Under the pieces are notes generated by a model. The model saw only the letters and a program-made list of their open reading frames with translations. It made no database searches and was not told where the DNA came from. Below, in pieces: positions 1 through 64,000 of a stretch of DNA of 64,000 bases. The DNA comes from Bradyrhizobium sp. S69 (lineage in GTDB: Bacteria; Pseudomonadota; Alphaproteobacteria; Rhizobiales; Xanthobacteraceae). A program made the position numbers and the translations under genes. The stretch's first letter is position 1. The number at the start of each line of letters is the position of its first letter. The DNA lies in NCBI RefSeq assembly GCF_009766005.1, contig NZ_LMUK01000010.1, positions 62,001 to 126,000 on the forward strand, given 5' to 3'.

Positions 1-2
1 GC

Positions 3-284
3 GAGCGACAGGTGGTCTGCAGCTACGAAGGCCGCCATCGCGAACTGTGCCCGCACATCATCGGCACCAACATATCAGGCGAAGAGGTCGTGCTGGCCTG
101 GCAATTCGCCGGCGAGAGCTCAGGCCCGCTGCCGCAATGGCGATGCTTGAAGCTCGCCAATGTCCGGGATGCCCGCGCGCGCGACGGCCGTTGGCACGCC
201 GGCGGCTCGCACAAGACGACGCAGAAATGCGTTGTTAACATCGACCTCGACATCAACGTTCACGTGCGGAAGTTAAGGAAATAG
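3..284 (+). CDS. Conserved hypothetical protein, 3' part only
   Basis: An open frame runs in from the left edge of the window and stops at 284, leaving 93 visible residues. The first possible in-frame start is a GTG at 12, but the frame is open upstream of it with no ribosome binding site, so the true start is probably outside the window. The visible part is rich in Cys, His and Trp (YEGRHRELCPHIIG, PQWRCLKL) and ends in a basic tail. I have an impression of similar small uncharacterised proteobacterial proteins with a WYL-like compact beta fold, but I cannot name a family. No partner gene is visible downstream on this strand. Confidence 0.55.
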   Translation, partial: ERQVVCSYEGRHRELCPHIIGTNISGEEVVLAWQFAGESSGPLPQWRCLKLANVRDARARDGRWHAGGSHKTTQKCVVNIDLDINVHVRKLRK

Positions 285-309
285 CCCGTTCACGCTGCGT
301 CCGCGGGCC

Positions 310-576
310 TCACGCGCTTGGCAATTTCCGCCCCTTCTCCCGTTCAACCACCCCAATGTCGTACTGTCCCTGCAAATCCAGCCAGAACTGCGCACCGTTA
401 CCAAAGTAGCGGCCCAACCGTACGGCCGTATCGGCCGTGATCGCGCGACGAAAGTTGAGGATATCGGTGATACGGCCAGAGGGAACGCCGATATCGAGCG
501 ACAGCCGGTTGGCGCTGAGCTTGCGCGCGACGAGCTCGCGCTTCAGCAGGCGGCCGGGATGTACGATGGGAGCCAT
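310..576 (-). CDS. higA: HigA-type addiction module antitoxin, orphan
   Basis: 88 residues. The N-terminal MAPIVHPGRLLKREL and the following XRE-type helix-turn-helix (about residues 12-65, with the HigA-like segment FWLDLQGQYD at 65-73) match the HigA family. These small DNA-binding antitoxins repress their own promoter and neutralise the HigB mRNA interferase. I chose ATG 576 because homology begins there; the frame stays open upstream without homology. HigB normally lies immediately upstream of higA, but that space (577-673) holds only a perfect inverted repeat and then the end of an aldo/keto reductase gene, so no toxin is present. This is a solitary antitoxin. Confidence 0.85.
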   Translation of the reverse strand: MAPIVHPGRLLKRELVARKLSANRLSLDIGVPSGRITDILNFRRAITADTAVRLGRYFGNGAQFWLDLQGQYDIGVVEREKGRKLPSA

Positions 577-596
577 GTTCAACCTCTGTGGTGGTA

Positions 597-672
597 TGTA
601 GCCCGGATGAGCGCTTGCGATATCCGGGACGGCACGAAGACCCGGATATCGCAAGCGCTCATCCGGGCTACA
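597..672. repeat. Palindromic dispersed element, perfect 32-bp inverted repeat
   Basis: Arms at 597-628 and 641-672 are exact reverse complements across 32 bp, separated by a 12-nt loop (629-640). The outer edge begins TGTAGCCCGGATG. It fills the gap between the higA start and the aldo/keto reductase stop codon. The length and perfection are typical of REP-like or MITE-like palindromes of Bradyrhizobium rather than a simple terminator, although it could also end transcription from both sides. Confidence 0.85.
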
Positions 673-673
673 A

Positions 674-1672
674 TTACCGCGGCTCCCCGGAGAACCCCTC
701 GCGCAATTCCGCCAGCCGTTCCAGCGCCGCTTGCGGCAATGGGCCCTTCTGGACCGCGGCGAGTGCGTCCTCGAACTGCTGCGGCGTCGCCATGCCGACC
801 AGGATCGAACCCATCGCCGGATGCGAGATCGCAAACCGCGTCGCGGCTTCGGTCAGGCTGGTGGCAACCCCCTCCTCCACCAGCGGCAGCAGACGGCGGG
901 CGCGATCGATATCGGCGTCATAGCTCATGGCGGAGCCGATCGGCTCCGGCGCCGGGCTCGCGATCGGGTGACGCTCGGCCGACCCCGACAGCGCGCCGCC
1001 GGCCAGCACGCGGATGCCGACGACGCCGGTGCCGGCGGCCCAGGTGCGATCGAACAGGCGGCCATAATCCTGCGCCGGATAATGCTTCGGCAATGTCACG
1101 GCGGCCGACGGATTGAGCATGTTGTAGACCACCTGCGCGCTGTCGAAGGCGCCGCCATCGATCACCTGATGCAGCGCCGCGGTGTCGCCGACCGCCGTCA
1201 GCCCGAGAAAGCGAATTTTCCCCTGCTGGCGCAGCCGTTCGAACGCGGGCACCACCTCGTCCAGCACCTGCCGGACGCTGAGCGCCGGTCCGCCGCCATC
1301 CTCGGTAATCGAATTGTGCAGATGCAGGATGTCGACCCGCTCGAGCCGCAGCCGCGCCAGGCTGCCCTCGATCGATTTTGTCACGGCATCGGCAATGCGG
1401 CCGGTGTCGCTTGGCGGCAGCCGCACCTTGGTGCCGACCACGACATCGGCAGGCTTCAAGTTTTGCAGGACACGGCCGAGATTCGTTTCGGATTCGCCGT
1501 CGCCATATTGCACCGCCGTGTCGAAATAATTGATGCCGGCCGCGATCGCGCGCGCGACGGTGCGTTCCTGGTCGGCGTGATCGCCCCGCACCATGATGCC
1601 GCCGACGGCACCGCAGCCAAAGCCCAGCACCGAGAGCTGCATTCCCGTCCGCCCAAATGCCCGCATCTGCAT
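674..1672 (-). CDS. Aldo/keto reductase
   Basis: 332 residues, the usual size for a monomeric (beta/alpha)8-barrel aldo/keto reductase that reduces carbonyls with NADPH. The N-terminal FGRTGMQLSVLGFGCG is the family signature. The catalytic tetrad is visible as D51 and Y56 (FDTAVQYG), K82 (VGTKV) and H119 (ILHLH). The C-terminal part (FAISHPAMGSILVGMATPQQ, residues 284-303) contains the cofactor-binding region. It stands alone between the higA-side palindrome and a repeat-rich gap. The substrate cannot be deduced. Confidence 0.9.
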   Translation of the reverse strand: MQMRAFGRTGMQLSVLGFGCGAVGGIMVRGDHADQERTVARAIAAGINYFDTAVQYGDGESETNLGRVLQNLKPADVVVGTKVRLPPSDTGRIADAVTKSIEGSLARLRLERVDILHLHNSITEDGGGPALSVRQVLDEVVPAFERLRQQGKIRFLGLTAVGDTAALHQVIDGGAFDSAQVVYNMLNPSAAVTLPKHYPAQDYGRLFDRTWAAGTGVVGIRVLAGGALSGSAERHPIASPAPEPIGSAMSYDADIDRARRLLPLVEEGVATSLTEAATRFAISHPAMGSILVGMATPQQFEDALAAVQKGPLPQAALERLAELREGFSGEPR

Positions 1673-1744
1673 GACTGGTTCCTCCGGCTGTTCGCACGAC
1701 TATGCAATGCCGAGCGAGTGTCACCAAGCCCGATGTTTTGCAAG

Positions 1745-1867
1745 CTTCGCCGTCATCCTGAGGAGCGGCGTCTTCGCCGCGTCTCGAAGGATGCTGTTCA
1801 GCGCAGTGCGTGCGGCCATCCTTCGAGGCGCGCAAGAAAGAGCGCGCACCTCAGGATGACGGCGAAG
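1745..1867. repeat. Palindromic dispersed repeat, copy 1
   Basis: The outer arms CTTCGCCGTCATCCTGAG (1745-1762) and its reverse complement (1850-1867) are perfect. Inside them, GTCTCGAAGGATG and its imperfect complement CATCCTTCGAGGC form the rest of a long hairpin. A second copy with the same landmarks lies at 52132-52238. No coding function is evident. Confidence 0.75.
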
Positions 1868-2011
1868 CCGTTGCGCAGGATGATCTCAGCCGATGAAATC
1901 GTCAGACCGATCTTGCCCGACGGGCAAATCACCTTCGCGCGCGGAATCCTGTCCAGCCCCTTAGCGAAAAATATTCCGCTTTGTTTTTGACCCAAATCAC
2001 GTCTTCCATTG

Positions 2012-2440
2012 TCTATCCCACCCGATGAGAGGGGCGGCTCGCGATCGTCACGAACGTGCGGTGGGATGCGATGGACGCGAAGGCTGCGACTGACGAGCGT
2101 GGCTGACGCGGACGGCAAAGTCGTGTGGTCCTGACGCCCCAATGGCTGGTGTCAAGTTCCTGGGAAGCTCACGCTTCTTGCGGACGACGGTGACAAACAA
2201 GCTCTGGTCTCACCGGGGAGAGCACGGAATAAGCCGTAAACCATTGCGCAGGGAAGGCCGGAGTGTTTCCGCTGAACCTGTATGCTCATGTGCGCATTTC
2301 TTACGTGCATCTTGGCACATGAGACCGCGGGTGCAGCGCGCACCCGGTCTTCCCTGCGCCCTCTTTCTTTAGGGCGATCGAATTTTGCAAACCTCGGACA
2401 AATGATGTCGCGAGAATGCCAACGTGTGTGTGAGTCGCGT
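2012..2440 (+). repeat. Structured dispersed element, copy A
   Basis: Roughly 430 bp resembling, at clearly high but imperfect identity, the reverse complement of 42039-42547. Its core (2246-2359) can fold as a three-way junction. The closing stem is 2246-2256 with 2349-2359 (11 bp, perfect); hairpin 1 is 2285-2293 with 2315-2323 (CTCATGTGC/GCACATGAG); hairpin 2 is 2328-2334 with 2340-2346 (CGGGTGC/GCACCCG). The three stems are kept in copy B while the hairpin-1 loop differs. I recognise such strings as frequent in Bradyrhizobium genomes but know no assigned function. Confidence 0.75.
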
Positions 2441-2471
2441 CGTTGTTTGATGAATCCGAAAAAACCACTCA

Positions 2472-2595
2472 CGTCGTCCCGGCCTCCGCGCCGGGACCCA
2501 TACGGCGAGGACTCGCGTTTTAGGCAGTTGGGCAGATGCCTTCTATTACAATTGACGCCAGGGGTTATGGGTCCCGGCGTTCGCCGGGACGACGA
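2472..2595. repeat. Palindromic repeat with CGTCGTCCCGG ends
   Basis: The ends CGTCGTCCCGG (2472-2482) and CCGGGACGACG are inverted. Inner segments GGGACCCATA and TATGGGTCCC pair as well. It abuts the structured element upstream. The same kind of palindrome flanks the other structured element at 41888-42028, which suggests the two travel as one composite unit. Confidence 0.7.
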
Positions 2596-2602
2596 CAGTC
2601 CC

Positions 2603-3475
2603 CTACTCGCCCGCCTCCAGCACTTCCAGCACCAGCTCCATCGTCATCAGCACCGGATTGTCGCCGCGGACCAGCCGTCCTTCGGCGAGGCCGCCGAGAT
2701 AGTCGACCAGCGCGATGTCGAGTTCGGCTTGCAGCGCGCCGCCTTCACCTTGGGTGATGTTGCCCGAGCGGATCGCCAGTTCGGTCGCGAACGGCACTGT
2801 GCTGCTGCCATCGGTGAATTGCGCGCCGATGGTGCTGCCGACGCCGCCATGAATCTTGGCGCGGAAAATTCCGTGCTGACGACAAAAACCTTCCAGCGCG
2901 CCGGCAAAATCCTGGTTCGGGCGCAGCCGCAGCGCGAACGCGCGGCTGGAGGTCTTTGTGCCTGTCGCGGCGATCGAGACAGGACCGAACAGTTTAAAAT
3001 TGGTCTCGGGATCAAGCTCGGCCGCGAACATCGCGCCATCGATGCCGAACGCCTCGACCTCAAAGGGCTCGGCGACGATGGTCTCCTCCGGCAGCATATG
3101 GCCGCCATTGAGGCGTCCGGAAGCTTCGCTCCACAGCGCATGGCAATGGTAGAACGGCGCGCCGTCGCGCGTCCCCAACGTCATCGCGCCCATTTTCAGC
3201 CGGGTGACGCCGTCGGGCCGAAATGTGTCGCTGTAGAACGCGGCGTTGGCGCCGGTCTTCGACAGCGCCGGCATCACATAGGCGAACGGACCGAGTGCGC
3301 CGCCTCGCATGTTCAACGCGCCGCCGGCAAAACCGGCCGCGGCAAAGCCGCGCCGCGCGGCCTCCAGCAACGGCAGGCCGGCTTGCAGCGTAAACGCAAA
3401 CGCGCGCCCCCGCGCCTCGACCCATTGGATGCGTTCAGGCGCGGGCGGACCGGGCTGCTCGATACGACGCATCAT
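2603..3475 (-). CDS. PPC (DUF296) domain protein, tandem domains
   Basis: 290 residues. The N-terminal half contains the PPC/DUF296 hallmark: a strand with H110-C-H112 (FYHCHALWSE) followed by GGH at 124-126 (RLNGGHMLPEE). The C-terminal half repeats the fold (RAFALRLRPNQDF to the terminal MTMELVLEVLE), so it appears to be a fused tandem of PPC domains, which usually trimerise. The start is one base after the stop codon of the acyl-CoA synthetase gene, so the two are probably co-transcribed and translationally coupled. Bacterial PPC proteins have no settled biochemical role; the pairing suggests a link to acyl-CoA metabolism, which is inference. Confidence 0.75.
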   Translation of the reverse strand: MMRRIEQPGPPAPERIQWVEARGRAFAFTLQAGLPLLEAARRGFAAAGFAGGALNMRGGALGPFAYVMPALSKTGANAAFYSDTFRPDGVTRLKMGAMTLGTRDGAPFYHCHALWSEASGRLNGGHMLPEETIVAEPFEVEAFGIDGAMFAAELDPETNFKLFGPVSIAATGTKTSSRAFALRLRPNQDFAGALEGFCRQHGIFRAKIHGGVGSTIGAQFTDGSSTVPFATELAIRSGNITQGEGGALQAELDIALVDYLGGLAEGRLVRGDNPVLMTMELVLEVLEAGE

Positions 3476-5116
3476 TCAGCTGCTTGGTTTGGTGGTGACA
3501 TCAAGCAAACCGCGCGCTTCGAGCTCATCGCGCACCAGCCGTTTTGGAATTTTGCCGTAGCCGGATTTCGGCAGCGCATCCCAGAAGAAAAACCGCTTCG
3601 GCATCTTGTAGCGTGGCACCTTGGTGGCGAGATAGCCGGCGAGATCCAGCTCGCTCACCGCATCGGCGCCGTCACGCTTGACGCACACCGCGACGCCGAC
3701 CTCGCCCCAGACCGGATCGGGCACGCCGAGCACCGCGACCTCGCCGATCGCGGGATGGGTCAGGATCTTCTCCTCGACCTCGCGCGGGTAGATGTTGGAT
3801 CCGCCCGAGATGTACATGTCGGAGGCGCGGCCGGTGATATAGACAAACCCTTCCGCGTCCATATGACCGAGATCGCCGGTGCGAAACCAGCCGTCGCGGA
3901 ACGCTTTCGCATTGGCCTCGGGATTATCATAATAGCCGGCGAACACGGCCGGACCGATCACGCAGATCTCGCCGGTCTCGAACGGTTTCAGCTCATGGCC
4001 GTCATCGCCCTGGATCGAAACCTGCATGCCGGTGCGCTCGTAGCCGCAGCTACCAATGCGCGCCTGCGGCCCGTCTTCGGGGTCGTGCAGCTCCGCCGGC
4101 AGCACCGTGATGTTGCCGGTGACTTCGCCAAGCCCGAAATATTGCACCAGCACGCCGCCGAGTTTTTTCAGTGCCGCCTTCTGGTCCTCGCGGTACATCG
4201 GCGCGCCGGCATAGATTACGTAACGCAGCGACGAATGATCGAAGCGGTCGATCGCGGGATGTTCGACCATCATCTTCAGGATGGTCGGAACGGTAAAGAT
4301 GTTGCTGACGCGGTGCCGCTCGATCAGCCGGAATGCCTCGGTGATATCGAACCGCTCGGACGGCAGCAGGATGGTCGGCACCGCCCTCGCCGTCTGCATC
4401 AACTGATGCACGCCGGCGCCGTGCGACAGCGGCGCCACCACCAGCGACGCATCGCGCTCGGTGGTGCCGGGCGTGAGGTCGGCCAGGTGGTTGGTCACCA
4501 CGAAAGCCATCTGGCCGTGGGTCAGCACCGCGGCCTTGGAGCGGCCCGTGGTGCCCGAGGTGAAGAAGAACCAGCAGGGATCGTCATAGTCGACCGCGAC
4601 ATTCGCAAACGAACTTCCCGCATGCGCCTTGATCGCTTCGGTCAGCGTTGTCTCGCCAAAGGCGCCCTCGCCGATCCGCCAGATGAATTCGGGCCCGGAT
4701 ATTGCGGCGGCATGCTCGGGGAAATCGCCGTGGCACAGGAACGCTCGCGCGCCAGAAGCCGTGGCGAGATAGGCGACCTCATCGGGCATCAGCCGGAAAT
4801 TGGTGGGAACCCAGACCGCGCCCAACCGGAAGGCCGCGAACATCGACCAGAACATCTCGTCGCAATTCTTGGAATGGACCAGGATGCGGTCGCCCTTGAC
4901 GATGCCGCGCGCCGCGAGTGCCGCCGCCAGCGCCGAGACGTGGCCGTCGATCTCGCGCCAGCTCCAGGACCTGTCGCCCCAGATGAAACCCGCCCGCTCG
5001 CCGTGCCGGCGCGCGTTCTGGGTCACGAGATGCGCCAGATTCATCACCCGGCGCGACATCCTGGCCATGCCGCCGCGCGGCGCGTCGGCCCCGGTTGCGT
5101 TCGCCTGCCCGTTCAC
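3476..5116 (-). CDS. Acyl-CoA synthetase (AMP-dependent synthetase/ligase)
   Basis: 546 residues of the ANL superfamily, which activates a carboxylic acid with ATP to an acyl-adenylate and then forms the CoA thioester. Motif A3 is at 184-200 (FFFTSGTTGRSKAAVLTH), the aryl/fatty-acid gate region is near LVQYFGLGEVTG, and the C-terminal hinge (WFRTGDLGHMDAEGFVYITG) and terminal catalytic lysine segment (LPKSGYGKIPKRLV) are intact. The start used is GTG 5116, next to the stop of the upstream small membrane gene; internal ATGs at residues 17, 20 and 25 are alternatives. The substrate is probably a medium or long fatty acid, but the sequence does not settle it. Confidence 0.9.
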   Translation of the reverse strand: MNGQANATGADAPRGGMARMSRRVMNLAHLVTQNARRHGERAGFIWGDRSWSWREIDGHVSALAAALAARGIVKGDRILVHSKNCDEMFWSMFAAFRLGAVWVPTNFRLMPDEVAYLATASGARAFLCHGDFPEHAAAISGPEFIWRIGEGAFGETTLTEAIKAHAGSSFANVAVDYDDPCWFFFTSGTTGRSKAAVLTHGQMAFVVTNHLADLTPGTTERDASLVVAPLSHGAGVHQLMQTARAVPTILLPSERFDITEAFRLIERHRVSNIFTVPTILKMMVEHPAIDRFDHSSLRYVIYAGAPMYREDQKAALKKLGGVLVQYFGLGEVTGNITVLPAELHDPEDGPQARIGSCGYERTGMQVSIQGDDGHELKPFETGEICVIGPAVFAGYYDNPEANAKAFRDGWFRTGDLGHMDAEGFVYITGRASDMYISGGSNIYPREVEEKILTHPAIGEVAVLGVPDPVWGEVGVAVCVKRDGADAVSELDLAGYLATKVPRYKMPKRFFFWDALPKSGYGKIPKRLVRDELEARGLLDVTTKPSS

Positions 5117-5317
5117 TTATCGGCGCCCGATGAAGACGCCGGCGCCGAGCAGCACCAGGCCGACCACACCAGCCACGATGCCGTGCTTGGTATGCGTATG
5201 GACATCGCCGGCCGCGTACCCCGGGAAGAAACTCGGCAGCTGATCCGCCGGGATCAGGAAATAGACCGCGGCGACCACCAGCAGGACGACGCCGAGCAGC
5301 GACAGAACGAGTTTCAT
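5117..5317 (-). CDS. Small two-helix membrane protein
   Basis: 66 residues from ATG 5317, chosen because GGAGGAAAAAA sits just upstream; a longer frame to 5365 has no such site. An N-terminal hydrophobic helix (LVLSLLGVVLLVVAAVYFLI) is followed by a short loop containing HTHTKH, then a second helix (GIVAGVVGLVLLGAGVFIG) ending in RR. The stop codon directly precedes the GTG of the acyl-CoA synthetase gene, so it probably leads that operon. Function unknown. Confidence 0.75.
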   Translation of the reverse strand: MKLVLSLLGVVLLVVAAVYFLIPADQLPSFFPGYAAGDVHTHTKHGIVAGVVGLVLLGAGVFIGRR

Positions 5318-5388
5318 GGATTTTTTCCTCCCAAACGGATGTTCAGAAAATTGAAGCAGATTCACGCGCGGTTGTTAATGGGGGCCTT

Positions 5389-5537
5389 CGTCATTCCGGG
5401 ACGCGCCACCTCGGCGCGGGCCCGGAATCCATACTCCCTGTGCTAGCGTTCGGCGACCAACATCGCCACAGGGGTTATGGATTCTCAGATGCGCAATTGC
5501 GCATCGTAGCCCTCGCTTCGCTCGTCCCGGAATGACG
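5389..5537. repeat. Palindromic repeat with CGTCATTCCGGG ends
   Basis: The ends CGTCATTCCGGG (5389-5400) and CCCGGAATGACG (5526-5537) are exact inverted repeats. Inner GGCCCGGAATCCATA and TTATGGATTC also pair. It lies between two minus-strand genes and is related in layout to the palindromes at 2472 and 41888. Confidence 0.7.
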
Positions 5538-5544
5538 CCCGCCC

Positions 5545-5673
5545 TCACCGCACCCCGGTGCCCTTGCAGCGCTGGCACTTCACGACATGGTCGCCCTTCT
5601 TGACCAGGCCCTTGCCCTCGCAATTTTTGCATTTCTGCTTCTTCTTGACGTTGGGGCCCTTTTCATTGGCCAT
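5545..5673 (-). CDS. 42-residue protein with DnaJ-like zinc ribbon
   Basis: From ATG 5673 the product is MANEKGPNVKKKQ followed by two CxxCxGxG modules: C15-x2-C18 (CKNCEGKG) and C33-x2-C36 (CQRCKGTG). This is the minimal half of a DnaJ-type zinc-binding cysteine-rich region, joined by a KKGDHVVK hairpin. Other bacterial mini zinc ribbons bind Zn and may act as RNA or protein adaptors, but no partner can be named. The frame extends further upstream, but the alternative N-terminus lies over the divergent DUF3828 promoter and looks non-coding. Confidence 0.75.
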   Translation of the reverse strand: MANEKGPNVKKKQKCKNCEGKGLVKKGDHVVKCQRCKGTGVR

Positions 5674-5763
5674 GTTATTGCTCCGCGGCAAATCGAACGC
5701 ATGATCGCGCCCGAACGACATATTCGAACACCCACATACAGCATACGCCAATTGAGGACAGAG

Positions 5764-6315
5764 ATGATCACCCGCCGCGCCCTGATTTCGACCAGCCTTA
5801 CTGGTCTCTTTGCCAGCCTGTTTGCCGGCGCCACCGCCCGCGCCGCCTTCGCCGAACCGGCCTCCGGCGGCGATCCCGTGGCCATCGTGACGGCGATCTA
5901 TACCCGCGCGGCCAAGGGCAAAGGCGATGGCGGCGGCGGCTTCGTGATCGAGAACAAGGCGGCGAAAGCCAAATATCTGTCGAAATCGCTGATCGCGTTA
6001 TGGGCCAAGGCCGATGCCCACACGGCCAAGGGCGATGTCGGGCCCATCGATTTCGATCCGGTCACCAATTCGCAGGACCCGGAGGTAAAGTCGTTCAAGG
6101 TGATCGCCGAAAAACTCGCGGCCGACAAGGCTACGATCGCGGCGACCATGACCGGCAGCCAGCCGCGCACGAAATCCGACGACGAAACCGTGCGCTACGA
6201 TTTCGTGCGCGACGGCGACAAATGGAAGATCGATGATATCAAGGGGGCGATCGATGGCGCGCCGTGGTCGATCCGCGGCATGCTGAAGGACTCCCTGAAA
6301 GAATCCGTGAAGTGA
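5764..6315 (+). CDS. Exported DUF3828-family protein
   Basis: 183 residues from ATG 5764. The N-terminus (MITRRALISTSLTGLFASLF, with cleavage probably after ARAAFA) looks like a signal peptide with twin arginines. The remainder matches the DUF3828 pattern: an early helix (VAIVTAIYTRA), a conserved central region (IDFDPVTNSQDPEVKSFKV) and a C-terminal strand with VRYDFVRDGDKWKIDDIK, reminiscent of NTF2/lumazine-binding folds. Periplasmic; role unknown. It is followed after 7 bp by the GNAT-like gene, so the two probably form a small operon. Confidence 0.75.
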   Translation: MITRRALISTSLTGLFASLFAGATARAAFAEPASGGDPVAIVTAIYTRAAKGKGDGGGGFVIENKAAKAKYLSKSLIALWAKADAHTAKGDVGPIDFDPVTNSQDPEVKSFKVIAEKLAADKATIAATMTGSQPRTKSDDETVRYDFVRDGDKWKIDDIKGAIDGAPWSIRGMLKDSLKESVK

Positions 6316-6322
6316 GCTCGAC

Positions 6323-6595
6323 ATGAACCAGGTCCGCGACAACAAATCCCAACACCGCTTCGAGCTCGACGTCGAAGACGCGATAGCGTTCGCGAATTAT
6401 CGCCTTTCGCCCGATACCGTCATCATCACCCACACCGAAACCCCGAGCGCGCTACGCGGCCGCGGCATCGCCTCGGAACTGGTCAAGGGCGCGCTGAATA
6501 TCATCCGCGCCGACGGATTGAAGGTGGTCGCCGGCTGCGGGTTCGTGGTGGATTATCTGCACAAGCATCCGGAATACGCGGATCTGGAGCGCTGA
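6323..6595 (+). CDS. Small GNAT-like N-acetyltransferase (YjdJ/Gtn5 type)
   Basis: 90 residues, the size of the minimal GNAT proteins of the YjdJ type (PF14542), far shorter than typical acetyltransferases. The acetyl-CoA pyrophosphate loop is seen in RGRGIASELVKGAL (about 46-59), preceded by the strand IITHTETPSALR, and followed by a conserved CGFVVDYLHKHPEY end. The substrate is unknown. It begins 7 bp after the DUF3828 gene. Confidence 0.85.
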   Translation: MNQVRDNKSQHRFELDVEDAIAFANYRLSPDTVIITHTETPSALRGRGIASELVKGALNIIRADGLKVVAGCGFVVDYLHKHPEYADLER

Positions 6596-6606
6596 CTTGA
6601 TCGCCT

Positions 6607-7398
6607 TCACACGATCCGGATCGACATGTCCGGCAAGCCTTCGAGCTTGCACAACAGCACGTCGCCCTTCACCACCGGGCCGACATTCTCCGGGGTACCG
6701 GAATAGATGATGTCGCCGGCCTTGAGTTCGAACGCCTCGGACAACTTCGCAATCTGTTCGGCGACGCTCCAGGTCATGCGGTCGAGGTCGGAATTCTGCC
6801 GGATGGTGCCGTTGACGGCGAGCGAGATCGCGCCCTTGGCGAGGTGACCGACTTTGGCCACGGGATGGATCGGGCCGAGCACGGCGGCATGATCGAAACT
6901 CTTGCCGATTTCCCACGGCTTCTTTTCGGAAGCCATCCCGTTCTGCAGGTCGCGCCGCGTCATATCGAGCCCAAGCGCGTAGCCATAGACGTGATCGAGC
7001 GCCTGCTCCGGCGCGATATTGGTGCCGCCCGATTTCAGCGCTGCGACCAGTTCGACTTCGTGGTGGTAGTTCTTGGTGAGCAACGGATAGGGATGATCCG
7101 CCACCGTGCCGACCGCGACGTTCTGGATCGCATCGGTCGGTTTCTGGAAAAAGAACGGCGGCTCGCGGGTCGGATCCGAGCCGCGCTCGATCGCATGCGC
7201 GGCATAATTGCGCCCGATGCAGTAGATGCGGCGAACCGGAAACACCTCGGCTTGGCCTGCGATCGGGATCGTCACCGCGGGCACCGCGAAGATCGGCTTG
7301 GGGGCGGCCTGCGCCTCGGCGCGGCCGATGGACGTGGCGGCGCCGGTCAGCGCCAGCGCGCCGGTGGCGAGAATGGTCCTGCGATCGACGGTATCCAA
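6607..7398 (-). CDS. Fumarylacetoacetate hydrolase family protein with export-like N-terminus
   Basis: The FAH-fold catalytic domain covers most of the protein: VRRIYCIGRNYAAHA (entrance motif), a metal-binding acidic region around NYHHEVELVAAL, RDLQN and the C-terminal GDIIYSGTPENVGPV. Family members hydrolyse or decarboxylate 2-oxo acids and acylpyruvates using Mg2+. I prefer TTG 7398 as the start, because a GGAG lies 7 nt upstream and it begins DTVDRRTILATGALALTGAA, a twin-arginine-like signal; the in-frame ATG at 7464 has no ribosome binding site. FAH proteins are usually cytosolic, so an exported form is notable. Confidence 0.85.
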   Translation of the reverse strand: MDTVDRRTILATGALALTGAATSIGRAEAQAAPKPIFAVPAVTIPIAGQAEVFPVRRIYCIGRNYAAHAIERGSDPTREPPFFFQKPTDAIQNVAVGTVADHPYPLLTKNYHHEVELVAALKSGGTNIAPEQALDHVYGYALGLDMTRRDLQNGMASEKKPWEIGKSFDHAAVLGPIHPVAKVGHLAKGAISLAVNGTIRQNSDLDRMTWSVAEQIAKLSEAFELKAGDIIYSGTPENVGPVVKGDVLLCKLEGLPDMSIRIV

Positions 7399-7492
7399 GG
7401 GCAGTCTCCGCTCAAGCGTTGCTTGTTCCGAGCGGTATCTAGACCCCTGCTTCGCCGAGAGCAAGCAATGCTAGATCAGCGAAACGGCAACG

Positions 7493-7519
7493 AAAAAGGC
7501 CCGCGAGGATGCGGGCCTT
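7493..7519 (-). terminator. Rho-independent terminator
   Basis: AAGGCCCGC (7496-7504) pairs with GCGGGCCTT (7511-7519) across a 6-nt loop. On the minus strand it is followed by a run of five T (7493-7497, partly in the stem). It lies 22 bp downstream of the DUF3597 stop and upstream of the FAH-family gene. Confidence 0.7.
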
Positions 7520-7541
7520 GATCGCAGCTTCAAGCCAAAGC

Positions 7542-7976
7542 TCAGTGCTTGATTTCCGGGGGCAGCTTGCCGCCATTGGCCGCCAGTTTCGCCATCACCT
7601 GCTTGTGCAGCCAGATATTCATGGTGGCGGAATCATTGGTGTCGCCGGTGTAGCCGAGTTCCTTGGCCAGCTCCTTGCGCGCCGTGAGGCTGGAATCGAT
7701 GTTGAGCGCCTTCAGCAGATCGACGATCGATGTGCGCCATTCCAGCTTTTCGCCGGTCGCGGCCGCCGCCTTGTCGACAATCGCCGCGACGTCGACGGTT
7801 TGCGCCGGCGCCGCCGATGCAGACGCGGAGGATCCTGCCGACGGTCCGGCGGAGGACGATGCGGTGCTGGCCCCGCTCGACGAAGCGCTGCCAGCCGTGG
7901 CCGCGCCGCCGCTCGCCGGTGTTGCGCTGGCGTGGCTGCCAAAGATCGCGCCCATGATTTTTCCGAAAATGCTCAT
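7542..7976 (-). CDS. DUF3597 domain protein
   Basis: 144 residues from ATG 7976 with GGGAGC upstream. The N-terminus MSIFGKIMGAIFGSHA is the family signature. Residues 17-60 are an Ala/Ser/Gly low-complexity linker, and the C-terminal domain (VDVAAIVDKAAAATGEKLEW to the end) is predicted helical and resembles a LysM-like or peptidoglycan-associated small fold. No function is established. A terminator follows at 7493-7519. Confidence 0.85.
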   Translation of the reverse strand: MSIFGKIMGAIFGSHASATPASGGAATAGSASSSGASTASSSAGPSAGSSASASAAPAQTVDVAAIVDKAAAATGEKLEWRTSIVDLLKALNIDSSLTARKELAKELGYTGDTNDSATMNIWLHKQVMAKLAANGGKLPPEIKH

Positions 7977-8333
7977 CGTTTGCTCCCAATGAATGCAGAT
8001 ATCTGTGACGGCTCGAACGCGGAAGTTTAGCCGCCCCCCACGCGCTTGCCAATGCGGCAAGGAGGCATTGGAACCAGTCTAGCGGCGGCGCAGTGACGGC
8101 GGAATGACAGGCACAAGCATGTGCACCGCGGCAACACCGAAGCGTGAGCGCTCATGCCACAGGATTGAGCGTACGCTGACCGCTCAGCTCGCGACATGGC
8201 CAGTTTCGGTTTCCTGTCTTCGCGTCTGGCCTGATCGTGATCGTTTCCGTTAGGCGGCTCGTGTGCGTCCTTTGCCGGGCGCCAAAAAGCGTGACCGCTG
8301 TAACAGGGGAAACAACGAAAGGGAGACAACGAC

Positions 8334-9251
8334 ATGGCGACATCATACCCAAGCAGTGTCACACCGCCCAGGGACGAGACCGCAGCCGGCTCCGCCGCCG
8401 CCCCGATCATCCGCACCATCGGCCTGTCCGACCTGCATCAGGCGTTGCGCCTTGGCTGGGAGGATTTCAAGGCGGTGCCCAGTCACGCCATCATCCTGTG
8501 CGTGATCTATCCGGTCCTCGGACTGGTGCTGGCGCGCACCGTACTCGGCTATTCGGTATTGCCATTGCTGTTTCCGCTCGCGGCGGGCTTTGCCCTGCTC
8601 GGCCCATTCGCAGCCCTCGGTCTGTATGAACTCAGCCGCCGCCGGGAAAGCGGTGAACGGGCGTCGGCTTGGGATGCGCTCGAGGTACTTCGCTCGCCCT
8701 CGTTCGGCGCCATGCTGGGCGTCGGCGTGCTGCTGCTGGCGCTGTTTGTGACCTGGGTTGCGACCGCGCAGGCGATCTATGTCGCCGCATTCGGCTATGA
8801 AGCCGCGGCCGGCATTCCGGATTTCGCCGAGCGCATCCTGACGACATCGCAAGGGTGGTGGCTGGTCGTGATCGGCTGTGGGGTCGGATTCCTGTTCGCC
8901 GTGGTGGCGTTGTGCATCAGCGTGGTTTCATTCCCTCTGATGCTCGACCGACAGGCTGGCGCCGGCGACGCCATGGTGACGTCGCTTCGCGCGGTGGCGA
9001 AAAATCCGGTGCCGATGGCGGCTTGGGGATTGATCGTGGCGGTGCTGCTGGTGCTGGGATCGCTGCCGTTCTTCCTCGGTCTCGCGATCGTGATCCCGCT
9101 GCTCGGCCATGCCACCTGGCATCTCTATCGCGCGGTGATCGCGCCCGACCCGAACCCGCGACCGCTTCCGCCGAAGCCGCAGTTTGAAAAGCGTTCCGCG
9201 GCCGATTTTCCGTCCGCCCTGTTTTCATGGCGACGCAAGGACGGCGCCTAA
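8334..9251 (+). CDS. DUF2189 integral membrane protein
   Basis: 305 residues preceded by GGGAG (8320-8324). After a short Pro/Ala-rich cytoplasmic N-terminus, the DUF2189 signature appears (LSDLHQALRLGWEDFKAVPS). About six hydrophobic segments follow (for example AIILCVIYPVLGLVLA, VGVLLLALFVTWVATAQA, VIGCGVGFLFAVVALCISVV, LIVAVLLVLGSLPFFLGLAI). Family members are uncharacterised inner-membrane proteins, sometimes near respiratory genes. No operon partner is close; the next gene starts 178 bp downstream. Confidence 0.85.
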   Translation: MATSYPSSVTPPRDETAAGSAAAPIIRTIGLSDLHQALRLGWEDFKAVPSHAIILCVIYPVLGLVLARTVLGYSVLPLLFPLAAGFALLGPFAALGLYELSRRRESGERASAWDALEVLRSPSFGAMLGVGVLLLALFVTWVATAQAIYVAAFGYEAAAGIPDFAERILTTSQGWWLVVIGCGVGFLFAVVALCISVVSFPLMLDRQAGAGDAMVTSLRAVAKNPVPMAAWGLIVAVLLVLGSLPFFLGLAIVIPLLGHATWHLYRAVIAPDPNPRPLPPKPQFEKRSAADFPSALFSWRRKDGA

Positions 9252-9429
9252 GCCGAGCGACCGTCAGTCGTCGGCAAGCCGCCGGTCGCGCGTCGATCGG
9301 CGGCGTCACAGCAACGCGCTGCGCTGGATTGCCCATTGCGCCGGCGTCGGCTGGCCATGTTTTGGCCTCTGTTACGCCGGACATTTCGTGCTATTCAATC
9401 AATTGTCCTTCAACAGAGAATCGATCTTG

Positions 9430-10260
9430 GTGCGCACTCCGCTGCTCCCCCGCTTCCTCCTTGCTGCTTTGGCCGTCAGTGCTGCGCTGGCGGCATCCAA
9501 CGTACCGGCGGCTGCCGCAGCGTCCTGCGACACCGGCAATTTTGACACGTGGCTGGCTGACTTGAAGACCGATGCCGCCGCCAAGGGAATTTCCCAATCG
9601 GCCATCACCTCCGGCCTGAACGGCGTGACGCTGGATAAAGCGGTGATCTCCCGGGATCATTCGCAGGCCGTGTTCAATCAGACGTTCGAGCAGTTTTCCG
9701 GCCGCATGGTCCCGCCGCGCCTGACGCGCGGCAGCGACATGCTCAAGCGCTATGGATCGGTGCTTGGCCGCATTGAAGAGACCTACGGCGTGCCGGGTGA
9801 GATCGTGGTGGCGATCTGGGGGCTGGAAACCGATTTCGGCGTCAATATCGGAAAATTTCCGACGATACGCTCGCTGGCAACGCTGGCTTATGATTGCCGG
9901 CGTTCGGATGAATTCCGTGCGCAGCTGTTGGACGCGCTGCGCATCATCGATCGCGGCGACGTCGCGGCGGCGGACCTGCACGGCGCTTGGGCGGGCGAAA
10001 TCGGCCAGACCCAGTTCATGCCGTCGTCGTACCTCAAATATGCCGTCGACTTCGACGGCAACGGCCGCCGCGATCTCTTGCACAGCGCACCTGACGTATT
10101 GGCCTCGACGGCGAACTACCTTGCCTCTTATGGCTGGCAGCGCGGCAAGGGCTGGGATCCCGGCAGCCCCAACTTCGCTGTGATCCAGCAATGGAACAAG
10201 AGCGAGGTCTACGCGAAAACCATTGGCTATTTCGCGACTCAGCTTTCCCACGCTCCATAA
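9430..10260 (+). CDS. Lytic murein transglycosylase, MltB-type
   Basis: 276 residues from GTG 9430 (TTG 9427 is also possible); the start follows from the signal peptide that begins there (LLPRFLLAALAVSAALA, cleaved near residue 32). Mature SLT_2/MltB-type domain: AVFNQTFEQFSGR, then the catalytic glutamate E133 in WGLETDFGVN, and the GEIGQTQFMPSSYLKYA motif. It cleaves the MurNAc-GlcNAc bond of peptidoglycan with formation of 1,6-anhydro-MurNAc in the periplasm. A single upstream Cys near the mature N-terminus does not sit in a lipobox, so it is probably soluble. Confidence 0.88.
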   Translation: MRTPLLPRFLLAALAVSAALAASNVPAAAAASCDTGNFDTWLADLKTDAAAKGISQSAITSGLNGVTLDKAVISRDHSQAVFNQTFEQFSGRMVPPRLTRGSDMLKRYGSVLGRIEETYGVPGEIVVAIWGLETDFGVNIGKFPTIRSLATLAYDCRRSDEFRAQLLDALRIIDRGDVAAADLHGAWAGEIGQTQFMPSSYLKYAVDFDGNGRRDLLHSAPDVLASTANYLASYGWQRGKGWDPGSPNFAVIQQWNKSEVYAKTIGYFATQLSHAP

Positions 10261-10774
10261 ATCCAGCAAATCCGACCGACCGATAACGCCTGACGGCACG
10301 GATGCGCCCGCTGAAGGCTGAGTGGGCCGGCGTATCAAGCAGCTTTGGCCCTCGATAGCGATCAAGACTCAAAGAAGAGATTGGAAATTCATCTCTTTGT
10401 CGCATGCGATTGACGCATGAGCGCTCCGGCGAATCATCTCGTCCAATCGGTTTCGAGGCCAGGCCTGCGGGTCAACCCTCTTGAACGAAACCGAAAAATA
10501 GCCACCTAGGGTTTCAGTAGGACGTATGTCGCCATTGCGGCAATTTGGCTGTTTTGCAGGCTTTTTGTCGATGCCAGGACGCAAATCCTGGAGTCGGGGC
10601 TGTGCTTTGTGCAGCCATGCCGGCTGGTTAATCAGTTGTTACTTTTGCCATGCGTTTTTGGCTTAGCTGCATCGCACCATTGGAACTGTTGCACTGCGAT
10701 ATTCCGTTCTATATTCATTTCAACGATGAGGTCTTCCTTCAAAGGCTGAATCGGAACTACGAAGGAGAATTACC
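10261..10774. other. Intergenic region, no gene recognised
   Basis: 514 bp between the lytic transglycosylase and the DUF1127 gene. A 71-codon minus-strand frame (10369-10584) has no ribosome binding site or recognisable protein and I do not call it. The only structure I can support is a possible sigma-70-like promoter near 10689-10717. Confidence 0.5.
10689..10717 (+). promoter_or_regulatory. Candidate promoter of the DUF1127 gene
   Basis: TTGCAC (10689-10694), a 17-nt spacer and TATTCA (10712-10717) resemble a housekeeping promoter about 57 bp before the DUF1127 start codon. The local sequence is AT-rich compared with its surroundings. This rests on consensus matching by eye only. Confidence 0.4.
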
Positions 10775-10927
10775 ATGTTGCTCTCGCTCATCCGCATGAT
10801 CCAGGCGTTCCGGGACTATCAGCGCAATGTCAGCGAACTGGCCCAGCTTAGCGATCGCGAACTGGCCGATATTGGCTTGGATCGCTCGGATATTCCGCGC
10901 GTGGCAGCCGGTACCTATAACGGCTGA
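10775..10927 (+). CDS. DUF1127 domain small protein
   Basis: 50 residues with a strong AAGGAGAA ribosome binding site (10762-10769). The second half has the DUF1127 signature, LAQLSDRELADIGLDRSDIP, preceded by an amphipathic basic helix (LIRMIQAFRDYQRN). DUF1127 proteins are Arg-rich mini-proteins common in alphaproteobacteria. Some bind RNA and tune phosphate, carbon or sRNA metabolism, and many are strongly induced by stress. A GC-rich hairpin follows immediately. It is monocistronic. Confidence 0.9.
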   Translation: MLLSLIRMIQAFRDYQRNVSELAQLSDRELADIGLDRSDIPRVAAGTYNG

Positions 10928-10956
10928 TACGCCGTCAAGCTGACTGACGAACGGAT

Positions 10957-10980
10957 AACGCCCGCGTTCCCGCGGGCGTT
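10957..10980 (+). terminator. GC-rich terminator hairpin after DUF1127
   Basis: AACGCCCGCG (10957-10966) pairs exactly with CGCGGGCGTT (10971-10980) over a 4-nt loop, 29 bp after the DUF1127 stop. Only a short mixed T-rich stretch follows (GTCGTGTCT), so it may be a weak or Rho-assisted terminator. Confidence 0.6.
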
Positions 10981-11037
10981 GTCGTGTCTGCTCATCAGTG
11001 CATTCCACTGCGGCAGAAAAAGCGCTAACCCTGCGCG

Positions 11038-12471
11038 ATGACTGGCATGAAATCACCCTCCGAACCCGTGCACATCGTCGGCGCGGGCCTCGCCGGCTCG
11101 GAAGCCGCCTGGCAGGTCGCCCAAGCCGGCGTCCCGGTCGTTCTGCACGAGATGCGCCCGCAACGGATGACCGAGGCCCATCGCACCGAGGGGCTGGCCG
11201 AACTCGTCTGCTCCAATTCTTTTCGCTCCGACGACGCCGCCAATAATGCGGTCGGCTTGCTGCACGCGGAAATGCGCCGGCTGGGATCGCTGATCATGCG
11301 GTCCGCCGATGCCAACCAGGTTCCCGCCGGTGGTGCGCTGGCGGTCGACCGCGACGGATTTTCCGCTGCCGTCACCAAGGCATTGCAGGACCATCCCTTG
11401 ATCGAACTCCGCCGGGCCGAAATCGCCGGCCTGCCGCCGGCCGATTGGGGCAACGTCATCGTCGCGACCGGTCCCCTCACCTCGGCGCCGTTGGCGGACG
11501 CGATTCGCGAACTCACCGATGAAAACGCACTGGCCTTCTTCGATGCGATCGCCCCGATCGTGCACAAGGATTCCATCGACATGTCGGTGGCGTGGTTTCA
11601 GTCGCGCTACGACAAGGTCGGTCCCGGCGGCACCGGCGCCGATTACATCAATTGCCCGATGACCAAGGAGCAATATGACGGCTTCGTCGCGGCGCTCGTG
11701 TCGGGCGAAAAGACCGACTTCAAGGAGTGGGAAACCAACACGCCTTATTTCGATGGCTGCCTGCCGATCGAGGTGATGGCCGAGCGCGGCCCCGAGACCT
11801 TACGTCACGGGCCGATGAAGCCGGTCGGACTGACCAACCCGCGCGACCCGACCGTGAAAGCCTACGCCATCGTGCAGCTGCGCCAGGACAACAAGCTCGG
11901 CACGCTCTACAATATCGTCGGTTTCCAAACCAAACTGAAGCACGGCGACCAGCAGCGCGTTTTCCGCGGCATTCCCGGGCTTGAAAACGCCGAATTCGCC
12001 CGGCTTGGCGGCCTGCATCGCAACACCTTCCTGAATTCACCAAAACTGCTGGACACGCAGTTGCGGCTCCGGGCCGATCCGCGGCTGCGCTTCGCTGGAC
12101 AGATGACCGGATGCGAAGGCTATGTGGAGTCCGCCAGCATCGGCCTGATGGCCGGGCTCTATGCCGCGGCCGACGCGCGCGCGACGGCACTGCCGCCACC
12201 GCCGCCGACGACGGCGCTGGGGTCGCTGCTTGGCCACATCACCGGCGGCCATATCGAAACCATCGACGCCGGTCCGCGCTCGTTCCAGCCGATGAACATC
12301 AATTTCGGGCTGTTTCCGCCGCTGGCCACGCCGCCCACCAAAAAGCCTGATGGCACGCGGCTGCGCGGCAACGAAAAGACGGTGGCGAAGAAGCAGGCGA
12401 TCAGCGCCCGCGCGCTGGTCGATATCGATCGGTGGATCGCCGACAATTTGCGCGTTGCGGCCGCGGCGTGA
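11038..12471 (+). CDS. trmFO: FAD/folate-dependent tRNA (uracil-54-C5)-methyltransferase TrmFO
   Basis: 477 residues, slightly longer than the usual 440-470. The Rossmann FAD-binding motif [16 protein letters not shown] opens the protein, followed by the family signatures [15 protein letters not shown] and [13 protein letters not shown]. The C-terminal region contains [19 protein letters not shown], the second FAD-contact and substrate region. The enzyme makes ribothymidine at position 54 of tRNA using methylene-tetrahydrofolate instead of SAM. The kinase-fusion gene starts 7 bp downstream, so the two are likely co-transcribed. Confidence 0.95.
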
Positions 12472-12478
12472 GACTTCC

Positions 12479-13579
12479 ATGAGCCTGCCCAAAGACGATG
12501 CCGCCGTTTTGTCGGCGCGATGGAACGAAGGCGTCCTGCTCAAGCGCGACGTGTTTTCGACCGTCGAGCGCGGCCGCTTTCGCGGCGATCATGGCGAAGT
12601 CGACGCGGTGCTGCGCCGGCTCGATCAGGTTCCCTGGTGGTCCGCCATTCCGGCGCGCCATTTGTTCGCCCGCGAACGCCGCGCGCTGACGCTGGCGCGC
12701 GACCTCCACGTCGGGCCGGAACTGCTATGGGGCGGCCGGCGCGCGCTGGTGCGCGGCTTTATCAATGGCGTCGCGCTGCACCTCGCAAAACCGACCGGCG
12801 ATGTCGCCTATTTCCGCTCGGCCAAGCTTGCGTTGCGCAAGCTGCACCGCGCCGGCATCTGCCACAACGATCTTGCCAAGGAGCAGAACTGGCTGCGCGG
12901 CGTTGACGGACAGGCCTACGTCACCGATTTCCAGCTCGCGGCCTGCTTCAAGACGCGAAGCAAGTTGTTTCGTATCGCGGCCTATGAAGACCTCAGGCAC
13001 CTCCTGAAGCACAAACGCAGTTACGCGCCGGAAGCGCTGACGCCCAAAGAACGCAAGATTCTCACGCGCAAATCGTTCGTGGCGCGGCTCTGGCTGATGA
13101 CCGGCAAGAAGGTCTATCGCGCCATCACCCGCGGCCTGTTCAATTTCACCGACCGCGAGGGCGGCGGCCGGCGGCTGGTCAACGATGCGCCGGTACTGGT
13201 CGATCTCATCAGGCGAAATCCGGACGTTCGCGACACCGCCATCGTGGCGTTCGCCGACCGGCGTACCGGCGTCGGGCTCTACGCCTTCGTCGAGGCCGAT
13301 CGGACGGCGTTGGAAGCGCAATTGCGCAGCGAATTGAGCGCGGCCAAAGGACCAAAACCGCCGGAGCATATCCAGGTGGTACAAGCCCTGCCTCGCGACC
13401 GCGACGGCAAGCCGCGCACCGAGATCCTGCAACTCGTGGCGATGAACCAGCTCGATTTGATCGAGCCGATGATGGCGAGCGACACGGATCGCGCGTTCCT
13501 CAAGAGCATCCTGGAGTCGCGGAAGAATCTGCGGGACCGTTTCAATTTCGAGGCGGTCGATCACACCCTGCCGTCCTAA
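12479..13579 (+). CDS. Kinase-like protein fused to an AMP-ligase C-terminal-like tail
   Basis: 366 residues from ATG 12479. The N-terminal half is a small RIO/ABC1-like protein kinase: the catalytic loop is LHRAGICHNDLAKEQNW (H129-N130-D131, N137) and the metal-binding Asp is D150 (VTDFQLA). The C-terminal part (about 232-340) resembles the swinging C-terminal subdomain of acyl-adenylate enzymes (RNPDVRDTAIVAFADRRTG, YAFVEAD, QALPRDRDGKPRTEILQLVA), including the PRDRDGKPR loop where the catalytic lysine normally sits. I know of similar alphaproteobacterial proteins labelled only serine/threonine kinase. The substrate is unknown; lipid or small-molecule phosphorylation is as likely as protein. 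Confidence 0.75.
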   Translation: MSLPKDDAAVLSARWNEGVLLKRDVFSTVERGRFRGDHGEVDAVLRRLDQVPWWSAIPARHLFARERRALTLARDLHVGPELLWGGRRALVRGFINGVALHLAKPTGDVAYFRSAKLALRKLHRAGICHNDLAKEQNWLRGVDGQAYVTDFQLAACFKTRSKLFRIAAYEDLRHLLKHKRSYAPEALTPKERKILTRKSFVARLWLMTGKKVYRAITRGLFNFTDREGGGRRLVNDAPVLVDLIRRNPDVRDTAIVAFADRRTGVGLYAFVEADRTALEAQLRSELSAAKGPKPPEHIQVVQALPRDRDGKPRTEILQLVAMNQLDLIEPMMASDTDRAFLKSILESRKNLRDRFNFEAVDHTLPS

Positions 13580-13697
13580 GACGTTCTTGTCCCGCACGCG
13601 GTGGAACTCACCGGCCGCTCCCAGCCAATTGCCCCGAAAATCCCTCATTGCGCGCTAATCACGCCTCTATGCACAGTGCGGCCCGCTGCCATGCGCT

Positions 13698-13739
13698 TGG
13701 TATCCCAAAAATGCCATTCATGGGATACCAGACTGGTAT
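13698..13739. promoter_or_regulatory. Probable GntR operator region
   Basis: Two overlapping dyads lie upstream of the GntR gene. TGGTATCCCA (13698-13707) and TGGGATACCA (13721-13730) are perfect 10-bp arms with a 13-nt spacer. ATACCAG-A-CTGGTAT (13725-13739) is a perfect 15-bp palindrome. A further half-like TCGGTACCA follows. TGGTAT/ATACCA half-sites are typical of FadR-subfamily GntR regulators, so autoregulation together with the downstream transporter is likely. Confidence 0.65.
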
Positions 13740-13780
13740 ATGTGACTCGGTACCAACCTCCTGATACTTCGAGGCGTCCG

Positions 13781-14449
13781 ATGTCGCAGATGTTCCAGAT
13801 TCACAGCCAGCTGCGCGAGATGATCCTTTCGCTCGATCTGACGCCGGGCGAACGGCTGACGGAGCGCTGGCTGGAGGGCCGCTTTGAGGGGTCCCGCACG
13901 CCAATCCGGGCGGCGCTGGCGCGACTGGAGAGCGAAGACCTGGTGCGGCGCGACGGTCGCAACTGGATGGTGGCGCCGATCGACCTTAGTGAACTGGAAG
14001 CACTGGCCGAGTTCCGCGAACCTCTGGAAACCACCGCCGTCCGCCTTGGCTGCGCGCGGGCCACCGAAGCCGATCTCGCCGCGATCGAGGAGATGCTGGA
14101 TGCCTGCCAGCCCGGCGTCCCCCGGGAAGAATGGCACCGGGTCGGCACCGACTTCCACGTCGAGATCGCGCGGCTTTCCGGCAACCCCTTTCTGGTCAAG
14201 GCCATCGCGGGCGTGATGACCCGGCTGTCGCGCGCCCGCTGGCTGGAGGTCTGGACCGAACCGTCGCGTGAGCAGGCCTGGGCCGAGCATCGGCGCATTC
14301 TCGGCTTCATCCGACGCAATGAGCCCGAGGCGGCCACGCGCGAGGCGGCTGAACATATCAGGGACACCCGCGATCGCCTGCTCGGCTCGCTGAACGAGGA
14401 TCGCCGCGGCCTGCGCGCGCGCGGCTTCGCCGTCATTGGAAAGCGCTGA
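13781..14449 (+). CDS. GntR-family transcriptional regulator, FCD (FadR) subfamily
   Basis: 222 residues from ATG 13781. The N-terminal winged helix-turn-helix is recognisable by LREMILSLDLTPGERLTERWL and the recognition helix SRTPIRAALARLESEDLV. The C-terminal helical FCD effector domain (from about residue 75) has the acidic and histidine metal-ligand pattern D-x-H in TDFHVEIARLSGNP. FCD regulators usually sense small carboxylates or sugars. The MFS transporter begins 2 bp after its stop codon, pointing to local control of that exporter through the dyads at 13698-13739. Confidence 0.9.
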   Translation: MSQMFQIHSQLREMILSLDLTPGERLTERWLEGRFEGSRTPIRAALARLESEDLVRRDGRNWMVAPIDLSELEALAEFREPLETTAVRLGCARATEADLAAIEEMLDACQPGVPREEWHRVGTDFHVEIARLSGNPFLVKAIAGVMTRLSRARWLEVWTEPSREQAWAEHRRILGFIRRNEPEAATREAAEHIRDTRDRLLGSLNEDRRGLRARGFAVIGKR

Positions 14450-14451
14450 CG

Positions 14452-15663
14452 ATGGATATGACTGGAGATCGCGAGGCGATCATCGACGCCGGTCCGTGGA
14501 AACGAAATCTGATCGTTTGCGTGTTCGGCTCCTTCACCACGATCATGGCGATGACGTTGCTGCTGCCGTTCCTGCCGATCTATGTCGAGCAGCTCGGCGC
14601 GACCGACCACGCCGCCATCGTTCAGTGGTCGGGCATCGCCTATGGCGCGACCTTCTTCACCGCGGCGCTGACCGCCCCTCTCTGGGGACGGCTGGCGGAT
14701 CGCTACGGCCGCAAGCTCATGTTGATCCGGGCAAGCCTCGGGATGGCGGTGGCGATGTCGCTGATCGGCATGGCCCATAGCGTCTGGCAACTGGTGGCGC
14801 TGAGGCTGCTGGCCGGCCTGCTCGGCGGCTATGCCTCGGGCTCGATGGTGCTGGTCGCAGCGCAAACTCCGAAAGCCCGTTCCGGCTGGGCGCTGGGCGT
14901 TCTTTCCGCCGGCATCATGGCGGGCAATCTGGTCGGCCCGTTGGTTGGTGGCGTGCTGCCGCCGCTGATCGGCATCCGCTCGACTTTCTTTCTGGCGGGC
15001 GCCGTCATCTTCGTCACCTTTCTCGGCACCACCTTCTTCATCCGCGAAGAGGCGCGGCCGGCCCAGGCCCGCGCCCGCAAGCCGGGCGGCGGCTGGTCGC
15101 TGATCACGGACAAGCTTCCGATCGTCGCCATGCTGGTGACCGGCCTTCTCCTGATGGTCGCGCAGATGTCGATCGAGCCGATCATCACCGTGTATGTCGC
15201 GCAACTTGTCGAACCGCCGCGGGTGACGTTCGTCGCTGGCGTCGTGATGTCGGCGGCGGCGCTGGGAAGCATCCTGTCGTCCTCCCAGCTCGGCAGACTG
15301 GCGGACCGAATCGGCCACTGGACTGTCATCACCGCAAGTCTGGCGGTGTCAGCGCTCTTGCTGATCCCGCAGGCTTTCGTCGACAGTGGGTGGCAACTCA
15401 TCCTGCTGCGCTTCCTGATGGGCCTCGCGCTCGGCGGACTGCTGCCGTGCATCGCCGCCGTCATCCGACATAACGTGCCCGAAACCATCGCCGGCGGCAT
15501 CCTGGGCTACTCGGTGTCGGCGCAATATGCCGGTCAGGTGATCGGGCCGTTGGCCGGAGGTTTTGTTGGCGGACACATCGGCATGCGCGCCGTGTTCTTG
15601 GGCACCAGCGCGCTGATGGCCGCGGGAGCCATCGGTAATTTCATTGCGACGAAGCGGCGCTAG
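14452..15663 (+). CDS. MFS transporter, probable drug/metabolite:H+ antiporter
   Basis: 403 residues with about twelve hydrophobic segments in two sixfold halves. The loop 2-3 MFS signature is clear (APLWGRLADRYGRKLM), with a weaker counterpart in the second half (SSQLGRLADRIGHW). The TM5 region contains GIMAGNLVGPLVGGVLPPLIG, close to motif C (GxxxGPxxGG), typical of antiporters that export drugs or metabolites. It is coupled to the upstream GntR gene. The substrate is not determined. Confidence 0.9.
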   Translation: MDMTGDREAIIDAGPWKRNLIVCVFGSFTTIMAMTLLLPFLPIYVEQLGATDHAAIVQWSGIAYGATFFTAALTAPLWGRLADRYGRKLMLIRASLGMAVAMSLIGMAHSVWQLVALRLLAGLLGGYASGSMVLVAAQTPKARSGWALGVLSAGIMAGNLVGPLVGGVLPPLIGIRSTFFLAGAVIFVTFLGTTFFIREEARPAQARARKPGGGWSLITDKLPIVAMLVTGLLLMVAQMSIEPIITVYVAQLVEPPRVTFVAGVVMSAAALGSILSSSQLGRLADRIGHWTVITASLAVSALLLIPQAFVDSGWQLILLRFLMGLALGGLLPCIAAVIRHNVPETIAGGILGYSVSAQYAGQVIGPLAGGFVGGHIGMRAVFLGTSALMAAGAIGNFIATKRR

Positions 15664-15666
15664 TAG

Positions 15667-15764
15667 TTTCTTGTTTTGACGCGTTTTCTTCACGCGAACC
15701 GGTGGCCACGGCGCCTGTCATCGGGCGCGCATTCGCGCGACCCGTTGGCTCGAAAACGCTCTAG
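15667..15764. repeat. Dispersed repeat (TTCTTGTTTTGACGCG type), copy 1
   Basis: Begins TTTCTTGTTTTGACGCGTTT, has a central dyad around GCGCGCATTCGCGCG, and ends CTCGAAAACGCTCTAG. Copy 2 is at 60325-60385. The last bases (read on the minus strand TAGAGCGTTTTCGAG) include the stop codon of the minus-strand phytoene-synthase-like gene, so the element sits exactly at that gene's 3' end. It separates two convergent genes and may act as a bidirectional terminator. Confidence 0.75.
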
Positions 15765-16624
15765 AGTCGAAACTGCCGCGACCGCGACGCCCGCCACAGC
15801 GTCCAGAGTGTCCGCAGCCGCGACGCGGGCTGTGGTGCAAAGAAATCATAGTCCGTCTGCGACATGCGATCGAGGTCGCGGCGAACCACCGCCAGTGGCA
15901 GGAACAGCGGCCTCACGTCCGGCGGCACACTCGAAAGCAACGCCAACGCCGTCTTGAGATGCTCACGCGCTTCGCTGGCCAATTGATCGAGCGCAGCCCG
16001 CAATTTCGGCGTCTGCTTGCCGGCGAATACTTCTTCCATCCCGATGCCGTGCGCTTGCAACACTTGCTGCGGCACAAACAATTGCCGGCGCGATGTGTCG
16101 AGCGGCAGCGACGCCAGCACCTGCGCGAAACCCTGTGCAAGCCCGGCATGGCGCGCGAGATGCTCGATGGCATCAGAGTGCCAGCCGGCGATCCGGGCGG
16201 CGAGCGAAAACAGCACCGACGCAGTGTCGCCGACATAACCTTCCAGCGCCGCCATGGTCGGCATCGGGTCGTTATAGAGGTCGAACTCATGCTCTTCGAT
16301 CAGGCGCGACAACCGGTCGACCGGCAGCCGCGCGTTGCGGATCGCCAGCAACAATTCCGCCGCGACCGGATTGCCCTCGACCCCGCCATGGCCGGCGCCT
16401 GCGAGCATGTCGGTCCACCATTGCAGGCGCATTTCACCCGGCAAGGCCTGGCTGACCTGGAGGCGCACCCGGGAAATCTCGACGTTGAAGGCGTAGACCG
16501 CCAGCAGCGCGCGGCGCTGCACTGATGGCACGAACAGCGTGGCTGCATAGCGCGTGAAATCGTGGCTACGAACCAACTCGGCACAGAAGCCGGCGGCATC
16601 CTTGTCGGCAGCAGCCTCGCTCAT
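15761..16624 (-). CDS. Squalene/phytoene synthase-family protein, NDUFAF6-like
   Basis: 287 residues with the all-helical isoprenoid-synthase fold pattern (RRALLAVYAFNVEISRVR, GEMRLQWWTDML, EEHEFDLYNDPMPT, AGLAQGFAQVL). The first Asp-rich diphosphate-binding motif of true phytoene/squalene synthases is replaced by VEISRVR, and the second (DxxED) is also degenerate. That argues against synthase activity and for the NDUFAF6/C8orf38-type branch that aids complex I assembly in mitochondria. Its start overlaps the stop of the upstream Mth938/NDUFAF3-like gene by four bases (ATGA), supporting a joint function. Confidence 0.8.
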   Translation of the reverse strand: MSEAAADKDAAGFCAELVRSHDFTRYAATLFVPSVQRRALLAVYAFNVEISRVRLQVSQALPGEMRLQWWTDMLAGAGHGGVEGNPVAAELLLAIRNARLPVDRLSRLIEEHEFDLYNDPMPTMAALEGYVGDTASVLFSLAARIAGWHSDAIEHLARHAGLAQGFAQVLASLPLDTSRRQLFVPQQVLQAHGIGMEEVFAGKQTPKLRAALDQLASEAREHLKTALALLSSVPPDVRPLFLPLAVVRRDLDRMSQTDYDFFAPQPASRLRTLWTLWRASRSRQFRL

Positions 16625-17016
16625 GGCACCGCGATCAGCGCCGCGGCGACCCGCCGCCGCTCGCCCATCATGATGTTATAGGTGCGGATGGCCGGGCCGG
16701 TCTGCATCGCATCCAGCACCACGCTGACCGCCCGCAGCGCCTCGCGCAGCTCCCGCGGCGGCACCCAGACATCGGTGCCGGTGCCGACAATCAGCGTATC
16801 GATGCTGTTGGCGGCCGCGAAGACCCGCTGCAGCGAAATGCGGTCGATCTGTTCGGGCCGGGTGACCGGCCAGGCCCACATCGCATCCGGCATGCACAGC
16901 AGCGAGCCGCGATGCGACATATCATCGAAGGCAAATCCGCCCTTGCCGTAGGCCTCGATCGGCGCCGATCTCGGGAGATGCGGGGCGTCCGAACGATCGT
17001 CTTTCGTTTTGATCAT
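16621..17016 (-). CDS. Mth938/DUF498 domain protein, NDUFAF3-like
   Basis: 131 residues from ATG 17016. An open extension to 17055 lies inside a dispersed repeat and is not homologous, so I excluded it. The Mth938 fold is recognised by IEAYGKGGFAFDDMSHRGSL, a central LIVGTGTDVWVPP and the end YNIMMGERRRVAAALIAV. The eukaryotic relative NDUFAF3 binds other assembly factors during complex I biogenesis. Here it lies just downstream of secDF and overlaps the NDUFAF6-like gene by 4 bp. Confidence 0.88.
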   Translation of the reverse strand: MIKTKDDRSDAPHLPRSAPIEAYGKGGFAFDDMSHRGSLLCMPDAMWAWPVTRPEQIDRISLQRVFAAANSIDTLIVGTGTDVWVPPRELREALRAVSVVLDAMQTGPAIRTYNIMMGERRRVAAALIAVP

Positions 17017-17057
17017 GATCTTATCCGAAAACCGGTTCCCACTTTTCGGGATCATGC
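17012..17057. repeat. Short dispersed palindrome (ATCATG...GATCATGC), copy 1
   Basis: GATCATGATCTTATCCGAAA...TTTTCGGGATCATGC is an imperfect palindrome of about 46 bp. A second copy lies at 61051-61097, where it begins GCATGATCCGGAAAAGTG. It sits between the secF stop and the Mth938-like start and falsely lengthens the latter's open frame. Confidence 0.75.
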
Positions 17058-17064
17058 TCAGACA

Positions 17065-18072
17065 TTATTTTTTCTTCGCAGGCTCGTCCGGCGCTTCGGC
17101 CCGATGATCGCCAACGCCGAGATAGATCAGGATCGGTGCGGCGATGAAGATCGAGGTGTAGGTACCGACCAGCACCACGCCGAACATCATCACGGCGGTG
17201 AAGCTGTGGATGGCGTTGCCGCCGAACAATAGCAGCGCGAACAGCGCCAGCGTCACCGTGACGTGGGTGATGATGGAGCGCGACAGCGTCGAATTGATCG
17301 ATTCATTGAGCAGTTCCGGCATCGGCATTTTCTTGTAACGCCGCAGCATTTCCCGGATCCGATCATAGATCACGACCGTGTCGTTCAGGGAGTAGCCGAG
17401 AATCGTCAACAACGCCGCGATGCTGGTGAGATCGAAATCGACCTGCGAGATCGACATGAAACCGATGGTCAGCACGATGTCGTGGACGTTGGCGATCATG
17501 GCGCCCAGGGCGAACTGCCATTCGAACCGGAACCAGAGATAGATCAGGATAGCGAAGATCGCAAGCATCAGGCCGAGCATGCCGTAGGCCAGCAATTCGC
17601 CGGAAACCCGTGGTCCCACCACTTCGACGCGGCGGTAGTCGACGGCATCCCCGAGCGCGCCGCGAACCTTCTGCACCGCCTCCTGCTGCGCGGCGTCGCC
17701 GCCGGGCTGTTCAGCCACCCGGATCAGCACCTCCTCAGGACCGCCAAACTGCTGCAACTGGATATCGCCGAGCCCGAGGCCGCCGAGCGTCGCCCGCATC
17801 GCAGCGAGATCGGCAGTGCCCGACTTGGCCCGCACTTCCAACAGCGTGCCGCCCTTGAAATCGATGCCGAAGTTCAGCCCGTGGGTGAAGAACAGCGTGA
17901 TCGCGATAATCGACAGCACGGCCGAAATCGGGAAGCTGATGCGGCGGAAACGCGTGAAATCGAAATGCGTAACGTCGGGGACGATCCGCAACGACGGCAG
18001 CCAGCCGAAGCAGCTGACGACCGTCAGCACGACAATGAGGGCGCCCAGCCCCAGAAGAACTAAATGAGTCAC
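17065..18072 (-). CDS. secF: Protein translocase subunit SecF
   Basis: 335 residues from GTG 18072; the frame stays open further upstream but overlaps the secD stop codon. The N-terminal helix is followed by the periplasmic P4 signature FGIDFKGGTLLEVRAKSG, then five helices with the conserved SLNDTVVIYDRIRE and SRSIITHVTVTLALFALLLFGG. With SecD and YajC it uses the proton gradient to assist late stages of SecYEG-mediated translocation. Start 17 bp after secD; same operon. Confidence 0.95.
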   Translation of the reverse strand: MTHLVLLGLGALIVVLTVVSCFGWLPSLRIVPDVTHFDFTRFRRISFPISAVLSIIAITLFFTHGLNFGIDFKGGTLLEVRAKSGTADLAAMRATLGGLGLGDIQLQQFGGPEEVLIRVAEQPGGDAAQQEAVQKVRGALGDAVDYRRVEVVGPRVSGELLAYGMLGLMLAIFAILIYLWFRFEWQFALGAMIANVHDIVLTIGFMSISQVDFDLTSIAALLTILGYSLNDTVVIYDRIREMLRRYKKMPMPELLNESINSTLSRSIITHVTVTLALFALLLFGGNAIHSFTAVMMFGVVLVGTYTSIFIAAPILIYLGVGDHRAEAPDEPAKKK

Positions 18073-18088
18073 GACCGGATCCGCCTTG

Positions 18089-19690
18089 TCAAATTGGCAC
18101 GCTCTGCGGCCGCTTCCACCGCACCCAGGTCGCAACGATCAGCCGGGTCAGTGTAAACGCGGTAAAGACCGTGGTGATGATGCCGATGCCGAGCGTCACG
18201 GCAAAGCCGCGCACCGGGCCGGTGCCGATATAGAACAGCACCGCAGCGGCGATGAAGGTGGTGATGTTGGAATCGAGAATCGTCGACAGCGCCCGCTTGA
18301 AGCCGGCGTCGATCGCCGAGATCGCGGTGCGCCCGCCCCTCAATTCCTCGCGGATGCGCTCGTAGATCAGCACGTTGGAGTCCACGGCGATGCCGACGGT
18401 GAGCACGATGCCGGCGATGCCGGGCAAGGTCAGCGTCGCATTCAGGAGCGACAGCACCCCGAAGATCATCGCCACGTTGATCGCGACCGCGATGTTGGCG
18501 AACACGCCGAACAGCCGGTAGGTCAGCAGCATGAACACTATGACCAAGATCGAGCCGACATAGGCCGCCAGTTCGCCCTTGTCGATCGAGTCCTGGCCGA
18601 GCCCCGGCCCGACGGTGCGTTCCTCGATGATGGTCAGCGGCGCCGGCAGCGCGCCGGCCCGCAGCAGGATCGCCAGATCATTGGCCGCCTGCACGGTGAA
18701 ACTGCCGGAAATCTGGCCGGAGCCGGCGGTGATCGGCTCGCGGATCACCGGTGCCGAGATCACCTTGCTATCCAGCACGATGGCGAAGGGCTGGCCGACG
18801 TTTTCCGAGGTGGCTTGGGCGAATTTCCGCGAGCCCGAGGTGTTGAAGCGGAAGCTGACGATCGGCTCGTTGGAGCGCTGGTCGAAGCCCGGTTGCGAAT
18901 CGATCAGGTCGCCGCCGGAGACAACCACCTGCTTCTTGATGACATAGGGCGGATGCCCAGGCTCGGTGCTTGGCAGGATTTCCGAATCAGGCGGCAGCTG
19001 GCCCGCGGTCGCCTGCTCCGGCGAAACGGTGCTGTCGACCATGCGGAAATCCATCTTGGCCGTTTCGCCGATCAGCTTCTTCAGCCGGGTCGGATCCTGC
19101 AAACCGGGCACCTGCACCAGGATGCGATCGGTGCCCTGACGCTGGATCAGCGGTTCGACGGTGCCTAGTTCGTTGACGCGGCGCTCGACGATCTGAATCG
19201 ATTGCTCGATCGCCTGCCTGATCCGCTCGGTGACCGCGGCTTGCGGCACGGTCAGGCGTATGACGCCACCGCCGGCGTCACTGACTTCAAGGCTGCGCTG
19301 GCCGCTGGAGCCGAGCAACCCGCCCAGCGGCTGCGACAGCTCGCGCAACTTGCTCAGCGCTGTTGCCTGATCGGTGTCCTTGGTGACGCGGACCTCGACG
19401 CTATCGCCCTTGGTCGCCAGACCAGTATAGCCGATCTTGGTCTCGCGCAGGGTACGACGGACGTCGTCGCGAACCTGATCGAGCTTCTCTTTCTTCACGT
19501 AGTTGGAATCGACTTCAAGCAGCAGATAAGAGCCGCCCTGCAGATCGAGCCCCAGCACCAGACGCCGCTGCGCCCAGGCAGGCCAGGTCTTCACCCTGGC
19601 TTCGGGAAAGAAATTCGGAACCGCGCAAAGGCACACCACCAGCGCGATCAGGATAATCCCCAGCGCCTTCCACCGCGTGAAATACAACAT
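18089..19690 (-). CDS. secD: Protein translocase subunit SecD
   Basis: 533 residues, within the family range. TM1 (LGIILIALVVCLCAVPNFF) precedes the signature LGLDLQGGSYLLLEVD (46-61). A large periplasmic P1 domain follows, with VEPLIQRQGTDRILVQVPGL, and then five C-terminal helices including GIAVDSNVLIYERIREELR and the SecD/F RND-like fold. It works with SecF as a proton-driven chaperone of exported proteins. Gene order yajC-secD-secF as in most bacteria. Confidence 0.96.
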   Translation of the reverse strand: MLYFTRWKALGIILIALVVCLCAVPNFFPEARVKTWPAWAQRRLVLGLDLQGGSYLLLEVDSNYVKKEKLDQVRDDVRRTLRETKIGYTGLATKGDSVEVRVTKDTDQATALSKLRELSQPLGGLLGSSGQRSLEVSDAGGGVIRLTVPQAAVTERIRQAIEQSIQIVERRVNELGTVEPLIQRQGTDRILVQVPGLQDPTRLKKLIGETAKMDFRMVDSTVSPEQATAGQLPPDSEILPSTEPGHPPYVIKKQVVVSGGDLIDSQPGFDQRSNEPIVSFRFNTSGSRKFAQATSENVGQPFAIVLDSKVISAPVIREPITAGSGQISGSFTVQAANDLAILLRAGALPAPLTIIEERTVGPGLGQDSIDKGELAAYVGSILVIVFMLLTYRLFGVFANIAVAINVAMIFGVLSLLNATLTLPGIAGIVLTVGIAVDSNVLIYERIREELRGGRTAISAIDAGFKRALSTILDSNITTFIAAAVLFYIGTGPVRGFAVTLGIGIITTVFTAFTLTRLIVATWVRWKRPQSVPI

Positions 19691-19752
19691 CGAATTGACC
19701 CGTCAGAATTCCGGCAGATTTTTGAACGTGCGCTGTTGCCTTGAGAAACGCG

Positions 19753-20118
19753 CTAACTCGCCGAGGAATCTTCCTTGGCCGTGTCAGCCTTTTCCTTGGC
19801 TGGTTCACCCTTGGCCCGCACGCCCGAAATCATCTGCCGCATTTGCCGAACGCGGACCCCGTCGGAGATCTCGAATTCGATCTGGTCGTCATCGACCACT
19901 TTTGTCACCTTGCCGACCAGACCGCCGGTGGTCACCACGGTGTCGCCGCGGCGGATGTTCTTCACCAGTTCGGCGTGGTCCTTCACCTTCTTCTGCTGCG
20001 GCCGCAGAATCAGGAAATACATGATCACAAAGATCAGCGCGAACGGCAGCAGCGACATCAACATGCTGTTGGTATCGCCACCACCCGCGGCCTGGGCAAA
20101 CGCAGGAGTAATCAGCAT
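19753..20118 (-). CDS. yajC: Preprotein translocase subunit YajC
   Basis: 121 residues from ATG 20118, with AGGA upstream. A single N-terminal transmembrane helix (LLPFALIFVIMYFLILRPQ) is followed by the family motif QQKKVKDHAELVKNIRRGD and VVTTGGLVGKV. The C-terminus is a charged tail (GEPAKEKADTAKED). An inner-membrane accessory of the SecDF complex. It lies 62 bp upstream of secD and is divergent from the DUF815 ATPase. Confidence 0.95.
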   Translation of the reverse strand: MLITPAFAQAAGGGDTNSMLMSLLPFALIFVIMYFLILRPQQKKVKDHAELVKNIRRGDTVVTTGGLVGKVTKVVDDDQIEFEISDGVRVRQMRQMISGVRAKGEPAKEKADTAKEDSSAS

Positions 20119-20310
20119 TCGAACGATCCTCGTGAAAACGGAAATAGACCGGCGACGCATCGGCGTCGGGCCGGTTCGGGTAAATTCGGCGGGACTATAG
20201 CGGCCGCGGTCCCAATTGCAACGCTGCCAGACCGCTCATTTGCCCTTCCTTTGAGGCGCTTGCGGCCTTCCCAAAGGCTCGATATGGGTGCGGCATCAGG
20301 AACCCCAAAA

Positions 20311-21294
20311 ATGTCAAAAAAAGCCCGAAAAACACCCCCTCGTGCCACCTCCAAGACCGCAGCAAAGGCTGCCGCACGCAAGCCCGCCGCGAGAGCGGCA
20401 AAACGCCCCGCATCACCTCAAAGGCCCGGCACCGACGAGCGGATCGCAACCGCGCTCGAGGCCATCGTGGCCCATTTGTCGGCCGGCACGCCGGCGCCCG
20501 AGACCGCCGACCCGTTCGACGGCGCTGATGCCTTTGTCTGGCACCCCGACGGACGGCTTTCGCCGGTGCCGCGCGTCAGCCGCGTCGAGATCGGCCTGCT
20601 CAAGGGCATCGAGCGGATGCGCGATATCCTGATCGAGAATACCGAGCGCTTTTCCGATGGCCTGCCCGCCAACAACGCGCTGCTCTGGGGCGCGCGCGGC
20701 ATGGGCAAGTCATCGCTGGTGAAGGCCGCGCATGCCAGCATCAATGTCAACCGCAAGCCGGTGGACCGTTTGAAGCTGATCGAGATTCATCGCGAGGATA
20801 TCGAAAGCCTGCCGCAACTGATGGAGCTGTTGCGCAGCTCCAGTTTCCGTTTCATCGTGTTCTGCGACGATTTGTCGTTCGACGGCAATGACGCCTCCTA
20901 CAAGTCGCTGAAGGCGGTACTGGACGGCGGCATCGAAGGACGGCCGGACAATGTGATCCTCTACGCCACCTCCAACCGCCGGCATCTGCTGGCGCGCGAG
21001 ATGATCGAAAACGAGCGCTCCACCGCGATCAATCCCGGCGAAGCGGTCGAGGAAAAAGTGTCGCTGTCCGACCGCTTCGGCCTGTGGCTCGGCTTCCATC
21101 GCTGCAGCCAGGATGAGTATCTTGCCATGGTGAAGGGCTATTGCAGCCATTTCGGCATCAAGCTCGCGGAAGACGAACTCGAACGCGAAGCGCTGGAATG
21201 GTCGACCACCCGCGGCTCACGCTCCGGCCGCGTCGCCTGGCAGTTCACGCAGGAATTGGCGGGACGGCTCGGCGTGCGGATAAGCGCGAAGTAA
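20311..21294 (+). CDS. DUF815 AAA+-like ATPase
   Basis: 327 residues from ATG 20311 (AGGA upstream; ATG 20284 is possible). A basic Ala/Lys-rich N-terminus (about 1-40) precedes the ATPase domain: Walker A GARGMGKSSLV, Walker B FIVFCDDLSF, and sensor-1-like VILYATSNRRHL. The family is common in proteobacteria next to yajC-secDF and has no settled function. The very basic N-terminus may bind nucleic acid, which is inference. Confidence 0.88.
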   Translation: MSKKARKTPPRATSKTAAKAAARKPAARAAKRPASPQRPGTDERIATALEAIVAHLSAGTPAPETADPFDGADAFVWHPDGRLSPVPRVSRVEIGLLKGIERMRDILIENTERFSDGLPANNALLWGARGMGKSSLVKAAHASINVNRKPVDRLKLIEIHREDIESLPQLMELLRSSSFRFIVFCDDLSFDGNDASYKSLKAVLDGGIEGRPDNVILYATSNRRHLLAREMIENERSTAINPGEAVEEKVSLSDRFGLWLGFHRCSQDEYLAMVKGYCSHFGIKLAEDELEREALEWSTTRGSRSGRVAWQFTQELAGRLGVRISAK

Positions 21295-21306
21295 CGACCG
21301 TGTAGG

Positions 21307-21394
21307 TCGTCATACGCGGGCTTGACCCGCGTATCCATCCTCTTCGCAAAGGCTCTTGCTTGCGATGGATTGCCGGGTCAAGCCCGGCAATGAC
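21307..21394. repeat. Palindromic repeat (GGGCTTGACCC type), copy 1
   Basis: A double hairpin: ATACGCGGG-CTTGA-CCCGCGTAT and ATTGCCGGG-TCAAG-CCCGGCAAT, in inverted relation to each other through ATCCATC/GATGGAT. Related elements lie at 28351-28433 and 53528-53612. It sits between convergent genes (DUF815 ATPase and the M23 peptidase) and could end transcription from both sides. Confidence 0.75.
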
Positions 21395-21400
21395 AAGCCC

Positions 21401-22765
21401 TCACGCCCCGTTGAGGAATTGCAGCGGGTCCACCGGTGACGATCCCTTGCGGATCTCGAAGTGCAGCTGCGGAGATTGCACCTCGCCCGACTGACCCGAT
21501 TTGGCTATGACCTGGCCGCGCTTGATGGTGTCGCCGCGCTTGACCATCAGTTCGCTGGCATGGGCATAGGCGGTGACGTAACCATTGGCGTGCCGGACCA
21601 GGACCAGATTGCCGTAACCCTTGAGCTCATTTCCCGAATAGGCGACGACGCCGTCGTCGGCTGCCTTGATCGGCGTGCCCTCCGGCACCGCCAGATTAAT
21701 ACCGTCATTGGCCTTGCCGTTGGCCTTGGCGCCGTAGGCGGTGATCACCTTGCCGCGCACCGGCCAGCGGAACGTGGGCAGTGCACCGGTCGCTTCCGCG
21801 GCTTTTACCGGCGATGCAACCGCGGGCTCTTCCGCGTTCGGCGCGGCCTGCGCCAACCGCGCCTTTTGCGGGGTATCGACGGCGGCCAGTTTGGTCATCG
21901 GCGCCGCCGGTGCCGCAAGGGGCTGAGCGGCGACGACAGCCACCGGTGCAGCGGTCGGTGGCACTGCGGCTGCGGTCTTCGCGCCGGGCACGACCAGCTT
22001 CATGCCGAGGCTCAGTCTGGCCGACGGTTCGAGATGATTGGCCCGTGTCAGTTCCGCCACCGAGATGTGGTTGCGGCGGGCAATGCTGAGCAGAGTGTCG
22101 CCGTGGTTGACGACATGGACGCTCGACGGCGCCGCAGCCGCGACGGCGACAGGCTTGACCGCAGGCGCCGCCAGCGCAGGCGCGGCGGCAACCGCCGCGG
22201 CATGCGGAATGATCAGTTGCTGGCCCGGCGACAGCGTGCGCGGCCCCTTATAGCCATTGGCCTGCATGATCGCGGCCGCCGGAACATTGTAGCGGCGCGA
22301 CAGCAGTTCGAGCGTATCGCTGGTGCCGACGATGATCGTGGTGCCGCCCTGCATCGGAGCGTGGGTGGCCGCGATCGAGCGCGGCGCGACGCTGCCGGTC
22401 GTCTCAAGCGGCTGATGCGCCGGCGGAGCATAGGAGCCTACGCCGCGCCCTCCGCCGGAAACTCCAGCGCTGGCGCTCGAATAAGACTGCGCGGACGGAT
22501 AGGATTGCGGCGCCGAGATCGGCGGCGGCAGGGCCGCGGACTGATATTGCGACTGCGGCCGGGCATATTGCGGAAGCTCGCGGCGCGGGGCCGGCTGCAC
22601 CGAGCCCGTGGCTTCCGGTTGCGAGGCAAAGGGATTGGAAAACTGGTCTTGAGATAAGCGCGTCGACATGTCGGCACTGCAGCCGGCAAAACCAATCGAC
22701 ATCAGCGCCAGGGCCGCAACCTGCGGAACGCGGCGCGAGTAAAGCAATCCGACAACACGGGACAT
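21401..22765 (-). CDS. LysM and M23-type peptidase-domain protein, NlpD-like
   Basis: 454 residues. The N-terminus has a helix and an AGCSADM lipobox-like site (Cys about 29), so it is probably an outer-membrane lipoprotein. A Pro/Ser-rich linker leads to two LysM motifs (TTIIVGTSDTLELLSRRYNV; VHVVNHGDTLLSIARRNHI). The C-terminal M23 domain (FRWPVRGKVITAYGAKANG...GYVTAYAHASEL...PQLHFEIRKG) keeps one of the HxH-type metal ligands (LHFEIR) but begins with AYGAKANGKANDGINLA, where the first metal-binding His of the usual HxGID motif is replaced by Asn. That points to a non-catalytic amidase activator, as in NlpD/EnvC. It is the last gene of the surE-pcm-nlpD group. Confidence 0.88.
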   Translation of the reverse strand: MSRVVGLLYSRRVPQVAALALMSIGFAGCSADMSTRLSQDQFSNPFASQPEATGSVQPAPRRELPQYARPQSQYQSAALPPPISAPQSYPSAQSYSSASAGVSGGGRGVGSYAPPAHQPLETTGSVAPRSIAATHAPMQGGTTIIVGTSDTLELLSRRYNVPAAAIMQANGYKGPRTLSPGQQLIIPHAAAVAAAPALAAPAVKPVAVAAAAPSSVHVVNHGDTLLSIARRNHISVAELTRANHLEPSARLSLGMKLVVPGAKTAAAVPPTAAPVAVVAAQPLAAPAAPMTKLAAVDTPQKARLAQAAPNAEEPAVASPVKAAEATGALPTFRWPVRGKVITAYGAKANGKANDGINLAVPEGTPIKAADDGVVAYSGNELKGYGNLVLVRHANGYVTAYAHASELMVKRGDTIKRGQVIAKSGQSGEVQSPQLHFEIRKGSSPVDPLQFLNGA

Positions 22766-22874
22766 GGTTACTCACTCATACGCAACTAGATACTGTTTTG
22801 AGTAAACACCTCCCCAGTAAACAACCGCTTAACCCTTCGAATAAGATGTTGGCGGCACAGCCGATCCGGACTTC

Positions 22875-23528
22875 CTAGAGTTCGCGCGCAATCCCCGGCA
22901 GCGCAGGTACGAAGCGCACCTCCACCAGATTGCGGCGCTCGAACCCCGCCTCGGTCCTGACGGTGCGGATCAGGGTTTGGGTTCCCCGATGCGGGCCGAC
23001 CGGCGCGATCAGGATACCGCCGGTTTGCAACCGCTCCAGCAGCGCATCGGGGATTTGCTCGATCGCCGCGGTTACGATGATGCGGTCGAATTGACCGCCC
23101 GGGATGGCGGATATTTCGAGCCCGTCGCCCAGCAACACCTCGACATTGTCGCAGCCGAGCTTCTCGAGCCTGCGGCGGGCACGGTCGGCCAAGGTCCGGT
23201 AACGCTCGATGGTCAGCACCTGCCGGCACAGCCGCGACAGGATGGCGGCCTGGTAACCGGAGCCGGTGCCGAGCTCCAGCACGTTATGCCCCTTTTGCAC
23301 CTGCAATTGCTCGGTCATATAGGCGACGACGAACGGCTGGCTGATGGTCTGCCCGCAGGCAATGCCGAGCGCGCTGTCGCGATAGGCGCTGTCGCGATCG
23401 GCCGGCTCGACGAACATCTCGCGGGGAATTTCCTCCATGGCGCGCAGCACGGCCTGCTCACTGATCCCGCGTCGGCGCAGGTTGAGCTGAAACATCATCT
23501 TTTCCGGCGGCTTTTGCGCTGCGGGCAT
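22875..23528 (-). CDS. pcm: Protein-L-isoaspartate O-methyltransferase
   Basis: 217 residues. The AdoMet-binding motif I is [15 protein letters not shown] (83-97), preceded by the diagnostic [19 protein letters not shown] and followed by [27 protein letters not shown]. The enzyme methylates isoaspartyl residues in damaged proteins so that they can revert to aspartate. It belongs with surE and nlpD as in many proteobacteria, although a response-regulator gene on the other strand separates it from surE here. Confidence 0.95.
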
Positions 23529-23864
23529 GGCACTCTCGAAAGCAAGGACCGCTCGAAAACAAGGATCGCTCGAACACAGGCGTCCGGTAGAGCCTTATGC
23601 GACTCGGCCGCGTGACGATACGATCTGCCTGATTAAGTAATAACTCTCGTCAAATTGGCGTTGCCGCCTCGGCCACGACACCTGATATGGGTGGGATCGG
23701 GCGATCCTGTGCGGCCCTATTGAACAAAACCGCGTGCGATAACCGGCTCGGAGCCGGCCATCACTTGCTATCACACGGTCTTGGGGCGTATTCCCTCACG
23801 TTGACGTTGCGCAAATCGGCGTTATTTGCCAACCTTCGGCTATGGGACAGGCTAGGATACCATT

Positions 23865-24242
23865 ATGACCGCGACGCAGCCGCTGGGCGGTTCTGTGTTC
23901 CTCGTCGAGGACGAGGTCATGATCAGGATGATGGTCGCCGACATGCTCGAGGAATTGGGCTACCGCGTCGTCGCCGAGGCCGGCGAGATCGGCGAGGCCA
24001 TGAAGCTGGCGCAGACCGCCGATTTCGACATCGCCATCCTCGACGTCAACGTCAACGGCAAGGTGATTTCCCCGGTGGCCGAACTGATCAGCGCACGCAA
24101 CCGCCCCTTCATCTTCGCCACCGGCTATGGCTCATCCGGCTTGCCGGAAGAATTTCGCGACCGCCCCGCGCTGCAAAAGCCCTTCCAGCTCGAAACCCTG
24201 GCGCGGATGATCGACGCCGCGCTGAAGAGCCCGGCAGCGTAG
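23865..24242 (+). CDS. Single-domain response regulator (CheY-like)
   Basis: 125 residues consisting only of a receiver domain. The acidic pocket is seen in FLVEDEVMIRMM (E15, D16), the phosphoacceptor is D60 (DIAILDVNVNG), and the conserved Thr and Lys occur in IFATGYGSSG and ALQKPF. With no output domain it probably acts through protein-protein contact or phosphotransfer; no kinase is next to it. Oriented against the neighbouring pcm and surE genes. Confidence 0.9.
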   Translation: MTATQPLGGSVFLVEDEVMIRMMVADMLEELGYRVVAEAGEIGEAMKLAQTADFDIAILDVNVNGKVISPVAELISARNRPFIFATGYGSSGLPEEFRDRPALQKPFQLETLARMIDAALKSPAA

Positions 24243-24257
24243 CCGCGCGTCGTCCCG

Positions 24258-25025
24258 CTATTTCAACGTCGAAGCCAGCGCTTCCGAAAACGCCTCATCG
24301 GTGCGATCGAGCCGCAATGGCGTCACCGAGACATAGCGCGCGGCCAGGGCTGCGAGGTCGGTGCCCTCGGCGGGCGCTTCAGTTTGCGCCAGCCGCTCGA
24401 AGCCGATCCAGAAATACGGATTGCCGCGGCCGTCGCGGCGCTCGTCGACTTTCAGGAAACCAAAATTACGCTTGCCCTGCCGCGTCACGCGCACGCCCAA
24501 AACTTGATCGGGCGCACAGGCGGGAAAGTTGACATTGATCACGGTGTTCTTGGGCACCCCAGCATCGATCACCTTGCGCAGGATCTGCGGGCCGAATTTC
24601 AGCGCGGTTTCCCATAGCGGCGCGTGGCGGGTTTCCACGCTGAATTCCTGGCTCAGCGCAAACGACGGCAAGCCCAGGATGGTGCCCTCCAGGGCGCCGG
24701 CGATGGTGCCGGAATAGACCACGTCTTCGGCGACGTTACGGCCCTTGTTGACGCCCGACAGCACCAGATCGGGCTTGGTCTCGCCGAGGATGTGACGCGC
24801 GCCCATGATCACGCAATCGGTCGGCGTGCCCCTGACTGCGAAACGCTGCGGGCCCACCTCGCGCAGCCGCAAGGGATCATTCAGCGACAGCGAATGCGAG
24901 ACGCCGGACTGGTCGAGTTCCGGCGCCACCACCCAGACGTCGTCGGACAGCGCCCGGGCGATCTGCTCGACGACCTGCAGGCCGGGGGCATGAATGCCGT
25001 CGTCATTGGTGCAGAGAATTCGCAT
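24258..25025 (-). CDS. surE: 5'/3'-nucleotidase SurE
   Basis: 255 residues. The N-terminal [15 protein letters not shown] provides the metal ligands D8, D9, and the [10 protein letters not shown] region with [10 protein letters not shown] and [25 protein letters not shown] completes the SurE active site. It removes phosphate from 5' and 3' nucleoside monophosphates and is linked to stationary-phase survival. ATG 25025; the C-terminus is of normal length. Confidence 0.95.
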
Positions 25026-25152
25026 CCGGATAAATGCCCTTTTTCATCGATTGCAATTTTCATCGATTCCAAGTCCGCCGATCCGCCGTCTTATCCGCCC
25101 AGCAGCGTTGAGGCAAACCCAACGAACCCGTTAAAATGCCGATCCGTCCCCG

Positions 25153-26217
25153 CTAAAACGTCAGGCGACCCGCGCGTACCTTTTCGCGCGGCGCCTCGAA
25201 CATGGCGTTAATCGCCTGACCGGTCCGGCCGACCAGCACGACCCCGTCGCCGGCATGGATCCGGATGGACTTTTGCGGCCCGGTGATCGGGTCGCCCTCG
25301 CGCCGGTTGATCTGCACGATGAAGAAGGCGCCGTTGGTGCGGGTCTCGATTTCCTCGATCGACAGATCGGTGAGTGCGCCGCCTTCCGGCGCCACCACGA
25401 CCTCGATCGCCAGACCCAGAACGCGCAGATTGCGCTCGAGGTCGCGCATCGAATCGGAGTCGCGGATGAAGCGCGAGGTTTCCGGAAACAACAGCATCCC
25501 GGCGATCCGCTCGGCGCCGATATGGGTCGGCAGCACGACCTTGTTGGCGCCGGCATGCAGCAATTTTCGTTCGGTCGAGACGGCGTCGCCGCGCGCGATG
25601 ATTTCGATCTTGCGGTTGAGGCTGCGCGCGCTCAACGTGATGAAGACGTTGGCGGCGTCGTTCGGCAGCACGCTGGCGAGCGCGCGGGCCCGATCGATGC
25701 CGGCGTCCTGCAGCGTGGTTTCATTGGTCGCGTCGCCCTGGATGCAGAGATGCCCGGCCTCGCGCGCCTGCTCGACGCGACGCTCATTCTGTTCGAGCAC
25801 CACGACATCGGCGCGGCCATCCTTCAGAGCCTTGGCGAGTTCGACACCGATGCGGCCATAACCACAGACGATGACATGATCGCTGAGTTTGTCGACTTCA
25901 GCCTGCATGCGCCGCCCGCCCAATAGCTGCTGCAGCGAGTTCAGCGTCATGAACTGAATCAGCGAACCGGTCAGGAAGATCATGCCGGTGCAACCAAGCG
26001 CCATGGTCGCCATGGTCACGACATGCAGATAGGTGGTGTCGATCGGACGCACTTCGCCGTAACCGACGGTGAAGACCGTCAGCGTCACCATGTAGAGCGC
26101 GTCCTGAAAGCTCCATCCTGCCTTCCAATAACCCGCAGTGGCAGCGACCCACACCACCATCATGAAAATGGAGCCGCGGATCAAGTTGCGGGATGGATAG
26201 GAATTCAAACTTTCCAT
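25153..26217 (-). CDS. Potassium channel with RCK (TrkA-N/TrkA-C) domains
   Basis: 354 residues. Two membrane helices (FMMVVWVAATAGYWKAG and VVTMATMALGCTGMIFLTG) flank a pore loop with the selectivity filter T50-V-G-Y-G54. The cytosolic TrkA-N domain opens with DHVIVCGYGRIGVELAKAL (Rossmann nucleotide site) and a TrkA-C domain fills the last 90 residues. This is the MthK/Kch two-helix architecture; it assembles as a tetramer and is gated by ligands bound to the RCK ring. Lies between surE and a hypothetical gene. Confidence 0.92.
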   Translation of the reverse strand: MESLNSYPSRNLIRGSIFMMVVWVAATAGYWKAGWSFQDALYMVTLTVFTVGYGEVRPIDTTYLHVVTMATMALGCTGMIFLTGSLIQFMTLNSLQQLLGGRRMQAEVDKLSDHVIVCGYGRIGVELAKALKDGRADVVVLEQNERRVEQAREAGHLCIQGDATNETTLQDAGIDRARALASVLPNDAANVFITLSARSLNRKIEIIARGDAVSTERKLLHAGANKVVLPTHIGAERIAGMLLFPETSRFIRDSDSMRDLERNLRVLGLAIEVVVAPEGGALTDLSIEEIETRTNGAFFIVQINRREGDPITGPQKSIRIHAGDGVVLVGRTGQAINAMFEAPREKVRAGRLTF

Positions 26218-26337
26218 CGCGGCTTCCGGGCCCGTTGCGCCCCCTCGGCCGCAACGTTACCGCGACTATGGCCAAAATCATCTGAAGCTAAAAGAGAAAT
26301 CCGCCGGACCACCGCGTTGGCGCCAACGCCAATGCCG

Positions 26338-26937
26338 TCAACGCTTGATCCGGATCCGCCACATAGGCGTGAATTTCGCGCTTCCGCCTTCGAGTCGCAT
26401 GGCGAATTTCGCAACGACCGGCGTTGCCGGCTCAACTTCCGGCACGGGCTTTACTGGCGCAGACCGAGGTCGCGATGGCGGTGGCTGGAGCGGAACGGCT
26501 TCCTGCAATGGCGAAACGCTGTTGCGCGGCGCCGGCTTGGCCTGGCGTGCCGGCGTCTGCAAACTCCTGTCCGCATTTGCCGGGTCCGGCGCAGTGGCGC
26601 GCGAGGCAGTTTTGGGCTTCACATCTCCCTTGACGTCTCTCTCAATGTCTCTTTTGGCCTCTCGCCCGGCCTCGGGCTTGGCTGGCTCAATTTTGGGCGC
26701 CGGTTTTGCCCGGTGCGGCGGCTCCGGATACCGCGCCCGCGCGATCGCCAGCCCCTGGCTGAAATCGTCGAGATTGAACCAGCGTTCTCCCGACAAGCCG
26801 TCCAGCAGATCGTCGTCCCACAGCCGGGAAATCTCGATGTCGAATTTGCTCTTCTGCTTCTGGTCGACCGCCTGCATGCCCTGGCCGGTCACGGCCCATT
26901 GCCGGCCCACCCAGAAGATGTCGCGATGCAAAGGCAT
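26338..26937 (-). CDS. Hypothetical protein with Pro/Lys-rich linker
   Basis: 199 residues. A folded-looking N-terminal part (1-75, IFWVGRQWAVTGQGMQAV, FDIEISRLWDDDLLDG) precedes a long charged Pro/Lys/Ala linker (about 76-170) and a short C-terminal segment (FAMRLEGGSAKFTPMWRIRI) with beta-strand character. No signal peptide or membrane helix. I do not recognise a family. It lies 109 bp downstream of serS on the same strand, in the position where related genomes also seem to carry a small conserved gene. Confidence 0.65.
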   Translation of the reverse strand: MPLHRDIFWVGRQWAVTGQGMQAVDQKQKSKFDIEISRLWDDDLLDGLSGERWFNLDDFSQGLAIARARYPEPPHRAKPAPKIEPAKPEAGREAKRDIERDVKGDVKPKTASRATAPDPANADRSLQTPARQAKPAPRNSVSPLQEAVPLQPPPSRPRSAPVKPVPEVEPATPVVAKFAMRLEGGSAKFTPMWRIRIKR

Positions 26938-27046
26938 TTTTCAAAACTTCGTTTCCGGCCAAAAAGGCCGCCGGGACGGAAACGAAGATACCGGCGCGGG
27001 CCGCCTCCGCAACAGCGAAGCGGTCCCGGACGGTTGATTGCCGCCG

Positions 27047-28336
27047 TTATGTGTCTTTTTCGACCAGTTTCAGCCCGCCCATATAAGGCTGCAAAACCTC
27101 AGGGACCGCGATCGCGCCGTTATCCTGCTGATAGGTTTCCATCACCGCGATCAGAGCCCGGCCGACGGCCGTTCCGGAACCGTTCAGCGTATGCACGAAA
27201 CGCGGTTTGCCGTCGGGTCCGCGATAGCGCGCATCCATCCGTCGCGCCTGAAAATCGCCGCACGCCGAGCAGCTCGAGATTTCGCGGTAGGCGCCGCCCT
27301 CTCCCTGCCCCGGCATCCAGACCTCGATGTCGTAAGTCTTTTGCGCGGCAAAGCCCATGTCGCCCGCGCACAGGGTCATCACGCGATAATGCAGATCGAG
27401 CCGGCGCAGCACTTCCTCGGCACAGGCCAGCATCCGCTCGTGCTCGTCCCTGCTGGTCTCAGGCGTCGTGATCGAAACCAGTTCCACTTTCGTAAATTGA
27501 TGCTGGCGGATCATGCCCCTTGTATCGCGGCCCGCCGCTCCCGCCTCGGCGCGAAAACACGGCGTCAGCGCGGTCAGGCGCATCGGCAGTTGCTTGTCAT
27601 CGACGATGGATTCACGGACCAGGTTGGTCAGCGGGACTTCGGCGGTCGGGATGAGCCAATATCCATCGCCAACCGGAAATTGATCCTCGCGAAACTTCGG
27701 CAGTTGCGCCGTGCCGAACATCGCTTCGTCGCGTACCATGAGCGGCGGATTGATCTCGGCATAACCATGCTCGTTAGTATGCAGATCGAGCATGAACTGC
27801 CCGATTGCCCGCTCCAGTCGCGCGAGGCCTTTCTTCAGCACGACAAAGCGCGCGCCGCTCAGCTTCGCCGCCGCATCGAAATCCATGTAACCCATGGCTT
27901 CGCCGAGATCGAAATGCGGCTTCGGCTCGAACGCATAGTTGCGCACCGCGCCGAATACGTGGCGCTGTACGTTGCCGTGTTCGTTGACGCCTTCGGGGAC
28001 TTCATCCAGCGGTAGGTTCGGTATGGCAGCGAGTTCGTTGCTCAGCTCTTCATCCGCCGTCTTTGCTGCGGCCTCCAGCTCCGGCATCGTGGTCTTGAGT
28101 TCCGCAACCTCCGCCATCAGCTTGGCCGCGCGCGCGTCGTCCTTCGCTTTCTTGGCGTCACCGATTTCCTTCGATGCGGAATTGCGCCGCGCCTGCGCCT
28201 GTTCCGACGCCAGAATCGCCGCGCGGCGCTTCTCGTCGATCGCCAGCAGCGACGCCGACAACGGCTCCAGCCCGCGCCGCTTCAACGCGGCGTCGAATGC
28301 CTCGGGGTTTTCGCGGATCGATTTGATGTCGTGCAT
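27047..28336 (-). CDS. serS: Seryl-tRNA synthetase
   Basis: 429 residues from ATG 28336, with GGA upstream (a GTG two codons earlier is less likely). The N-terminal tRNA-binding coiled coil ([18 protein letters not shown] to about 100) precedes the class II core: motif 2 ([20 protein letters not shown]) and motif 3 ([18 protein letters not shown]). It charges tRNA-Ser and, for selenoproteins, tRNA-Sec. Downstream of tatC in the conserved tat-serS-surE order. Confidence 0.96.
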
Positions 28337-28350
28337 GACCACATTCCTGC

Positions 28351-28433
28351 GTCATAGCCGGATTTATTCCGGCCATCCACGTCTTTGCCGCGTTAGAACA
28401 AGTCGTGGATGCCCGGGTCAAGCCCGGGCATGA
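28351..28433. repeat. Palindromic repeat (GGGTCAAGCCC type), copy 2
   Basis: Contains ATGCCCGGG-TCAAG-CCCGGGCAT (28408-28432), paired further by GCCATCCACG with CGTGGATG. It lies between serS and tatC. It belongs with the elements at 21307-21394 and 53528-53612. Confidence 0.7.
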
Positions 28434-28484
28434 CGAATCGCGGGCGTTATCGCGCAATGATAGGTGAAACGGTGGCCTTACGCC

Positions 28485-29312
28485 CTACTCCGCCGGGGTC
28501 GTGGTTGGCGGCGGCGGGGCTGCCGGGGGCGGCGTGGTGGCCTTGGCGGCGGCGGCAGCGGCCCGCTTTTCGACGATGCTCACCGCGATAATCGAGCCTT
28601 CGTAGAGCGCCAACAGCGGCAGCGCCAGCGAGGCCTGGCTCAGCACGTCTGGCGGCGTCAGCACGGCGGCGATGATGAAGGCGACCACGATGAAATAGCG
28701 GCGCTTCTCGCGCAGCATCTTCGCGGTGATGATGCCGATCCGTCCCAACAGCGTCAGGATCACCGGCAACTGGAACGCGATACCGAACGCGAAGATCAGC
28801 GACATCATCAGCGACAGATATTCGCCGACTTTCGGCAGCAACTGGATTTGCGCGGTCTCGGCGCCGCCGGATTGCTGCATGCCGAGCGAAAACCGCACCA
28901 GCATCGGCAGCACCACGAAATATACCAGCATCGATCCCATCACGAAGAAAAATGGCGTCGCGATCAGATACGGCAGGAAGGCGCCGCGCTCGTGCTTGTA
29001 GAGGCCGGGCGCCACGAACTTGTAGATCTGCGTCGCCACGATCGGGAACGAAATGAAGCCAGCGCCAAACAGCGCCAGCTTCAACTGGGTGATGAAATAT
29101 TCCAACAGCGCCGTGTAGATGAATTTCGAATTCTCGGCGCCGGCGACCCAGACGAACGGCCATACCAGGATGTTGTAGATCTGCTTGGCGAAGAAGAAGC
29201 AGAAGATGAAGGCTATGCCGAAGCCAAGCAGGGCCTTGATCAGCCGCGAACGCAGCTCGATCAGATGGTCCATCAGCGGCGCTTTGCTGGCCTCGATATC
29301 CTCGGCGCTCAT
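28485..29312 (-). CDS. tatC: Sec-independent translocase subunit TatC
   Basis: 275 residues, six hydrophobic segments. The cytoplasmic N-terminus has the signal-peptide-binding sequence [40 protein letters not shown] is TM3; [21 protein letters not shown] contains the conserved FGxxFQxP motif. The C-terminus is Pro/Ala/Thr-rich. TatC recognises twin-arginine signal peptides. It overlaps tatB by 4 bp. Confidence 0.96.
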
Positions 29313-29902
29313 GAGGCTTTGGCGTCCCTGGGGATTTCGGGCGCAGCGTGCTGCGCGGCCGGCTCAGGCTGAGTCTCTGGCGTGATCACCAGGGGTTCTG
29401 ACACCGCGCTGTGGGTGGTCGCCTCGACCAATGTTTCAGGGGTTGGCGGTTCCGGCGTGGTCGGCGCCGCCAGCGCGTCACTTGACGTCGCCGGCGCATC
29501 GCCGTGCGATGTCGCCATCGCATCGCCATGCGATGTCGCCGGCGCATCGCTGGTCGAGCCGGCCGCGGTCTCGTTCGACGTCGCCACCTGCGGATCCATC
29601 GGCTTGTCTGGATCGTCGATCCGCAAGGCGCTGGTGACGTCCTTTTGCAGCGACGTCATGATGTTGCCGCCGGCAAATCCGCTGGCGGCCTCCTTCACCT
29701 CGTCGAAGCTTTTCTTGAGGTCGGCCATTTCGGCCTCGCGCATGGCTTCCTGGAACTGGCCCTGGAATTCGGCGGCCATCTTGCGCGCCTTGCCCATCCA
29801 TTGCCCGACCATGCGCAGCACGCCCGGCAATTCCTTCGGGCCAATGGCGATCAGCGCGACGACCGCGATGACCGCTATTTCACTCCACCCGATGTCGAAC
29901 AT
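29309..29902 (-). CDS. tatB: Sec-independent translocase subunit TatB
   Basis: 197 residues. The N-terminal helix [21 protein letters not shown] with the hinge GPKELPG is diagnostic of TatB, followed by an amphipathic helix ([19 protein letters not shown]) and a long acidic Pro/Thr/Ala-rich tail (about 110-197) with [13 protein letters not shown] tandem repeats. TatB pairs with TatC in the receptor complex. Stop overlaps the tatC start. Confidence 0.95.
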
Positions 29903-30015
29903 GAAAAATCCCGCTCACGCAAAGCGATCACCCGCCGCGATGGCTTTGCCGCAAGTCTCGTTCGGAAAGCAAGTCTTCTTCGAAGAGCAAGTCTTGTTGG
30001 AAAATCAAGTCTTGC

Positions 30016-30252
30016 TCAGACAGCCTTGCTGCCGACATCCGACCGCGCCGCCGTCGACGGCGTGGCGTTGTGGTCGATCGACTTCACGGGCTCGGACTTT
30101 TCCGCAGTCGTATCGTCGTCCTGCATGCCCTTCTTGAACGCCTTGATGCCCTGCGCGACGTCGCCCATCAGGTCCGAAATCTTGCCGCGACCGAACAACA
30201 GCAGGACGACTGCGATCACGATGATCCAGTGCCAAATGCTAAGCGAACCCAT
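30016..30252 (-). CDS. tatA: Sec-independent translocase subunit TatA
   Basis: 78 residues from ATG 30252 (AGGG upstream; a 5-codon extension to 30267 is less likely). [21 protein letters not shown] gives the pore-forming N-terminal helix, [22 protein letters not shown] the amphipathic helix, then a polar tail. Oligomers of TatA open the transport channel. With tatB and tatC it forms an operon downstream of scpB. Confidence 0.96.
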
Positions 30253-30403
30253 CCTGCAACCCTCCAAACATCTGGATCAACGATCCAGCCTTCATCTCAT
30301 CGGAAACTAGGCTTTGGAGGTGTCAAAAACAAGGACTTACGCCCGGTCAAATGGTCGATAGCGCGCTACCGTTAACCGGGAATATCGGCGCTGTTCTGCC
30401 GAT

Positions 30404-31126
30404 CTAGCCCTCTTCGCCACCGGTTTCCGGATCGGCTGCCGGCGCCAGCAGCAGTTCCAGATTATCGCCGATCTCCAGCGGATCCTCGTCGTCACGCAGC
30501 GCCGGATCATCCGATGGCGCGGGAACGCTGAACCCGGAAGGCAGCCGCGAATCCAATAGGCCCGTTCCCTTCAGTTCCTCAAGGCCCGGCAGGTCGCCGA
30601 GCGCTTCCAGGCTGAACTGGGACAAGAAGGCCTCGGTGGTTCCGAAGGTCAGCGGACGGCCGGGCGTCTTCCTGCGGCCGCGCGGGCGGATCCAGCCGGT
30701 TTCCAGCAGCACGTCGAGCGTGCCCTTTGAGGTGACCACGCCGCGGATTTCCTCGATCTCGGCCCGCGTCACCGGCTGGTGATAGGCGATGATCGCCAGC
30801 ATTTCGATCGCCGCGCGCGACAGCCGCCGCGTCTCGGTGCTTTCGCGGGTCATCAGCCAGGACAGATCGCCGGCGGTGCGGAAGGTCCATTTATTGGCGA
30901 CGCGGACCAGATTGACGCCGCGCAAGGCGTAATCGGCCTGCAATTGGGCCAGCGCTTGCTTGATATCGACACCATCGGGCATCCGCTTGGCGAGCGTGGC
31001 TTGATCGAGCGGCTCGGTCGATGCGAACAGCAGCGCCTCCAGGAGCCGAAGTTCCTCGGGTCGGGCTTGCGGATCCACCGGATGGTCCTCGTCATCGACT
31101 ATGCGTTTTTCGGCCAGGCTAGCCAT
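30404..31126 (-). CDS. scpB: Segregation and condensation protein ScpB
   Basis: 240 residues. Two winged-helix domains are seen in LLEALLFASTEPLDQATLAKRM and the signature RLSRAAIEMLAIIAYHQPVTRAEIEEIRG, then LLETGWIRPRGRRKTPGRPLTFGTTEAFL. An acidic C-terminal tail (about 200-240) is typical of alphaproteobacteria. As a dimer it binds ScpA in the SMC-ScpAB condensin. 20 bp downstream of scpA. Confidence 0.95.
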   Translation of the reverse strand: MASLAEKRIVDDEDHPVDPQARPEELRLLEALLFASTEPLDQATLAKRMPDGVDIKQALAQLQADYALRGVNLVRVANKWTFRTAGDLSWLMTRESTETRRLSRAAIEMLAIIAYHQPVTRAEIEEIRGVVTSKGTLDVLLETGWIRPRGRRKTPGRPLTFGTTEAFLSQFSLEALGDLPGLEELKGTGLLDSRLPSGFSVPAPSDDPALRDDEDPLEIGDNLELLLAPAADPETGGEEG

Positions 31127-31146
31127 GGCTCGTCTCCTTCTTCCAC

Positions 31147-31971
31147 TTACTCGACAGGTAGATCCGGCGCAGACATTGCGGCGGCAACGGGCACACGCTT
31201 GCGAAAATAAAGCGGGGCGAACGCCTCTTTCTGGTTCAGTTCCATCTCGCCTTCCCGCACCAGCTCAAGGGCGGCGGCAAAGCTCGATGCAAAGACGGTC
31301 GCTTTTTGCGAGGGATCGACGACGTAGCTCAAAAGATATTCGTCGAGGCAGCTCCACTCCTCGGCGATACCGACCAGCCGCTCCAGCGAGGCCCGTGCTT
31401 CCGCCAGCGACCACACCGTGCGCTTGGCCAGATGCACCGTGGTCAGCACCCGCTGCTGGCGCTGCACCGCATAGGCCGTCAGTAGATCGTACAGGGTCGC
31501 CGTGAATTTGGGATGCTTGACCTCGGCGATCGCTTCGGGGTCGCCGCGCGGAAAAATATCGCGCTGCAATTGGGGACGGTTCATCAACCGGTTCGACGCT
31601 TCGCGAATGGCCTCCAGCCGACGCAGCCGGTTGGCCAGCGCGGTCGCCATTTCCTCGGCGCTCGGCCCGTCAGGGGTCGCCGGTTCCGGCAGCAACAGCC
31701 GCGACTTGAGGAACGCCAGCCAAGCCGCCATCACTAGGTAATCGGCCGCCAGTTCCAGTCGTATTTTGCGGGCAGCCTCGATGAACACCAGATATTGGTC
31801 GGCGAGCGCCAGAATGGAAATCTTGGCGAGATCGACCTTTTGCTGCCGCGCCAGCGCTAGCAACAGGTCGAGCGGGCCCTCATAGCCCTCGACATCGACG
31901 ACCAGCGACGGCTCGCCTTCGACGATCTCGGCCGGCCGCCCGGTTTCAAACGATAGAATTTCCGCGCTCAT
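31147..31971 (-). CDS. scpA: Segregation and condensation protein ScpA
   Basis: 274 residues, the kleisin of bacterial SMC. VDVEGYEGPLDLLLALARQQKVDLAKISI is the ScpA signature, and the C-terminus has the winged helix bound by SMC (TVFASSFAAALELVREGEMELNQKEAFAPLYFRKR). It overlaps nagZ by 4 bp (31968-31971), so translation is probably coupled. Confidence 0.95.
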   Translation of the reverse strand: MSAEILSFETGRPAEIVEGEPSLVVDVEGYEGPLDLLLALARQQKVDLAKISILALADQYLVFIEAARKIRLELAADYLVMAAWLAFLKSRLLLPEPATPDGPSAEEMATALANRLRRLEAIREASNRLMNRPQLQRDIFPRGDPEAIAEVKHPKFTATLYDLLTAYAVQRQQRVLTTVHLAKRTVWSLAEARASLERLVGIAEEWSCLDEYLLSYVVDPSQKATVFASSFAAALELVREGEMELNQKEAFAPLYFRKRVPVAAAMSAPDLPVE

Positions 31972-32996
31972 GCGCTCTTCATCCCTGCCCGATCCAACAA
32001 CACATCCAGTTCCGCCCGCGCCGCCAACCGATCGAATGGCTGCGGCGGCTTGCGCGACGCCAGCGCGCGTTTGGCGCGCTCCAGCGCCTTGCCCGACAAT
32101 TCGGGCGTCTCACCGGCAACTTCCTGCATCTCGTCGAGCTTGCCGTTGCAGTGCAGGACCATGTCGCAACCCGCGGCGACGATGGCGCGGGTCCGCTCGG
32201 CAATCGATCCCGCCAGCGCATTCATCGACACGTCGTCACTCATCAACAAACCTTGGAACCCGATCACGCCGCGAATCACCTGTTCGATGATTGTCGCAGA
32301 AGTCGTCGCGGGATGAACGGGGTCCAGCGCGCTAAACACAACATGTGCAGTCATCGCCATCGGCAGGTCCGCCAACGGCCGAAACGCCGCAAAATCGGTC
32401 CGTTCCAGCTCTTTTTGCGGCGTATCGACCTCCGGAAGCCTGAAATGGGTGTCCGCGGTGGCCCGGCCATGCCCTGGAATATGCTTGAGCACCGGCAGGA
32501 TGCCGCCTTGTTCCAGGCCTTCGGTGACGGCGCGGCCGATCGCGGCGACCTTTGCGGGCTCGGTTCCATAGGCCCGGTTGCCGATGACGGCATCGGCGCC
32601 ATCGATCGGCACATCCGCCAGCGGCAGGCAATCGACGGTGATGCCCAATTGGATCAGATCGTCCGCGATCAGACGGGCGCTCAACCGCGCCGCCTCAAGA
32701 CCAAGTGCCGGATCGATGTCGTACAGCGCGCCAAATACGGCGCCGGGCGGGTAGACCGGCCAGTGCGGCGGTCCAAGGCGCTGCACCCTGCCGCCCTCTT
32801 GGTCGACCAGGACCGGAGCCTCCGGATCACCAACCGCGGCGCGTAATTCCGAAACAAGCTGAGCGACTTGGGCCGGCGTTTCAATATTTCGTTTGAAGAG
32901 GATAAATCCCCATGGGCGCTCCCCACGGATGAATTGGCGCTCAGCGGCGCTCAATTCCAGTCCGGAGATACCCGTGATGAAGGCCCGCGTGCTCAT
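31968..32996 (-). CDS. nagZ: Beta-N-acetylhexosaminidase NagZ
   Basis: 342 residues, glycoside hydrolase family 3 fold. The N-terminal barrel starts ITGISGLELSAAERQFIRGE; the flexible loop with the catalytic His is KHIPGHGRATADTHFRLP, and the nucleophile Asp lies in LLMSDDVSMNAL. It removes GlcNAc from GlcNAc-1,6-anhydroMurNAc peptides in peptidoglycan recycling. The lytic transglycosylase at 9430 would make such substrates. Followed by scpA. Confidence 0.95.
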   Translation of the reverse strand: MSTRAFITGISGLELSAAERQFIRGERPWGFILFKRNIETPAQVAQLVSELRAAVGDPEAPVLVDQEGGRVQRLGPPHWPVYPPGAVFGALYDIDPALGLEAARLSARLIADDLIQLGITVDCLPLADVPIDGADAVIGNRAYGTEPAKVAAIGRAVTEGLEQGGILPVLKHIPGHGRATADTHFRLPEVDTPQKELERTDFAAFRPLADLPMAMTAHVVFSALDPVHPATTSATIIEQVIRGVIGFQGLLMSDDVSMNALAGSIAERTRAIVAAGCDMVLHCNGKLDEMQEVAGETPELSGKALERAKRALASRKPPQPFDRLAARAELDVLLDRAGMKSA

Positions 32997-33044
32997 GAGG
33001 GGCCGATTAGCCCTCTGTTAACCCTCGGGTCAAGGAAACGGCCG

Positions 33045-34571
33045 TTAATTCCTTTGGATGATGCATTGCGGGCCGCCGGCCGCCTTCAGACTACTGCAAA
33101 CCTGCGTCGCCTGATCCACCGAGCTGAACGGACCGGCAAACGCCCGGTAATAGATCCCCTTCTCGCCGAGATCGACGCGCTTCACGAGCACCGACTGTGA
33201 GCCGAGCACGCTTGGGTACTTGCCTTGCAGTACCCGGTAGGAAGATTGGGCGTCGGCTTCATTCTTCTGCGACGAGACCTGCACCAGATAGCCGCCGCCG
33301 GAACTGGCGGCAGCGGGCGCAATCGGCACCGGCGCGTTGGTCGCCACTCGGGTTGGCGCGGCCGGCGCTGGCGCCGGCTGAGCCGCGGCCTGCGGCGACA
33401 GCGACAATGGTGCATTGGCGCTCGAGGCACTGGCATTGGCGTTCGCAGCCGAGGCTGCCGACGGCGTTCTCGGCGCACGGGCCGCGGCGGTAGCAGGCTT
33501 TGCCGCCGGGGGCTGCTGGGATGCTGAGGTAACGGGCGTCCCGGAGGCATCCGGCTGGTCGCCACGAACCGTAAACGTCTTGATCGCGCGCGGCTGGTTG
33601 TTCGGCATCGTGCCGTTGGCGCTATTCGCCGGCGGCGGGCCGTTCGGCGAAACGCTCGCGGGCGATGGCGGATTGGCATTTTGATTGAGCGCCGGAAACA
33701 CCATGCGCGGCCCGGACTGGGTGTTGGCATTGACGTCGACCGGCGCTTCCTCGCGCGGGACGATCTTTTCGGTGCCATCGCCCCCGGCTAGGCGATCCGG
33801 CACCTTGCCGGTGCTGTCAGCCGCCGCGGGTATGATCTTGGTCGGAGTGGTATCTGCCTTGATGATCGGTGGGTCGCCGCTGCGGGGCGATCCAACATAG
33901 GTCCGATAGGCAAACGCGGCTCCCGTCCCGACCACCGCCAGTGCGAGAACCACGATCACGGTGGCAAGGCCGCCGCGGCGCTTCTGGACCGGCTCTTCGC
34001 CGTCGTCATATCCATCCTGATACGCGTAGGCGTCATCCTGATAGGCCGGGTCCTGCGGGTTGTCGTGGCCGCCGGCCACCAGCTCACCGTACAGCGCGTC
34101 GTCGTAGCGCGCGGGATCGAGCGGCGTATCCGCTTCGGCATAGACCGGCGCGGAATCATATTCTTCATGCTGGGGCTCGGGCGCCGGCTCGGCATGCTGG
34201 GCCGCATAGCGCCGTAGCGGATGCTCCGCGGCCGGATAGTCCGGCTCGGCATGATCCTCCGCTGGATAAGGATCGTCGTGATACGAGGGCGCGGGCGTCT
34301 CCTGCCGTGCCGCGCGTTGCATCCACGGCGGCGGCCCGGCCGGCGGGTCCTCGTGGATCTCTTCCGGTTGGTATTGATCATGCGGCGGCGCGCTGCGCGG
34401 CGGCACCTGCTGATTGGCGCGACCGATATTAGCAAACGGATCGGTCTGGCCGATCAGGCGCGCCAGTTCGGCCAGCGGATCGCTCTCGGCTCTTGCAGGC
34501 GCATGCTGATCGTCGCCGTGACCGTAGCCGTCGTCGGCGGGAAAAGGTCTGTCCTGATATCGATCAACCAT
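33045..34571 (-). CDS. SPOR-domain membrane protein
   Basis: 508 residues. A long acidic, Pro-rich cytoplasmic part (1-195) precedes one transmembrane helix (201-222, GLATVIVVLALAVVGTGAAF), then a low-complexity periplasmic linker rich in Pro/Ala/Ser/Asn, and a C-terminal SPOR domain (about 430-506, GGGYLVQVSSQKNEADAQSSYRVLQGKYP... ) that binds glycan strands stripped of stem peptides at division sites. The topology is FtsN-like, and its place between nagZ and argS fits a cell-envelope role. Confidence 0.9.
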   Translation of the reverse strand: MVDRYQDRPFPADDGYGHGDDQHAPARAESDPLAELARLIGQTDPFANIGRANQQVPPRSAPPHDQYQPEEIHEDPPAGPPPWMQRAARQETPAPSYHDDPYPAEDHAEPDYPAAEHPLRRYAAQHAEPAPEPQHEEYDSAPVYAEADTPLDPARYDDALYGELVAGGHDNPQDPAYQDDAYAYQDGYDDGEEPVQKRRGGLATVIVVLALAVVGTGAAFAYRTYVGSPRSGDPPIIKADTTPTKIIPAAADSTGKVPDRLAGGDGTEKIVPREEAPVDVNANTQSGPRMVFPALNQNANPPSPASVSPNGPPPANSANGTMPNNQPRAIKTFTVRGDQPDASGTPVTSASQQPPAAKPATAAARAPRTPSAASAANANASASSANAPLSLSPQAAAQPAPAPAAPTRVATNAPVPIAPAAASSGGGYLVQVSSQKNEADAQSSYRVLQGKYPSVLGSQSVLVKRVDLGEKGIYYRAFAGPFSSVDQATQVCSSLKAAGGPQCIIQRN

Positions 34572-34678
34572 CGTGATGATGCGTCCCCTTCGGGAAAGCT
34601 GCCAACTCGCTTTTCGAAAAAACGAACCAACCGCTGCCAGATGCCCTCACACCCCCATGTGAGAGCCTTCGCCCCTAA

Positions 34679-36472
34679 CTATCGCATCTCGTCTGGAGCA
34701 TGGACGCCGAGAACGGCTAAGCCAGATGCCAGGATCGAGACGACGCCCTGGACCAGAGCCAGTCGCGCCTTCGTGATCTCTGCATCATTAGTGATAATGA
34801 AGCGTAAATAGGGCAAATCCCGCCCCCTGGTCCACAGCGCATGAAATTCGCTGGCGAGATCATAGAGGTAAAAAGCGATTCGGTGCGGCTCATGGGCCGC
34901 CGCGGCTGCGTCAATCAGGCGCGGATACTGCGCCAGCTGGCGCAGCAAACTTAGTTCCGCGGGGTCGGTCAATCGCTCCACGGCCGCGTCGCCCAGGAAG
35001 GCGGCCCGCGCCCGGTCCTCGTCCGGCAAATCCGGGATCACCTCGCGCGCATTCTTGAAGATCGAGTGGCCACGGGCATGACCGTACTGGACATAGAAAA
35101 CCGGATTGTCCTTGGACTGTTCGAGCACCTTGGCGAGGTCGAAATCCAGCACCGCGTCGTTCTTGCGGAACAGCATCATGAAGCGCACGGCGTCGGAACC
35201 GACCTCGTCGACCACCTCGCGCAGCGTGACGAAATCGCCGGACCGCTTTGACATCTTCACCGGCTCGCCGTTGCGCAACAGCTTGACCAATTGCACGATC
35301 TTGACGTCGAGCGCAGCACTGCCTGCCGTCACCGCTTTGACGGCAGCCTGCATGCGCTTGATGTAGCCGCCGTGATCGGCGCCCCAGACGTCGACCAGGT
35401 TACGAAAGCCGCGGTCGAACTTGTCCTTGTGGTAGGCGATATCGGACGCGAAATAAGTGTAGCTGCCGTCGGATTTGAGCAGCGGCCGATCGACGTCGTC
35501 GCCATAGGCGGTAGCGCGGAACAGGGTCTGCTCGCGATCCTCGTAATCCTCGACCGGCGCGCCTTTCGGCGGCGGCAGCCGGCCCTCATAGACGTCGCCC
35601 TTGGAACGAAGATAATCGATGGTCTCGGCGACACGGTTGTTTCCGGTTTCGATCAGCGACCTCTCCGAGAAGAACACCTCGTGTTTGATGTTGAGCGCGG
35701 CGAGATCCTGCCGGATCATCGCCATCATATCAGCGACCGCCTTGGCGCGGACGCCCGGCAGCCATGCCGCTTCCGGCGTCGCTAGCAGTTTGTCGCCATG
35801 CTCGGCGGCCAGCGCTTCGCCAACCGGCTTCAGATAGTCGCCGGGATAGAGCCCCTCGGGAATCTCGCCGATGTCCTCGCCAAGCGCCTCGCGGTAACGC
35901 AGGAACGCCGAGCGCGCGAGCACGTCGACCTGGGCGCCGGCGTCATTGATGTAATATTCGCGGGTAACGTCATGGCCGGCGAAATCCAGCAGGCTTGCCA
36001 GCGCGTCGCCGAACACTGCCCCCCGGCAATGGCCGACATGCATCGGTCCGGTCGGGTTAGCCGAGACGTATTCGACGTTGACCTTCTCGGCCGCGCCCGC
36101 GGTGCCCCGTCCATAGGAAGCGCCCTCGCGCACCACCGTGCGCAGCGCGTCCGCCCAGGCCTGCGGCTTCAAGGTCAGATTGATGAAGCCCGGTCCGGCG
36201 ATATCGACCGAGGCGATCAGATCGTCGCGGCGGAGTTTTTCCGCGATCTTTTCCGCAAGCTCGCGCGGCTTGGCCCGGGCTTCCTTGGCCAGCACCATTG
36301 CGGCGTTGGTCGCCATGTCGCCATGCGCGGCGTCCCGCGGCGGCTCGACCACCACCCGCGACAGATCGATGCCGGCGGGCCATGCACCCTCGGCCGCGAG
36401 CGCCCCGCAAACGGCGTGCACGCGCGCCAAGACATCGGCAAACAGGTTTGGGGATGAGGGTTTTTCGGACAT
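34679..36472 (-). CDS. argS: Arginyl-tRNA synthetase
   Basis: 597 residues from ATG 36472 (a TTG three codons upstream is less likely). Class I synthetase with HIGH-like [20 protein letters not shown] and KMSKS-like [16 protein letters not shown]. An N-terminal arginyl-specific domain (Add-1) and a C-terminal anticodon-binding DALR domain ([32 protein letters not shown]) are present. It lies between the SPOR gene and dgt. Confidence 0.96.
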
Positions 36473-36497
36473 TTTGTTCAACTACCTGGGCCGCCGC

Positions 36498-37712
36498 CTA
36501 ACGCAAATCCGGGGTCGAGTCAAAGAGCCGCTGATGCTCGGTCAAGGCGAAGCGGTCGGTCATCCCGGCGATGAAATTACCGATCCGCCGCGCCCGCGCC
36601 GTTTCCGTTTCACGCTCCGCGCCCAGCGGCGGCAGCCATTCCGCGGGCAGGTCGCCGGGCGACTTCTGATACCGCGCGAACAGGTCGAACAGGATGCTTT
36701 CGGCATCGCCCATCACCCGCATCACCCGCGCATGGCGGTACATCCGGTGCTTCAGGAACGCCTTGATTTCGGCTTCGGCTTGGGCTGCGGGTGGCGAGAA
36801 CGCGATCAGCCCGTCGCCATAATGGCGGACATCCTCGGCCGTTTCAGGGCGCGCGATCTCCAGCCGCCGGCGTGCTTCCGCGATTACCGCGCCGATCAGA
36901 TAGGAGATCAGCTCGCGGACCAGCTCCGCGCCGCGCCTGTCGTCATCGAGATCGGGGTAGCGCCTGTCGATGTCGGCGATCATGCCGGCCGTCAGCGGCA
37001 TGATCTTGAGGTCATCGACCCGAAACAGGCCGGCGCGCAGGCCATCGTCGATATCGTGGGCGTCATAGGCGATATCGTCAGCGATCGCGGCGACCTGGGC
37101 CTCCAGCGAGGCAAAGCTCCACAGTTCCAGGTCGTGGCTGCCGATATAGTCCGAGATGCCGCTGGGGATGCCGCGCTCGCGATAGCGGCCAAGGGCAGCA
37201 CCATCGCGGGTGGTCAGCGGGCCGTTGTGCTTGACGATCCCCTCCAGCGATTCCCAGGTCAGATTGAGCCCCTCGAACGCGGGATAGCGATGTTCCAGCG
37301 AGGTCACGACGCGCAAGGCCTGGGCGTTGTGATCGAACCCGCCATGCTCCTTCAGACAGGCGTCGAGCGCACGTTCGCCGGCATGACCGAACGGGGGATG
37401 GCCGAGATCATGCGCCAGCGCCAGCGTCTCGGTCAGATCCTCGTCGAGCCCCAATTGCCGGGCCAGCGCGCGGGCGATCTGCGCCACCTCCAGCGTGTGG
37501 GTCAGCCGGGTGCGGTAATGGTCGCCTTCGTGGAACACGAACACCTGGGTTTTGTGCTTGAGGCGGCGGAATGCGGTCGAATGGATCACCCGGTCGCAAT
37601 CGCGCCGGAACGCGCTGCGGGTTTTGCTTGGCGGCTCGTCAAACAGCCGCCCGCGGCTGCGATCGGCGTCGCAGGCATAGGCCGAACGAGGAGCAGCCAT
37701 TCCGACCGACAC
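36498..37712 (-). CDS. dgt: dNTP triphosphohydrolase (dGTPase-like)
   Basis: 404 residues, HD superfamily. The first metal-site His lies in [12 protein letters not shown] (H72) and the HD pair is H101-D102 in [17 protein letters not shown]. The third region ([20 protein letters not shown]) provides the last Asp. It releases tripolyphosphate from dNTPs and limits the pool. Start GTG 37712 (ATG 37700 possible). Divergent from erpA with a shared 123-bp promoter region. Confidence 0.93.
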
Positions 37713-37835
37713 GGTGTATTGATCCCTTTAACGGTTTGATTCCGGCCCCCGGCGCACTTAACTTAGGCTGTGCGCCGGATACCAGAGATTTTGGCATCAC
37801 ACCGGCCATTACACCGGCTACTTGGAGACGTCGTC

Positions 37836-38165
37836 ATGACCGCAGCCATCACCGTCAGCGAGCGGGCTGCCCGCCGCATCGGGCAAATCCTCAAGAGCGA
37901 GGGTGACGGCGCGATGCTGCGGATCAGCGTCGAGGGCGGCGGCTGTTCCGGTTTCCAGTACAAATTCGACGTCGAACGGGCGCAAGCCGAGGACGATCTG
38001 GTAATCGCGCGCGACAGCGCGGTGGTGCTGGTCGACCCGGCCTCGGTGCCGTTTTTGGCGGGTTCCGAGGTCGACTTTGTCGACGATCTGATCGGGGCGT
38101 CGTTTCGCGTGGTCAATCCGAATGCCACCGCATCCTGCGGCTGCGGCACCAGTTTTTCGATCTGA
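37836..38165 (+). CDS. erpA: Iron-sulfur cluster insertion protein ErpA
   Basis: 109 residues, an A-type carrier. The conserved cysteines are C37 (GGGCSGFQYKF), C101 and C103 (SCGCGTSFSI). It accepts Fe-S clusters from the Suf/Isc machinery and passes them to apo-targets; IlvD and other Fe-S enzymes are plausible clients but this is inference. ATG 37836; exonuclease III starts 15 bp downstream. Confidence 0.93.
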   Translation: MTAAITVSERAARRIGQILKSEGDGAMLRISVEGGGCSGFQYKFDVERAQAEDDLVIARDSAVVLVDPASVPFLAGSEVDFVDDLIGASFRVVNPNATASCGCGTSFSI

Positions 38166-38180
38166 GCCACTGCCAGCTTC

Positions 38181-38972
38181 ATGAGAATAGCCACCTGGAA
38201 CGTCAATTCGGTCAGGCAGCGGATCGAGCATCTGGTGACTTGGCTGAAGGATTGCTCGCCCGACGTCGTCTGCCTGCAGGAAATCAAATGCGTCGATGAT
38301 TCGTTTCCGCGGCTGGAGATCGAGGCGCTCGGCTACAATGTCGTCACCCACGGCCAGAAGACCTTCAATGGCGTAGCGCTGCTGTCGAAGCTGCCGTTCG
38401 AGGAGACCAAGTCGGGCCTCGCCGGCGACGACGAGGATTCGCACGCCCGCTTCCTCGAAGGCGTGGTGCAGTTGAAGCGCGGCGTGCTGCGTATCGCCTG
38501 CCTTTATCTGCCCAATGGCAACCCGCCCGAGACCGAGAAATATCCCTACAAGCTCAAATGGATGTCGCGGCTTCTTGAGTATTCGAAGCAGCGGCTGAAG
38601 ACCGAGGAGCCGCTGGTGCTGGCCGGCGATTTCAACGTCATCCCGGCAGCGCACGACGTGCACAACCCGGCCGCCTGGATCAACGACGCCCTGTTCCGGC
38701 CGACCACCCGCGAGGCCTTTCAGTCGCTGTTGGGCCTCGGCCTGACCGATGCGCTGCGTGCGGTCACCGATGAGCCCAACCAATACACCTTCTGGGACTA
38801 CCAGGCCGGTGCCTGGCAGAAGAACCACGGCCTGCGCATCGACCACCTGCTGCTGTCGCCGCAGGCCAGCGACCGGCTGATCGATGTCGGCGTCGACAGT
38901 TACGTCCGCGCCTGGGAAAAACCCTCCGACCATGTGCCGGTCTGGGCCGATCTGGATTTCGAGACGGCCTGA
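38181..38972 (+). CDS. xthA: Exodeoxyribonuclease III / AP endonuclease
   Basis: 263 residues, endonuclease/exonuclease/phosphatase fold. IATWNVNSVRQRIEHL starts the protein, LQEIKC supplies the metal-binding Glu, LAGDFNVIPAAHD the Asn/Asp pair, HGLRIDHLLLS and SDHVPVWADL the catalytic Asp-His. It cuts DNA at abasic sites and trims 3' ends. Follows erpA closely. Confidence 0.95.
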   Translation: MRIATWNVNSVRQRIEHLVTWLKDCSPDVVCLQEIKCVDDSFPRLEIEALGYNVVTHGQKTFNGVALLSKLPFEETKSGLAGDDEDSHARFLEGVVQLKRGVLRIACLYLPNGNPPETEKYPYKLKWMSRLLEYSKQRLKTEEPLVLAGDFNVIPAAHDVHNPAAWINDALFRPTTREAFQSLLGLGLTDALRAVTDEPNQYTFWDYQAGAWQKNHGLRIDHLLLSPQASDRLIDVGVDSYVRAWEKPSDHVPVWADLDFETA

Positions 38973-38982
38973 CGGACCAGAC

Positions 38983-39016
38983 GGTGGGCACGGCGCGAGA
39001 GGCGCCTTTGCCCACC
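38983..39016. terminator. Bidirectional hairpin between convergent genes
   Basis: GGTGGGCA (38983-38990) pairs with TGCCCACC (39009-39016), and GGCGC pairs with GCGCC inside. It lies 10 bp after the xthA stop and 24 bp from the exoR-like stop on the other strand. The string resembles a frequent Bradyrhizobium repeat, so it may be both a REP and a terminator. No long T-run. Confidence 0.55.
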
Positions 39017-39039
39017 CTACGATCGATCACGGCAATAGA

Positions 39040-39858
39040 TCAGTCCCGGCGGCCTTGCACCCAGTGCTCGAGCATCTGCAGCGCCATCACGCGGTCATCG
39101 TCGGACGCGCGTGCGTAGGCCTGATTGTAGTTTTCCTTGATCCAGGTCTCGTCCTGCGTCGCGTTGGCGAGTGCCAGGGTCAGCCACATCAGGCCACGGG
39201 CGGCCTGGCGCGGCAACCGATTGCCGTCGAACAGCATCTGGCCGAGCATGGCCTGGGCCTGATGCTGGCCCTTCTGGGCGGCAAGGCCGAGCCAGCGTGC
39301 GCCATAGCGGAAATCGTCCCGCGAGGTGCCGCCGCCGTTGAGGTACAGCCGCGCGAGATCATATTGCGCATCGGCATTGCCGAAATACGAGGCGGCGTAG
39401 GAGAACATCTCCCGCGCCCGCTCCGGATCGGACTTGATCTTCGAATTGGGAATGCCGTTGAGATAATAGCGCCCCAACGCCACAAAGGCGTCGGCGACGA
39501 CACTGGCCTGCGGCGCCGACGGGCTGTCTTCGGCATGGGCATTGGCGATGCGGCTGAAATATTCAAAGGCGCGCAAATCGTCCTGGGTGACCCCGTTACC
39601 GTCGGCATACATCCGCCCCAGTTTCCACTGCGCGATCGGATGACCGCCTTCGGCGGCATATTGCAGCGAGGTCAGCGAACTGTCCTGCGCCAGCGGGGGA
39701 ACCGTTTTTTTCAGGGCGGCGGCAGACCCGGGCAGCGCCGAGACCACGGGTATCGTCGCATCCTGGTTGGCGGGCGCGCCGTCGAAGGCGAATCCCAGCG
39801 AGGCCACCGGTGTGGCCCCTAGCACCAACGCTAAAATGATACGCCTAGATGTCCGCAT
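39040..39858 (-). CDS. exoR: ExoR-like Sel1-repeat exported protein
   Basis: 272 residues from ATG 39858. A signal peptide ([20 protein letters not shown]) is followed by Sel1/TPR-like repeats: [79 protein letters not shown]. The order and spacing agree with rhizobial ExoR, the periplasmic inhibitor of the ExoS/ChvG-ChvI two-component system that controls exopolysaccharide, motility and symbiosis. I do not see chvG/chvI here, so the name is by similarity. The start overlaps the ilvD 3' end by 14 bp. Confidence 0.75.
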
Positions 39859-41569
39859 AACACTGTTTCTCGTACGCACCACCTGGATGGGTCACTGCAC
39901 CATCCACCGCCGGCCCAACCTGCTGGGCATATTTCCATAGAGCGCCTGACGTATGGTTGGTCTCGCGGGGCTGCCATTTGGTCTTACGTTCGGCCAGCTC
40001 CGCGTCGTTCAACTTTACGTTAAGAGTCCCGACCTCAGCGTCGATTTCGATGATATCGCCGTCCCGCAGCAGCGCGATCGGGCCGCCGACCGCCGCCTCC
40101 GGCCCGACATGGCCGATGCAGAAGCCGCGGGTGGCGCCGGAGAACCGGCCATCGGTGATCAGTGCGATTTTACCGCCCATGCCCTGCCCGGTCAGCGCTG
40201 CCGTGGTCGAGAGCATTTCCCGCATGCCGGGACCGCCGCGCGGCCCCTCATAGCGGATCACGATAACCTCACCCTCTTTGTAGGTTTTCTTCTGGACCGC
40301 CTCGAAAGCATCCTCTTCGCGGTCAAAGCAGCGGGCCGGACCGGTAAACTTCAAGTTCGACATGCCCGCGACTTTCACGATCGCACCTTCTGGAGCGAGA
40401 TTCCCCTTCAGGCCCACCACGCCACCTGTGACGGTGATCGGCTTGTCGGCGGAACGCACCACGTCCTGGTGCGGATTCCATTTCACGCTTTTGAGGTTTT
40501 CGGCGATCGTGCGGCCAGTGACGGTTAAGCAATCCCCGTGCAGGTGGCCATTGTCGAGCAGCGTTTTCATCAGAAGCGGTATGCCACCAACTTCAAACAT
40601 GTCTTTGGCGACATAACGGCCACCCGGTTTCAAATCCGCGACATAAGGAGTCTTTTTGAAGATTTCGGCGACGTCGAACAGATTGAATTTGATTCCGCAT
40701 TCGTGCGCGATCGCCGGCAGGTGCAGTGCAGCATTGGTCGAGCCACCGGAGGCCGCCACCACCGCCGCGGCGTTTTCCAGCGCCTTGCGGGTGACGATGT
40801 CGCGCGGGCGGATATTCAACGCGATCAGCTCCATCACCTTTTCGCCGGCGGTGGTGCAAAACGCGTCGCGGATTTCATAAGGCGCCGGCGCGCCCGCCGA
40901 ATAGGGCAGCGCCAGCCCGATCGCCTCGGAGACGGTCGCCATGGTGTTGGCGGTGAATTGTGCGCCGCACGCCCCAGCCGACGGACAGGCCACCCGCTCG
41001 ATTTCGTCGAGATCCTCGTCGGACATCTCGCCGACCGAATGCTTGCCGACGGCTTCGAACATGTCCTGCACCGTGACCTGCTGGCCCCGGAAATTGCCGG
41101 GCAGGATCGAGCCGCCATAGATGAAGATCGAGGGCACGTTGAGCCGCACCATCGCCATCATCATTCCCGGCAGCGACTTGTCGCAGCCGGCGAGCCCGAC
41201 AAGGGCGTCGTAGGCATGGCCGCGCATGGTCAGCTCGACCGAATCGGCGATGCATTCGCGCGACGGCAGCGACGAGCGCATGCCGTCATGGCCCATCGCG
41301 ATGCCGTCGGTCACGGTGATGGTGCAGAATTCGCGCGGGGTGCCGCCGGCGGAGGCGACGCCCTTCTTGACCGCCTGGGCCTGACGCATCAGCGAGATGT
41401 TGCAGGGCGCGGCTTCATTCCAGCACGAGGCCACGCCGACGAACGGCTGGTGGATCTGCTGGGTCGTCAGCCCCATCGCGTACAGATACGACCGATGCGG
41501 CGCGCGCTCCGGACCTTCCGTCACGTGACGGCTCGGCAGCTTCCCCTTGATATTGGTCTTGGCGTCCAT
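39845..41569 (-). CDS. ilvD: Dihydroxy-acid dehydratase IlvD
   Basis: 574 residues. Three Cys ligands of the Fe-S cluster are C56 (NEAAPCN), C129 ([12 protein letters not shown]) and C201 ([15 protein letters not shown]). The C-terminal domain ([19 protein letters not shown]) completes the active site. It converts 2,3-dihydroxy-isovalerate and -methylvalerate to the 2-oxo acids of Val/Ile synthesis. The short ilvD stop region overlaps the exoR-like start. Confidence 0.96.
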
Positions 41570-41887
41570 CGCGACCCTGTTTCCCCAGCCGATTTTTGCT
41601 TCGCTTTCGCGGGCAGCTAGCTGGTTATTTCTTGCGAAAGATCATTTCATGGAGGGGTGTGGCTAAAAAGCGGCGCGGACAAGAACTGCCTGTGATAAGG
41701 GTTAAATCTTCACCTAGTGTTGCGGCCGCGCAACAATCGTGGCCCGAGGGCAACCATCTGGAACGCTTCCAAGGCAAGCTTTCAAGTTGAGCTTTTTCAG
41801 GGATGCTCGGAATCGGCCCGAGTAAAGGCCTCGCCCAGGGCATCGCGTCTGCACGCTGCGCGGGCTGCCCCTGCCCGGCCTCCACCG

Positions 41888-42028
41888 TCGTCGTCCCCGC
41901 GAAGGCGGGGACCCATACGCCGTGTGTTCTCTTTTCGGCAATGTGGCGGATGCCTTCCTTCACAACCCACGCCAGGGGCTATGGGTCCCGGCCCCTTACG
42001 CGCAATTGCGCGCTAGGCCGGGACGACG
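41888..42028. repeat. Palindromic repeat with CGTCGTCCCC/GGGACGACG ends
   Basis: CGTCGTCCCCGC at 41888 and CCGGGACGACG at 42018-42028 are inverted, and GGGACCCATA (41918 region) pairs with CTATGGGTCCC further in. Same layout as 2472-2595. Each of these palindromes abuts one copy of the structured element on the same side. Confidence 0.7.
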
Positions 42029-42038
42029 TGGATGGGTG

Positions 42039-42547
42039 ATCGCGATTCACACACTTCCGCATTCTCGCGACACACTGCGCCCGAGCTTTGCAAATCGTTT
42101 CGCCCCAAAAAAAGAGAGGGCGCAGGGAAGACCGGGTGCGCGCTGCACCCGAGGTCTCATGTGCAAAGGCAAACAAAAAAACGCACATGAGCATACAGGT
42201 TCAGCGGAAGCAGTCCGGCCTTCCCTGCGCAATGGCTTTACGACTTATTCCGTGCTCTCCCCGGCGAGACCAGGCTTGCTTGTCACCGTCGCCTTGCAGA
42301 TGTTGGCGCATCGTTAGCCCGGTCGGGCGGATGCACCTCTACAAGACTTGACGCCAACCATTGGGGCGTCAGGACCACACGATTTCGCCGTACGCGCTTG
42401 CCTCGTTCGTCCTGCGCGCCGGTTGTTCGCTCACAGCCCCGAAGAGCCGCCCTGCGAAACCATGCGCGCGCGAGCCACCGCGTCCACCGCATCCCACCGC
42501 GCGTTTCGTGACGATCGCGAGCCGCCCCTCGTTCGGGTGAGACAGGC
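42039..42547 (-). repeat. Structured dispersed element, copy B (inverted)
   Basis: Reverse complement relative of 2012-2440. The closing stem is 42120-42130 with 42220-42230, hairpin CGGGTGC 42133-42139 with 42145-42151, and hairpin CTCATGTGC 42156-42164 with 42183-42191, the same three stems as copy A. The loop of the CTCATGTGC hairpin differs in sequence and is T-rich on the minus strand. An extra internal stretch (about 42300-42345 and 42400-42480) makes this copy longer. No open frame is conserved with confidence. Confidence 0.75.
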
Positions 42548-42853
42548 GTAATTAGGAAGATGATTTGCCTTGCGAAGGAAGTGAATTATTTTTTGCGTAC
42601 GGTCTGGACAGGGCAAATCACGTTGAAAAGGCCGAAGAAATTAGATTTTAGGAGCGAGGGAACGAGCGGTTGAAAATGACCGTTTAGGGCTTACGCAACG
42701 CGCATTTTGGAACCGGAGGGATTCTGTTTTGCGTGGCTTAAATCCTTGCCACTGCTCTAACGACCGTTAACGGACGTACACTTTCCCTCTGTCTCAAAAG
42801 CTGGCAGAAACGCGGGAAGGGTTTTGGCGGGTGCTATGTTGAGAGTAAGCATC

Positions 42854-43642
42854 ATGGGCGTTATCGAACGAAACAATGTCCATGTTCAGGGATCGGGCGA
42901 GCGAACCATGGTGTTTGCCCATGGGTTCGGGTGTGATCAGAATATGTGGCGGTTCGTGGAACCTGCCTTTGAAGGCGAGTTCAGGACGATCTTGTTCGAC
43001 CACGTTGGCGCTGGCGGGTCCGACCTGAAAGCCTACGACAAAACCAAATATTCGACGCTCGCAGGCTACGCCGACGACGTGGTCGAGATGGGCTGCGAAC
43101 TTGGTTTAAGGGATGCTGTCTTCGTCGGCCATTCGGTGAGCTGCATGATCGGCGTGTTGGCGGCACAAAAAGCGCCGGGGATGTTCGGAAAACTAGTCTT
43201 GGTGGGGCCTTCAGCCCGCTACATCGACGATGGTGACTACGTCGGCGGCTTTAGCGAAAAGCAGATCGAGGAGCTTTTGCAGTTTCTTGAAGCCAATCAC
43301 ATGGGCTGGTCCGCTCAGATGGCACCGGCAATTATGGGGAACCCGGATCGTCCCGAACTCGGTGCGGAATTGACTAACAGCTTCTGCCGAACCGATCCCG
43401 AAATCGCCAAAGCGTTTGCGCGGGTCACCTTCAAGTCCGACAACCGCGAGGACTTGGCCAAGGTTGATATCCCGACGCTGATACTTCAATGCAGCGACGA
43501 CATCATTGCTTCTAAAGAGGTTGGCGAATTTGTACATAAAGGTATCCCCAACAGCAAAATAATGCTTTTGGAGGCAACCGGCCATTGTCCCAATCTCAGC
43601 GCTCCCGATGAAGTTAACGCTGCCATGCGAACGTTCGTCTGA
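42854..43642 (+). CDS. RsbQ/KAI2-type alpha/beta hydrolase
   Basis: 262 residues from ATG 42854, chosen because the RsbQ-like N-terminus (VIERNNVHVQGSG) starts there. Catalytic triad by alignment: S94 (VGHSVSCMIG), D216 (QCSDDIIAS) and H244 (ATGHCPNLSAP). This is the signature of RsbQ from Bacillus and the plant receptors KAI2/D14, which bind and hydrolyse small hydrophobic ligands to signal. The PAS-histidine kinase gene starts 8 bp downstream, mirroring RsbQ with its PAS-containing partner RsbP. I infer ligand-sensing rather than bulk metabolism. Confidence 0.88.
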   Translation: MGVIERNNVHVQGSGERTMVFAHGFGCDQNMWRFVEPAFEGEFRTILFDHVGAGGSDLKAYDKTKYSTLAGYADDVVEMGCELGLRDAVFVGHSVSCMIGVLAAQKAPGMFGKLVLVGPSARYIDDGDYVGGFSEKQIEELLQFLEANHMGWSAQMAPAIMGNPDRPELGAELTNSFCRTDPEIAKAFARVTFKSDNREDLAKVDIPTLILQCSDDIIASKEVGEFVHKGIPNSKIMLLEATGHCPNLSAPDEVNAAMRTFV

Positions 43643-43650
43643 GCCGCTCG

Positions 43651-44754
43651 GTGGACGACCCTCGGATCGATGATTTCCAGGACATGTTCGAGAATTCGCC
43701 CTGCGGCTACATCACGCTGCAGACCAACGGTCGTATCGCGCGTGTGAACACGACGCTGTTAAGGTGGATCGACCGCACCGCTGACGAGATGATCGGCAAG
43801 CGGCTCAGTGATTTCCTCAACATGGCGGGCCGCATTTATTACGAAACCCACATCGCGCCATTGCTGCGAATGCAGGGTTTTTTCAACGAGTTCGCGCTTG
43901 ATATGGTGACGGCAGCCGGCGAACCGATCCAGATGATCTGCAATGCGTTGGAAGGTCGAGATGCCGCAAGCAAACCGGTGTTTACCCGGATTGCTCTGCT
44001 GAAGGCCACAGATCGACGGCGCTATGAAAATGAGCTCTTGAAGGCTCGCGAGGCCGCAAAGGTTAGTTTGGCGAGCGAACGCGAGACTTCGGAGTTACGA
44101 GAGCAATTTATTGCCGTACTTGGTCATGATCTTCGTAACCCTCTCGCATCGATAAGCGCAGGGGCACGGATACTCGGGCGAGATGCCAAGACCGAAAAAG
44201 AGCACCAAGTCGTGGCGATGTTGCAGACGACCGTCATGCGTATGGCAACGCTGATTGATAACGTGCTCGACTTTGCGCGTGGACGACTTGGCGGAGGCAT
44301 CACCCTTGATCGGAACGCCCGCAAACCGCTTGAGCCCGTGCTGCATCAGGTTATCGATGAATTGCGACTGTCTTCGCCGGATCGACAGATCGAAGCAGAG
44401 TATGCAATCGATAGCCCTGTGGATTGCGATAGGACCCGAATTGGGCAGCTTGTTTCCAATCTCGTTGGCAATGCCCTCAGTCATGGGTCCGCCAAGGAAC
44501 CCGTTCGTGTGCGTGCGGAGACTCTGGACGGCCTGTTCAGACTGTCCGTTGCGAATAGCGGTGAACCCATCCCCCAAGCCGCAATGGAAAAGCTATTCGA
44601 GCCGTTCTTCCGGGGTGAAGTGCGCGCAAGCAGGCAAGGGCTGGGGCTCGGATTGCACATTGCCTCGCAAATCGCGAAGGCTCACGAGGGTGTCCTGACC
44701 GTGACCTCAATGCCGGACGAAACCAGGTTCACGTTCGTGATGCCACTTCGATGA
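43651..44754 (+). CDS. PAS-domain sensor histidine kinase, partner of the RsbQ-like hydrolase
   Basis: 367 residues from GTG 43651. The PAS domain (about 10-120) has the RsbP-type sequence MFENSPCGYITLQTNGRI and GRIYYETHIAPLLRMQGFF. A short coiled linker leads to HisKA with the phospho-acceptor H159 (IAVLGHDLRNPLAS), then HATPase with an N-box (LVSNLVGNALSHG), a F-box (LFEPFFRGE) and GLGLGLHIA. No membrane helix, so it is cytosolic. In Bacillus the PAS partner carries a PP2C phosphatase; here the output is a kinase. No response regulator lies next to it. Confidence 0.88.
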   Translation: MDDPRIDDFQDMFENSPCGYITLQTNGRIARVNTTLLRWIDRTADEMIGKRLSDFLNMAGRIYYETHIAPLLRMQGFFNEFALDMVTAAGEPIQMICNALEGRDAASKPVFTRIALLKATDRRRYENELLKAREAAKVSLASERETSELREQFIAVLGHDLRNPLASISAGARILGRDAKTEKEHQVVAMLQTTVMRMATLIDNVLDFARGRLGGGITLDRNARKPLEPVLHQVIDELRLSSPDRQIEAEYAIDSPVDCDRTRIGQLVSNLVGNALSHGSAKEPVRVRAETLDGLFRLSVANSGEPIPQAAMEKLFEPFFRGEVRASRQGLGLGLHIASQIAKAHEGVLTVTSMPDETRFTFVMPLR

Positions 44755-44774
44755 TAGCTCGGGCGGATTAGTTA

Positions 44775-44915
44775 GCCGAAGGCGTAATCCGCCGCCATGT
44801 CGCTAGATTTCACGAGCGGTCCTGCACGAGCAGTTGCATCGCGTTTGCCGGCTCATGTCGATCAGCGAATAGATATCGCGACCGAATACAAGATGGCGGA
44901 TTATGCCTTCCGCCT
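44775..44915. repeat. Dispersed repeat with GCGTAATCCGCC ends
   Basis: CCGAAGGCGTAATCCGCCGCCAT (from 44776) and ATGGCGGATTATGCCTTCCGCC (44893-44914) form inverted ends of a roughly 140-bp element in the gap between the PAS kinase and arsH. Similar ends occur around non-coding elements in Bradyrhizobium. No gene is seen inside. Confidence 0.6.
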
Positions 44916-44966
44916 TCGCGCGTTGCGCTACGACGGACGGGGTCGGCCAATCCACCCTACAGGCTG

Positions 44967-45683
44967 TCACAGAGCCCTATCGAGCCGCAGGCGGCGGGCC
45001 AGTGTCTCGGTCTTTTCCTTCCTCTCGCTATAGCGATCGGTCAGGTAGGAAGAAATCCCGCGCGTCAGCAGGGTGAATTTCACCAGTTCCTCCATCACGT
45101 CGACGACGCGATCATAGTAGGAGGACGGTTTCATGCGGCCATCGTCTTCAAATTGCTCATAAGCTTTCGCGACTGACGACTGGTTCGGGATCGTGATCAT
45201 GCGCATCCAGCGGCCGAGCACCCGAAGCTGGTTGATGGCGTTGAATGATTGCGACCCGCCGCTCACCTGCATGACGGCGAGAGTCTTGCCCTGTGTGGGT
45301 CGGACCGCGCCGATGGACAGCGGTATCCAGTCGATCTGCGCCTTCATGATCCCGGTCATTGAGCCATGACGCTCAGGGCTGCACCAGACCTGCCCTTCGG
45401 ACCACGCGGACAGCTCGCGCAGCTCCTGAACCTTCGGATGTTCGACGGGCGCGCCGTCCGGTAACGGCAACCCGGCGGGATCGAAGATGCGTGTCTCGGC
45501 GCCCATGGCATCCAGCAATCGCGCCGCTTCGAACGTGGCGAACCGACTGTAAGAACGTTCTCGCAAAGATCCGTAGAGCAACAGGATGCGCGGGCGATGC
45601 TCCACGGCGGCCTGCCGCAGCGCTCCGGGAACCACAAAGGCAGCCGCTTCAACGTTCGGGAGGTCGATCAGATCAGACGGCAT
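44967..45683 (-). CDS. arsH: NADPH-dependent FMN oxidoreductase ArsH
   Basis: 238 residues from ATG 45683. Flavodoxin-like fold with the FMN phosphate loop [23 protein letters not shown] and the dimer/FMN region [23 protein letters not shown], then [21 protein letters not shown], all typical of ArsH. It oxidises trivalent organoarsenicals to the less toxic pentavalent forms. The ATG overlaps the arsC stop by 11 bp, so the pair is translationally coupled. Last gene of the ars operon. Confidence 0.94.
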
Positions 45684-46107
45684 CGATGACCTCGCCATCT
45701 TCTTTGACGAACCGCCCGATGCGAGGGTTTGCCAGCAGGTCGAGCACGGCTTCCGATGGCCGGCACAGCCGGACCCCCTTCGGCGTAACGACGATCGGAC
45801 GATTGATCAGGATCGGGTGCACCAACATGAAGTCGATAAGTTCTTCCTGGCTCCACTTGTCGTCATCAAGGCCCAACTCCGTGTAGGGCGTTCCCTTCTT
45901 GCGAAGCAGCGCGCGTGCCGGAATTGCCATGTCTTCGATAGGCATGTCTTCGATAAGCATGCCTTCGATCAGTTCAATCAGCCGTTGGCGCGAAGGCGGA
46001 GTTTTGAGATATTCGATAATGACCGGCTCGATGCCGCTTTGGCGGATCATGGCGAGGGTGTTGCGCGACGTGCCGCAACCCGGATTGTGATAGATGGTGA
46101 CGCTCAT
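45673..46107 (-). CDS. arsC: Arsenate reductase ArsC, glutaredoxin-dependent type
   Basis: 144 residues. The catalytic Cys is C11 in [14 protein letters not shown], and the later arginines ([21 protein letters not shown] and [13 protein letters not shown]) match the R-plasmid ArsC family. It reduces As(V) to As(III) using glutathione and glutaredoxin. An insertion IEDMPIEDM next to EGML comes from a threefold 15-bp repeat (45928-45972). Starts 4 bp upstream of the aqpS stop. Confidence 0.94.
45928..45972. repeat. 15-bp tandem repeat inside arsC
   Basis: CATGTCTTCGATAGG, CATGTCTTCGATAAG and CATGCCTTCGATCAG lie in tandem. They encode three five-residue units (about [15 protein letters not shown]) in a loop of ArsC and keep the frame. 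Replication slippage is the simplest cause. Confidence 0.8.
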
Positions 46108-46802
46108 AGTCTAGCCTCTGCACTCAGGACGGGCGCGCTTTCGCTCGCGCGTAGCAACCAGCTCATGATGAGAAGGCCGACAATGGCGCCGACGATTTCA
46201 GCCACGATGAAGCCCGGCAAATCTATCGGCCGGATTCCCGAAAACGTATTCGTGAGGGATCGGGCGATGGCCACGGCGGGGTTGGCGAACGACGTGGAGG
46301 CCGTAAACCAGTAAGCGGCCGTGATGTAGAGCCCCACCAGCCAAGGCACGGCATCGCGCTGGAACCGGATGCCGCCAAGGATGGTTGCGATCAGTCCAAA
46401 GGCTGCAACGGCCTCGGCGAACCATTGAGCGCCGCCCGTGCGCGCCTTCAATGACGCACCGAGCAACGGAAGCCCGAACATCAGGTGCGCCGTCACCGTG
46501 CCCGCGATGCCACCGGCAATCTGGGCGATCGTGTACCCTGCGGCGTCGGCAGCGCTCAGCTCGCGCTTGAGTGCGAATACCAGCGAAACGGCGGGGTTGA
46601 AATGGGCGCCGGAAATCGGACCCAATACGGTGATCAGAACAACCAGAATGGCTCCCGTCGGCAGCGTATTGCACAGCAGCGCAACGGCGTTATCCCTGGT
46701 TAAGGTTTCGGCCATGATGCCGGAGCCGACCACGGTCGCAACCAGGAGCCCGGTTCCCAGTGCTTCAGCCGTCAGCCGCCGGGACAAGCCAAAGGCTGTC
46801 AT
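46104..46802 (-). CDS. aqpS: Aquaglyceroporin of the arsenic cluster, AqpS-like
   Basis: 232 residues from ATG 46802, which overlaps the arsI stop by one base (TGATG). MIP-family channel with two NPA boxes: GAHFNPAVSLVFAL and SFANPAVAIARSL, and six hydrophobic segments. In Sinorhizobium the homologous AqpS lets As(III) made by ArsC flow out along its gradient. No ACR3 or ArsB pump is seen in the cluster, so this channel may be the exit route; that is inference. Confidence 0.9.
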   Translation of the reverse strand: MTAFGLSRRLTAEALGTGLLVATVVGSGIMAETLTRDNAVALLCNTLPTGAILVVLITVLGPISGAHFNPAVSLVFALKRELSAADAAGYTIAQIAGGIAGTVTAHLMFGLPLLGASLKARTGGAQWFAEAVAAFGLIATILGGIRFQRDAVPWLVGLYITAAYWFTASTSFANPAVAIARSLTNTFSGIRPIDLPGFIVAEIVGAIVGLLIMSWLLRASESAPVLSAEARL

Positions 46803-47263
46803 CAACAGCACGGGGTTGCAGCGGCCTTCGGCGTGCAACACGCCAATTGCTTTTCATGCGCGATGCGAGCGGTCCGTTCGCCAGTGCCGTTGCCGTAGTC
46901 GATGCTCTCGCCGGTTGTCAGGAAAGTTTCCCAGGCGATGCCCGCGGGATCGTCGATCCATGACTTTTCCGATTTGGCATAGCAGCAAGCGGTTGCGCCT
47001 TGCTCGATGACATCGCCGCCGGCTTCCCGCAGGCGCTGGTAGACCTCATGCAATTCCGTGGCGTCCTCGACCTGGATGCCAAGATGGTCAAGGCCGGGCT
47101 CGCGGCCTCGGGTCGAGATGGCGAAGTTCACGCGCGGATCATCAAGCATCCATTTGGCGTAATCGGTTTTGACCACGGCGGGCTGCGCCGCGAACAGCGC
47201 GGAGTAGAAGCCAACCGACCGGGTTATGTCAGCTACGGCGACGTGAACATGCAGACGCTTCAT
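46802..47263 (-). CDS. arsI: C-As lyase ArsI-like dioxygenase (VOC family)
   Basis: 153 residues from ATG 47263 (GAAAGGAAA upstream). VOC fold with Fe(II) ligands expected at H5 or H7 (RLHVHVAV), H60 (GLDHLG) and E112 (AWETF). The vicinal pair C93-C94 (TACCYAKSEKSW) binds trivalent organoarsenicals, and the tail has two more CC pairs (142-143, 152-153). It cleaves C-As bonds of methylarsenite and related aromatics. ArsI and CadI share this signature, so cadmium binding is an alternative, but the ars context favours ArsI. Confidence 0.87.
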   Translation of the reverse strand: MKRLHVHVAVADITRSVGFYSALFAAQPAVVKTDYAKWMLDDPRVNFAISTRGREPGLDHLGIQVEDATELHEVYQRLREAGGDVIEQGATACCYAKSEKSWIDDPAGIAWETFLTTGESIDYGNGTGERTARIAHEKQLACCTPKAAATPCC

Positions 47264-47273
47264 GGGTTTCCTT

Positions 47274-47618
47274 TCAGGCTGAAATCCTGCTGCGCTTGCG
47301 CGCAGGCTTGCATTCGGCGGCAGGCAAGCATGGAGCGCCACCGCAGCAGTTGTCCGTCAGGTAGCCAAGCAGGGAGTTCATCGTTTCAAACTGGGCTGCA
47401 TAAATCATGGAGCGGCCATCGCGGCGCACGGTCACGAGGCCCGCCGTCCGCAACCGGTCGAAGTGAAAAGTCAGCGTATTGGGTGCGAGGTCGAGGGCGG
47501 TTGCAACCGCACCAGCCGGCATGCCTTCGGGGCCTGCCTCGACCAGCAATCGAAAGACGTCCAGGCGGTTATCCTGAGCGAGTGCGGCCAAGGCTGCGAC
47601 GACATCCGGCTTTTTCAT
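47274..47618 (-). CDS. arsR: ArsR-family metalloregulator
   Basis: 114 residues. Winged helix with recognition helix LAPNTLTFHFDRLRTAGLV and wing VTVRRDGRSMIYAA. C91-C92 with C97 and C103 in the C-terminal tail (TDNCCGGAPCLPAAEC) form a likely As(III) site of the AfArsR type, distinct from the classical helix-4 CVC site. It represses the ars cluster. The start codon lies directly at the predicted transcription start (see promoter), with no room for a ribosome binding site. Confidence 0.93.
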   Translation of the reverse strand: MKKPDVVAALAALAQDNRLDVFRLLVEAGPEGMPAGAVATALDLAPNTLTFHFDRLRTAGLVTVRRDGRSMIYAAQFETMNSLLGYLTDNCCGGAPCLPAAECKPARKRSRISA

Positions 47619-47679
47619 ATTTCAATGAATATTGAAATGACAAATGACCGTCAAGGGTTATTTCAGTAATTGTTGAAAT
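47619..47679 (-). promoter_or_regulatory. ars promoter with two ArsR operators, leaderless start
   Basis: On the minus strand, TTGACG (47654-47649), a 17-nt spacer and TATTCA (47631-47626) form a good sigma-70 promoter. The base 8 nt downstream of the -10 box is A47618, the A of the arsR ATG, implying a leaderless mRNA. Operator 1, ATTTCAAT-gaat-ATTGAAAT (47619-47638, perfect 8-bp arms), covers the -10 box. Operator 2, ATTTCAGT-aatt-GTTGAAAT (47660-47679, 6-bp core arms), lies just upstream of the -35 box. Their centres are 41 bp apart, about four helical turns. Confidence 0.7.
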
Positions 47680-47735
47680 GATAGAACTCGTAGCAACCAT
47701 TAAAAGCTCAGCGTCGGCCTGAACGTCAGCCGTCA

Positions 47736-47772
47736 AAACAACGGCCTCAGATCCGAGTTGGACCGAGGCCGT
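47736..47772 (-). terminator. Terminator of the bufferin-like gene
   Basis: ACGGCCTC (47741-47748) and GAGGCCGT (47765-47772) form an 8-bp stem, followed on the minus strand by a T-rich tract (TTGTTTTGAC). It lies 36 bp after the stop of the gene at 47808. Confidence 0.7.
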
Positions 47773-47807
47773 CTTGAGCGTGTCGCGATCGTCGCGAGGG
47801 GCCGAAC

Positions 47808-48062
47808 TTAGCCCGCCTTGAACTTGCCTTTGGCGGCGACGCAATCTGCCTTGCTCATCGAGGTAAAGCCCTGGCCCTTGCAGGCGTTTGCCCCGGGACC
47901 GGGAGACTTGCCGCCCTTGCAGGCGCTCTGACCCTTGCAGGCGTTCGCACCCATGCAATGGCCGTCAGCGGCCTGTGCGACGGTTGACATGCTCATACCG
48001 GCGAGAAACAGGGTGGCGGCGGCTGCTGCGATGGCGGCACCGGACTTGGAAGTGACCTTCAT
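47808..48062 (-). CDS. Bufferin-like periplasmic metal-binding peptide (BufA2 type)
   Basis: 84 residues from ATG 48062 with GGAGA upstream. A signal peptide (AAAAATLFLAGMSMSTVAQA) precedes a mature part of about 52 residues with five Cys (C36, C42, C48, C61, C74) in CMGANACKGQSACKGG and NACKGQGFTSMSKADC. This CKGQ pattern is what I recall for BufA2-family bufferins, small peptides that sequester copper or other thiophilic metals. No bufB/bufC partners follow, so it appears isolated. Placed just beside the ars cluster. Confidence 0.75.
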   Translation of the reverse strand: MKVTSKSGAAIAAAAATLFLAGMSMSTVAQAADGHCMGANACKGQSACKGGKSPGPGANACKGQGFTSMSKADCVAAKGKFKAG

Positions 48063-48145
48063 AAGCGCTCTCCGAATGGAACTTGTTACGAATGCATCGG
48101 CTCTGGCCCCCAAAAAGGGGCGACAAAGCTGCATCCTGACCAAGC

Positions 48146-48170
48146 TACGCGCGAGATCGCCTTTGGTTAC
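48146..48170 (-). promoter_or_regulatory. Candidate ECF-type promoter for the bufferin-like gene
   Basis: On the minus strand, GTAACC (48170-48165) is followed after 15 nt by CGTA (48149-48146), about 80 bp upstream of the start codon. GTAACC-type -35 elements occur with ECF sigma factors that control DUF2282/bufferin operons in other alphaproteobacteria, as far as I recall. Based on inspection only. Confidence 0.35.
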
Positions 48171-48247
48171 ACCCGCGGACAGAATATTTTGCTCGCGAGC
48201 CCGTCAAGCGCGCTTTCGCGATCGGGACATGGCACGAGCGCCGCGGC

Positions 48248-49117
48248 TTACGGGCCGCGCTTGAGGCTCATCGCCTGTTGCGCGGGCGTGTCGGGCGGCA
48301 ATTCCTTGTCGCCCTTGGGATAGCCGTTGGCATCGAGCAGGAAGGCCGCGAGGGCGGCGTAGCTCTGGTCGGTCAGGCTACCCGGACGGTCCGGCGGCAT
48401 CTTGGCCTTCATGAAGGCCACCAGCGCCGCCACCGAGCCTCCGCCCCAATGCTTGCTGAAATACGATCCGTTCAGCGGCGCACCGCCGAATTCGCCATTG
48501 TCGAGCGTGTCGCCGTGGCATTGGACGCAGCGATCCACATAGATGTCGGAGCCATGCGTTACCTGGTCCGCGGTGAAACTGACCGGTGACGTGGCTGCGG
48601 TCGCGGTCGCCGGGCTACCACCGCCGCCGGCCGTTGCGGCCCGCAGCGCATAGACCGCCGCCGATGTCAGTTCGGGTGTGCGCAAGGCTTTGATCTCATC
48701 GGCCGTGAAGGGCTTGAAGCTAGGAGGCAGTGACTTGCCGTTGTCCCAGGCGTTGCTGACATAGTTGAGCACGGCCGCGATGTCGTTGTCGCTCAGCGCC
48801 TGCCACGACGGCATGGCGCCGTCGTAATTGCCGCCGTTGACGGTGATCGCGCCCTCCAGCCCGAACAGCAGCACCTTGCCGATATAGATGCGGCCGTCCG
48901 CCGGCTTCAAAATATCAGCCACGTGCCCGGCGAGCGGCGGAAACGCGCCGGCGAGCCCCGTGCCGCCCGCCTGATGGCAGGCGGCGCAGTTGGCGGCATA
49001 GACGCCCGCCCCCGCATTCGCGCCGGTTTGCGCGTGCGCGGAAAATGCCGCCGCCACCACCATAGCGGCGGCGACGGCTGTGGTCACGCAACGGCGGAAC
49101 GAGACTCGCTGCATCAT
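48248..49117 (-). CDS. Exported dihaem cytochrome c
   Basis: 289 residues from ATG 49117. Signal peptide (TTAVAAAMVVAAAFSAHAQ), then two class I cytochrome c domains: CAACH at 44-48 with axial Met about M102 (GAMPSWQ), and CVQCH at 197-201 with M240 (KAKMPPDRPG). A Gly/Ala/Thr linker joins them. It overlaps the PQQ dehydrogenase stop by 4 bp and is the expected electron acceptor for that enzyme in the periplasm. Confidence 0.92.
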   Translation of the reverse strand: MMQRVSFRRCVTTAVAAAMVVAAAFSAHAQTGANAGAGVYAANCAACHQAGGTGLAGAFPPLAGHVADILKPADGRIYIGKVLLFGLEGAITVNGGNYDGAMPSWQALSDNDIAAVLNYVSNAWDNGKSLPPSFKPFTADEIKALRTPELTSAAVYALRAATAGGGGSPATATAATSPVSFTADQVTHGSDIYVDRCVQCHGDTLDNGEFGGAPLNGSYFSKHWGGGSVAALVAFMKAKMPPDRPGSLTDQSYAALAAFLLDANGYPKGDKELPPDTPAQQAMSLKRGP

Positions 49118-50943
49118 TTGCCTTGCGGCAGCGCGAACACGAACAGCGCCGAGCCGCCGTCGGGAACGCCGATCTCGGGCGTCAGCGTCGCCAGCGAACG
49201 CGCCTGGCTGGAGCCGTTGCCGACCGCGACCGCGACATACTGCCGGCCCTTCACCTGATAGGTGATGGGAAAGGAGTTGACGATGTTGCTGGCACGCATC
49301 TGCCACAGGATCTTGCCGCTCTTGTCGTCATAGGCGCGGAAATAACGATCGAGCGCGCCGGAAAACACCAGCCCGCCGCCGGTGGCGAGCGCTGCCCCGG
49401 TCTGCGGCGCGCGGGTGCGGTCGGACCACACGGCCTTCTGGCTGAACAGGTCGACGCCATCCATGCGGCCGATATTGCCGTCGCTGTTGGGGATCTGCCG
49501 GCGCGCAAAGATCGCGCGGCTGCCGCCGGTGTAGCTCTTGCCCTGCTCGATCGGGATCGGCGTGGTGTCCGAGCAGTACTCGTTCAGCGGAATGTACAGC
49601 ATGTGCGTGCGCGGGCTGTAGGCGGTGGCAGGCCAGCCGCGGCTGCCGGGATCGGCCGGGCAGTTGGTGGTGGTCTTGCCGATATGCGGCACGGCATCCG
49701 GGTTGATGGTCTTGGCGCCGGTCTTCGAATCGATCGCCGAGACCACGTTCTGGTACACGGTCGGCTTGGACCACAGCCATTGGCCGTTGGTGCGGTCGAG
49801 CACCTCGATGATGCCGAGCTTGCCCACCGTCACCATCGCCTTGCGCACCTTGCCGTCGACGGGAATGTCGACCAGCACGCGCTCATAGGCGTAGTCGAGG
49901 TCCCAGGTGTCGTTTTGAAGGTGCTGGTAGTACCACTTCAGCTTGCCGGTATGGGGATCGAGCGCCAGCGTGGAATCGGTGTACAGCGCGTCATTATTGG
50001 CGCCGTCTTTCTTCGGCAGCAGGCCGCCGATTTCGGCGATGTGGGGATAGGGCTGGCCGACGCCGAGGAACAGCGTGTCGGTGTCGGGGTCGTAGCTGCC
50101 CGAGTTCCAGGTCGAGGCGCCGAAGCGCTTGTCCAGCGGCAGGCCGTTCCAGCTATCGCCGCCGGGTTCGCCCGGTTGTGCCACGGTGTGGAAGCGCCAC
50201 AGCTCCTTGCCGGTGTCGATGTCGTGGCCGGTGATGAAGCAGCCGCCGGGGTTGGCGTTGCCGCAGCCGGTCATGCCCTGCACGATGACGTTGGAAGCCA
50301 CCAGCGGGCCGCCGGTGTAGCGCCAGCCCTTCTTGTAGTCCTCGGTCTCGTGGTCCCAGATCACCTTGCCGGTCTTCATGTCGAGCGCGATGATGTGGGC
50401 GTCGGTGGTGGCGACGATCAGCTTGTCGTCGACCATCGCCATGTTGCGCTTGGCGCCGTTGTTGCCGTTCTGGCGCGCGACCTCGGGCGGGATGTCGCGT
50501 TTGTATTCCCACAGAAGTTCACCGTTGGTGGCGTCGAGCGCCTGCACCTTGTCGAGATAATTGTAGAGGAACAGCACGCCGTCATGGACCATCGGCGTGG
50601 TCTCGGTGGCCCCCGGCGTCATCGCCCAGCTCCAGGCCACCGTGAGGTTCTTGACGTTGCCGGTGTCGATCTGCTTCAGCGGGCTGTAGCCCCAGGCATC
50701 ATAGGTACGCCGCCACATCAGCCAGTCATTGTCCGGCGGATTGAGCAGCATCTTCGCGGGCACCGGGGTCAGCGCACGCAGCGGACCGTCATGCGGCGGC
50801 GGGGTCACTTGGGCGGGCGTCTGCTGCGCGGACTGCGCCGCGGCCAACGACAGGCCCAGCCCGAGCGCGCCGGCAGCCACCGCGCCGGCGCCGAACCAAC
50901 GTCCCATCCAGTTTGCAACCGGCCTTTGCGTGGGCGTGTTCAT
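49114..50943 (-). CDS. PQQ-dependent alcohol dehydrogenase (quinoprotein)
   Basis: 609 residues with an N-terminal signal peptide or anchor (GAGAVAAGALGLGLSLAAAQ). Eight-bladed propeller with W-docking motifs (DATNGELLWEY, DMKTGKVIWDH, DPHTGKLKWYY, DDKSGKILWQM). The active-site Asp is D348 in TWDLDYAYE, with D350 two residues later as in lanthanide-dependent homologues. C227 and C235 (GCGNANPGGC) are spaced seven residues apart instead of the adjacent disulfide of MxaF/XoxF. It oxidises an alcohol and passes electrons to the downstream cytochrome c. No pqq synthesis genes are present here. Confidence 0.9.
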   Translation of the reverse strand: MNTPTQRPVANWMGRWFGAGAVAAGALGLGLSLAAAQSAQQTPAQVTPPPHDGPLRALTPVPAKMLLNPPDNDWLMWRRTYDAWGYSPLKQIDTGNVKNLTVAWSWAMTPGATETTPMVHDGVLFLYNYLDKVQALDATNGELLWEYKRDIPPEVARQNGNNGAKRNMAMVDDKLIVATTDAHIIALDMKTGKVIWDHETEDYKKGWRYTGGPLVASNVIVQGMTGCGNANPGGCFITGHDIDTGKELWRFHTVAQPGEPGGDSWNGLPLDKRFGASTWNSGSYDPDTDTLFLGVGQPYPHIAEIGGLLPKKDGANNDALYTDSTLALDPHTGKLKWYYQHLQNDTWDLDYAYERVLVDIPVDGKVRKAMVTVGKLGIIEVLDRTNGQWLWSKPTVYQNVVSAIDSKTGAKTINPDAVPHIGKTTTNCPADPGSRGWPATAYSPRTHMLYIPLNEYCSDTTPIPIEQGKSYTGGSRAIFARRQIPNSDGNIGRMDGVDLFSQKAVWSDRTRAPQTGAALATGGGLVFSGALDRYFRAYDDKSGKILWQMRASNIVNSFPITYQVKGRQYVAVAVGNGSSQARSLATLTPEIGVPDGGSALFVFALPQGK

Positions 50944-51107
50944 GTTGGTTTCCCCTGATTGTTGTTGTTCTGTTGTTGGACTGGCGGATGCGTCGGCCGA
51001 TCGCGGCTCACGCGATATGTCCGCACCTGTATAACGGACCGCGCGCAGGTCCCGTCATAGGGCCAGCGCATCGCAGTCATGTGACGGCATGCAAGCGCGC
51101 GCGCCGT

Positions 51108-52079
51108 TCACTCCATCTTGATGTTGGCGGACTTGATCATCGGCCACCATTTTGCAATCTCGGCTTTCTGCCAAGCGCCGAGCGCTTCCGGCGAGAGCTG
51201 ATCCTTCGGCGGCATATCGAGGCCGAGATCGCCGAGCTTCTTGCGCACCGCCGGATCGCTCAACGCCTCCACCGCGGCGCCGTTGAGTTTGGTCACGATG
51301 TCGTTCGGGGTGTCCTTGGGCACCCAAAAACCCGACCACAGCGTCATGTGAAATCCCGGCAGGCCCGCCTCGTCGGTGGTCGGAATCTCGGGCGCGGAAT
51401 CGACGCGCTTGTCGGCGGTGATGGCATAGGCGCGAATGGTCCCTGCCCGCACCTGGGCGATCGAATTGGAAGTCTGGTCGACGATGATGTCGATCTGTCC
51501 GGCGACGAGGTCGGTCAGCGCCGGTGCGGTGCCGCGATACGGCACGTATTGCAGCTTGATGCCGGTGATGTTTTCAAAATACAGCCCGGCGATATGGCTG
51601 CCGGAACCGGCGCCTGCGGTGCCGGCGGTCGGCGGCGTCGGTTTGGACTTCAGCCAGGCCAGCAATTCCTGCAAGGTCTTGGCGGGAATCGTGTTCTTGC
51701 TGACGATGATCATCGGGTTGCTCGGCAGCATCACCACCGGCTCGAGATCGGTCACGAGGTCGTAGCCGAGCTTGTAGATCGCGCCGTTGGCGACGTTGGT
51801 GCCGAGATGGCCGAAGCCGATGGTGTAGCCATCCGCCGGCGAGCGCACCACCCGGCCGACGCCGAGCGAGCCGCCCGCGCCCGTGACGTTCTCGATCAGG
51901 ATGGTTTGGCCCAGCGACCGCTGCATCCGCTCGGCCAGCACCCGCGCCATCGCATCCGACGGGCCGCCGGCCGAGAACGGCACCACGATGGTGATCTGAC
52001 GCGACGGGAAATTTTCGGCATGCGCGTTGCCGGCGAACGCCAGCAGCGCGGCTAATGCGGCCCACATCGTTCTTCGCAT
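51108..52079 (-). CDS. Bug-family periplasmic solute-binding protein (TctC-like)
   Basis: 323 residues from ATG 52079 with GGAGA upstream. Signal peptide ends at AGNAHA. The Bug signature is seen in ITIVVPFSAGGPSDAMARVLAE and ENVTGAGGSLGVGRVVRSPADGYT, with the carboxylate-binding loops DYAxYxxG-like HLGTNVANGAIY and the C-terminal TPNDIVTKLNGAAVEAL. No TctA/TctB permease is adjacent, which is common for orphan Bug proteins. The ligand is probably an organic acid. Confidence 0.9.
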   Translation of the reverse strand: MRRTMWAALAALLAFAGNAHAENFPSRQITIVVPFSAGGPSDAMARVLAERMQRSLGQTILIENVTGAGGSLGVGRVVRSPADGYTIGFGHLGTNVANGAIYKLGYDLVTDLEPVVMLPSNPMIIVSKNTIPAKTLQELLAWLKSKPTPPTAGTAGAGSGSHIAGLYFENITGIKLQYVPYRGTAPALTDLVAGQIDIIVDQTSNSIAQVRAGTIRAYAITADKRVDSAPEIPTTDEAGLPGFHMTLWSGFWVPKDTPNDIVTKLNGAAVEALSDPAVRKKLGDLGLDMPPKDQLSPEALGAWQKAEIAKWWPMIKSANIKME

Positions 52080-52131
52080 CACATTCTCCAGCGCGGCATG
52101 ACGGCGACACAAACAGACGAGACAAACACAG

Positions 52132-52238
52132 CCGTCATCCTGAGGTGCGAGCCCTTGCGAGCCTCGAAGGATGGCCGCACGCACAGCGCCGAACAACATC
52201 CTTCGAGGCTCGCTACGCTCGCACCTCAGGACGACGTC
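52132..52238. repeat. Palindromic dispersed repeat, copy 2
   Basis: CCGTCATCCTGAGGTGCGAG (52132-52151) is inverted in CTCGCACCTCAGGACGACG (52218-52236), with GAGCCTCGAAGGATG paired to CATCCTTCGAGGCTC inside. Same family as 1745-1867. Lies between the Bug protein and threonine synthase, on the side of both genes' 5' and 3' ends respectively. Confidence 0.8.
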
Positions 52239-52262
52239 GGAATTTTCCTCAGGCCAAGGCTT

Positions 52263-53504
52263 TTACAACTTCGCGTAGTCGATCGGTTTGTGCCGATCGA
52301 GCGTGCGGGTCACCGGCGGCAACGGGTATTTCAGCCCGGTGGCGCAATTGAACAGCATCACGCGATCGTTCTTGCCGACGCGGCCTTCGCTGAGACTTTG
52401 CTTGTAGGCCGCATAGGTCGCAGCCCCCTCCGGGCACAACAGCAGGCCTTCCTCGCGCGCGACTTCGTTGAGCGCCGCCGAAATCTTGGCGTCGTCGACC
52501 GCGATGGCAAACCCCTTGCTCTCGCGTACCGCGCGCAGGATCAGAAAATCCCCGACTGCCTGCGGCACCCTTATGCCGGAGGCGATGGTGTGGGCGTCCT
52601 CCCAGCGCGGCGCATGCTCCGTGCCGTTCTCGAAGGCGCGCACCATCGGCGCGCAGCCGGAGGCCTGCACCGCCACCATCCGCGGCCGCTTGGCGCCGAT
52701 GAAGCCGATCGCCTCAAGTTCGGCGAACGCCTTCCACATCCCGATCAAACCCGTACCGCCGCCGGTCGGATAGAAGATCACGTCGGGCACGTCCCAGTCG
52801 AGTTGCTCGGCGAGCTCCAGCCCCATCGTCTTCTTGCCTTCGATCCGGTACGGCTCCTTCAAGGTCGAGGTATCGAACCAGCCGGCTTTTGCTTTGCCTT
52901 CGCCGACGATCTTGCCGCAATCGTCGATCAGGCCGTTGACGCGGTAAACCGTCGCGCCCTGCAACTCGATCTCGCTGACATTGACCTCGGGCGTATCGGC
53001 GGGACAAAAAATCGTGGTCCGGATGCCGCAAGAGGTGGCGTAGGCCGCCAGCGCGGCGCCTGCATTGCCATTGGTCGGCATCGCCATGTGCTTGATGCCG
53101 AGCGCCTTGCCCATCGACACCGCCATCACCAGGCCGCGGGCCTTGAACGAGCCGGTCGGCAACCGCCCCTCATCCTTGACGATGATCTCGCCGCCGCCGA
53201 TCTTTTTGGACAGCTTAGGCAGGCGAATGAGCGGCGTCGTGACCTCGCCGAGGCTGACGATGTCGCTGACCTTGCGCACCGGCAGCATCTCGCGGTAGCG
53301 CCACAGATCGGCCGGCCGCGCCTTCAGCGCGTCCTTGGTCAGCGCCTTCTTCACGCCGGCGAGGTCGTACCGCACCAATAGCGGCTTGCCGGCTTTCGAC
53401 AGGTTATGGATCTGATCGGCGGGATAATGATCGCCCTCCATCGCGCATTCGAGATGGGTCACGAAAGTGGGGCGCTCGATCGTCAGATTGTCGTTGTCTT
53501 TCAC
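52263..53504 (-). CDS. thrC: Threonine synthase, PLP-dependent
   Basis: 413 residues from GTG 53504; the frame remains open to 53558 but that part is repeat-derived. Fold type II PLP enzyme with Schiff-base lysine K121 (LPTGSFKARGLVMA), the phosphate loop TNGNAGAALAAYA and C-terminal GGGTGLIGMWKAF. It converts O-phosphohomoserine to threonine. Residue order matches the plant-type/ThrC-like threonine synthases. A different pyridoxal lyase cannot be fully excluded. Confidence 0.82.
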   Translation of the reverse strand: MKDNDNLTIERPTFVTHLECAMEGDHYPADQIHNLSKAGKPLLVRYDLAGVKKALTKDALKARPADLWRYREMLPVRKVSDIVSLGEVTTPLIRLPKLSKKIGGGEIIVKDEGRLPTGSFKARGLVMAVSMGKALGIKHMAMPTNGNAGAALAAYATSCGIRTTIFCPADTPEVNVSEIELQGATVYRVNGLIDDCGKIVGEGKAKAGWFDTSTLKEPYRIEGKKTMGLELAEQLDWDVPDVIFYPTGGGTGLIGMWKAFAELEAIGFIGAKRPRMVAVQASGCAPMVRAFENGTEHAPRWEDAHTIASGIRVPQAVGDFLILRAVRESKGFAIAVDDAKISAALNEVAREEGLLLCPEGAATYAAYKQSLSEGRVGKNDRVMLFNCATGLKYPLPPVTRTLDRHKPIDYAKL

Positions 53505-53527
53505 GGGCGTTGTTCTTTCTTGTTTTC

Positions 53528-53612
53528 CGTCATTGCCGGGCTTGACCCGGCAATCCATCCCCTAGGATCAAATGTTTTTAGATGGATGCGCGGGTCAAGC
53601 CCGCGCATGACG
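53528..53612. repeat. Palindromic repeat (GGGCTTGACCC type), copy 3
   Basis: ATTGCCGGG-CTTGA-CCCGGCAAT and ATGCGCGGG-TCAAG-CCCGCGCAT stand in inverted relation, joined by ATCCATC and GATGGAT. Third member with 21307-21394 and 28351-28433. Located between lpd (3' end) and the thrC start. Confidence 0.75.
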
Positions 53613-53625
53613 AGTTACCGTTACG

Positions 53626-55047
53626 CTACATATTCAGCGCTTGGCCGTAGGCGTCGAGCACGGCTTCCTTCATGGTTTCGGAAATGGTGGGATGCGGGAA
53701 GATCGTGTGCATCAATTCTTCCTCGGTGGTCTCTAGGTTCATCGCCACCACAAAGCCCTGGATCAGTTCGGTGACTTCCGAACCGACCATGTGCGCGCCG
53801 AGCAACTGGCCGGTCTTCTTGTCGAACACCACCTTGACCAGACCCTGGTCCTCGCCCTGCGCGATCGCCTTGCCGTTGCCGACGAACGGAAAACGTCCGA
53901 CGCGAATTTCGTGCCCGGCTTCCTTGGCTTTGGCTTCGGTCAGACCGACCGAGGCTATCTGCGGATGACAATAGGTGCAGCCGGGAATCAGCAGCTTGTC
54001 CATCGGATGCGGATGCATGCCCTTGATGGCTTCGACGCAGATCACGCCCTCATGCTCGGCCTTGTGCGCCAGCATTGGCGGTCCCGCGACGTCGCCGATC
54101 GCGTAGATACCCGGCACATTGGTCTTGCCAAACGGATCGATCACGATGCAGCCGCGCTCGGTCTTGACGCCCAGTTTTTCCAGCCCAAAACCTTCGATGT
54201 TGCCGACCACACCCACCGCCGAGATCACCCGGTCGAATTCGACGGTCTGCGGCTTGCCCTTGCCGTCATCGATGGTGGCGACCACGCTGTCGCTCTTTTT
54301 CTCCAGCTTCGTCACCTTGGTGCCGGACAAGATCTTGATGCCCTGCTTCTCGAACTGCTTGCGCGCGACGCCGGCAATCTCGGCATCCTCGACGGGGAGG
54401 ATCTGCGGCAGCACCTCGACCACCGTCACCTCGGCGCCCATGGTGCGATAGAACGAGGCAAACTCGATGCCGATGGCGCCCGAACCGACGACGAGCAGCG
54501 ACTTCGGCATCTTGTCCGGCACCATCGCCTCGAAATAGGTCCAGACCAGTTTCTTGTCCGGCTCGAGGCCGGGCAACGCCCGCGGACGCGCGCCGGTCGC
54601 AACGATGATGTGCTTGGCCTGATAGGCGCCCTCGCCCAGCGCGCCCTTGGGCGCTGCGGCTTCGGATTTTTTCACCGTGAATTTGCCGGGCGCATCGAGC
54701 GTCGCTTCGCCCCAGATGATTGTGATCTTGTTCTTCTTCATCAGGAATTCGACGCCGCCATTGAGGCGCTTGACGACACCGCGCGAACGCTCGACCACGG
54801 CCTTCGGGTCGAACGAGATATTGTCCGCCGACAACCCGTAGTCCTTGGCGTGCTTCATGTAGTGGTAGATTTCCGCCGAGCGCAGCAGCGCCTTGGTCGG
54901 AATGCAGCCCCAATTGTTGCAGATGCCGCCGAGATAGGATTTCTCGACGATCGCGGTCTTGAAACCAAGCTGCGCCGCACGGATCGCGGTGACATAGCCG
55001 CCGGGACCGGAGCCGATAACGACGATATCGAAGGATGTATCAGGCAT
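53626..55047 (-). CDS. lpdA: Dihydrolipoyl dehydrogenase (E3)
   Basis: 473 residues. FAD motif IGSGPGGYVTAIRAAQLG, redox disulfide C43-C48 (GGICNNWGCIPTKAL), NAD motif VVGSGAIGIEFASFYRTMGAEVTVVE, and the catalytic His near the end (TIFPHPTISE). It reoxidises dihydrolipoyl groups of PdhC for the pyruvate dehydrogenase complex. Downstream of pdhC and a small membrane gene in the same direction. Confidence 0.96.
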   Translation of the reverse strand: MPDTSFDIVVIGSGPGGYVTAIRAAQLGFKTAIVEKSYLGGICNNWGCIPTKALLRSAEIYHYMKHAKDYGLSADNISFDPKAVVERSRGVVKRLNGGVEFLMKKNKITIIWGEATLDAPGKFTVKKSEAAAPKGALGEGAYQAKHIIVATGARPRALPGLEPDKKLVWTYFEAMVPDKMPKSLLVVGSGAIGIEFASFYRTMGAEVTVVEVLPQILPVEDAEIAGVARKQFEKQGIKILSGTKVTKLEKKSDSVVATIDDGKGKPQTVEFDRVISAVGVVGNIEGFGLEKLGVKTERGCIVIDPFGKTNVPGIYAIGDVAGPPMLAHKAEHEGVICVEAIKGMHPHPMDKLLIPGCTYCHPQIASVGLTEAKAKEAGHEIRVGRFPFVGNGKAIAQGEDQGLVKVVFDKKTGQLLGAHMVGSEVTELIQGFVVAMNLETTEEELMHTIFPHPTISETMKEAVLDAYGQALNM

Positions 55048-55112
55048 GGCAGGCTCCCGTTAGCTCACGCACGCATCGTGCGGCGTCCGCATCAATTTTC
55101 GTTGTTCGGATT

Positions 55113-55541
55113 TCATGTGGAAGCGGCTTTCGCGAGGATGGCCTGCCGCGAGAAATATATATGCAGGATAAGCCATTGTACCAGCGCGACGGTCCAGAGC
55201 GGCGTGAACATCTGCACCATGCCGACGGTCTCGCGCAGCCAGTCGATGTTGTGGATGCCGTTATCGGCGACGCCGAGCACCACGATCAGAAACGGCACCA
55301 GCAACAGCACATAGAGCGCGCGCTTGAGGTGCCGCTCGCGATCCCGGCGCCAAACCGCGATGCCAAATAAAATCATGCTCAGGATCACATAAGTCAGCGT
55401 CAGCACCGCGCGAAACACCTCGCCAAGGCCGCGCCCGGCGGCATCGTCCCAATCCGGCAGCAACGACGCCGCGGCATAGACCAGGAGGCCGGCGACGGCC
55501 GAGGCGACAAAAGCCAGGATGAAAACTCCCGCGAGCCGCAT
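55113..55541 (-). CDS. Four-helix membrane protein in the pdh-lpd operon
   Basis: 142 residues with four hydrophobic helices (VFILAFVASAVAGLLVYAAA, AVLTLTYVILSMILFGIAVW, YVLLLVPFLIVVLGVA and PLWTVALVQWLILHIYF) and basic loops (RRDRERHLKRA). Ribosome binding site AGGGCG. No family recognised; it lies between pdhC and lpd in the pyruvate dehydrogenase block, where it may be a passenger. Confidence 0.75.
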   Translation of the reverse strand: MRLAGVFILAFVASAVAGLLVYAAASLLPDWDDAAGRGLGEVFRAVLTLTYVILSMILFGIAVWRRDRERHLKRALYVLLLVPFLIVVLGVADNGIHNIDWLRETVGMVQMFTPLWTVALVQWLILHIYFSRQAILAKAAST

Positions 55542-55574
55542 GATCGCCCTTGTGAGCTGTGAAAGACGAGAGGC

Positions 55575-56933
55575 CTACACCATCATCATGACGGGGTTTT
55601 CGATCAGCATCTTGAACGCGCCGATCAGCTCCGCGCCGAGCGCGCCGTCGACCGCGCGATGATCGCAGGACAAGGTCACGCTCATGATGTGCGCGGCTTC
55701 GATCTTGCCAGCCCTCACGACGGCACGTTCCTCGCTGGTGCCGACCGCCAGGATGGTGGCGTGCGGCGGATTGATCACGGCGGTAAAATCCTTGATGCCG
55801 TACATGCCGAGATTGGAGATCGCGGTGGTGCCGCCCTGATATTCCTCGGGCTTGAGTTTGCGCGCCCGCGCCCGCGCCGCAAAGTCCTTCATCTCGGCCG
55901 AAATCGTCGACAGCGACTTGGTCTCGGCGTTGCGGATGATCGGGGTGATCAGGCCGCCCGGCATCGCCACCGCGACACCGATATCGGAATGCTTGTGCTT
56001 GAGCATGCCGGATTCGGTCCAGCTCACATTGCAATTGGGAATCCGCTGCAACGCGACCGCCATCGCCTTGATGACGAAGTCGTTGACCGACAATTTGTAG
56101 AGCGGCTTCTTTTCCTTGTCCTTGGGCGCCGAGGCATTGATCTCCTCGCGCGCCGCCAAAAGCTTGCCGATGTCGCAGTCCATCGTCAGATAGAAATGCG
56201 GAACGGTCTGCACCGATGCGGTCAGGCGCTGGGCGATGGTGCGACGCATGCCGTCATGCGGCACGATCTCGTAGCTGCCGGGTTCGAACAGAGCCAGGAT
56301 CTGCTTGTCCGACATCGACGGCGCGATCGCAGGCGCGCCGGCGGATGGTGCTGCGGCCGGAGCCTTGAGGCCCTTGCCGGATTTGGCCTCCGCGACGTCG
56401 CGGGCGATGACGCGGCCGTGCGGACCCGAACCGGTGATGCGTCCGAGTTCGATGCCGGCTTCCTTGGCGAGACGCCGGGCCAGCGGTGACGAGAACGTGC
56501 GGTCGTGGCCATTGGCCTGCGCCGCAGGTGCGGCGGCTTTCGGTGCGGGAGCCGGCGCAGCGGCGGGAGCTGGGGCCTTCGCGGCCGGTGCGGCGGCAGC
56601 GGGTGCAGGCGCAGCGGCAGGTTTCGGGGCCGGTGCTTCGGCCGCTTTGGGCGCGGGTGCAGCCCCCGCTCCGGCCGCTTTCACATCCTCGCCGTCGCTG
56701 GCCAAGACCGCGATCACGTCATTGACCGGCACGTCCTGGGTGCCCTCGGGCACCAGGATCTTGGCGATCGTGCCTTCGTCGACCGCCTCGACCTCCATGG
56801 TCGCCTTGTCGGTCTCGATCTCGGCGATCACGTCGCCCGACTTGACCTTGTCGCCCTCTTTCTTGAGCCACTTGGCCAGATTGCCCTTTTCCATCGTGGG
56901 CGACAGCGCAGGCATGAGAATATTGATTGGCAT
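55575..56933 (-). CDS. pdhC: Dihydrolipoyl acetyltransferase (E2) of pyruvate dehydrogenase
   Basis: 452 residues from ATG 56933. N-terminal lipoyl domain with lipoylated K43 ([13 protein letters not shown]), a long Ala/Pro linker (about 85-130), the E1/E3-binding domain ([33 protein letters not shown]), and the catalytic core ending in the DHRAVDG motif ([16 protein letters not shown]). It transfers acetyl groups from E1 to CoA. Two bp after the DUF5076 gene. Confidence 0.96.
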
Positions 56934-56935
56934 TG

Positions 56936-57241
56936 TCAGTGACCTTGTTGCGACCGCGGCGTCGTGGTGCCCGTATCGGTCGGCCGCGCGATTTCGGCTT
57001 CGAACATGTCGACGATGCGCGTCAGCGCCTCGTCCTCGGTGTAGCCGCTCTCGCGCGCATACGCTCGAGCGGCGTGGCGCGCAATATCGACCAGGAGCAG
57101 GCCCCACATATCCGGCTCCTCGAACGCGCGCGTGAAGGCGATCGACAATCCGCCATCGATCACGAACGCGCGCAGCACTTCGGTGGCGTCATCGCGGTCC
57201 ATCACATCCGGAGGCAATGGCTGCTCCTTGGGACCCGCCAT
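56936..57241 (-). CDS. DUF5076-family small protein within the pdh operon
   Basis: 101 residues. [27 protein letters not shown] and [19 protein letters not shown] match the DUF5076 pattern I know from alphaproteobacterial pdh operons. All helical in appearance, acidic, no signal peptide. Gaps of 3 and 2 bp to pdhB and pdhC make co-translation likely. Its role is unknown; the position suggests a link with the complex or its regulation. Confidence 0.75.
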
Positions 57242-57244
57242 GGC

Positions 57245-58672
57245 TCACCGATAGCAAACGGCTTTGGCGGCTTCGACCACCTCCGCCACCGAAGGTAATG
57301 CCAGCTTTTCGAGATTTGCCGCATATGGCATCGGCACGTCCTTGCCCGACACCCGCGCCACCGGCGCATCGAGATAATCGAACGCGTGCTCCATCAAGCG
57401 GGCGGCGATTTCGGCCCCGACGCCATTCTGCTGCCAGCCCTCTTCCACCGTCACGGCGCGGCCGGTCTTCTTCACGGAAGCGACAAGGGTATCGGTGTCC
57501 ATCGGGCGCAGCGTGCGCAAATCGATCACCTCGGCCTCGATGCCTTCCTTGGCCAGCTCGTCGGCGGCCTTCAGCGCGTAGGACATTCCGTTCGACCAGG
57601 AGATGATCGTGACATGCGTACCGGTTCGCACCACGCGCGCCTTGCCGATCGGGATCACGTAATCGTCGAGCTTCGGGACTTCACCCGTATGGCCGTACAG
57701 CATTTCGTTTTCGAGGAAGATCACCGGATTGGGGTCGCGGATCGCAGCCTTCAGCAGGCCCTTGTAATCGGCGGCCGAATACGGCGCGACCACCTTGAGG
57801 CCGGGGACCTGGGAGTACCAGGACGAATAGTCCTGGCTATGCTGGGCCGCGACGCGGGCAGCGGCGCCGTTGGGCCCGCGGAACACGATCGCGCAGCCCA
57901 TCTGGCCGCCCGACATGTACAGCGTCTTGGCGGCGGAATTGATGATCTGGTCCATCGCCTGCATGGCGAAATTGAAGGTCATGAATTCGACGATCGGCTT
58001 TAAGCCGGACATCGCGGCACCGACCCCGATGCCGGCAAAGCCGTGCTCGGTGATCGGCGTGTCGATCACGCGCCTTGCGCCGAATTCCTGCAACAGACCC
58101 TGGCTGACCTTGTAGGCGCCCTGATATTCGGCGACTTCTTCGCCCATCAGAAATACGTCCGGGTCACGCCGCATTTCCTCGGCCATGGCGTCGCGCAGCG
58201 CGTCGCGGATCGTCATCGTCACCATTTCCGTGCCCGCGGGTACTTCCGGATCGGGCTCGGCGGCGGCCTTCGGCGCGGCAGGCTTGCTCTCGGTAGATTT
58301 GGTTTCGGCAGATTTGGTTTCAGCCGGCGCCGACTTCGCTTCGGCGGCAGGCGCCTCGGCGGCCTTCTCTGGCGTTTTTTCCGGCTTGGGCGGCGCTGCC
58401 GCCACCTTGCCGAGATCGGCCGCACTCTCGCCATCCGACAAAATGGTTGCGATCGGGGTATTGACCGCGACGTCGTTGGTGCCTTCGGGGATCAGGATCT
58501 GGCCGAGCGTGCCTTCATCGGTGGCCTCGACTTCCATCGTCGCCTTGTCGGTCTCGATCTCGGCGATGACGTCGCCGGATTTGATCGTCTCGCCTTCCTT
58601 TTTCAGCCATTTGGCAAGGTTGCCCTTTTCCATGGTGGGCGACAGCGCAGGCATCAGCACTTGAATGGGCAT
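57245..58672 (-). CDS. pdhB: Pyruvate dehydrogenase E1 beta with its own lipoyl domain
   Basis: 475 residues. The N-terminal lipoyl domain ([19 protein letters not shown]43) is followed by a Lys/Glu/Ala/Pro linker with repeated SAETKS-like units (about 90-130) and then the E1-beta transketolase domain ([38 protein letters not shown]). An E1-beta that carries a lipoyl domain is characteristic of alphaproteobacterial and mitochondrial-type complexes. Pairs with PdhA. Confidence 0.95.
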
Positions 58673-58699
58673 ATCGACTCCGAAAATCAGCTTGCGCGC

Positions 58700-59722
58700 T
58701 TAGCGATAGATGTCTGTGTAGAGTTCGGCCGGGGACGGCTCGGGATCGTGCTGGGCGAAATCCGCGGCAGCATTGACGATCTCGCGCACCTCGGCGTCGA
58801 TCGCCTTCAATTCCTGCTCGGTCATCTTGGCCGCCAGCAACCGCTCGCGGACCTGCTCGATCGGATCCTGGTCGTGACGGACCTTCTCGACTTCCTCGCG
58901 GGTGCGGTATTTCGCCGGGTCCGACATCGAATGACCGCGATAGCGATAGGTCTGCATCTCCAGGATATACGGCCCCTTGCCGGCACGGCACCACGCCACC
59001 GCCTCGTCGCCGGCCGCCTTCACCGCACGGACGTCCATGCCGTCGACCTGCGCGCCCGGAATGTTGAAGGAAATGCCGCGCCTGGAAAAATCGGTCTGCG
59101 CCGACGAGCGGGTCACCGAGGTCCCCATCGCGTAGCGGTTGTTCTCGATGACATAGATCACCGGGAGCTTCCACAGCTCGGCCATGTTGAAGCTTTCATA
59201 GACTTGGCCCTGGTTCGAGGCGCCGTCGCCGAAATAGGCCAGGCTGACAAAGTCGTTGCCACGATAGCGATTGGCGAAGGCCAGGCCAGTCCCGAGCGAT
59301 ACCTGCGCGCCCACGATGCCGTGACCCCCGTAGAAGTTCTTCTCCTTGCTGAACATGTGCATGGAGCCGCCCTTGCCATGGGAATAGCCCCCCTGGCGGC
59401 CGGTCAGTTCGGCCATCACGCCCTTGGCGTCCATGCCGCACGCCAGCATATGCCCGTGATCCCGGTATCCCGTTATGACCTGATCGCCGGTCTTCAGCGC
59501 CATCTGCATGCCGACGACGACCGCTTCCTGGCCGATATAGAGATGACAGAAGCCGCCGATGGCACCCATGCCATAGAGCTGGCCTGCCTTCTCCTCGAAC
59601 CGCCGGATCAGCAACATGTCGCGCAGCGCGCCCAGTTCCTGCTCTCTGGTGAATTCCGGCGGTGCGTCGTGTTCCTTGTCCTGTTCAGCTTCTTTCGCGG
59701 CGGTCTTTTTCGGTGCGGCCAT
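58700..59722 (-). CDS. pdhA: Pyruvate dehydrogenase E1 alpha
   Basis: 340 residues. Thiamine-diphosphate motif from GDGASNQGQVYESFNMAELW to IENNRYAMGTS, and the conserved phosphorylation-loop-like YRYRGHSMSDPAKYR at 257-271. It decarboxylates pyruvate to hydroxyethyl-TPP. First gene of pdhA-pdhB-DUF5076-pdhC; its start is about 145 bp from the ftsB-like stop. Confidence 0.96.
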   Translation of the reverse strand: MAAPKKTAAKEAEQDKEHDAPPEFTREQELGALRDMLLIRRFEEKAGQLYGMGAIGGFCHLYIGQEAVVVGMQMALKTGDQVITGYRDHGHMLACGMDAKGVMAELTGRQGGYSHGKGGSMHMFSKEKNFYGGHGIVGAQVSLGTGLAFANRYRGNDFVSLAYFGDGASNQGQVYESFNMAELWKLPVIYVIENNRYAMGTSVTRSSAQTDFSRRGISFNIPGAQVDGMDVRAVKAAGDEAVAWCRAGKGPYILEMQTYRYRGHSMSDPAKYRTREEVEKVRHDQDPIEQVRERLLAAKMTEQELKAIDAEVREIVNAAADFAQHDPEPSPAELYTDIYR

Positions 59723-59866
59723 GGCAATTCCGGATGAGAGAGCGAATAGCCCTCTCTAGCTCAACTCAAACCGCCTTGAAAGGATTGCGTGAGGCCGCGC
59801 TATGCCGCAGTGCAACGCGACGCGAAACTTTCGATATCGAATTTGCGGCGTTTTGAAATTTGCGGA

Positions 59867-60193
59867 TTACTTCGGACTAATACGGACCAGATCGTGGGGA
59901 TTGACGTAGTCGAGCTGGTAGCGCGCGCGCTCGTCGAGCATGTCGGGATCGACCCGGTCGGACCGCAACAGCGAGACCCGCTGCTCGCCCTCGGTGCGCT
60001 CGCGCTTCAGCCGCGCCAGCTCGGAGGTCAGGGCGACGATCTCCTGGTCGAGCTCCTGCTGCGCGTTCAGGCCGTATTTGCCGGTGTAGGCGTTGACGCC
60101 GAAATAGCCGATCATGGCCGCTGCGATCGCATAGAGCGCGAGCCCGGTGAGAACGGATTTGAGTCGGCTGCGAGAGACCATAATCCGGAGCAT
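59867..60193 (-). CDS. ftsB: Septum-formation initiator family protein, FtsB/DivIC-like
   Basis: 108 residues from ATG 60193 (GGAG 8 nt upstream) or 104 from ATG 60181. One N-terminal transmembrane helix (GLALYAIAAAMIGYFGV), then a coiled coil (QQELDQEIVALTSELARLKRERTEG) and a C-terminal segment typical of FtsB/DivIC (SDRVDPDMLDERARYQLDYVNPHDLV). It joins FtsQ and FtsL in the divisome. Its location upstream of pdhA is the usual one in this group. Confidence 0.9.
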   Translation of the reverse strand: MLRIMVSRSRLKSVLTGLALYAIAAAMIGYFGVNAYTGKYGLNAQQELDQEIVALTSELARLKRERTEGEQRVSLLRSDRVDPDMLDERARYQLDYVNPHDLVRISPK

Positions 60194-60227
60194 GCGACGG
60201 CTCCGGTTAATGGAATGCTAAAACAAT

Positions 60228-60255
60228 GGCCCCGCCAGAACCAACCGGCGGGGCC
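60228..60255 (-). terminator. GC-rich hairpin with T-rich tail
   Basis: GGCCCCGCC (60228-60236) pairs exactly with GGCGGGGCC (60247-60255). On the minus strand the sequence after the stem (ATTGTTTTAGC) is T-rich. It lies upstream of the ftsB start and about 130 bp after the stop of the FMN reductase gene, so it ends transcription coming from that gene. Confidence 0.6.
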
Positions 60256-60284
60256 CGTCTCGTCTCTGTCTCGTCTCCGTCCCG

Positions 60285-60324
60285 TCTAGGGTCCGGTTCT
60301 GATAGATCAGAACCGGACCCTAGA
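60285..60324. repeat. Perfect 19-bp inverted repeat, 2-nt loop
   Basis: TCTAGGGTCCGGTTCTGAT (60285-60303) and its exact reverse complement (60306-60324) form a near-continuous 40-bp palindrome. It immediately precedes the dispersed repeat at 60325-60385. It could extrude as a cruciform or end transcription in both directions. Confidence 0.8.
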
Positions 60325-60385
60325 TTCTTGTCTTGACGCGTTTTCTTAACGCGAACCGGTGCCCACCTCGCTGGAAAACGCTTTA
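60325..60385. repeat. Dispersed repeat (TTCTTGTTTTGACGCG type), copy 2
   Basis: TTCTTGTCTTGACGCGTTTT begins the element and TGGAAAACGCTTTA ends it, paralleling 15667-15764 though shorter. Its edge supplies the TAA (60385-60383) of the minus-strand FMN reductase gene, as copy 1 supplies a TAG. Confidence 0.75.
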
Positions 60386-60937
60386 GCGATGGTGCCTTTC
60401 CACGAACGCCGCATAGGCGTCGATATACTGCTTCAGCACCGGCTTCAGCGATTCCTTGGTCAATTCGCCCTTGTCGTCGAACGCGTCGCCGATACCGTTC
60501 AGATAGATCTCCGGCTGGCCCAGGATCGGACCGGTAATGCCCGGCAGGACGTTCTGCAACGTCTTGGCGGCGCTGACTCCCCCCAGCGGTCCCGGCGAGT
60601 TGCTGATGATGCCGGTCGGCTTGCCCAGGAACGAGCTCTTGCCGTAAGGCCGCGAGGCAACGTCGATGGCGTTCTTCAGCACGCCCGGGATGGCGCGGTT
60701 ATATTCAGGTGTCACGAAGATGACACCGTCGGATTTCTGGATCTTTTCGCGGAACGCCGTCCAATCGGCGGGAGGTGTGGCTTCCAGATCCTGATTGAAG
60801 AACGAGATGCCGTTCAAGGTCGCGACGTCGAGCTTCAGGCTGGCGGGTGCCAATTTGGCCAGCGCATTGGCGATCTTGAGCGTAAAACTGTCTTTGCGAA
60901 GGCTGCCGACGATCACAACGATATTATGGGTGGCCAT
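60383..60937 (-). CDS. NADPH-dependent FMN reductase
   Basis: 184 residues from ATG 60937 (AAAAGGAAAT upstream). Flavodoxin-like fold; FMN phosphate loop VIVGSLRKDSFTLKIANAL, and the isoalloxazine region VTPEYNRAIPGVLKNAIDVASRP typical of the ChrR/YieF group of quinone/chromate reductases. The dimer reduces quinones or metal ions with NAD(P)H. The stop codon lies in a repeat element (60325-60385). Confidence 0.88.
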   Translation of the reverse strand: MATHNIVVIVGSLRKDSFTLKIANALAKLAPASLKLDVATLNGISFFNQDLEATPPADWTAFREKIQKSDGVIFVTPEYNRAIPGVLKNAIDVASRPYGKSSFLGKPTGIISNSPGPLGGVSAAKTLQNVLPGITGPILGQPEIYLNGIGDAFDDKGELTKESLKPVLKQYIDAYAAFVERHHR

Positions 60938-61050
60938 GGGATTTCCTTTTGAGGCTGAAACGGCTGGGCGCACTTAAGCCACACACGACAGAACATGCAA
61001 GTGCATGAACCGCGCAAATTTGGAAACGCTGTGTTTGCATAAAGCAGCCA

Positions 61051-61097
61051 GTGCATGATCCGGAAAAGTGCAAACCTGTTTTCCGAGAAGATCATGC
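61051..61097. repeat. Short dispersed palindrome (GCATGATC...GATCATGC), copy 2
   Basis: GTGCATGATCCGGAAAAGTG... ends in GATCATGCTG. Relative to 17012-17057 it is reversed in orientation. It lies upstream of the FMN reductase gene and downstream of the metallo-beta-lactamase-fold gene. Confidence 0.75.
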
Positions 61098-61163
61098 TGA
61101 AATAATGCGCCGGAACGGGATGACGATTCTAAGATAATCATTCCGCTCTGGCGCCTGGAAAGC

Positions 61164-61195
61164 AAAAAAGGCCAGCCCCCACCGAGGCCGGCCTT
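61164..61195 (-). terminator. Rho-independent terminator after the MBL-fold gene
   Basis: AAGGCCAG (61168-61175) and CCGGCCTT (61188-61195) form the stem (six perfect pairs), with a run of six A on the plus strand (61164-61169), i.e. six T after the stem on the minus strand. It lies 26 bp beyond the stop of the minus-strand gene at 61222. Confidence 0.85.
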
Positions 61196-61221
61196 CGTCG
61201 TCACGCGCCCGTGAATGGCGA

Positions 61222-62220
61222 TCAGATCACCGGATTCCAGGCGATCGGCACCAGCCGGTATTTCGCGCCGTCCTTTTCGACATGGCCGATCGAGGGGAAG
61301 GTGAAATGGAAGCCGACCACGGTCGCCTTCTCGGCCGCGGCCATGTCGTAGAATTTATGGCGGGTGGCCTGCGCCAGCTCGCCATCGACGTCGTAGGCGA
61401 CATGCCAATCCGGATTGCGCAGGAAGAATTCGGGAATGTTGGTGACGTCGGACTGGATCAGGATCTTCGAATTGCCCGATGCGATCGCAAAGGCGGTGTG
61501 CCCGGGGGTATGGCCCGGCGCCTTGATCGAGGTGATGCCGGGCGCCACTTCCTTGTCCCAGTCGTATTGCGTCACCTTGGACTCGATCCCAGCAAAGGTC
61601 TTTTTCACATTGGCGAAATAATTCTTCATCATCTCGTCGGACTGCGCCTTGGCGGCATTGTCGTCGCTGGTCCAGAACGCCCAATCGACCGACGGCACCA
61701 TGATCTCGGCATTCGGAAACGCCAGCGAGCCATCGGCGGCCCGGATGCCATTGGTGTGATCGGGATGCAGATGCGACAGCAGCACGACATCGATCTTGCC
61801 GGGGTCGACGCCAGCGGCGGCGAGATTTTGCAGCGTGCGGCCGATCGCGCCCTTGCTTGGCTCCAGCTTGGCGGCGCCGTTGCCGGTGTCGATCAGGATC
61901 AGCTTGCTGCCGGTGTTGATCAGTTGCGGGTTGAACGGCACCGTCACCATGCCCTTGGGCATATAGGCGGCTTCCGCGGCGGCCAGCGCCCTTTCCTTCG
62001 GGACGTTGCGCACGAAGGTATCGGGCAAGGGAAACGAGGCCGCGCCGTCATTGATCGAGGTGCATTCATAGGCCCCGACCTTGTAGCGATAGAAACCGGG
62101 CGCCTGGGCGCCGGCCGGCGGCTCGGCGGCGCGCGCGGCCGTCCCCAAGGATGTCAAAGCACCCGCGGCACCGGCCGCGGCAGCGCCGGCGAGCAGATGG
62201 CGGCGGCTCAAATCGATCAT
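61222..62220 (-). CDS. Tat-exported metallo-beta-lactamase-fold hydrolase
   Basis: 332 residues. Twin-arginine signal [17 protein letters not shown] (RR at 6-7) with cleavage after ARAA. The HxHxDH metal motif is H150-x-H152-x-D154-H155 (LLSHLHPDHTNG), with later ligands in APGHTPGHTAF and SDVTNIP. It resembles quorum-quenching lactonase and arylsulfatase-like MBL members, but the substrate is unknown. Terminator at 61164-61195. Confidence 0.9.
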   Translation of the reverse strand: MIDLSRRHLLAGAAAAGAAGALTSLGTAARAAEPPAGAQAPGFYRYKVGAYECTSINDGAASFPLPDTFVRNVPKERALAAAEAAYMPKGMVTVPFNPQLINTGSKLILIDTGNGAAKLEPSKGAIGRTLQNLAAAGVDPGKIDVVLLSHLHPDHTNGIRAADGSLAFPNAEIMVPSVDWAFWTSDDNAAKAQSDEMMKNYFANVKKTFAGIESKVTQYDWDKEVAPGITSIKAPGHTPGHTAFAIASGNSKILIQSDVTNIPEFFLRNPDWHVAYDVDGELAQATRHKFYDMAAAEKATVVGFHFTFPSIGHVEKDGAKYRLVPIAWNPVI

Positions 62221-62493
62221 GGCGATTCCCCTCTATGATTGCGTTTGATGTTTCTCAGATGCGTTGCGGCGCGAATACCCCGCTGTCAGGGTGTCTCGGC
62301 CAAACCTGCGCTCACAAGCGCTTGGACTCATAAGCCCGAGGACTCATAGGCCCGTATCCGGATCGGGCAAGGCGTCGCCCGATCACATCATCGGCACGGC
62401 CGCCGGACCGGGGCGTTGTGCCCAGATCAAGCGCCGTCGATCCAGCCAGCGTTGGTAGCCGGTCTTGCTAGCCGGTCTTGCTACCCGACCCTG
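62221..62493. other. Intergenic region with 13-bp tandem repeats
   Basis: 273 bp between the MBL-fold gene start and the MDR dehydrogenase stop. It contains a tract of four 13-bp units (about 62456-62507), two with TAGCCGGTCTTGC and two diverged (TACCCGACCCTGC, TACCCGGCCTTGT). Otherwise no feature. Confidence 0.6.
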
Positions 62494-63636
62494 CTACCCG
62501 GCCTTGTTCGGGTTGATCAGGAATTTCTCACCGGTGGAACGCTTGTTGTAGATCGCGATGTTGGAAAGCTGCAACGCTTCCTGCAGCGAAACGACCTGGG
62601 TGTAGTGGCTGGCAAAGGTCGTCTTGAGCTCGTCGATCACGCGCTGACGCAGTTTGGCGCCATCGGCCGGTCCGATCTTTTGCAGGAACGGAAACAGCAG
62701 CCAGCCGCCGACGCCCCAGGCCATGCCGAAGGCACGGTTCAGTTCGATCGGACGTGTATCGAGGCCACCATAGACATAGACCTGCTTGTGCACGTTCGAT
62801 CCGTAGCGGCTGTACTCCTTGGCGGTCTTGTTGATCGCGATCTCCATGCAGGTCAGGATTTGACCCGCGAGCTTGCCGCCGCCGATGGCGTCGAACGCGA
62901 TGGTGGCGCCGGTTTCCACCAGCGCGCCGGTCAGGTCGTCCATGAAGCCTGGCAGGGACGAATCCACCACATGCTTGGCGCCGATCTTGTGCAGGATGTC
63001 CGCCTGCTCCTTGCTGCGCACGATGTTGACGAGGCCGATCCCATCCTTCAGGCAGATCTTGTTGAGCATCTGTCCAAGGTTCGAGGCCGCCGCGGTATGC
63101 ACCAGCGCCTTGTGGCCCTCGCGCCGCATGGTCTCGGTCATGCCGAGCGCGGTCAAAGGATTGACGAACAACGAGGCGCCGTCGGCGGCCGTGGTGCCGG
63201 CGGGCAGCGCCACGGCATCCCTGGCCCTCACCACGCGATATTGCGCGTACATCGCGCCGCCGATGAGCGACACCGTCTTGCCCAGTAGCGCCTTTGCCGC
63301 ATCGGACGATCCGGTCTTGACCACGACGCCCGCGCCTTCGTTGCCGACCGGCATCGATTCATCGAGCCGCGCCGCCATTCCTTTCAGCGCCGCCTCGGGC
63401 ACCCTGGCCGTGATGACGGGAGATTCCTTGCTGCCGGAAGCCTTGGCCGCCGACATATCGGCAGGGCCGAACAGCAGCCCGAGGTCGGATGGATTGATCG
63501 GCGTGGCCTCGATCCGAACGACGATTTCGTCATCCTTCGGTTCGGGCACAGGCACCACCGCCAGCGACACTTCGAGTTCGCCGTTGCTCTTGACCAGCGA
63601 ACGAAGCTGCAATCCCGTCTTGGTATCTGAACTCAT
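62494..63636 (-). CDS. Zinc-independent MDR-type dehydrogenase/reductase
   Basis: 380 residues, medium-chain dehydrogenase/reductase fold. The GroES-like N-terminal part (VVRIEATPINPSDLGLLFGP) lacks the zinc-binding GHE, and the Rossmann region is ALVHTAAASNLGQMLNKICL with DAIGGGKLAGQIL. It is closest to quinone-reductase/enoyl-reductase-like MDR proteins using NADPH. The stop codon lies in the 13-bp repeat tract. The substrate is unknown. Confidence 0.85.
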   Translation of the reverse strand: MSSDTKTGLQLRSLVKSNGELEVSLAVVPVPEPKDDEIVVRIEATPINPSDLGLLFGPADMSAAKASGSKESPVITARVPEAALKGMAARLDESMPVGNEGAGVVVKTGSSDAAKALLGKTVSLIGGAMYAQYRVVRARDAVALPAGTTAADGASLFVNPLTALGMTETMRREGHKALVHTAAASNLGQMLNKICLKDGIGLVNIVRSKEQADILHKIGAKHVVDSSLPGFMDDLTGALVETGATIAFDAIGGGKLAGQILTCMEIAINKTAKEYSRYGSNVHKQVYVYGGLDTRPIELNRAFGMAWGVGGWLLFPFLQKIGPADGAKLRQRVIDELKTTFASHYTQVVSLQEALQLSNIAIYNKRSTGEKFLINPNKAG

Positions 63637-63750
63637 GCCATAACCTCCCTGTTTCGGCCCCGCCGAAGTGACCGGCGAATTTGACCAGACTGTCTCGCAG
63701 GTTGCGGCGGGAAGGCAAGCCTCTTATGTCCCCAAAAACACAGCGCGGCC

Positions 63751-64000
63751 TTAAACGATCAATACGTCGTGCGGCGTGAGCGGCGTCACGACGCCGGTCA
63801 AAATGATCGAGGCGTCGTGGCCGAGCTCGATAATCGTATCGTGACCGACGATGTGGCTGGACAAATCCGCCAGGCTGGCGGCGAGCGTCGATGCGATCTC
63901 GAGCACGTCGTGGCCCGCGGCGTCGCCGACCTTGAAATTGTTGATGACGTCGTTGCCAACGGCCTGCTTGAAGACGAACGTATCTCCGCCCGCGCTATTC
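63751..64000 (-). CDS. C-terminal end of an RTX-like secreted calcium-binding protein
   Basis: 82 codons in frame from the right edge to TAA 63753-63751, the gene continuing beyond the window. The product NSAGGDTFVFKQAVGNDVINNF is the hallmark of the last RTX repeat, followed by a terminal domain (VGDAAGHDVLEIASTLAASL, HDTIIELGHDASIIL) and the end LTPHDVLIV, a type I secretion-like tail. The structure is that of hemolysin-type or M10-like C-termini. The N-terminal activity is unseen. Confidence 0.75.
   Translation of the reverse strand, partial: NSAGGDTFVFKQAVGNDVINNFKVGDAAGHDVLEIASTLAASLADLSSHIVGHDTIIELGHDASIILTGVVTPLTPHDVLIV

Follow-up and report, generated by a model that had tools for sequence, protein, structure and literature searches.

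The dispersed element that occurs twice in the window, the whole stretch of 64,000 nucleotides (nts) analysed here, most likely represents a structured RNA gene of a new class that has been amplified in Bradyrhizobium and whose copies evolve in concert. An RNA gene family is its most likely identity, rather than a transposon remnant or a REP. Its members likely specify a stand-alone non-coding RNA of ~360–430 nts, which is predicted to be transcribed from its own sigma-70-type promoter, would likely act in trans and would probably be bound by a protein through a U-rich loop. A preliminary description of this DNA had favoured a non-coding RNA over a simple REP, and covariation, a fixed promoter position and family-wide conservation support that preference. 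Both copies it placed in the window are present, copy 1 at 2012–2440 on the plus strand and copy 2 at 42039–42547 on the minus strand; its three stems are found in both alike, and the loop of the second stem does differ between them. The conserved unit of copy 1, however, extends 5′ to ~1923, beyond the start at 2012 originally given, and copy alignment together with the consensus fold adds helices 5′ of the three stems. The parts of copy 1, followed by those of copy 2, are:

1923..2015, plus: 5′ module of copy 1, the promoter region, weak in this copy
1923–1931, plus: GGCAAATCA in the 5′ module
plus, listed between GGCAAATCA and TTGACC: AAAAATATTCCGCTT in the 5′ module
1987–1992, plus: TTGACC in the 5′ module
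1991–1999, plus: CCCAAATCA in the 5′ module
2014..2375, plus: predicted RNA body (RNAalifold on 71 copies; single-sequence fold)
2016..2066, plus: 5′ hairpin, TCCCACCCG at 2016–2024 paired with 2057–2066, enclosing the conserved ATCGTCAC
2068..2247, plus: central multi-helix domain, closed by GCGATGG/CCATTGC at 2068–2074/2241–2247
2156–2185, plus: variable arm inside the central domain
2246..2359, plus: 3′ domain, made of P1, P2 and the GGGTGC/GCACCC hairpin
2246–2261/2344–2359, plus: P1, closing stem of the 3′ domain
2246–2256/2349–2359, plus: closing stem as first described, GCGCAGGGAAG/CTTCCCTGCGC, also in copy 2
2285–2323, plus: P2 hairpin with U-rich loop
inside 2285–2294/2314–2323, plus: second stem as first described, CTCATGTGC/GCACATGAG, also in copy 2
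2329–2345, plus: GGGTGC/GCACCC hairpin
2328–2334/2340–2346, plus: third stem as first described, CGGGTGC/GCACCCG, also in copy 2
2358..2375, plus: GCCCTC/TAGGGC hairpin with T-rich loop
2393..2414, plus: 3′ hairpin CTCGGACA/TGTCGCGAG
42056..42542, minus: copy 2, in which ~55 and ~27 nts inserted relative to copy 1 lengthen the central arms
42543..42620, minus: 5′ module of copy 2 (TGATTTGCC...GGCAAATCA)

The window also holds other repeats. An inverted pair at 1778–1836 and 52154–52212 (59 nts, 90% complementary) is a different dispersed repeat, and direct copies at 56710–56933 and 58449–58672 (224 nts, 82% alike) are unrelated to the element.

The consensus fold was obtained with RNAalifold from 71 of the 73 copies in this genome, the other two being cut by contig ends. 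In this alignment, conservation runs over ~475 nts, from the CTGATTT/CAAATCA region to the hairpin CTCGGGC...GTCGCGAG, and the predicted fold occupies nearly the whole unit, ~360 nts, more than the earlier account had described. It proceeds from a 5′ hairpin through the central domain (GCGRTGG/CCATTGC) and a variable arm to the 3′ domain and two 3′ hairpins. A very similar fold results from 112 copies, non-redundant at 86% and taken from this genome, six relatives and named genomes; as a single sequence, 2014–2372 folds with a z of −4.74, that is, 4.7 standard deviations better than 100 dinucleotide shuffles. The absence of covariation, which would speak against a folded RNA, is not borne out: base pairs covary both within the genus and across genera. 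Under a tree-simulated null for the 112 copies, the 95,266 column pairs include 3 with E<0.05, each of them part of the 117-pair structure; no other pair passes this phylogeny-aware test, and of the four pairs that exceed every null value, one lies outside the structure.

The 3′ domain permits a closer comparison among 51 diverse copies. To build that alignment, 59 of 96 excised copies were joined by copy 1 of the window; manual curation then removed seven rows (five for truncation, misalignment or a deletion, two needlessly), and the trimming rule another two. Scored for the three originally proposed stems plus a CGCT/AGCG pairing, 91.8% of its cells are paired. Two-sided changes occur in 16 of 33 pairs versus a shuffled mean of 9.1, and covariation is 0.232, a value reached by 0 of 500 shuffles, versus 0.118 for shuffled alignments; slid versions of the structure attain at most 0.066. 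Across genera, in a 32-row alignment that was fitted to the model's own structure and includes 2 antisense matches, covariation is 0.340 versus 0.167. Pairing in the closing stem there reaches 99.6%, and three of its pairs are made up of AU19/GC12/GU1, GC20/CG12 and GC15/CG12/UA4/AU1, respectively. The covariance model is palindromic, so the antisense strand also matches. The loop columns of P2 are 43% U versus 22% in the domain, and UUU occurs in 33 of the 51 loops. The stems themselves are real; the three-way junction into which they had been assembled is one of two arrangements. GGGTGC has two mutually exclusive pairings, both well conserved. In the nested alternative, CGCTG/CAGCG and ACCTG/CGGGT lengthen the closing stem, with a score similar to that of the three-stem version, and four CGCTG/CAGCG pairs fit both folds. 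G–U pairs number GU:20 and GU:10 in the stem set with the junction and GU:14 in the nested alternative. Since GGGTGC can be used in only one pairing at a time, the junction is possible, not proven.

A protein-coding element is judged unlikely. As first reported, no open frame is clearly shared: 1886 of 2005 indels between copies of this genome, counted after removal of rare alignment columns, are not divisible by three. On the other side stand the longest stop-free frames, which average 117 amino acids in the copies versus 97 in mononucleotide shuffles, an excess that GC-rich DNA can produce. One stop-free frame matches 207 database proteins, and among the 120 of these that are listed there are no Pfam domains and no names other than “hypothetical protein”. 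Annotation has probably been misled by the element, given this frame and its unnamed or hypothetical matches.

The family is predicted to carry its own sigma-70-type promoter, clear in other genera and weak in this one. The 232 copies compared comprise 225 that belong to this genus or to its named records and 7 from other genera. The best −10-like box lies 24–32 nts upstream of an AGGGG anchor in 179 of them, though promoter scores over the same set barely exceed shuffles (a score of at least 8 in 9.5% vs. 4.1%). In the other genera, 5 of 7 copies have TTGACA and, 16–18 nts on, a TATA box, immediately upstream of the first helix; L466 and L503 each agree with the promoter consensus at 11 of 12 bases, and 15 aligned copies of one genome (G354) yield the consensus TTGACA-16-TATATT. 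Copy 1 of the window gives no sigma-70 match at the scan threshold. RpoD-like promoter motifs are described in excerpts of PMC4842269. Given its fixed position, the promoter predicts that the RNA begins near the first helix. At the other end, no intrinsic terminator follows the body at the scan threshold in the window copy or in L466, and L503 has one weak internal terminator match and none after the body; a tail like GTGGCTGTTTGACATTNGAATC is common to several copies of other genera. A [CG]CAAATCA box, at 1991–1999 in copy 1, is found 52–57 nts before ATCGTCAC in 118 of the 127 copies that have this anchor (26 of 153 copies lack it and are left out of the count), and is placed like a regulator site inside the promoter. 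At two sites orthologous between genomes G003 and G010 (L429/L432 and L430/L436), a related RNA body and a common right flank accompany unlike 5′ promoter modules, which look as if they had been exchanged.

In this genome the core string GCGCAGGGAAGGCCGGANTG has 73 matches with up to 2 mismatches (0 for the backwards-read control), one at each of the 73 fetched loci, and the relatives G019 and G031 hold at least 40 copies each. By pattern, copies occur in 33 of 36 genomes of the genus, in numbers that differ strongly among relatives; the other 3 show none at 2 mismatches. Pattern searching of 24 genomes from 24 other genera turned up no convincing copy, with two single sites at two mismatches, and a DNA search of 150 genomes of the order, confined to the best 4 candidates or fewer per genome, gave 5 matches, four in this genus and one of 45 nts elsewhere. 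With the covariance model of the 3′ domain, 102 of 248 genomes in the taxonomic family match, representing 20 of 47 genera, as do 18 of 397 in the order, one of them outside the family and in a genome 85% complete; the two surveys scored at most 14 and 9 candidates per genome, respectively, and their per-genome counts are lower bounds, to be read as “at least”. Two genomes of other genera searched singly with this model yielded 28 and 17 matches. Matching genomes of other genera have 1 to 28 matches each; in this genus the number reaches 73. Near full-length relatives are readable in several of the loci L466–L479. The earlier statement that similar strings occur at many sites in Bradyrhizobium genomes agrees with record titles: among the matches listed, 103 of 115 loci lie in records titled Bradyrhizobium, the pattern having been built from this genome's subfamily. 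Searches of plasmids and phages returned no matches to the element. A 4 kb contig titled Candidatus Acidiferrales (L292) carries a copy; this bin from another phylum is probably mis-binned. In the assembly of the present genome, contigs C15, C34, C45, C48 and C51 end in or near copies, and assembly seems to break at the element family.

Many copies occupy the same sites in different genomes. A copy stands directly beside the gene adjoining copy 1, on the same side, in 7 of 29 fetched loci (145 relatives searched). G019 and G031, whose flanks are ~90% alike, were compared through 40 copies each, flanks of up to ~1.5 kb being called orthologous upon a same-orientation alignment of at least 250 nts at 70% or more. 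By this rule 12 pairs have both flanks in common, 14 the right only and 1 the left only. Thus 26 of the 40 G019 copies have a right flank in common with a G031 copy, and two further ones do so with an insertion between. All right-to-right matches are in the same orientation; four matches fall outside these same-orientation counts, three left-to-left and inverted (59–76%) and one right-to-left. The present genome yields 15 pairs with G019 or G031 by the right flank only and 1 by both. Between G019 and G031, orthologous elements are more alike than other pairs (median 84% vs. 73%), whereas those of the present genome are 70–71% identical to their orthologues, no better than its other pairs with the relatives (71%), and 81% alike among themselves. 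In a tree, 69 of 70 copies of this genome form one clade with a support of 0.856. The nearest sequence is a paralogue in its own genome for 10 of 10 copies with an alignable orthologue in G019 or G031 (87–93% vs. 70–80%); L084, truncated at the edge of its contig, would be the eleventh and lies outside this count. Among 57 G019 and G031 copies that have at least one orthologue, 21 have it as their nearest sequence. Paralogues closer than orthologues at the same sites mean concerted evolution, and copies probably overwrite one another by gene conversion, a simpler reading than independent insertion at the same site and in the same orientation.

The two sides of the element change unequally. When each locus of this genome is counted once, the right flank is kept and the left changed at 31 loci, with the reverse at 2. 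Included here are two further genome pairs, examined through 15 copies each at a threshold of 68%, with 6 right-only, 2 both-sided and 0 left-only cases; at the same threshold one right-only and one left-only pair occur across clades. Over 20 kb, in 10 pairs selected for being right-only, homology begins at the 5′ module, passes through the element and continues at least 4.2 kb past it. To the left, 20 to 8404 nts of non-shared DNA intervene in the nine pairs where synteny resumes, and these nine have no common left border. Eight G019 copies had no G031 orthologue by the flank rule (up to 1.5 kb, 250 nts). The matching G031 stretch lacks the element for 6 of them; for the other 2 the element is present, next to a 3′-side insertion of 1.26 or 1.43 kb, and the rule misses these orthologues. 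Because of these two 3′-side insertions, the bias toward change on the 5′ side is strong, not absolute. A conserved 3′ spacer protecting the right side is not supported, the right spacer being poorly conserved. The strands of copies look mixed along G019, as judged by eye with replication polarity in mind.

The copies must have dispersed somehow. A SINE- or MITE-like element, mobile but non-autonomous, that uses its folded strand or RNA to be moved by the enzyme of another locus would account for tens of scattered copies, lineage-specific sequence types, copy numbers that vary strongly among relatives and the 6 of 8 tested G019 copies whose G031 stretch lacks the element. It is nevertheless unlikely: the right flanks held in common with G031, the two interrupted ones included, place many copies at orthologous sites, and promoter and structure are kept across genera. 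Homology on both sides was found at 2 of 8 places examined for empty sites, and the one absent site inspected over its whole length is occupied by other repeats and shows no target duplication. Nor does an enzyme stand out among the neighbour families listed. Pfam families were assigned to 26 of the 30 left-hand genes in 20 flanks; most concern metabolism, transport and regulation, and none is an integrase. One of the 30 genes is IS110, which is not the regular association expected of IS110 bridge RNAs. No HNH or RuvC nuclease, and no recurring transposase, nuclease or integrase family, appears in these 30 genes or in the best 25 families of 99 on the left and of 120 on the right. The earlier suggestion of an RNA-guided or mobile element is accordingly not supported, and no known transposon was found of which the copies could be remnants. 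Insertion on the 5′ side driven by a transposase or integrase was likewise set aside, no such family recurring among those listed.

Two further explanations treat the element as a fixture of its locus. As a DNA landmark, a hotspot of recombination or integration that takes up foreign genes at its 5′ end and whose fold reflects hairpins of single-stranded DNA, it would explain the 31 to 2 excess of changed left flanks and the 10 pairs, chosen as right-only, that keep synteny through element and right flank and break at the 5′ module. We regard this as improbable, given the lack of an integrase among the 30 left-hand genes and of a common left border in nine pairs, the two orthologues with 3′-side insertions of 1.26 and 1.43 kb, and the G–U pairs (GU:20, GU:10, GU:14), which suit RNA better than DNA. 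That the element acts in cis on an adjoining gene, as a leader, terminator or insulator, is more improbable still. The right-hand neighbour is kept, and by home-made gene calls the copies are intergenic with a mild bias to the 3′ ends of genes; by the same calls, however, 76 copies have a right-hand gene that points toward them and 54 one that points away, the right spacer is poorly conserved, and each Pfam family is found in at most 2 of the 62 right-hand neighbours scanned. These 62, with 60 on the left, were selected by hand from this genome; three weak matches to defence families were seen among 60 neighbours.

Under the preferred reading of a stand-alone RNA gene, transcription would start from the sigma-70-type promoter just before the first helix, which would set the 5′ end there, and the RNA would fold into its conserved, ornate structure. 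Action in trans with a protein partner is suggested because the P2 loop is U-rich, the promoter independent and no neighbour family fixed; the RNA may thus work as an RNA–protein particle bound via the P2 hairpin loop. Many copies would raise RNA dosage, and gene conversion would keep them alike. A bolder form of this reading, possible though doubtful, is a new RNA class resembling dispersed rRNA genes: dozens of single copies chromosome-wide, at sites fixed between species, subject to gene conversion and each marking the 3′ edge of a zone of accessory genes. If true, one RNA family would shape both the RNA world of the cell and how its genome is laid out. In a genus of symbiotic soil bacteria, an RNA family several hundred nts long with tens of copies, evolving in concert at fixed sites, would be an unusual natural example of multicopy RNA genes other than those for rRNA and tRNA. 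It would occupy ~35 kb of the present genome, provided that every one of the 73 copies is close to full length. A knock-out would be simple in relatives that show one match under strict filters (e.g., G317, G328 and G335).

None of 4227 Rfam families reaches its gathering threshold in the 64,000-nt window, which includes no rRNA match, and copy 1 and L466 give weak sub-threshold matches only; the models for HEARO and for group II introns match neither the window nor these two sequences. HEARO, or IscB omega RNA, is likewise structured and can be present in many copies that lack an ORF. The element differs from it in having no Rfam HEARO match, and in that neither HNH nor IscB is among the neighbour families listed. 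Large structured RNAs whose function is unknown are an open question in bacterial RNA biology; among them, OLE, GOLLD and ROOL are large RNAs of unclear mechanism (cf. PMC12286853). Like the present element, they are several hundred nts long, with many conserved helices and no shared frame. Unlike them, the element has tens of copies, evolves in concert, lacks an Rfam match and, in the genomes searched, is nearly confined to one bacterial family. Among the titles and abstract openings listed from the open-access literature, none describes it, and by term counts the main text of PMC11109978 and PMC8632094 has none of the genus names searched.

The REPs of Bradyrhizobium resemble the element in being intergenic, numerous and formed of stem-loops (PMC5082802 and PMC3733652, both in part). 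The excerpts give Br-REP1 and Br-REP2, whose consensus differs from the element (PMC5082802), and REPs of the CGTC/GTAG kind (PMC3733652). These are palindromes of 20–40 bp, whereas the element is a fold of ~360 nts with covariation and a promoter; that covarying fold speaks against a simple REP. REP-like palindromes GTCGTCCCGG...CCGGGACGAC, separate from the element, do lie directly 3′ of both window copies (2468–2600 and 41880–42010) and beside several other copies, and in L497–L525 of G354 the 15-copy consensus has a palindrome, CCCGGAATC/GATTCCGGG, just 5′ of the RNA, like Br-REP2 as given in part of PMC5082802. The closest parallel in mode of evolution is offered by multicopy rRNA genes, in which paralogues are also closer than orthologues (PMC8022953 and PMC6053082, both in part); unlike rRNA genes, the copies of the element are dispersed singly, and number up to 73.
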